A stretch of 22,657 nucleotides of DNA from a virus. Numbering within the stretch: the first letter of the stretch is position 1; every line of letters begins with the position of its first letter. Position numbers and translations under genes: made by a program. The stretch spans positions 1-22,657 of the IMG/VR virus record IMGVR_UViG_3300028844_003251; one strand, 5' to 3'. This document shows positions 1-22,657 of the stretch, in pieces. Below the pieces are notes generated by a model, which did not search any database, was not told the DNA's origin, and was given only the letters and a program-made list of their open reading frames with translations.

Positions 1-1
1 T

Positions 2-2305
2 CAAAAATATATCCAAGAAAATAAAGACATATCAGGTAAAGGCCTTTATGGTTTACCTATGTTTGCTTATACTTATATTAACGATAACTATACAGATGAA
101 ATTGTTGAGTATGATGCTACGCAAGTAAGGACTGTTTATATTGATATTGAGGTCGCTGCTGATGAAGGCTTCCCTGATATTATGAAAGCAGATAAAGAGA
201 TTACTGCTATCACTCTTGAGTTTAATAACAATATTGTTGCTATTGGATGTCAACCTTATACACCTAAAGAAGATAACATAAAATATATTCAGTGTAATGA
301 CGAAGCTCATCTACTAATGAAGTTCTTAGATTGCTGGCGCGCTATTGACCCTGATGTTGTATCAGGATGGAATGTTGAGTTCTTTGATATACCTTATATT
401 GTTAATAGAGTTACTAATGTTATAGGTGAAGACTTTGCTAAGAAGCTGTCTCCCTTTAATGCTCTAAGGGAAAGGACTGTACATATAGCAGGACGTCCTA
501 ATCAAGTATTTGATCCGTTAGGCGTTTCTATCTTAGACTATATGCAACTGTATCGTAAGTTTACTTTTGTAATGCAAGAGTCATATAGACTAGATCATAT
601 TGCTCACGTTGAATTAGGTGAACGTAAACTTGATTATGCTGAGCATGATAGTCTATTCGATCTTTATAAGCATGATTGGGAAAAGTTTATTGACTATAAT
701 ATTCAAGATACTGTTCTAGTAAAACGATTAGATGAGAAACTTAAACTAATAGATCAAGTATTAGCGATTGCTTATGACGCTAAAGTTAACTATCAAGATA
801 CATTTACATCTGTAAGGATGTGGGATCTTATTATACATAACTATCTACTTAATCGTAATATAGTTGTACCTCAGTTTAAGCATAAAGATAAAGAGAGAGC
901 TGCTGAAGGTGCTTATGTTAAAGACCCTCAAGTAGGTATGCATGATTGGGTAGTATCGTTCGATCTTAACTCTCTATACCCTCATTTAATTATGCAGTAT
1001 AATATATCTCCTGAAACGTATGAAGGTAAAATTGGTTATGCACCTAGTATGGAAGATATATTAGACGGTGCTTATAATAAAGTAATACAAAAAGCAAAAG
1101 ATAATAACTGTACTATATCAGCTAACGGTGATATGTATACTAGAGACTTCGAAGGCTTCTTACCTAAACTTATGCGTAAAATGTATGACGATAGAGTCGT
1201 ATGGAAGACTAAGATGATTAAATATCAGCAGGAGTATGAGAAGAATCCTAGCCCTGAACTCTCTAATAAAATATCTCAAGCATATAATATGCAGATGGCT
1301 AAGAAGATTCAACTTAACTCAGCTTATGGTGCGTTAGGTAATGAATACTTTAGATGGCATGATATGGATAATACTGAGTCGATTACTAAAGGCGGTCAGT
1401 TATCTATTCGATGGGCAGAGAATGCTATTAATAAATTTTTGAATAAAACCTTAGGGAGTGAAAATGAAGATTATGTTATCGCGATTGACACGGACTCTTT
1501 ATATATCAATATGGCACCGCTTGTACATAAAGTGTTTCCAGATGGAGCTGAAACTACACGAATCATCGATTTTCTTGATCAGTCCTGCGCTGAGATTATT
1601 GAACCGAAAATTGAAAAGAGTTATGGAGAGCTTGCGACTTACGTAAATGCAATGGAAGATAAGATGGTCATGAAGCGAGAAAATATAGGCAATAAAGCTA
1701 TATGGACTGCTAAGAAAAGATATATCATGAACGTCTTTGATTCAGAAGGTGTGCGTTACGAAAAGCCTAAAATGAAGATGATGGGTATCGAAGCTGTAAG
1801 ATCTTCTACTCCTGCTGTTGTACGTAAATATATTAAAGATGCTTTAGATGTTATTATTACTAAAGATGAAGCAGCTATCATTGAGTTCATTGCTAAGCAT
1901 AGAGAAGAGTTTAGAAAGCTTTCATTCGAAGATGTTGCTTTTCCTAGAGGATGTAAAGGTTTAGAAAAGTATACTGATGCTTCTATGATATATAGAAAAG
2001 GTACTCCTATTCATGTTCGTGGTGCGCTGATGTATAATCATATGCTAAATAAAAATAAGATAGATAGATTCCAGCCAGTACAGAATGGCGATAAAGTTAA
2101 ATTCTGTTACCTTAAAGTTCCTAATCCATCGAGAGAAAATGTTATCGCAGCTCCTAATACGCTGCCGAAAGCACTAGGTCTTAATCAATATATCGACTAT
2201 GATATGCAATATACAAAATCATTTGTTGAACCTATGAAGACTATTCTTGATGCTATTGGTTGGGAGATAGAACATAGAGCAACATTGGAGGATTATTTTG
2301 GCTAA
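2..2305 (+). CDS. 43: T4-type family B DNA polymerase (gp43), 5'-truncated by window edge
   Basis: This is the replicative DNA polymerase with 3'-5' proofreading. The frame is open to the left edge. The 19 codons before the first ATG (59) still align, from memory, with T4 gp43 just ahead of its exonuclease domain, so that ATG is internal and roughly 60-90 N-terminal residues lie outside the window. Visible motifs are Exo I (DIE, nt 143-151), Exo II (SGWNVEFFDIPY), Exo III (YNIQDT), polymerase motif A (DLNSLYP, nt 962-982), motif B (KKIQLNSAYG, nt 1301-1330) and motif C (DTDS, from nt 1487). All catalytic aspartates are present, so the enzyme should be active. The C-terminus (LEDYFG) resembles the T4 gp43 tail that docks on the sliding clamp. 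The gene overlaps the next one by 8 bases. Identification is very secure; only the start is missing. Confidence 0.97.
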   Translation, partial: QKYIQENKDISGKGLYGLPMFAYTYINDNYTDEIVEYDATQVRTVYIDIEVAADEGFPDIMKADKEITAITLEFNNNIVAIGCQPYTPKEDNIKYIQCNDEAHLLMKFLDCWRAIDPDVVSGWNVEFFDIPYIVNRVTNVIGEDFAKKLSPFNALRERTVHIAGRPNQVFDPLGVSILDYMQLYRKFTFVMQESYRLDHIAHVELGERKLDYAEHDSLFDLYKHDWEKFIDYNIQDTVLVKRLDEKLKLIDQVLAIAYDAKVNYQDTFTSVRMWDLIIHNYLLNRNIVVPQFKHKDKERAAEGAYVKDPQVGMHDWVVSFDLNSLYPHLIMQYNISPETYEGKIGYAPSMEDILDGAYNKVIQKAKDNNCTISANGDMYTRDFEGFLPKLMRKMYDDRVVWKTKMIKYQQEYEKNPSPELSNKISQAYNMQMAKKIQLNSAYGALGNEYFRWHDMDNTESITKGGQLSIRWAENAINKFLNKTLGSENEDYVIAIDTDSLYINMAPLVHKVFPDGAETTRIIDFLDQSCAEIIEPKIEKSYGELATYVNAMEDKMVMKRENIGNKAIWTAKKRYIMNVFDSEGVRYEKPKMKMMGIEAVRSSTPAVVRKYIKDALDVIITKDEAAIIEFIAKHREEFRKLSFEDVAFPRGCKGLEKYTDASMIYRKGTPIHVRGALMYNHMLNKNKIDRFQPVQNGDKVKFCYLKVPNPSRENVIAAPNTLPKALGLNQYIDYDMQYTKSFVEPMKTILDAIGWEIEHRATLEDYFG

Positions 2306-2573
2306 TTCAAATTCAGATTTTAGTTTTGACTTTGGCTTCTCAGCTATGGATGCTGATGAATTAGAAGTTGTACAAGCTGCTAAACAAAGCGCTGAGACAG
2401 CATCTGCTTCATCAAGCGAGCTAGAAGAGAAAGTAGAAAAATTATATGGTATGGTTCAACCATTATTAAACAACTTAAAAAAGAACCCATCAAAAGATTA
2501 TATCTACTGGCCTGACAGGCTTGGTAAGATTGAACAATTTTCTGATGCACTTGACAAAGTATATAAGGGTTGA
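2298..2573 (+). CDS. Small conserved phage protein between gp43 and uvsX, TTG start
   Basis: A 91-residue acidic protein of unknown function. The start is TTG at 2298, chosen because a strong Shine-Dalgarno (GGAGG, 2287-2291) lies 6 bases upstream inside the end of gp43 and no ATG precedes the conserved part. The first segment is Ser/Phe/Asp-rich (DFSFDFGFSAMDADELE). A helical, coiled-coil-like centre follows (residues about 25-60), and the end carries KDYIYWPDRLGKIEQF. I recall a similar small protein at the same place, between polymerase and recombinase, in marine T4-like cyanophages, which suggests a conserved accessory to replication or recombination; its activity is not known to me. The 8-base overlap with gp43 implies translational coupling. 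Confidence 0.85.
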   Translation: MANSNSDFSFDFGFSAMDADELEVVQAAKQSAETASASSSELEEKVEKLYGMVQPLLNNLKKNPSKDYIYWPDRLGKIEQFSDALDKVYKG

Positions 2574-2598
2574 CTTAAGACCTATTATAGCTTATAAT
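2570..2598 (+). promoter_or_regulatory. Sigma70-type promoter for uvsX
   Basis: A -35 box TTGACT (2570-2575) and a perfect -10 box TATAAT (2593-2598) are separated by exactly 17 bases. Transcription would start near 2605, leaving a leader of about 27 bases before the uvsX ATG at 2632. It is the best sigma70-like promoter in the window and lies in the only gap of the replication block. It has no TATAAATA late motif, which suggests early or middle expression by host-type polymerase. Confidence 0.75.
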
Positions 2599-2631
2599 AA
2601 AGTGTAATAGTAAACCATTCGGAGTTTTATA

Positions 2632-3702
2632 ATGAGCGATTTTTTTCGTGGACTAGTTGAAGATATCAAAGATGCAGATACCGTCATTGCAGCAGACGGG
2701 CTAGGAAGTGCTGAGTATACCGGATCAATCGATACCGGTTCTTATATGTTAAATGCTGTCCTGTCTGGATCTATATATGGCGGCGTACCTAATAATAAAA
2801 TTAGTGCCTTTGCTGGTGAGTCAGCTACTGGTAAGACTTTCTTTGTACTAGGTATTATTCAAAAGTTTTTAAGAGATAATAAGGATGCTGGTGTTGTATA
2901 TTATGATACTGAAGCAGCTGTAACTAAAGATATGATGGAATCAAGAGGCATTGATACTAATAGAGTAATCTTAGCTGAACCTGATACTATCCAATCATTT
3001 AGACATCATGCTCTTAGAATGATTGACGCTTATAGTTCTCAACCTATTGATAGACGCCCTCCTATGATGTTCGTACTTGATTCATTAGGTCTACTATCTA
3101 CTACTAAAGAGATGGAAGATACTGCTGAAGGTAAAGAGACAAGGGATATGACTAAGGCTCAGATTATTAAAGCTACTTTTAGAGTACTTACTCTTAAACT
3201 TGCTAAAGTAAAAGTTCCTATGCTAGTTACTAATCATGTTTATGATGTAGTAGGATCTTATGTACCGATGAAAGAGATTGGTGGTGGTAGTGGTCTTAAG
3301 TATGCTGCTTCTACTATTTGTATGCTAGGTAAGAAGAAAGATAAAGAAGGTACTGATGTAGTAGGTAATATTATTAGATGTACTACATTTAAGTCAAGAC
3401 TGTCAAAAGAGAATAAGAAAGTAGAAGTTAAACTTTCCTATGAGACTGGATTAGATAGGTACTTTGGACTCTTAGACTTAGCTGAAAAGTATGGACTAGT
3501 TAAGAAAGTATCTACACGAGTAGAGATGCCTGATGGTTCTAAAGTATATGCTAAAGCAGTATATGCTAATCCAGAAAAGTACTTCACAGAAGAGTTCTTA
3601 GCAAAGCTAGACATAGCAGCTAGAAAAGAATACCAATATGGGAGTGAAGACGATGAAGAACTTGTTTCCAATTCCGATGATGATGGAGCAAACGAATCTT
3701 AA
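2632..3702 (+). CDS. uvsX: UvsX, RecA-like recombinase
   Basis: This is a strand-exchange recombinase of the RecA/UvsX family, used for recombination-dependent replication and repair. It has 356 residues (T4 UvsX 391). Visible are Walker A GESATGKT (residues 62-69), the YYDTE strand with the likely catalytic Glu94, Walker B MFVLDSLG (Asp150), and a Gly-rich DNA-binding loop EIGGGSGLKYA (about 215-225). The C-terminus is acidic (SEDDEELVSNSDDD), as in many recombinases, where it can modulate DNA binding. The start is ATG 2632 with GGAG at 2621-2624. A strong sigma70-like promoter precedes it. The 3' end overlaps the next gene by about 50 bases. Its position next to gp43 and gp41 matches T4-like replication clusters. 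Confidence 0.95.
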   Translation: MSDFFRGLVEDIKDADTVIAADGLGSAEYTGSIDTGSYMLNAVLSGSIYGGVPNNKISAFAGESATGKTFFVLGIIQKFLRDNKDAGVVYYDTEAAVTKDMMESRGIDTNRVILAEPDTIQSFRHHALRMIDAYSSQPIDRRPPMMFVLDSLGLLSTTKEMEDTAEGKETRDMTKAQIIKATFRVLTLKLAKVKVPMLVTNHVYDVVGSYVPMKEIGGGSGLKYAASTICMLGKKKDKEGTDVVGNIIRCTTFKSRLSKENKKVEVKLSYETGLDRYFGLLDLAEKYGLVKKVSTRVEMPDGSKVYAKAVYANPEKYFTEEFLAKLDIAARKEYQYGSEDDEELVSNSDDDGANES

Positions 3703-4237
3703 TATAAAAGAGATTCAAGAAAGCATCCTCACATTACGTAGAAATAAATCACCCGACAAGACTAACTATACATCGTTCTATGATGAAGATGGTTTAGTGG
3801 GTGTTAAACATAAAGAGGATATACTGAATGGCATTACCAAGTTCGCGAAGGGATATGTTGATACTTGTCTTGATCTTGACAAGACTATCGCTTCCAAGAT
3901 TGATACTGACTGCATACAAGCATGGTATAATGTCTACGATGAGGGTATTCACCACTGTTGGCACGACCATGGTAGATCTTTACTTTCGGGTACTCTTTAT
4001 ATCCACACTGATAGTGATTCTAGTTCTTTCTTGATTCGAAGCCCGTTGTACGCTATAATTAAATCATGGGTTGGTGGAGAAGGATTTCTTAATAGATGGG
4101 TACAAGAAGAAGAACTACGACCTGTAAGCGGCGATATTTATATATGGCCTAGTTGGTTAGAGCATAGTGTTCCAGAGCAAAAACCTACTAGTAACCCTAG
4201 AATATCAATCTCATTTAATATATTTGTGAAGCGATGA
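3653..4237 (+). CDS. 2OG-Fe(II) oxygenase, LFPxP / HxH-SG family
   Basis: Predicted 2-oxoglutarate/iron(II)-dependent dioxygenase of the type with an N-terminal LFPxP motif and an SGxxYxH core (PF13759-like by memory). I place the start at ATG 3653, 194 residues, because GGGAG (3640-3644) lies 8 bases upstream and the protein then begins MKNLFPIP, as expected for the family; the ATG at 3638 would add five residues without a ribosome site. Candidate metal ligands are His104/His106 (HDHGRSLLSG) and His171 (WLEHSVP), with Arg183 (NPRISISFN) to bind the 2OG carboxylate. Substrate is unknown. The gene overlaps the uvsX end by 50 bases and the gp41 start by 4 (ATGA), so it is translated with the replication genes, which makes a nucleic acid or replication-protein substrate conceivable (inference). 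Confidence 0.85.
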   Translation: MKNLFPIPMMMEQTNLNIKEIQESILTLRRNKSPDKTNYTSFYDEDGLVGVKHKEDILNGITKFAKGYVDTCLDLDKTIASKIDTDCIQAWYNVYDEGIHHCWHDHGRSLLSGTLYIHTDSDSSSFLIRSPLYAIIKSWVGGEGFLNRWVQEEELRPVSGDIYIWPSWLEHSVPEQKPTSNPRISISFNIFVKR

Positions 4238-5598
4238 TAGAAAAAACTATAATTAGTAATTTAATATTTAATGATGAATATACACGTAAGTGTATTCCTT
4301 TCCTTAAAGCTGAATACTTTAGCGATCTAGTTGAAAAGAAACTATTTCAAGCTATTGCTGAGTATCATGAAAAATATAATTTATGTCCTAGTCAGGATGC
4401 ATTAGCTATTGAAGTATCTAATACAGGCGGTATGTCTGATGAATTAGCTGCACAAGCTGATACTTATATAAAAGAATTAAAGCCTTCAGAAGAAAAAGAT
4501 ACTGAATGGGTAGTAGATAGTACTGAAAAGTTCTGTCAAGAGAAGGCTGTATATAATGCTATTATGGATGGCATACAGATATTAGACGGTCAAGGTAAAG
4601 AAGATAAAGGTGCATTACCTCAGATGTTATCTGATGCTCTTTCTGTATCGTTTGATAATCATATTGGTCATGACTTTATAGAAGATGCTAATGAAAGGTT
4701 TGACTTTTATCAAAAGAAAGAAGTAAAGATACCATTCGATATTGATTATCTTAATCGTATAACTCAAGGTGGCTTAGCTAGAAAGACATTAAATATAGCG
4801 ATGGCTGGTACTGGTGTAGGCAAGTCTCTCTTTATGTGTCACTGTGCAGCTGCTAATCTAATGCATGGACTTAATGTATTATATATTACTATGGAAATGG
4901 CTGAAGAGCGTATAGCAGAGCGTGTTGACGCTAACTTACTTAATACTACTATTGATGAGCTAAAGATGCTACCTAGAGATGCTTATGAGAAAAAAATGGC
5001 TAGGGTATCTAAGAAAACCGATGGTAAGCTTATTGTAAAAGAATATCCTACTGCTGGTGCTCATGCTGGTCACTTTAGACATCTACTTCAAGAATTAAAA
5101 ATTAAAAAGCAATTCCTACCTGATATAATTTATATTGATTATCTTAATATCTGTATGAGTGCAAGAGTAAAAGGTGCAAGTGCTAATTCATATACAATTG
5201 TTAAGTCTATTGCTGAAGAGCTTAGAGGCTTAGCTGTTGAGTTTAATGTACCTATTGTATCTGCTACGCAGGTAACTAGATCTGGATATACATCATCTGA
5301 TGTTGGTTTAGAAGATACTTCTGAATCGTTCGGACTACCTGCTACTGCTGACTTTATGTTTGCTATGATAAGTACTGAAGAGCTAGAAGACTTAGCTCAG
5401 ATATTATTTAAGCAGTTAAAGAATAGATATTCAGACCCTAACTATAATAGACGATTTGTAGTTGGTGTTGATAGAGCGAAAATGAAGCTATATGATGTTG
5501 AGCAGAATGCTCAGGATGACTTAGTTGAAGATACGCCCGTCTTTGATAAAACGGACGCTGGTAAAGGTTTAGTGAGTAAGTTCGACGACTTTGTCTAA
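4234..5598 (+). CDS. 41: DnaB-like replicative DNA helicase (gp41)
   Basis: This is the hexameric 5'-3' helicase that unwinds the replication fork and works with the primase. It has 454 residues (T4 gp41 475). The N-terminal helical domain (about 1-150) is followed by a RecA-fold motor: Walker A AGTGVGKS (191-198), the ITMEMAEERIAER segment (about 218-230) typical of DnaB motif H1a, Walker B DIIYIDYL (Asp302) and the SATQ sensor (Gln346). The tail is acidic (KFDDFV). The start ATG overlaps the preceding stop (ATGA), so translation is coupled; the Shine-Dalgarno is weak. No primase gene (gp61) is visible nearby. The end is followed by a palindrome at 5612-5629. Confidence 0.94.
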   Translation: MIEKTIISNLIFNDEYTRKCIPFLKAEYFSDLVEKKLFQAIAEYHEKYNLCPSQDALAIEVSNTGGMSDELAAQADTYIKELKPSEEKDTEWVVDSTEKFCQEKAVYNAIMDGIQILDGQGKEDKGALPQMLSDALSVSFDNHIGHDFIEDANERFDFYQKKEVKIPFDIDYLNRITQGGLARKTLNIAMAGTGVGKSLFMCHCAAANLMHGLNVLYITMEMAEERIAERVDANLLNTTIDELKMLPRDAYEKKMARVSKKTDGKLIVKEYPTAGAHAGHFRHLLQELKIKKQFLPDIIYIDYLNICMSARVKGASANSYTIVKSIAEELRGLAVEFNVPIVSATQVTRSGYTSSDVGLEDTSESFGLPATADFMFAMISTEELEDLAQILFKQLKNRYSDPNYNRRFVVGVDRAKMKLYDVEQNAQDDLVEDTPVFDKTDAGKGLVSKFDDFV

Positions 5599-5646
5599 CG
5601 TACCTGACCTCATCATTTCATTAAATGATTTCCATAACTCTTTCAT
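5569..5646 (-). CDS. Possible 25-residue reverse-strand microprotein
   Basis: On the reverse strand, an ATG at 5646 is preceded by AGGAG (plus-strand 5653-5657) with 6-base spacing, an excellent ribosome site. The reading frame gives 25 residues (begins MKELWKSFNEMM, ends VVELTH) and runs 30 bases antisense into the end of gp41. It would be the only reverse-strand gene in the window. The upstream sequence is very AT-rich and could hold a promoter, but no clear -35 was found. The ribosome site is the main evidence; it may be a coincidence. Confidence 0.25.
   Translation of the reverse strand: MKELWKSFNEMMRSGTLDKVVELTH
5612..5629 (+). other. AT-rich perfect inverted repeat after gp41
   Basis: A 7-base stem (ATCATTT / AAATGAT) with a 4-base loop (CATT) lies 13 bases after the gp41 stop. 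No T-run follows on either strand, so it is not a standard intrinsic terminator. It could be a 3' stabilising hairpin, a protein-binding site, or simply part of the small reverse-strand reading frame at 5569-5646. Confidence 0.35.
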
Positions 5647-5662
5647 AGTAGGCTCCTGGATA

Positions 5663-5670
5663 TATAAATA
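5663..5670 (+). promoter_or_regulatory. T4 late-type promoter motif TATAAATA
   Basis: An exact TATAAATA, the T4 late -10 element recognised by the phage late sigma factor gp55, lies 38 bases before the RHH gene at 5708 in an intergenic AT-rich stretch. The expected start site near 5677 leaves a leader of about 30 bases. It would drive the RHH, QueC-like and P4H-like genes. Confidence 0.6.
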
Positions 5671-5707
5671 GTATATATAGAATATATATAATAATGAGGA
5701 TTTTGAG

Positions 5708-5875
5708 ATGAGTGAAAAAGTACAGATGTTAGTTAAAGTATGTCCTGAAGTGAAAGAAAACTTTAAGAAAGCTTGCGCACAAAATGATACTTCTGTGTCA
5801 CGTGAGGTTAGACGTTTCATGAAAACATACATAGAGATGACTGAAACAGACCCTGACACTAAGCACGATAGATGA
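5708..5875 (+). CDS. Ribbon-helix-helix (Arc/CopG-type) small protein
   Basis: A 55-residue protein. The ATG at 5708 has GAGG (5696-5699) 8 bases upstream, and the stop TGA overlaps the next ATG (ATGA). The sequence has the RHH pattern: a short beta strand (VQMLVKVCP), helix 1 (EVKENFKKACAQND), a turn with T/S-V-S, and helix 2 (REVRRFMKTYIEM). RHH proteins bind DNA as dimers through the strand and serve as transcriptional repressors or antitoxins. No toxin gene partners it here; the neighbour is a QueC-like enzyme. It may regulate its own cassette or phage/host genes (inference). The fold call rests on the hydrophobic pattern, not a database match. Confidence 0.75.
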   Translation: MSEKVQMLVKVCPEVKENFKKACAQNDTSVSREVRRFMKTYIEMTETDPDTKHDR

Positions 5876-6507
5876 AGTATGATTCTATTGTAGCATTTTC
5901 GGGTGGTGTTGAATCAACAGCGCTAGTTTATTGGCTTAAGTCTCTAAATAAAAATCCTTATTGCTTCCATGTTAAAGCCAATCCAGGCGAAGTTAATACA
6001 ATACAACAAAAAGCAGCTCTTCTAGAAACTGATGTCACAACAGTTATTGTTGACTATAATCCTCCTGAAAAATTATTATTTAATAGGCACGAGTCACGTG
6101 AGCATTATACTAAGCATTTTAATAAGAACGGCTTCCCTCCTATGCAACAAAACTGGGCTACAATTGCTTTCCAAATAGCTATAACAAATGTAATGTCACA
6201 TATTTACTTCGGGCATAACGGAGGCAAATTAACACCAGAGAATACTAACGGTGATAATTTACATCTGTTTGGTGTGAAGCAATATGAAGGTTATATTAAT
6301 TCAGCTGCTCAAATTGGTATTGATATGACCTTTACTGCTCCTTTAATGCATTTAAGTAAACAAGAGCAGTATCAAATGCTTCCTGATAAAATTAAAAAAT
6401 TAATATATGTCTGTGAGAAGGGTGAAGATAAGCATTGTATGAGATGTAAAAAATGCAATGAGTTAAAAGCTATTTGTACTGAGGAACAATTAAAATATTA
6501 TGGTTAA
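5872..6507 (+). CDS. QueC-like PP-loop ATPase (7-deazaguanine synthase family)
   Basis: Predicted ATP-dependent PP-loop enzyme related to QueC, which converts 7-carboxy-7-deazaguanine to preQ0, the precursor of queuosine and of 7-deazaguanine bases in some phage DNAs. It has 211 residues. The PP-loop is SGGVES (residues 10-15), with Glu where QueC usually has Asp (SGGxDS). A C-terminal zinc-type cluster is present: Cys181, Cys189, Cys192 and Cys195 in the C-x7-C-x2-C-x2-C spacing typical of QueC. The LSKQEQY segment before it also fits. No folE, queD, queE or DpdA-like transglycosylase is in the window, so the full pathway cannot be shown. It overlaps the RHH gene (ATGA) and the following oxygenase by 8 bases. 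An alternative is another PP-loop amidotransferase or ligase-type role with a changed substrate. Confidence 0.82.
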   Translation: MKYDSIVAFSGGVESTALVYWLKSLNKNPYCFHVKANPGEVNTIQQKAALLETDVTTVIVDYNPPEKLLFNRHESREHYTKHFNKNGFPPMQQNWATIAFQIAITNVMSHIYFGHNGGKLTPENTNGDNLHLFGVKQYEGYINSAAQIGIDMTFTAPLMHLSKQEQYQMLPDKIKKLIYVCEKGEDKHCMRCKKCNELKAICTEEQLKYYG

Positions 6508-7105
6508 TACTTTTATACAAGTAATACCTGACGCTTTATCAAAAAGTGACTGTGAAGATATTATTAAGGCATTCGAAAATAAGTCAGAGCATTTTACTAT
6601 TGAAACAAAAATAGATGGTATCTATATTGATAATAATGATGAGAGAAATGATATTAGTATGTTCCCTCTTGGCTTTCAATCTATGGAAGCAAGTAATGAT
6701 TTAATATGTGATACAATAAAAAATAATATTCCACTTTGGTGGGAAGGTAATGAAGAGCATTATATGTTCTTAGAGAATATTAAAATACAGAAAGCATCAT
6801 CAGGTGGTGGATTTACTACACAGCATGTTGAGCAAGGTCAGAGCCCAACAACAAACTCACGCTTCATGGTATGGATGATCTATCTTAATGATGTAGAGAG
6901 AGGAGGACGTACTAGCTTTCCCCTACAAGAGATAAGCTTTAAACCTACTGCAGGAACTTTAATGTATTGGCCTGCAGGTTATACTCATCCACATTATGCT
7001 ACAGATGATCTTGAATGTGATAAGTATATTGCAACTGGATGGTTTAGCTACAACAAAGATAGATCTAGACATTTCTTTCATAATAAGTTGCATTCTAGAG
7101 AATAA
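6500..7105 (+). CDS. Prolyl-4-hydroxylase-like 2OG-Fe(II) oxygenase
   Basis: A 201-residue dioxygenase of the P4H-like group common in marine T4-like phages. Metal ligands: His109-x-Glu111 (HVE; many relatives have HxD, so Glu is a variation) and a distal His in YTHPHY (His163 or His165). Lys175 in DKYIATGWFSY matches the 2OG-binding Lys/Arg. The signature MIYLNDVERGGRTSFP (126-141) and GTLMYWPAGYTHPH (152-165) are classic for the family. Known relatives hydroxylate proline or other residues; the phage substrate is unknown. Its start overlaps the end of the QueC-like gene by 8 bases, so the two are probably co-translated. This is the second of three distinct 2OG oxygenases in the window. Confidence 0.9.
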   Translation: MVNTFIQVIPDALSKSDCEDIIKAFENKSEHFTIETKIDGIYIDNNDERNDISMFPLGFQSMEASNDLICDTIKNNIPLWWEGNEEHYMFLENIKIQKASSGGGFTTQHVEQGQSPTTNSRFMVWMIYLNDVERGGRTSFPLQEISFKPTAGTLMYWPAGYTHPHYATDDLECDKYIATGWFSYNKDRSRHFFHNKLHSRE

Positions 7106-7117
7106 GTATACTATAAT
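7088..7117 (+). promoter_or_regulatory. Candidate promoter for the lipoprotein gene
   Basis: A perfect TATAAT (7112-7117) is preceded at 18 bases by a poor -35 (TTGCAT, 7088-7093). It lies in the only gap between the P4H-like gene and the lipoprotein gene. The -35 match is weak, so this would need an activator or extended contacts if real. Confidence 0.35.
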
Positions 7118-7135
7118 ATTGTATATTAATTTTTT
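7114..7135 (+). terminator. Weak terminator-like hairpin plus T-run
   Basis: A 6-base all-AT stem (TAATAT / ATATTA) with a 3-base loop is followed by A and six Ts (7130-7135). The stem is too weak for a confident intrinsic terminator, and it overlaps the candidate -10 box of the lipoprotein gene. It may mark the end of the RHH-QueC-P4H unit. Confidence 0.25.
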
Positions 7136-7146
7136 GAGTAAAAACT

Positions 7147-8760
7147 ATGGATAAATTATATGCGATATTTCTCACCTTACTTTTGGCATCTTGTGGTGGC
7201 GGTGGGACTGGGTCAGTTGTACTTGTACCTGAATCACAATCAACTACTCCACCTGCATCTCCTTCTTATTGGTTATATGGTAAAGCTATAGATGGTTATA
7301 TAGACGGTGCTACTGTATTCATTGACTTTAATTGGAACTTAGTTCAGGACGATGGTGAGCCTACTGCTCTAACTGACTCTGAAGGTACATACTTCTTTAC
7401 TAATGATAACGGTGAGTTTAATAGTATAAATAATATAACAACTTCTTGTGCAAGATCGAGACCAGTTGTTGTAAACGTACCTGTAGGTGCTACAGATACA
7501 ACCCGAGGATATATTGATACAGCTTTTGATATGTATCTTATACCAACAGAGAAGGGTAGTGATGTACTTACTAGTATTCCTTCTCGAGGAAACATATCAC
7601 CCTTCACTGGAATATTCCTGGAGTATATAAATGAAGCGAAACAAAATTATAATAATGTCTCGATCAGTGTGGCGCAAGGTTGTGGAGATGATGCCAACAA
7701 CATCGCAGACTTTGTCTTTTCTAAAACAGATGATTTCGAGCTTGACCTCTATAACAATTATGGTATTACTTTCGATGACCTTTATTCTGATTTCATTGCT
7801 AGTGATAATGCTGAATGGATTAGCCGCGCTGAAACTATCGTTGACTTCCTCCAACTCTTAGACCCTTTACGAACTGACCTTGATACTGTACTTGAGAATA
7901 TGGTTGGTGAAGCTATGCCAAGTTCATTATATATCTCAGATACTGCAATAGGTCAGGTTATAGATAACGCGGAGCTAAACGCGCTGGCCTTTAATATGCG
8001 CGCTCACTTCACAGGAGCAGATATAGGTGGATGGTCTAATTATTTCTTCCTTGAGACGTCTGAAACTACTTTAAATAGAAGTGATGGTTCTTTAGGTAGT
8101 GGTTATGCACCTACTTACGCTAACTTAAAACAGCATGCTACTAAGTATAGAGCTGATATTGGTGGTGTTAGTACATCAGCGGTTATTGACTATAACACAA
8201 GCTATACTATAAGAGAAGAAATTATAGATGGTATATGTGCTAATGACTATACTCTTAAATATATGAAAGAAGATGAAACTTATATAACTGAGTATCATAT
8301 ATCACATCATAATGGCCTTAATTATGAAGCCTATTGTTCTATTGCTGATCTTCCTACTAACGTAACCGTAGAATATACACAAAAGAAAGATAATAGAAAC
8401 GATCACTATAGCTTTAGTATTAGTGTAGACCCCAGTGTCTCCCAAATTGTCCCTAACGTACCCGTTACTTATTCGGACATTGATTACAATGGTACACTTG
8501 GTACAATTCAAGGCATAGTGCTTACATACGATGAGGCTGATAGCTATCAATCAATATTACAATCAAATGAATTTATTGCTCTTGGACGTACATTAATAGA
8601 TGGAGTTAATATTATTGAGAAAGCATACTTTGTGTATCCTACTTATACGCAATGTATACATAGAACATTTGATGGAACTGACTGGGTCACAGTTGACTCA
8701 GGGACTACGAACGCCTACAATAACTGTAGAGAGTTTATAACTAATTTTTACGGAGAATAA
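7147..8760 (+). CDS. Large predicted surface lipoprotein
   Basis: A 537-residue protein with a type II signal peptide: residues 1-15 end in the lipobox LLAS followed by Cys16, then GGGG. It should be lipidated and anchored in the host envelope. Residues 17-40 form a Ser/Thr/Pro linker. Residues 42-90 have a beta-sandwich-like segment (GKAIDGYIDGATVFIDFNWN, then DDGEP and a GTYFF strand) of the type seen in secreted marine bacterial proteins, with a DxNxN..DDGE calcium-loop look (Asp60, Asn62, Asn64, Asp68, Asp69, Glu71). The rest has no motif I recognise and few cysteines. The Shine-Dalgarno is weak (TGAG region). Phage lipoproteins are known to block superinfection (for example T5 Llp), but this one is far larger, so a role in exclusion or surface change is inference. 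It could also be acquired from the host. Confidence 0.8.
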   Translation: MDKLYAIFLTLLLASCGGGGTGSVVLVPESQSTTPPASPSYWLYGKAIDGYIDGATVFIDFNWNLVQDDGEPTALTDSEGTYFFTNDNGEFNSINNITTSCARSRPVVVNVPVGATDTTRGYIDTAFDMYLIPTEKGSDVLTSIPSRGNISPFTGIFLEYINEAKQNYNNVSISVAQGCGDDANNIADFVFSKTDDFELDLYNNYGITFDDLYSDFIASDNAEWISRAETIVDFLQLLDPLRTDLDTVLENMVGEAMPSSLYISDTAIGQVIDNAELNALAFNMRAHFTGADIGGWSNYFFLETSETTLNRSDGSLGSGYAPTYANLKQHATKYRADIGGVSTSAVIDYNTSYTIREEIIDGICANDYTLKYMKEDETYITEYHISHHNGLNYEAYCSIADLPTNVTVEYTQKKDNRNDHYSFSISVDPSVSQIVPNVPVTYSDIDYNGTLGTIQGIVLTYDEADSYQSILQSNEFIALGRTLIDGVNIIEKAYFVYPTYTQCIHRTFDGTDWVTVDSGTTNAYNNCREFITNFYGE

Positions 8761-8761
8761 T

Positions 8762-8971
8762 ATGAGCGTACATGCACATGAAATAAAAGCAGAAGGTATC
8801 TTAGATGAACTTTATGAGTTAGATCAAGCTAATGATCTTAAGCTAGATCAAAGAATAAATGAATACGGCATTGAACATGGTCTTCATGCTGATGATGATA
8901 GAGATACTATCATTCACGGCATTGCCGAAGAAGAGATAGAACTCTGGATGGAACGCGCAGATTGCGTATAG
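8762..8971 (+). CDS. Small acidic hypothetical protein
   Basis: A 69-residue, strongly acidic, probably helical protein (MSVHAHEIKAEGILDEL at the start). I do not recognise a domain. The start ATG 8762 has GGAG (8752-8755) 6 bases upstream, located in the last codons of the lipoprotein gene, so it follows directly in the same transcript. Its end overlaps the next reading frame by 10 bases. Real-gene status is supported by the ribosome site, codon use like its neighbours, and tight packing. Confidence 0.75.
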   Translation: MSVHAHEIKAEGILDELYELDQANDLKLDQRINEYGIEHGLHADDDRDTIIHGIAEEEIELWMERADCV

Positions 8972-9156
8972 TCGAATACGCTAACGAAAACGGGATAATA
9001 TTGCTTGATAGATCTCCTGACGGGATCAAAAGGTATATTATTGAAAGTCAAATAAGCACTAGAGTATTTAATTCCCTATGGTATACTTTAGATCAAGTTA
9101 AGGATATTTTAAATGGCAAAGACAGTAACAAAGAAGGGGTTCATCGCCTTCTGTAA
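8962..9156 (+). CDS. Small hypothetical protein, TTG start, overlaps both neighbours
   Basis: A 64-residue frame starting at TTG 8962; no ATG lies between the upstream in-frame stop and this codon. GGA (8950-8952) gives only a weak ribosome site at 9 bases. The sequence (RIVEYANENGIILLDRSPDG, then a YTLDQVKDILNG helix) looks protein-like. It fills an otherwise empty interval of about 140 bases between two well-supported genes, overlapping the first by 10 and the second by 44 bases. No function is recognised. The long 3' overlap and weak start keep the confidence moderate. Confidence 0.5.
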   Translation: MRIVEYANENGIILLDRSPDGIKRYIIESQISTRVFNSLWYTLDQVKDILNGKDSNKEGVHRLL

Positions 9157-9724
9157 TTATTTATTACCAGCTGTTAAAGATGGCCATATCGGTGATAAAG
9201 AATGGGCAAGAGCAGCTATGCTTGCATTTGGTGATTTACCTTCTATACCTTCTGGACTAGTATCAAAGAAGTTATTATGGACGCATAAACCTACTGGACG
9301 AACATATAGAAAGTCTAAAGTAACGCATGAGCACTTTAAGACAAGAACGAAGACATGTAGAGAGATTGTAGGCGTATATTTAAGAGAAGAATTAACTCAG
9401 GAAATATTAAATGATATTATTGAGGAAGGTCGTAAGGTACATTTCGTAGAAGAGTATGAGAATATTATACTAAGACCTTATCAGCAAGATGAGTCAATTG
9501 AAGATTGGCAAATTGAGTATGCTAATGCTGGTATTGAGCTTGTTAAAGATCCAGGTACATTTGGGCATAAGTTGTACTATTATGAAATAGATACTATAAT
9601 GTATGCAGATAAACACGAAGCAGCAAAGAAACATATATGCAATGCTTCAACAGTTGTAAACAGAAGCAGGTCAGATAAGTGGCCAACATGGAGTGAATTT
9701 AAATATGATTTCAAGTCCGAATAA
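9113..9724 (+). CDS. Unknown protein with possible C-terminal DNA-binding motif
   Basis: A 203-residue protein; the start ATG 9113 has AAGGA (9100-9104) at 8 bases. Residues 50-75 are basic and His-rich (LVSKKLLWTHKPTGRTYRKS, then KVTHEHF), and residues 168-195 (HEAAKKHICNASTVVNRSRS, then DKWPTW) resemble the helix-turn-helix of NUMOD/IENR1 modules that end many homing endonucleases. No HNH or GIY-YIG catalytic centre is convincing, so I do not call it a nuclease. It overlaps the following gene by about 20 bases. It could be a DNA-binding accessory or a degenerate mobile nuclease; the HTH comparison is from memory. Confidence 0.7.
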   Translation: MAKTVTKKGFIAFCNYLLPAVKDGHIGDKEWARAAMLAFGDLPSIPSGLVSKKLLWTHKPTGRTYRKSKVTHEHFKTRTKTCREIVGVYLREELTQEILNDIIEEGRKVHFVEEYENIILRPYQQDESIEDWQIEYANAGIELVKDPGTFGHKLYYYEIDTIMYADKHEAAKKHICNASTVVNRSRSDKWPTWSEFKYDFKSE

Positions 9725-10913
9725 ACATATGGAGCATTTGGAAGACAACGTTATTAATAACGGGGTTACTGGTGCACGTGAATCAATTAAGTTTCTGCAA
9801 TCATTACGTAATATGCTAAGCGGTGACTCTAACCAAGCAGTTAATACTACTGTTAAATGGGACGGTGCACCAGCTATTATTGTAGGTAGGAAAGAAGGTA
9901 AGCTTTTTGTTGCTACTAAATCCTATTTTAGTAAAAACTCAAAGTATTATCAGACTGTTAAAGATATTGAGAGTGCTGATATACCGGAAGATCTTAAATA
10001 TAAACTTAATGCTTGTTTATATTACCTTAAAGACTTAAATGTCGGTGATAAGGTATTACAAGGTGATTTATTATTCACTGCTAAGGATATACAAACAACT
10101 ACTATTGATGGTGAAGAGATGTTATTATTTCACCCTAATACTATTGTGTACGCAGTACCTAAAAAATCTGCGCTAGGTAAACAAATATTAGCTAATGCAC
10201 TAGGTGTAGTTTGGCATACTGTATATGCTGGTACTACTATGACTGGTCATGAAACGTCTTATGACTTTAATATCAATATGATTAATAAACTAGATAAAGT
10301 ATTTCAGATTGATGCTAATTATAAAGATGTATCAGGTACAGCTACGTTTACTAAAGAAGAGAATAAAGAAGTAACTAAGGTACTCTCTGATGCTGGCAAG
10401 GTGTTTAAAAAGATAGACTCTAAGTTACTTAATAATATATCTCTAGATAAGCATTGCGTCAGTATGATTAAGATACATTATAACTTAATGGTACGTGATG
10501 GTAATATTGTTACTGATAGTCGTAAGCATGTTAACTCCTTGCAAAGGTTCTTAAAAGAAAGAGCTGCGAAAGAAATTAATGCTCTTAAGACTGATAAAGG
10601 CAAAGAGAAGAAAGAAGCTACTTTAGCTAATGTTATGTTTCTTGCTACTTGTTCTCCTATGAAGTTACAGCCTATCTTTGAGTTGCAAAAACTCTTAGTT
10701 GATGCTAAACTACTTATTATTAAGAAGCTGAATAATGCTGCTAAGCTTAAAACGTTTCTTAAGACTACTACGGGCTATAAAATGACCGGAGAAGAAGGAT
10801 ATGTTGCTGTGAGTAATGGCAACGCTGTTAAACTAGTAGATAGGCTAGAGTTTAGTTACGCTAACTTCTCAGATACTATTATTAAAGGATGGAATAATGA
10901 CACAAGAGATTAA
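9705..10913 (+). CDS. Ligase-like nucleotidyltransferase (DUF6267-type)
   Basis: A 402-residue protein recalled as a conserved family in marine T4-like phages (annotated DUF6267). The sequence shows a KWDG motif (Lys51, VKWDGAPAIIVG), which fits motif I KxDG of covalent nucleotidyltransferases (DNA/RNA ligases, capping enzymes). A QGDLLF strand follows (motif III position), then near the end EEGYVAV (motif IV, EGxV) and a Lys in NAVKLVDRLEF (motif V). This suggests lysyl-AMP chemistry, so an RNA or DNA ligase or related enzyme is plausible; activity is inferred. I chose ATG 9705 (protein begins MISSPNKHMEHLED) over GTG 9693 because the family starts near NKHMEHLED and GGAG (9690-9693) lies 11 bases before 9705. 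It overlaps the next gene by 17 bases. Confidence 0.8.
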   Translation: MISSPNKHMEHLEDNVINNGVTGARESIKFLQSLRNMLSGDSNQAVNTTVKWDGAPAIIVGRKEGKLFVATKSYFSKNSKYYQTVKDIESADIPEDLKYKLNACLYYLKDLNVGDKVLQGDLLFTAKDIQTTTIDGEEMLLFHPNTIVYAVPKKSALGKQILANALGVVWHTVYAGTTMTGHETSYDFNINMINKLDKVFQIDANYKDVSGTATFTKEENKEVTKVLSDAGKVFKKIDSKLLNNISLDKHCVSMIKIHYNLMVRDGNIVTDSRKHVNSLQRFLKERAAKEINALKTDKGKEKKEATLANVMFLATCSPMKLQPIFELQKLLVDAKLLIIKKLNNAAKLKTFLKTTTGYKMTGEEGYVAVSNGNAVKLVDRLEFSYANFSDTIIKGWNNDTRD

Positions 10914-11256
10914 CCTAAGCAATGAACAATCAGTTGACTTTGTTAAGAAGGCTATAACAGCTACTACTATAAACTGGTCTGTTGTTGAAAAATGGGTTAA
11001 AGAACTCAAGTATAATAGTGCTGACGAAATGGTGTTTGATTACGCTCTTAACCCTGATTTAGTATACGGAAGAGGAGTTAATAAATCTATTAGCCATAGA
11101 GGTATACGTATTAACTTAGAGAAGATGCTCTTCTGTGGTATTAGTAGTGCTGACGAAATGATTACTGCTGGACTTAAATTAACTAAGCTTCAACGTAAGC
11201 AAATAGAAGAAGCTAAAGAAGAATCAGAAGATTGGGAACAAATAACTGGACTTTAA
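10897..11256 (+). CDS. Hypothetical protein, 119 residues
   Basis: I do not recognise this protein. It begins MTQEINLSNEQSVDFVKKAI and is mixed helical, with an internal echo: SADEMVFDYAL (about residues 41-51) and SADEMITAGL (about 83-92) share SADEM after a short hydrophobic turn, possibly two related repeats. The C-terminus is acidic (EEAKEESEDWEQ). The start ATG has AAGGA (10885-10889) at 7 bases inside the ligase-like gene, so translation is coupled to it. It lies between the two nucleotidyltransferase genes and could be a partner of either (inference). Confidence 0.75.
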   Translation: MTQEINLSNEQSVDFVKKAITATTINWSVVEKWVKELKYNSADEMVFDYALNPDLVYGRGVNKSISHRGIRINLEKMLFCGISSADEMITAGLKLTKLQRKQIEEAKEESEDWEQITGL

Positions 11257-11279
11257 GTATGTTTGACGTTATAATAAAG

Positions 11280-11286
11280 CTAAATA
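11280..11286 (+). promoter_or_regulatory. Late-type promoter motif CTAAATA
   Basis: CTAAATA, the variant late -10 element of marine T4-like phages, lies in a 75-base intergenic gap 45 bases before the modular nucleotidyltransferase fusion at 11332. A TTGACG (11263-11268) lies upstream but has no -10 at 16-18 bases, so a sigma70 reading is poor. Confidence 0.45.
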
Positions 11287-11331
11287 TACGGGAGACAGGT
11301 AAGGTTAAACACAAACCCTGGAAACAAAATT

Positions 11332-13878
11332 ATGAAGAAGCCATTAAAAGATAAAAATTCAACTACTGCATCGGGTAAACCTAAAGACGAAATAGTTCTC
11401 AACCCTGCACATGTGACCAAAAAGTCTTTCTCCGAAGCAACGACCGATACCGCAGTCGTGACGTTTGGTAGGATGAATCCTCCTACAGTAGGACATCTAG
11501 CCTTAGTTGAAAAAATGCTCTCCATATCCCTAAACGAAAGGGCACAGCCATTAATCTTCCTGTCTCACTCTTACGACCCTAAAAAGAATCCACTCGCATA
11601 CGAAGAAAAGCTATCATTAGTTAAGCAGGCTTTTGGTGAGGAATTTGTAGCAGAATCAGACGCAAGAAATATGTTCGATATGCTTAAGGAAGTTAATCAA
11701 AGATTTAATAACGTTATTATTGTTGTAGGCGAAGATAGAATAAAAGACCTAGAACGAATAACATCTACCTATAATGGTAAAGACTTTCATTACGAGAGTA
11801 TGAAAGTAGTCAATGCTGGTCTACGTGATCCAGATGCAGAAGGCATAGAAGGTATGTCAGCATCTAAGATGCGAGAGCTAGCCGTAGAAGGCAATTTAAC
11901 AGAATTTAGAGAAGGTCTTCCTTCACAGCTTCATGCGTCAGCAGAAGTTATTATAAATATGATAAGAGAGGGAATGAACTTGTCAGAAGAACTAAACAAA
12001 ATATTCGAAACTTACCTAGATGAGGCGGGCGTATTGTCCGTGGCGGGCCGAAGAAAAAAGGCTATAGCAGCCAGGAAATATAAATCCAGGCTAAAGATCG
12101 CAAGAAAGAGAGTACAAAGACGTATTGCTCTTAATCCTAGGTTAAAGAAAAGAACAGCTCGTGCTTCAATTAGAATCATGAGAAATCGTCTGGCTGGCGG
12201 TAGAGGTAAATCATACTCTAAATTATCAGCTCAAGAAAAATCTAGTATTGATCGTAGGGTAAGGATGAGAAAGAACATCGTTACTAAACTCTCAACAAGG
12301 TTACTACCACAAACAAGAAGAAAAGAATTCTCTAGATTTAAATCATTCAGAGAAGCTGCAGACCATATTAATTCAAATTTTGAAAGCATGTTAAATGAAG
12401 GTGCTGGTCTTTGGCATAACATCCATAAGAAAAGAGAAGAAGGCAGACCAATGCGTAAGCCTGGTTCTAAGGGTGCACCAACTAAGCAAGATTTTAAAGA
12501 CGCATCTGAATCATACACAGGTATGAGCGGACCTGCATATGGAAGACCTTCTGGTGGTTATACAGGTGATAAAGTAGTTCATGGTCAAAAAGGCTATAAA
12601 GAATATATGGCTTATGCTAAAAAGAGAAAAGCAGAACTCGCTGATAAGAAAGCTAAAAAAAATGATTCAACTGCTCAAGCCCATGGCGATCAATTAGAGC
12701 ATGGTGAAGTAATCACTCATGAGTCATATCAGTTATCTGAAAAAGCACTGCAATCATTAATAGCTAAAGCTGAAAAAACTGAGATGTCAATCAGCTCTAT
12801 TATAGAATATTATATAGATGGTGTGCTTAGTCATAAGTCAGAAGAAGAAGGTACATTTGAGCAAGCTGGTTTTAAAAGAGTAAATGAAGCCATTGCTAAA
12901 GGTAAAACAAATGCTGATGCTCTATTTGAATTAAATAGACATGGTGTTCCAAAAGATGCAACCAAAGCAGAACTTAAAAAGATTCGTTCTACAGGTTCTC
13001 CAGGTGCTAAAAAATTAGCGCATTGGAAACTAAACATGCATCATAATGAATCCTATTCAGGTGAGCCAGAGCATATTATTCAGCAAGCTAAAAGCGATCA
13101 AGAGAACGATAGATCTGAAAGACTAAAGAAGAAGAAGTCTCCTGCTAACCCTAATGTAAGATCTAATCCTAATATGTCCATCAAAGAAGGTGGAGATGCT
13201 AAAGACTATATTGAAGTTAAAGGCGGTAAGATGTCTAAAGCTGAAGTAGCTAAGCTTGTTAAGTCACGTAAAAAAGAGATGACTGAGACAGCTGGTGAAA
13301 TGGGTACTGATGCATTAAGAAAAAGATACGAAATGGATACACCTGGGCAAACATCTCATAGTAAATATGAAGTAGCTGTTGATGGTGTACCTGGTAAAGA
13401 CGGTATTCATAAACCGCGTATAAGCACATTTAAAGAGTCACTTGAGCTTTCAGAAGCTGATAAAATGTGTTCTGATAAATGCTGTGGTGCAGATGTTAAG
13501 TCAGAAGATTGCAAATGTGCGCCTGATTGTAAGCATTGTGATTGTAATGCTGTTAGTGAAGCTGTATTTGATGCTGAGACTCCAAAGAAAGGTATTCAAA
13601 GAACAAGACAACATCTTAGCTTTAAATCTAGCAAGCCTAAAGTATATAAGTTAAGACAAAAACAAGACCTCTATAAGAAAGATGATTCTCAAGCTGATAA
13701 AGAAAAGAAGTCAGAATCAGATAGACGTTATCCAGAATGGGTTTATAAACAAGACAAGAAAAAGAAAACATCAACCGGCACACCAACACGTCAGCCTACT
13801 AAAAAAGATGCCTATAAAAAGGATGGAGATAGAGCAGACAAATACGGTGGCGATAATCATCCAATAACAAAGCATTAA
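11332..13878 (+). CDS. Giant modular protein: HxGH nucleotidyltransferase fused to basic, Cys-rich and phage-specific modules
   Basis: An 848-residue multi-domain protein. Residues about 40-215 form a cytidylyltransferase/NMN-adenylyltransferase-like domain: GRMNPPTVGH (46-55, the HxGH-type motif with Thr in place of the first His) and SASKMR (176-181, the ISxTxxR-type motif). Residues 238-345 are strongly basic. Residues 356-385 carry GLWHNIHKKREEGRPMRKPG plus SKGAPT, a module I recall in many marine phage proteins. Residues 543-571 carry a second such module (ATKAELKKIRSTG, AHWKLNMHH). Residues 713-738 hold eight cysteines (CxxxCC, CxC, CxxCxC), a likely metal cluster. The C-terminus is Lys-rich. 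The start ATG has only a weak ribosome site; an in-frame stop at 11281 excludes a much earlier start. It may be a packaged virion or prohead-core-like protein with an NAD/nucleotide activity; the combination is unresolved. Confidence 0.8.
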   Translation: MKKPLKDKNSTTASGKPKDEIVLNPAHVTKKSFSEATTDTAVVTFGRMNPPTVGHLALVEKMLSISLNERAQPLIFLSHSYDPKKNPLAYEEKLSLVKQAFGEEFVAESDARNMFDMLKEVNQRFNNVIIVVGEDRIKDLERITSTYNGKDFHYESMKVVNAGLRDPDAEGIEGMSASKMRELAVEGNLTEFREGLPSQLHASAEVIINMIREGMNLSEELNKIFETYLDEAGVLSVAGRRKKAIAARKYKSRLKIARKRVQRRIALNPRLKKRTARASIRIMRNRLAGGRGKSYSKLSAQEKSSIDRRVRMRKNIVTKLSTRLLPQTRRKEFSRFKSFREAADHINSNFESMLNEGAGLWHNIHKKREEGRPMRKPGSKGAPTKQDFKDASESYTGMSGPAYGRPSGGYTGDKVVHGQKGYKEYMAYAKKRKAELADKKAKKNDSTAQAHGDQLEHGEVITHESYQLSEKALQSLIAKAEKTEMSISSIIEYYIDGVLSHKSEEEGTFEQAGFKRVNEAIAKGKTNADALFELNRHGVPKDATKAELKKIRSTGSPGAKKLAHWKLNMHHNESYSGEPEHIIQQAKSDQENDRSERLKKKKSPANPNVRSNPNMSIKEGGDAKDYIEVKGGKMSKAEVAKLVKSRKKEMTETAGEMGTDALRKRYEMDTPGQTSHSKYEVAVDGVPGKDGIHKPRISTFKESLELSEADKMCSDKCCGADVKSEDCKCAPDCKHCDCNAVSEAVFDAETPKKGIQRTRQHLSFKSSKPKVYKLRQKQDLYKKDDSQADKEKKSESDRRYPEWVYKQDKKKKTSTGTPTRQPTKKDAYKKDGDRADKYGGDNHPITKH

Positions 13879-13889
13879 TACTAATCAGT

Positions 13890-14834
13890 ATGATGTATGA
13901 TGAGTTGTATTACTTCGATGGATGTTCCTACATGCATGGTCATGATAAAGAAAGTATAATATCACCCTGGCTTGATGTAATTAACCCTCAAGTAGAAAAA
14001 GACGGTAACTATAATAAGTCTTGCATGCCACATGACCGTAGCAATCGCTGCAATGTTTATAGAAAAAAACCATACTATAACCAGTCATTAGTTGCTAAAA
14101 GCAACCCTGAAATATTCAATGACTTTATGTCAACATTACCTAAGCTTATTGAGGCTAATAACGTTAGCGTTATAATACAATGGTCACACTCAGAACGTAC
14201 TGCACAAAATAAAAACCAAGGGTTTCTAAACGTAAGATCAACGGATAAATTTGAGCCTGAATATTGGTGGGTTGGTGTAGCAAGAACAGTTGAGTATATG
14301 TATAAAGTTCAAGAACTATGCAAGAAACATAACCTTAATTATTCATTTATTACTACAGAGCATCCAGCTATATTTAAGCTTGTTGAAAAATATGGTATTG
14401 ATAAGTATACCGAGCAATTAGAAAAAATGGATGAAAAGTATATATTCAATTGGCCTCTAAGGAATTTAGAGAACTTTGATCTTAATATTGATACGAAAGA
14501 AAAAGCTCTTCTCTTATGGGGATGCACAAGTTTACATATTTCATGGTATAAAGCGTTTAATGAAGAGGTTGCACCTGATTTTAAACATCTAGGTGATAAT
14601 GCTAGACGAAGATTTGGCATACAAGTTTGTGATTGGATTGCTGATAGAGATAAAGATCTATCATATTGGATTGATGAAAGCAATAACTGTAACAAAAATT
14701 ATTTCTATAATTTAAAAGCTTGGCTAGATAATTATTGGGACGGTAATGCTACACATTGGGTAGAAAAACAGCTACGAGAAATACTTCTTGAAACTGAAAT
14801 TAAGCCTAATGCTGACTACATTTATGAGAGCTAA
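13890..14834 (+). CDS. SGNH/GDSL hydrolase-like protein
   Basis: A 314-residue protein. The N-terminus (YYFDGCSYMHG) fits SGNH block I with Ser13 as candidate nucleophile (GCS in place of GDS). A strand IIQWSHSERTA (95-105) resembles the block III region seen in phage members. Near residue 230, DFKHLGDNARRR supplies a DxxH pair (Asp230, His233) as in block V. The expected reaction is ester or O-acyl hydrolysis, for example deacetylation of surface sugars, but this is inference. No ribosome site is clear; ATG 13890, 13893 and 13899 are all possible. It lies 11 bases after the modular nucleotidyltransferase gene. A second SGNH-like gene follows at 15374. Confidence 0.6.
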   Translation: MMYDELYYFDGCSYMHGHDKESIISPWLDVINPQVEKDGNYNKSCMPHDRSNRCNVYRKKPYYNQSLVAKSNPEIFNDFMSTLPKLIEANNVSVIIQWSHSERTAQNKNQGFLNVRSTDKFEPEYWWVGVARTVEYMYKVQELCKKHNLNYSFITTEHPAIFKLVEKYGIDKYTEQLEKMDEKYIFNWPLRNLENFDLNIDTKEKALLLWGCTSLHISWYKAFNEEVAPDFKHLGDNARRRFGIQVCDWIADRDKDLSYWIDESNNCNKNYFYNLKAWLDNYWDGNATHWVEKQLREILLETEIKPNADYIYES

Positions 14835-14838
14835 TTAG

Positions 14839-14850
14839 CTAAATAAATAA
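14839..14850 (+). promoter_or_regulatory. Late-type promoter motif CTAAATAAATAA
   Basis: Two overlapping late -10-like elements (CTAAATA and ATAAATA) sit just after the SGNH-like stop and 14 bases before the small membrane protein gene. The distance is short: a start about 7 bases downstream would leave the GGAGG at the transcript's 5' edge. Confidence 0.4.
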
Positions 14851-14863
14851 AACGGAGGTCCTT

Positions 14864-15055
14864 ATGGATTTTTTAAATATTGGTAAAAGCTGGATTATGG
14901 CGAGATGGTCAGAAAGAACATCTTGGGATGGTGGAGTTATTATTGGTCTATCATTGGCATGGATTATATTCGGTGGCATGATTGACTGGGTAGCTTGGAT
15001 AGCCCTTGCTTATGGTATTTTTACATTCTGGAAAGAAGAAGGCTGGAAGAAGTAA
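14864..15055 (+). CDS. Small two-helix membrane protein
   Basis: A 63-residue protein with an excellent ribosome site (GGAGG, 14854-14858, 5 bases to ATG). Residues 1-22 are amphipathic and basic (ending RWSERTSWDGG). Two hydrophobic segments (about 24-40 and 43-57) are Trp-rich and likely span the inner membrane as a hairpin. The tail is charged (KEEGWKK). I recall similar SERTSWDGG small proteins in marine T4-like phages, with no known function. Its stop is directly followed by the next ATG. Holin-like activity is possible from size and topology but unsupported. Confidence 0.75.
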   Translation: MDFLNIGKSWIMARWSERTSWDGGVIIGLSLAWIIFGGMIDWVAWIALAYGIFTFWKEEGWKK

Positions 15056-15361
15056 ATGCTTAAATTTAGGGGATATCTTAGACAACTTGATGAGGTATCC
15101 CTTAATACTGAAGACATGACTGGCATGTCTCAGAAGTCTGGAGATAAAAGAAGTACAGACAGCGGTGCAGGAATGACAGCTAAAGGTGTTGCTAAGTACA
15201 ATAGACGTACTGGCGGCAACCTCAAAACAGCTGTAACGACACCACCAAGCAAGTTAAAGAAAGGCAGCAAAGCTGCTGGAAGACGCAAATCATTTTGCGC
15301 ACGTAGTAAAGGATGGACAGGTGAAAGAGGTAAAGCAGCACGTAGAAGGTGGAACTGCTAA
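15056..15361 (+). CDS. Small basic conserved protein (DUF6321-type)
   Basis: A 101-residue, very basic protein. After a short acidic N-terminus comes GMTAKGVAKYNRRTGGNLKT, then SKLKKGSKAAGRRKSFCARS and a C-terminal RRRWNC. I recall this arrangement, with conserved Cys in SFCAR and at the end (WNC), from a family labelled DUF6321, frequent in phages of marine bacteria. The function is unknown; the charge suggests nucleic acid binding or a place inside the virion. The start ATG follows the previous stop with no gap; GGAAG lies about 7 bases upstream. Confidence 0.8.
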   Translation: MLKFRGYLRQLDEVSLNTEDMTGMSQKSGDKRSTDSGAGMTAKGVAKYNRRTGGNLKTAVTTPPSKLKKGSKAAGRRKSFCARSKGWTGERGKAARRRWNC

Positions 15362-15373
15362 TAAAGGTATAAT

Positions 15374-16171
15374 ATGAAAATTGCTGTTTTTGGTGATAGC
15401 AAGGTGAATGAAGAACAATGGGACTTAACTCTTAAGTATAACCCATCATACACTGAAGAAGATAAACAAAATACTTGGATTAATAAGCTAAGACAAGACG
15501 GGCACACTGTGGATGTTTATTCAAGAATGTCTTGTGATAATAGCTGGATTAATAAAGTATGGCAGCCTATCTATAGACAGAACTGGGGTGATGGCTGGCA
15601 AAAGTCAGGAGCCAAAAATAAATACGATAAGTTTATAATAAGACCAGCTCCAGTAAATGCTATACCTTATCATGTACCAGATGAAAAGTTTAAACAATGG
15701 CATGATAATTTATGGCATGATTTAGGACCTGTTTTTACTGACTGGGAGAATACACCTCATCCTTCAATAAAATTTAAAGATCTTTACTTAGAGTATACCT
15801 CACAAGAGCAGAGAATAGATATGTGGAAGACTTATCTATTTAATTGGACATATGATAAGCACTCAGTTCTAGTTATACCTTCAGAGCAAGATAGAATGAT
15901 TATAAGAAATAATTATTTGTTTTTAGAAAGTCATTGGCAAACTGAATTGCTTAAGCCAAAAATGTATATGATTAAATGGATTATGAAGACTGGCTCTATG
16001 GGTCAAGAAAGACAAGAATATTTAAAAGGATTTAAAGAACGAAACCCTGATAAAGAATGGGCACCTACTAAAAAGCATCTCGCAATGCTTTTTCATAAAC
16101 ATTTTAATCATAATCCTATTCAAGCCCATGACGCAATACATAAATATATAAACGAATGGTTGCTATACTAA
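15374..16171 (+). CDS. Second SGNH-like protein
   Basis: A 265-residue protein that begins MKIAVFGDSKVNEEQW, matching SGNH block I (Gly7-Asp8-Ser9, Ser9 as candidate nucleophile). A His near the end (His235, PTKKHLAMLFHKHF) could supply the catalytic His, with no clear DxxH pair. Between them the protein is rich in Trp and aromatic residues (about residues 57-125), which may form a carbohydrate-binding surface. The expected role is esterase-like or a degenerate, non-catalytic relative. The ribosome site AAAGG is 7 bases before ATG 15374. Its sequence is not obviously a copy of the SGNH-like gene at 13890 despite the shared layout. Confidence 0.5.
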   Translation: MKIAVFGDSKVNEEQWDLTLKYNPSYTEEDKQNTWINKLRQDGHTVDVYSRMSCDNSWINKVWQPIYRQNWGDGWQKSGAKNKYDKFIIRPAPVNAIPYHVPDEKFKQWHDNLWHDLGPVFTDWENTPHPSIKFKDLYLEYTSQEQRIDMWKTYLFNWTYDKHSVLVIPSEQDRMIIRNNYLFLESHWQTELLKPKMYMIKWIMKTGSMGQERQEYLKGFKERNPDKEWAPTKKHLAMLFHKHFNHNPIQAHDAIHKYINEWLLY

Positions 16172-16213
16172 ACAATCAGTCGAGATACATTGTGACAATT
16201 TTGCTCAATATGA

Positions 16214-16975
16214 ATGGCCATGTCCGATATTAAAACAAATAGAAGAGGAAATGTGCAGTTAGGTAAGACAGTAATGCCTGTTACCCTATTCATAGGGCAA
16301 GTAATAGCTATGCTATCTATTATACCTATGGCTATGTATGCCAGCTTATGGCAGTGGGGTTTATGTATACTAATGTACCAACTCATTGTTACAATTGGTA
16401 TCAGCGTGGGCTATCATAGGTATTTCTCACATAGAATGTTTAAATGCCCTGTTTGGTTCGAATACGTTATGTTATTCTTTGCAAATATAATGATGGTTGG
16501 ACCAGCAACGTTATGGGTAGCTAATCATAGAGAGCATCATAAGTACACTGATACAGATAAAGACCCGCATTCACCAGCGCATAAAGGATATCTTTATGCC
16601 CATTTTTTACAAGTATTTACATCTCCTAAGATTAAGTTTATGACTGATCTCCTGAGAGACAACAAATTTAAATTACAGCATAAGTATTTCTGGGAAATTA
16701 ATATAGTATGGATGCTATTATTATTAGCCATTGATCCATTTGCAGTTATATATCTATGGCTAGCCCCAGCAGGTATATCTAAAATATTAGGATCGCTAGT
16801 ATACTCTTATTCACATAGAGGAGGCAAGCCTCATTCTGATGTATGGGTTGGGTTAGTATCAGGCGGAGAAGGTTTTCATGAACCTCATCACGATGCAAAT
16901 AAAAGATCATATAGGTGGCATAAATATGATATCGGAGGCTTCTTTATAGAAAGAGCATTTAATGGAAAAGCTTAA
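16214..16975 (+). CDS. Membrane fatty-acid (acyl-CoA/acyl-lipid) desaturase
   Basis: A di-iron desaturase of the delta-9 type, expected to introduce a cis double bond into acyl chains in the membrane using O2 and electrons. It has 253 residues. All three histidine boxes are present: H68RYFSH73 (HX4H), H105REHH109 (HX2HH) and H222EPHH226 (HX2HH); His201 in SYSHRGG matches the extra ligand. Hydrophobic segments at about 23-43, 48-66, 83-100, 162-181 and 183-198 give the usual four-helix membrane layout. It looks intact. The start is uncertain: ATG 16214, ATG 16220 and GTG 16253 all have weak ribosome sites. It overlaps the next gene by 14 bases. The electron donor is probably the host's. As a host-derived metabolic gene, it would alter membrane fluidity during infection. 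Confidence 0.92.
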   Translation: MAMSDIKTNRRGNVQLGKTVMPVTLFIGQVIAMLSIIPMAMYASLWQWGLCILMYQLIVTIGISVGYHRYFSHRMFKCPVWFEYVMLFFANIMMVGPATLWVANHREHHKYTDTDKDPHSPAHKGYLYAHFLQVFTSPKIKFMTDLLRDNKFKLQHKYFWEINIVWMLLLLAIDPFAVIYLWLAPAGISKILGSLVYSYSHRGGKPHSDVWVGLVSGGEGFHEPHHDANKRSYRWHKYDIGGFFIERAFNGKA

Positions 16976-17699
16976 ATACAAAAAGTTTAATTATCCTCTC
17001 TGTGCTGAGATACCTCAGCTTAAACCAGATATGGAACTTATAACTCGTTTTATGAATGAGAATAATGATCTATGGCTTGATAACTTTACAGCTCATCCTG
17101 GTATTACATTATCTAATGCACAAGTAGCTGTTGATACATTTCACTTAATAGATCATATAGCATTAACAGGTCCAACTCAACCACAAGTAATTAACTCACA
17201 GCTAGATAGTTTATCAGATATACCAGAAGATGCTGAAGCTAGATCTAAATTAACATCTGATCTAGGTAACGTAATAAAGACAAAAGATAAACTATCAGGT
17301 AAAGCTGGGCATTTATTAAATGAATATAATTGGGGTGAACCTGCTGAGTTTTATAATAATTCAGAGTTACATAACCATATAACAGACTTATTTGAAGCAC
17401 CAGTAATAAGAGTAAGATATTCTAAGATGCAACCAGGTGCACAAATAACACCTCATATAGATTATAATACAACATATGCTATTAGATTTATTATTCCTAT
17501 TGATGGCAATGAGGGTGTAGAGAACAAATTTTGGTTAAAGGGAGAAGAGAAAACCTTTAATCTCGAACACGGTAAAGTATATTTCTTAAATATAGGATAT
17601 ACACATGCTGTTTATCATAAAGGATCAAGTGAAAGACGTTATCTCATTGGGTCTCTTGGCGGGCAACAGGATATTGAAAGTATTCGTTATGATAAATAG
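16962..17699 (+). CDS. Aspartyl/asparaginyl beta-hydroxylase-like 2OG-Fe(II) oxygenase
   Basis: A 245-residue dioxygenase whose C-terminal half carries the AspH-type jelly roll: H165-I-D167 (ITPHIDYNTTYAIRFIIPI), a distal His215 (GYTHAVYHKGSS) and Arg225/Arg226 (ERRYLIGSL) for the 2OG carboxylate. The ligand set is complete, so it is probably active. The N-terminal half (1-145) has no recognised domain. The start ATG lies inside the last codons of the desaturase gene, so the two are co-translated, hinting at a shared pathway (lipid or surface modification), though the partner protein or substrate is unknown. It is the third and most distinct 2OG oxygenase here. Its stop overlaps a GATAAATA late-like motif. 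Confidence 0.88.
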   Translation: MEKLKYKKFNYPLCAEIPQLKPDMELITRFMNENNDLWLDNFTAHPGITLSNAQVAVDTFHLIDHIALTGPTQPQVINSQLDSLSDIPEDAEARSKLTSDLGNVIKTKDKLSGKAGHLLNEYNWGEPAEFYNNSELHNHITDLFEAPVIRVRYSKMQPGAQITPHIDYNTTYAIRFIIPIDGNEGVENKFWLKGEEKTFNLEHGKVYFLNIGYTHAVYHKGSSERRYLIGSLGGQQDIESIRYDK

Positions 17700-17700
17700 A

Positions 17701-17708
17701 TATAAATA
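17701..17708 (+). promoter_or_regulatory. T4 late-type promoter motif TATAAATA
   Basis: Exact TATAAATA, 20 bases before the modular structural-type gene at 17728; a second GATAAATA (17691-17698) lies 10 bases upstream over the preceding stop. Either or both may serve the late virion-type block. Confidence 0.55.
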
Positions 17709-17727
17709 AATTGGTAGGGAACTAACT

Positions 17728-19410
17728 ATGAACATGTCTGATGACTTAAAAGGAAAGATCAATCAATTGCTAGAAGCTAAGCCTCGCTTATCTTTTAATA
17801 ATGATGGTTGTGATGTCTTAGATAAAGGTGGAAATTGCGTAAGATCTTTTAAACAAAAAGACTTAGGTGAGAAGTATAAAAAATCAGCTGAGGTTTTCTT
17901 ATCGCAAAATTATTCTAAATTGAATGCTGAAGGCTTTGTCTGGAAAGAATCAGAAGATATTAAAGAACTCACAAAAAAGACTCTTAAGAGCTATGTAAAG
18001 AAATCTAGGGAAGATTCAAAAGAAAGGACAAGTGATCTTCATCATGATTATCATCATACAGACGGAAATCATGGAGATACAGCAGATAGATTTGGAGGAA
18101 TGTATGCCTCAGGTCACGATAAGCTTGATAAAAGAAATGATGGCATTCAAGGTGCAGCTGATAGAATGGCTGATAAAAAATATGGAAAAGCCAAACCTGG
18201 TAAAAAAACTAAATTATCAAAACCTTTACGAGTACATCCAGATGATAAACCTAGTACTTACTACAACGAAAGCCAAGAGGTTCAAGAAATTTCTAAGGGT
18301 GTACTAAACAGATATCAAGGAATGAGAAGAAATGATCATGATATTCTAGATAGTAGGAGAGCACACCATCATCAACGTGCAATGGATCATGGTCAAGGAA
18401 ATTATTATGGGGGCGGTGAAAAAGGTAAAGACAAAGCTGCTGCTCATAAAGAAATAGCTAAAGATGGTAATATGTCACTTGATAAAGCTAAGAAAAAATT
18501 TAAAAAAGTAGAAAAACATCGTGCAAAAGAATCTGATTATGAAGGTCAACAACATAAAATGGATAAAGGCATAGATAGAGCTTTTAATAGACTGGCTAGT
18601 GATAAATATGGAAAAGCCAAACCTGGAAAACCAAACAAATTAGCTAAAGATGTAAACGAAATGGAAGAAGGAATAGCAGATGCTATTAAATCTAAACTAC
18701 ATCCTTCAAGAGTAGAAAGAAATGCAGCTTCAAGAAGACAAGATCAAGAAGCAGCTGCAAAGAGCGCTGTTAAAAAGGCAGTAGCTAGTACAGTTGCTAA
18801 ATCATTAGAGAAAAAAGAAATTAAAGAAACTGAACAAGAAGTTCAGCACACAGAAGTGGAGACCCCAATGACAAATATGGAAAGATTAGCTGGTTTTATC
18901 AGCTCACAAACAAAGGTGCAATCAGCTGACGGTACATCAATGATGGGTGTCAAGAAAGACCTTGAAGAAAAGAAAAAAATGTCTAAAGCAGAGTTCAAAG
19001 ATATGATGGCTGGTAAAGGCAAAAAAGATAAAGGCGATATGGACGGTGATGGTAAAGATGAGCCTGATTCAAAAGAATACATGGATAATAAAGATAATGC
19101 TATCAAAAAGTCTATGGGTAAAAAAGGTAAGAAGGATGATATGGAAGAAGCTATCGACCAAAAATCATCTGATCCAGAAAAAACAATCGGACATAACTGT
19201 GCTACACATGTTGAGCATGCTGAATTTGGCGCTGGCGAATGTATTCCAGGAATGCATACTTTGGAAGAAACATCTGAAGGTGAAGGAATCGTTACACATT
19301 ACGACGTTATGTTTAAAAACGAAGACGGGCATTTCGTAAAAGAAGATGTATCAGTTGAAGATCTAACTATTGTTAAAGAGATGCATCACGGCCACAAAAA
19401 GAAGAAGTAA
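17728..19410 (+). CDS. Lys/Glu-rich modular phage protein with His/Cys C-terminal domain
   Basis: A 560-residue, highly charged protein, probably virion-associated. The start ATG 17728 has AGGGA (17716-17720). Residues 79-166 (LTKKTLKSYVKKSREDSKER onward, to KYGKAKPGK) and 187-306 (ISKGVLNRYQGM onward, to KYGKAKPGK) are two related modules of a kind I recall in marine T4-like phages. Residues 437-447 have a DxDGDG run typical of calcium loops. The C-terminus (490-553) is a compact domain: NCATHVEHAEFGAGECIPGM, then THYDVMFKNEDGHFVKEDVS, with two Cys and several His. Similar domains close other cyanophage structural proteins, by memory. The function is unknown; scaffold, prohead-core or packaged-protein roles are possible. 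A late promoter motif precedes it. Confidence 0.75.
   Translation: MNMSDDLKGKINQLLEAKPRLSFNNDGCDVLDKGGNCVRSFKQKDLGEKYKKSAEVFLSQNYSKLNAEGFVWKESEDIKELTKKTLKSYVKKSREDSKERTSDLHHDYHHTDGNHGDTADRFGGMYASGHDKLDKRNDGIQGAADRMADKKYGKAKPGKKTKLSKPLRVHPDDKPSTYYNESQEVQEISKGVLNRYQGMRRNDHDILDSRRAHHHQRAMDHGQGNYYGGGEKGKDKAAAHKEIAKDGNMSLDKAKKKFKKVEKHRAKESDYEGQQHKMDKGIDRAFNRLASDKYGKAKPGKPNKLAKDVNEMEEGIADAIKSKLHPSRVERNAASRRQDQEAAAKSAVKKAVASTVAKSLEKKEIKETEQEVQHTEVETPMTNMERLAGFISSQTKVQSADGTSMMGVKKDLEEKKKMSKAEFKDMMAGKGKKDKGDMDGDGKDEPDSKEYMDNKDNAIKKSMGKKGKKDDMEEAIDQKSSDPEKTIGHNCATHVEHAEFGAGECIPGMHTLEETSEGEGIVTHYDVMFKNEDGHFVKEDVSVEDLTIVKEMHHGHKKKK
18178..18626 (+). repeat. 23-base direct repeat inside the 560-residue gene
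   Basis: The same 23 bases, AAATATGGAAAAGCC followed by AAACCTGG, occur at 18178-18200 and 18604-18626. Both encode KYGKAKPG at the end of each of two related modules. The identity at base level, within modules that have otherwise diverged, fits a duplication kept by selection or by occasional recombination. Confidence 0.7.
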
Positions 19411-19412
19411 CT

Positions 19413-20369
19413 ATGGCAGAGCTAATTGAAAGAATTAAAATAGGTGCTGTAACACCTTCAGGCAGAAAGACATATCGCTATGCTGATGATATGCAAGGCG
19501 CGCAGAAGAAAATACAGATCCTAAGAAAAAGAGGGCATGGTAGTATTTCAACTACTGAAGAGTCTTTTGAGCCTCAGGGATATATGCTTGAAGGTAAATT
19601 AAAAGATGCAATGCTTAAAAAACAAGAAGATGAACGCTTTAAAAAAGCAGAACCATCAGGTGAAAAGAAGAAGCCATCTGGTTTTGGTAAGTTTAATAAA
19701 GTAACATCTGATTTAGGATACGGTCCTAAAAAAGAAGAAGCTGTTGCTGAAGAAGGTCAAATGGGTATCAAGCAGAAGCATGATATGATTAAGAAAGGAA
19801 TCTACCCTAAAGATCAGAATAAGAAGCCAGTTAAAAGTCATTTATTCTTCCATAATTATTCTAAAGATAAAGAAACAGGTAAAAGTGGACTTAAGCCACA
19901 TGCAGGGTTAACTAAAGCTGCAGATGAAAAATCATCTGAGCCGAAGAAAGTTCAAGAAATGATTAATAAAATTATGCAAGCTAAACTTCATGAGCTAGAT
20001 ACAGATACTATCAAATCTGCTCATACTAAGAGAAAGAAGCAAGAGTTTGATTCTAGTTATAAAGCTGATAGTTACGGCAGTGACGCACAGAATTCTACAT
20101 CTAAAGCTGCAGAGAAAAATGCTAGAGGCTTACAAAAACAACAACGTAAGAAGCAAGATAAAGCTTCTAAAGGTATGTCAATAGCAAATAGAGCTTTGAG
20201 AAGGAAAGGGTATCATGGTGCAAGTGATTATAGACTCCATGACACTAACTATGACCAACGTCGAGATGATGAAAAGTCAGGTAAATTAAAAGAAGATAAT
20301 GGCGGCATGACTAAGTCATTAGCAAAAGAGCAGTTACTTAAACACCTAGTAGCTAGCTTAGATAAATAA
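19413..20369 (+). CDS. Lys-rich modular phage protein
   Basis: A 318-residue, Lys/Gln-rich, probably virion-associated or internal protein directly after the 560-residue gene (2-base gap). The N-terminus (MAELIERIKIGAVTPSGRKT, then YRYADDMQGAQ) is the most protein-like segment. Then come low-complexity linkers, a KSHLFFHNYSKDKETGKSGL block (about 141-160), a helix VQEMINKIMQAKLHEL (about 180-195) and a basic SSTSKAAEK/QKQQRKKQDKASKG stretch. The end (AKEQLLKHLVASLDK) is helical. No function is recognised. The ribosome site is only a purine-rich AAGAAGAAG. Its composition matches the preceding gene, so the two likely act together. Confidence 0.7.
   Translation: MAELIERIKIGAVTPSGRKTYRYADDMQGAQKKIQILRKRGHGSISTTEESFEPQGYMLEGKLKDAMLKKQEDERFKKAEPSGEKKKPSGFGKFNKVTSDLGYGPKKEEAVAEEGQMGIKQKHDMIKKGIYPKDQNKKPVKSHLFFHNYSKDKETGKSGLKPHAGLTKAADEKSSEPKKVQEMINKIMQAKLHELDTDTIKSAHTKRKKQEFDSSYKADSYGSDAQNSTSKAAEKNARGLQKQQRKKQDKASKGMSIANRALRRKGYHGASDYRLHDTNYDQRRDDEKSGKLKEDNGGMTKSLAKEQLLKHLVASLDK
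20361..20368 (+). promoter_or_regulatory. Late-type promoter motif GATAAATA
   Basis: GATAAATA overlaps the stop of the preceding gene, 18 bases before the virion protein ATG at 20387. If used, the transcript would begin almost at the GGAG ribosome site (20377-20380), so either the leader is minimal or the motif is chance from the Asp-Lys-stop codons. Confidence 0.35.
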
Positions 20370-20386
20370 ATATTTAGGAGAATAAA

Positions 20387-21004
20387 ATGGCACAATGGGG
20401 AACAGGTGACGATCATGCTAACTCAGTATCGTACGCACCACAACAATATAAAAAAGAAGCTACACCAGCTAATCAGCAAGCTTTGTATGGTAATACAACA
20501 GCAGACGCTTTCGTAACTGGTGCTACAGTAGGTCAATTCGCAGTTGATACTAATGAAATAGCAGCTTCAGGCGGAAAACAAGCTCATACAGGTTGGGTTC
20601 TACAAACAACTGGATCAGGCGGAAGAGCTGGTAGAATTACTACTGAAGTTCTAGTCGCTGGTGGAATCAGTTCAGATGGATCAGATGATGCAGTAATGAG
20701 AGACTTCACTACTACAATTCTAACACAACCATCTAACGCTAGTGCTAATACAACAGCTAGTGAAGCAGCTACATTCACAGTATCAGCAAGTACTACTCCA
20801 GCAGGAGGTTCACAGACCTTTGCTTGGACGTTTGCAGATGGATCAGCTATTACAGCTGGAACCAATACTGGAGTTACAACAGCAGCATCATTAGTAATTA
20901 ATTCTGCTCAGCAGACATCTAATGCTTCATACAAGTGTACAGTTAGTGTCACTGGTGGAGATGATGTTGTATCAAGTAACGCAGCATTGACTATTACTAC
21001 TTAA
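20387..21004 (+). CDS. Virion structural protein with C-terminal Ig-like domain
   Basis: A 205-residue protein with GGAG 6 bases before ATG 20387. Residues 1-105 (MAQWGTGDDHANSVSYAPQ onward, with AHTGWVLQTTGSGGRAGRIT) are of a type I recall as a conserved structural protein of marine T4-like phages, beginning with a Trp-Gly motif. Residues 110-205 form an Ig-like beta-sandwich: TTILTQPSNAS, FTVSASTTPAG, QTFAWTFADGS (core Trp), SASYKC (core Cys), VSSNAALTITT. Only one of the usual pair of cysteines is present, so there is no disulphide. Ig domains on virions help attach weakly to carbohydrate surfaces. The exact site on the particle is unknown. Confidence 0.75.
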   Translation: MAQWGTGDDHANSVSYAPQQYKKEATPANQQALYGNTTADAFVTGATVGQFAVDTNEIAASGGKQAHTGWVLQTTGSGGRAGRITTEVLVAGGISSDGSDDAVMRDFTTTILTQPSNASANTTASEAATFTVSASTTPAGGSQTFAWTFADGSAITAGTNTGVTTAASLVINSAQQTSNASYKCTVSVTGGDDVVSSNAALTITT

Positions 21005-21023
21005 GTAATAAAAGGACTATAAT

Positions 21024-21638
21024 ATGGCGACAAAGATCAGTGATCTAACCAATCTTGTCACGGTTGCAGGCAGCGATTTGCTTGTAGTTGTTGATGAGGT
21101 CGCTAATAGTGCTGCAATTGAAACAAAGAAAGTTACAGTAAATAACTTTTTTGATAGTTTGGGTGTAACCGCTACGCAAAGTGCTACAGTCACGCATAGC
21201 GGTAACACTCTATCAATTGGCACAACAGGTATGATTGTTAATACCTATGTCTTTACTAGTGAGAGAGTAACCTCACAATTAAATGTTGCTCCTTATTCCA
21301 ATACATTATCAACCGTTGCGTCTAATTTAGTCACAACAGCTAATGCTTCTAGTATGAATTTTATATTTGGTGGATCTATTCAAGGTTCAATAGCCAATGA
21401 TAGTGAAGGTGTGCCAACTATTACTATCACTTCATCTGAAGACATTTTGCAAAACCCACAATATAACACTGTAAGAGTTAAAAAGCTTAATATAACAGGC
21501 CAAGCCACTCCGGCGAATAACTCTTACGTCAACTCTACTTTTGAAGTCGTAGCTGGTGATCAGTTCTACGACAATAACTATATCTATGTTGCAGTATCAA
21601 ATACCGAGATTAAAAGAATCGCAATCAGTGCTTTCTAG
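21024..21638 (+). CDS. Tail-fibre-like / virion structural protein
   Basis: A 204-residue, Thr/Ser/Asn-rich, beta-type protein with few charged residues. The N-terminus (MATKISDLTNLVTVAGSDLL, then VVVDEVANSAAIETKKVTVN) is the familiar TKISDL...GSDLLVVVDE leader seen at the start of phage fibre and baseplate-associated proteins, by memory, and probably docks the protein. The rest has repeating short strands and NSYVNSTFEVVAGDQFYDNN, with a terminal VAVSNTEIKRIAIS. It may be a short fibre or an adaptor, not a full receptor-binding fibre, because it is small. AGGA (about 21012-21016) precedes ATG 21024. Confidence 0.65.
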   Translation: MATKISDLTNLVTVAGSDLLVVVDEVANSAAIETKKVTVNNFFDSLGVTATQSATVTHSGNTLSIGTTGMIVNTYVFTSERVTSQLNVAPYSNTLSTVASNLVTTANASSMNFIFGGSIQGSIANDSEGVPTITITSSEDILQNPQYNTVRVKKLNITGQATPANNSYVNSTFEVVAGDQFYDNNYIYVAVSNTEIKRIAISAF

Positions 21639-21641
21639 CAA

Positions 21642-21649
21642 GATAAATA
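21642..21649 (+). promoter_or_regulatory. Late-type promoter motif GATAAATA
   Basis: GATAAATA in the short gap just after the tail-fibre-like stop, 22 bases before the next ATG at 21671, which has AGGA at 21662-21665. It fits the late motif series seen before other virion-type genes. Confidence 0.45.
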
Positions 21650-21670
21650 TATCTATAAACTAGGAACTAT

Positions 21671-22081
21671 ATGATTGATATATTACACAGTGGTAACGCG
21701 TCCTTGTACGCAGCCAAGAACTATGATAATCCAGGTTGTACAGACACGTTAGAATTCTATGATGACTTAAAGAGATTTAAGTATATAAAGCGTCTGTTTA
21801 ATAAATATAAAGAGTCAGGTAATTTAAAATATAGATTAATATTAAATCATATTATAGTTATCTACAATCAGTTCGGTCAAGAAGGCGGAACTAGATTACT
21901 GTTTTTAAAGCTGCATGGTTACTATCCGCAGCTGATACCTTTTTTATCAATACTAAATAGGTGTCCAGAAAGGGTAGAGCAGATAGGTCTTCCTACAGAG
22001 AATATTATTACTAATAATATAAAGGTAGATCAGAGAATCGCTGAGGTTCTCATGAACGAAATAGGAAGAGCTAATGATTAA
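21671..22081 (+). CDS. Conserved marine T4-like phage protein (DUF7207-type)
   Basis: A 136-residue helical protein with the pattern FYDDLKRFKYIKRLFNKYKE, NLKYRLILNHIIVIYNQFG, then RLLFLKLHGYYPQLIPFL. I recall this as a conserved unknown (DUF7207) in marine T4-like phages, usually among tail/virion and small genes. It lacks signal or membrane segments and any enzyme motif. The start ATG 21671 has AGGA 5 bases upstream. Its stop overlaps an ATG (22074) in another frame, judged a shadow of the next real gene. Confidence 0.8.
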   Translation: MIDILHSGNASLYAAKNYDNPGCTDTLEFYDDLKRFKYIKRLFNKYKESGNLKYRLILNHIIVIYNQFGQEGGTRLLFLKLHGYYPQLIPFLSILNRCPERVEQIGLPTENIITNNIKVDQRIAEVLMNEIGRAND

Positions 22082-22098
22082 AAATAATGGAGAAAATA

Positions 22099-22365
22099 AT
22101 GAACCAATTGAAAGAATGGTTAACGAAGATGTTAACGTGGTTGGCTCCGGAGCCATCGCAGGCGGCGGATACAACGGCAAAGACGACGTCAAAGTCAGCA
22201 AAAAAGCCGCGAAAAAATACAAAAACGGCTCCAAAGAAGAAGGCGGCCGCAAACTCCTCCTCACCTTCAAAGAGCTCTACGCCCAAGCAAAAAGCAAAAG
22301 CACCAGCTAAAAGAAGAGGCAGACCACCTAAGGTCAAAATTACTACTCAAAATATAGGTGAGTAA
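22099..22365 (+). CDS. AT-hook, histone-tail-like basic protein
   Basis: An 88-residue protein. The start ATG 22099 was chosen over 22087 because GGAG (22089-22092) lies 6 bases upstream of it. An N-terminal amphipathic helix (MNQLKEWLTKMLTWLAPEPS) is followed by a Lys/Ala/Pro/Ser/Thr-rich tail (SKSAKKPRKNTKTAPKKKAA) resembling histone H1 tails, and by KRRGRPPK, an AT-hook core (Arg73-Gly-Arg-Pro76) that binds the minor groove of AT-rich DNA. It may bind or condense phage DNA or DNA-binding partners, with the N-terminal helix as an anchor (inference). The coding stretch at about 22140-22290 is far more GC-rich than the rest of the window, partly from Ala/Pro codons. Confidence 0.75.
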   Translation: MNQLKEWLTKMLTWLAPEPSQAADTTAKTTSKSAKKPRKNTKTAPKKKAAANSSSPSKSSTPKQKAKAPAKRRGRPPKVKITTQNIGE

Positions 22366-22628
22366 TGATATCATTTCACTTAAGTTTTGATTGGCTAAAA
22401 AGAAAGCTACTGGGTTTCCTCAGATGGCTCAAGCTATTATTCATAACTAGGTATGCTGTTACTGTGTCATTCAATAAAGAATGGGGCGATGCAGATGATA
22501 AATCTTACATAGCAAAAAAAATTATAGTCCAAAAAGAAAAACATCTTAAGTTCAGAACTGACGATAACGAGGTAGTTGAGTATAGATCAGCTGCTGGACT
22601 AAATTATATTATTAAGGAATTACGATGA
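22365..22628 (+). CDS. Small conserved phage protein (KEWGDADD type)
   Basis: An 87-residue protein. The start ATG 22365 overlaps the previous stop (TAATG) with AGGTGAG just upstream. Residues 1-30 are hydrophobic/basic (HLSFDWLKRKLLGFLRWLKL), possibly a membrane-contacting amphipathic helix. The core SFNKEWGDADDKSYIAKKII, then KEKHLKFRTDDNEVVEYRSA, with a final NYIIKEL, is recalled from small proteins of marine T4-like phages with no known role. Its stop overlaps the following ATG (ATGA), so it forms part of a coupled run of small genes. Confidence 0.75.
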   Translation: MISFHLSFDWLKRKLLGFLRWLKLLFITRYAVTVSFNKEWGDADDKSYIAKKIIVQKEKHLKFRTDDNEVVEYRSAAGLNYIIKELR

Positions 22629-22657
22629 ATCAATTATTAATTGGTATGCTGGTATTA
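22625..22657 (+). CDS. Start of next gene, truncated by window edge
   Basis: An ATG at 22625 with AAGGA (22614-22618) 6 bases upstream overlaps the previous stop (ATGA). The 11 visible residues (MNQLLIGMLVL) are hydrophobic, so a membrane or signal segment is likely. Nothing more can be said. Confidence 0.65.
   Translation, partial: MNQLLIGMLVL

Follow-up and report, generated by a model that had tools for sequence, protein, structure and literature searches.

The QueC superfamily and its repurposing are already known. Mutagenesis of QueC from E. coli identified Tyr35, Arg99 and Tyr131 as essential (PMC13329287), and the Asp of the YPDC motif, which is common to QueC, reads the guanine edge in Cap9 (PMC13279940). 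In anti-phage immunity, Cap9 has been shown, and QatC has been proposed, to modify proteins. For phages, it has been cautioned that QueC genes occurring as singletons may encode other N-type ATP pyrophosphatases (Hutinet 2019; PMC6884629). A phage clade characterized by the loop sequence SGGVES, and its coexistence with canonical QueC, are not described in the open-licence literature that we examined.

The DNA studied here, referred to as the window, spans 22,657 bases and makes up an entire IMG/VR record. It stems from a marine T4-like phage, an assignment based on genes for a DNA polymerase, a UvsX/RecA-like protein and a DnaB-type helicase; by helicase, the nearest cultured phage is Methylophilales phage Melnitz (61%). 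The original prediction of three overlapping genes behind a late-type motif is borne out in all its elements. On the plus strand, the T4-type late promoter-like motif TATAAATA (5663–5670) precedes the genes for an Arc-like ribbon-helix-helix (RHH) protein of 55 residues with the signature NDTSVSREVRRFMK (5708–5875), a 211-residue PP-loop ATP pyrophosphatase that belongs to the SGGVES clade of the QueC superfamily (5872–6507) and a prolyl-4-hydroxylase-like 2OG-Fe(II) oxygenase of 201 residues (6500–7105). The first two genes overlap by four bases (ATGA) and the last two by eight, and the QueC-like gene has RHH, helicase and 2OG genes as its neighbors. Divergent from the RHH gene and antisense to the 3' end of the helicase gene lies a conserved micro-ORF for 25 residues, MKELWKSFNEMMRSGTLDKVVELTH (5569–5646, minus strand), with AGGAG and a good ribosome-binding site; the family comprises 22–25 residues with an x-KLMKSGRLDKV-like sequence, and homologs are present in L003, L005, L092, L093, L095–L098 and, by eye, L006. 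Elsewhere, the window encodes a putative lipoprotein of 537 residues with an LLASC lipobox (7147–8760; 82% conserved in relatives, no family match), an 848-residue protein whose N-terminal domain is cytidylyltransferase-like (PF01467; 11332–13878) and a fatty acid desaturase (PF00487, 44 bits; 16214–16975).

The three genes recur in a nearly identical contig (L002) and in L003 and L004, which share 68% identity with the window in the QueC-like protein and 58–60% in the 2OG protein. In more distant loci (L005, L006 and L092–L098), RHH and QueC-like genes overlap by 8–11 bases, and the identity of the QueC-like proteins is just 32–36%, compared with 63–74% for the RHH proteins, a range that includes L003. 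An overlap of 4–11 nt between RHH and QueC-like genes is found in all 12 loci that have the RHH gene, and the QueC-like copies in L088 and L089 have no adjoining RHH gene. Within the L006 contig, the pair is followed by unrelated ORFs and not by a 2OG gene; the 2OG ortholog is located one gene further downstream in L088 and about four genes further in L092–L094, directly before a shared downstream block. Because of this absence and these displacements, the 2OG gene has to be counted as an independent positional neighbor and not as an obligate partner; judged by gene order, the conserved unit is the RHH and QueC-like pair in 12 loci. A single modification cassette made up of all three genes, as originally envisaged, is therefore not supported and was rejected.

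The third gene product is predicted to be a 2OG oxygenase by its match to PF13640 (E 2.9e-8). It is an ordinary member of the prolyl-4-hydroxylase-type oxygenases of T4-like phages (phrog_61) and is 33% identical to the cyanophage copies; its metal triad reads HxE...H instead of the usual HxD...H. HxE is found in eight of eight orthologs, and comparison with the L003 ortholog indicates purifying selection (dN/dS 0.24). Three genes of the 2OG/hydroxylase type are located within 14 kb of the window: 2OG-FeII_Oxy_5 (3638–4237), the prolyl-4-hydroxylase-like gene (6500–7105) and Asp_Arg_Hydrox (16962–17699).

The RHH protein matches several Arc-like PHROGs and scores slightly below the cut-off for Pfam RHH_9 (E 1e-4, 22.4 versus 23.4 bits). 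In the AT-rich window, TATAAATA occurs five times against 5.7 occurrences expected by chance. The copy at 5663–5670 gains meaning because its position before the RHH start recurs: in 10 of 12 orthologous loci the motif is found 43–45 bases upstream of the RHH gene, inside a conserved AT block. The AT tandem block TATATAAATAGTATATATAGAATATATATA (5660–5693), a candidate RHH operator conserved in 12 loci, is placed between the motif and the ribosome-binding site. The AT-rich late-type promoter probably drives transcription of the RHH and QueC-like genes, which would form a translationally coupled two-gene unit expressed late, and the RHH protein may control its own promoter.

The window PP-loop protein is a member of the QueC superfamily. 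Both the SGGVES loop and the QueC-type cysteine spacing named in the original prediction are present, the latter as C-x7-C-x2-C-x2-C with Cys181, Cys189, Cys192 and Cys195 as zinc-type ligands. The match to PF06508 (E 2.8e-8, 34 bits) exceeds the curated cut-off of 22 bits, and the score against the equivalog model TIGR00364 (33.8 bits) is far below the required 150.3. The AlphaFold model (pLDDT 90.8) has its best PDB match in QueC (3bl5, E 7e-8, TM 0.66 by target), followed by QueC 2pg3 and Cap9 (9nto, E 2e-6). A canonical QueC from the related phage G008, used as a control, fits 3bl5 at TM 0.85 by target although its own model reaches a pLDDT of 74.8 only. A profile built from 25 members of the SGGVES clade matches B. 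subtilis QueC over its full length (E 5e-14), and the QueC-like gene of the window is under purifying selection when compared with the 68% identical gene of L003 (dN/dS 0.21).

Residues that characterize canonical QueC are lost throughout the clade. SGGVES is present in 25 of 25 aligned members and SGGxDS in none, a count that partly reflects collection of most members via the pattern SGGVE; a scan with a C-terminal pattern that is independent of SGGVE recovered the known SGGVES loci plus one contig ending before that motif, and did not reveal an SGGxDS variant among close relatives. Neither VPxRN nor YxQxHxxE occurs in any of the 25 proteins, and the tyrosine of YPDC is not conserved; only the Asp is kept (D128, 24/25), which aligns with the Asp of YPDC in the profile alignment. 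W95 (24/25), K163 (25/25), Q166 (25/25) and the four zinc cysteines (24/25) are conserved as well. In the canonical QueC proteins of relatives, by comparison, SGGxDS, VPxRN and YxQ..E are all present in nine of nine cases. The clade profile assigns 185–264 bits to members and 15–25 bits to canonical QueC, and in the phylogenetic tree a single branch, supported at 100/100, divides the two groups. The SGGVES proteins form a separate phage clade and are probably divergent paralogs of QueC. A bacterial origin found no support: 84,980 species genomes were scanned twice with short patterns from T4-like members, and no relative was confirmed. A tblastn search with the window protein against 50,697 phage records (E 1e-3) did not return a match, and searches with five family members (E 1e-3 or 1e-2) did not yield homologs in cultured phages except via L119. 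The best matches of the latter are phage proteins annotated as QueC (by annotation, not motifs) and two fecal records. One of these, L258 (MT836583), is labelled Bacteriophage sp.; it contains a canonical QueC gene adjoining a QueF-like ORF, as well as a TonB-receptor-like ORF, and is probably bacterial DNA.

According to the original prediction, the genes for 7-deazaguanine synthesis and insertion that are missing next to the QueC-like gene would have to be located elsewhere in the phage or be provided by the host. Such genes are indeed present in close relatives and link the lineage to 7-deazaguanine; they are not found in the window record itself. G008, whose polymerase is 84% identical to that of the window, encodes a canonical QueC (165 bits) besides the SGGVES protein on the same contig, together with QueD, a QueE-like protein, QueF, a GATase_6-like (Gat-like) protein below the cut-off and a DpdA homolog. 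The latter is 54% identical to a protein of Flavobacterium phage immuto that is annotated as a DNA guanine transglycosylase, and it shares 42–44% identity with proteins from the Campylobacter phages CP220 and CPt10, in which dG is reported to be wholly replaced by dADG (PMC8306585). On one contig, G010 has an SGGVES gene together with a canonical QueC that is represented by its C-terminal part, and canonical QueC and Gat genes occur in the same order in L161, L169–L173, L205 and L206. In L161, a gene for a Vut_1-family transporter (PF02592; 5413–6006), possibly for a queuosine precursor, is located between queE and queD. Neither QueC nor QueD was found in Melnitz. The contigs nearest to the window stop short of the pathway region; the L003 record ends in a peroxiredoxin gene, about 3 kb from the position of canonical QueC in G008. 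As relatives carry the pathway just beyond these contig ends, the window phage itself probably has it, a conclusion drawn by phylogenetic bracketing. The lineage probably modifies its DNA with 7-deazaguanine and, to go by its gene content, forms its own preQ0 via the separate canonical QueC.

Given that true QueC and the whole pathway are present in close relatives, the window protein is probably a repurposed sister enzyme. The coexistence of canonical QueC in G008 and G010 and the missing catalytic signature argue against the original view of a QueC that feeds DNA modification, and the window protein is very probably not the preQ0 synthase of its lineage. Our main reading, to which we assign a probability of about 0.5, is that the unit encodes an RHH-controlled, repurposed QueC-fold ATP-dependent ligase that is comparable to Cap9 and QatC and does not synthesize preQ0. 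The protein has lost the Tyr, Arg and Gln/His of the preQ0-synthesis signature but retains the zinc knuckle, the guanine-edge Asp and the fold of an ATP pyrophosphatase. It would most likely adenylate a carboxylate, perhaps that of a 7-deazaguanine or a guanine-like compound, before joining it to an amine, as Cap9 does with proteins and QatC is proposed to do. By analogy with these enzymes, a deazaguanine-type substrate is possible, if doubtful. We consider it quite unlikely, and put it forward as speculation, that the ligase couples an acid of the 7-deazaguanine or guanine-like type to protein or nucleic acid late in infection. It would then be a viral counterpart of CBASS/Qat deazaguanylation, possibly influencing or countering host immunity, and would operate in phages whose own DNA also carries 7-deazaguanine.

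An enzyme of another PP-loop kind without a connection to deazaguanine, e.g., one that thiolates or amidates tRNA or nucleotides, appears unlikely. The caution about phage QueC singletons (Hutinet 2019; PMC6884629) speaks for it, as do the fold matches of the window protein, which include YcfA, TtuA and TrmU, the matches of some SGGVES members to ATP_bind_3 and tRNA_Me_trans, and the location of the majority of members away from deazaguanine genes. In both fold and profile comparisons, however, QueC and Cap9 are clearly closest, and the QueC-type zinc knuckle is present in 24 of 25 members. A working 7-deazaguanine enzyme is also unlikely; in this reading, a diverged QueC or an enzyme that amidates CDG would supply the lineage's DNA modification or make it more diverse. 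Such a role would agree with the superfamily, with the retained base-recognition Asp and with the pathway in relatives. It would also agree with the SGGVES member of G031 (L120, 5001–5561), which lacks the zinc cysteines and is encoded between peptide deformylase and a flavodoxin–QueE–2OG–QueD–FolE2 cluster on a 15-kb contig that also carries a weak DpdA-like homolog and on which canonical QueC was not found. Some SGGVES members may therefore serve the deazaguanine pathway itself. Against this stand the loss of residues essential for preQ0 synthesis, the canonical QueC besides it in G008 and G010, and members in records of 114–148 kb (G016, G032 and G035) in which neither QueD, TGT nor canonical QueC was detected and the only QueE-like match is marginal (G016, E 1e-3). 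A role in counter-defense, in which the protein would mimic QueC and sequester either CDG or the partner proteins of the host's Cap9 (type IV CBASS) or QatBC, would fit the Cap9 fold similarity, the replacement of D by E in the ATP loop and the nature of the gene, small, accessory and preceded by a late-type motif, but is very unlikely, as the strongly conserved active-site positions suggest catalysis rather than a decoy, a host link is lacking and positive selection on the whole gene is not seen (dN/dS 0.21).

A conserved QueC-fold branch besides true QueC in the same phage genome suggests that phages have repurposed this scaffold, too. Phage QueC annotations cannot be read as preQ0 synthesis, and the relatives of the window point to a marine T4-like phage lineage with a probable full pathway for 7-deazaguanine DNA modification.

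In comparison with described proteins, QatC has the same fold with a remodelled substrate site; it is extended at both termini (about 400 residues) and keeps SGGxDS, whereas the window protein has 211 residues and SGGVES and is not matched by the PADLOC QatC model. qatA, qatB and qatD are not among the identified genes around the QueC-like gene, and a CD-NTase gene was not seen near it. Neither motifs nor neighbors thus support membership in QatC or Cap9. RHH and 2OG proteins were also considered as QatB-like substrates with N-terminal glycine and rejected, since their N termini read MSEK/MDEK and MVNT/MSKN. Like the phage singletons of Hutinet 2019, the window carries a lone QueC-like PP-loop gene. 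The PP-loop protein of Mycobacterium phage Muddy (L259) has SGGIDS and shares a cysteine-rich tail with the window protein; a Muddy ATPase among the near fold matches may be this same protein. Canonical QueC (PF06508 cluster 1 in PMC13329287) has the PP-loop fold, a length of about 211–220 residues, the PL..TK motif, the Asp of the YPDC region and the C-terminal C-xn-C-x2-C-x2-C arrangement in common with the window protein, which differs in SGGVES instead of SGGxDS, in the lack of YxQxHxxE, VPxRN and the YPDC Tyr and in a zinc motif that is one residue shorter, C(x)7CxxCxxC instead of C(x)8CxxCxxC. Cap9, the type IV CBASS deazaguanylase, keeps SGGxDS, Y/FxQ and YxDC, all absent from the window protein; it is nevertheless the second nearest solved fold, likewise a small QueC-fold protein, and its zinc motif CE(x)6CxxCxxC resembles that of the window protein, in which CE(x)6 is followed by one additional residue and then CxxCxxC.
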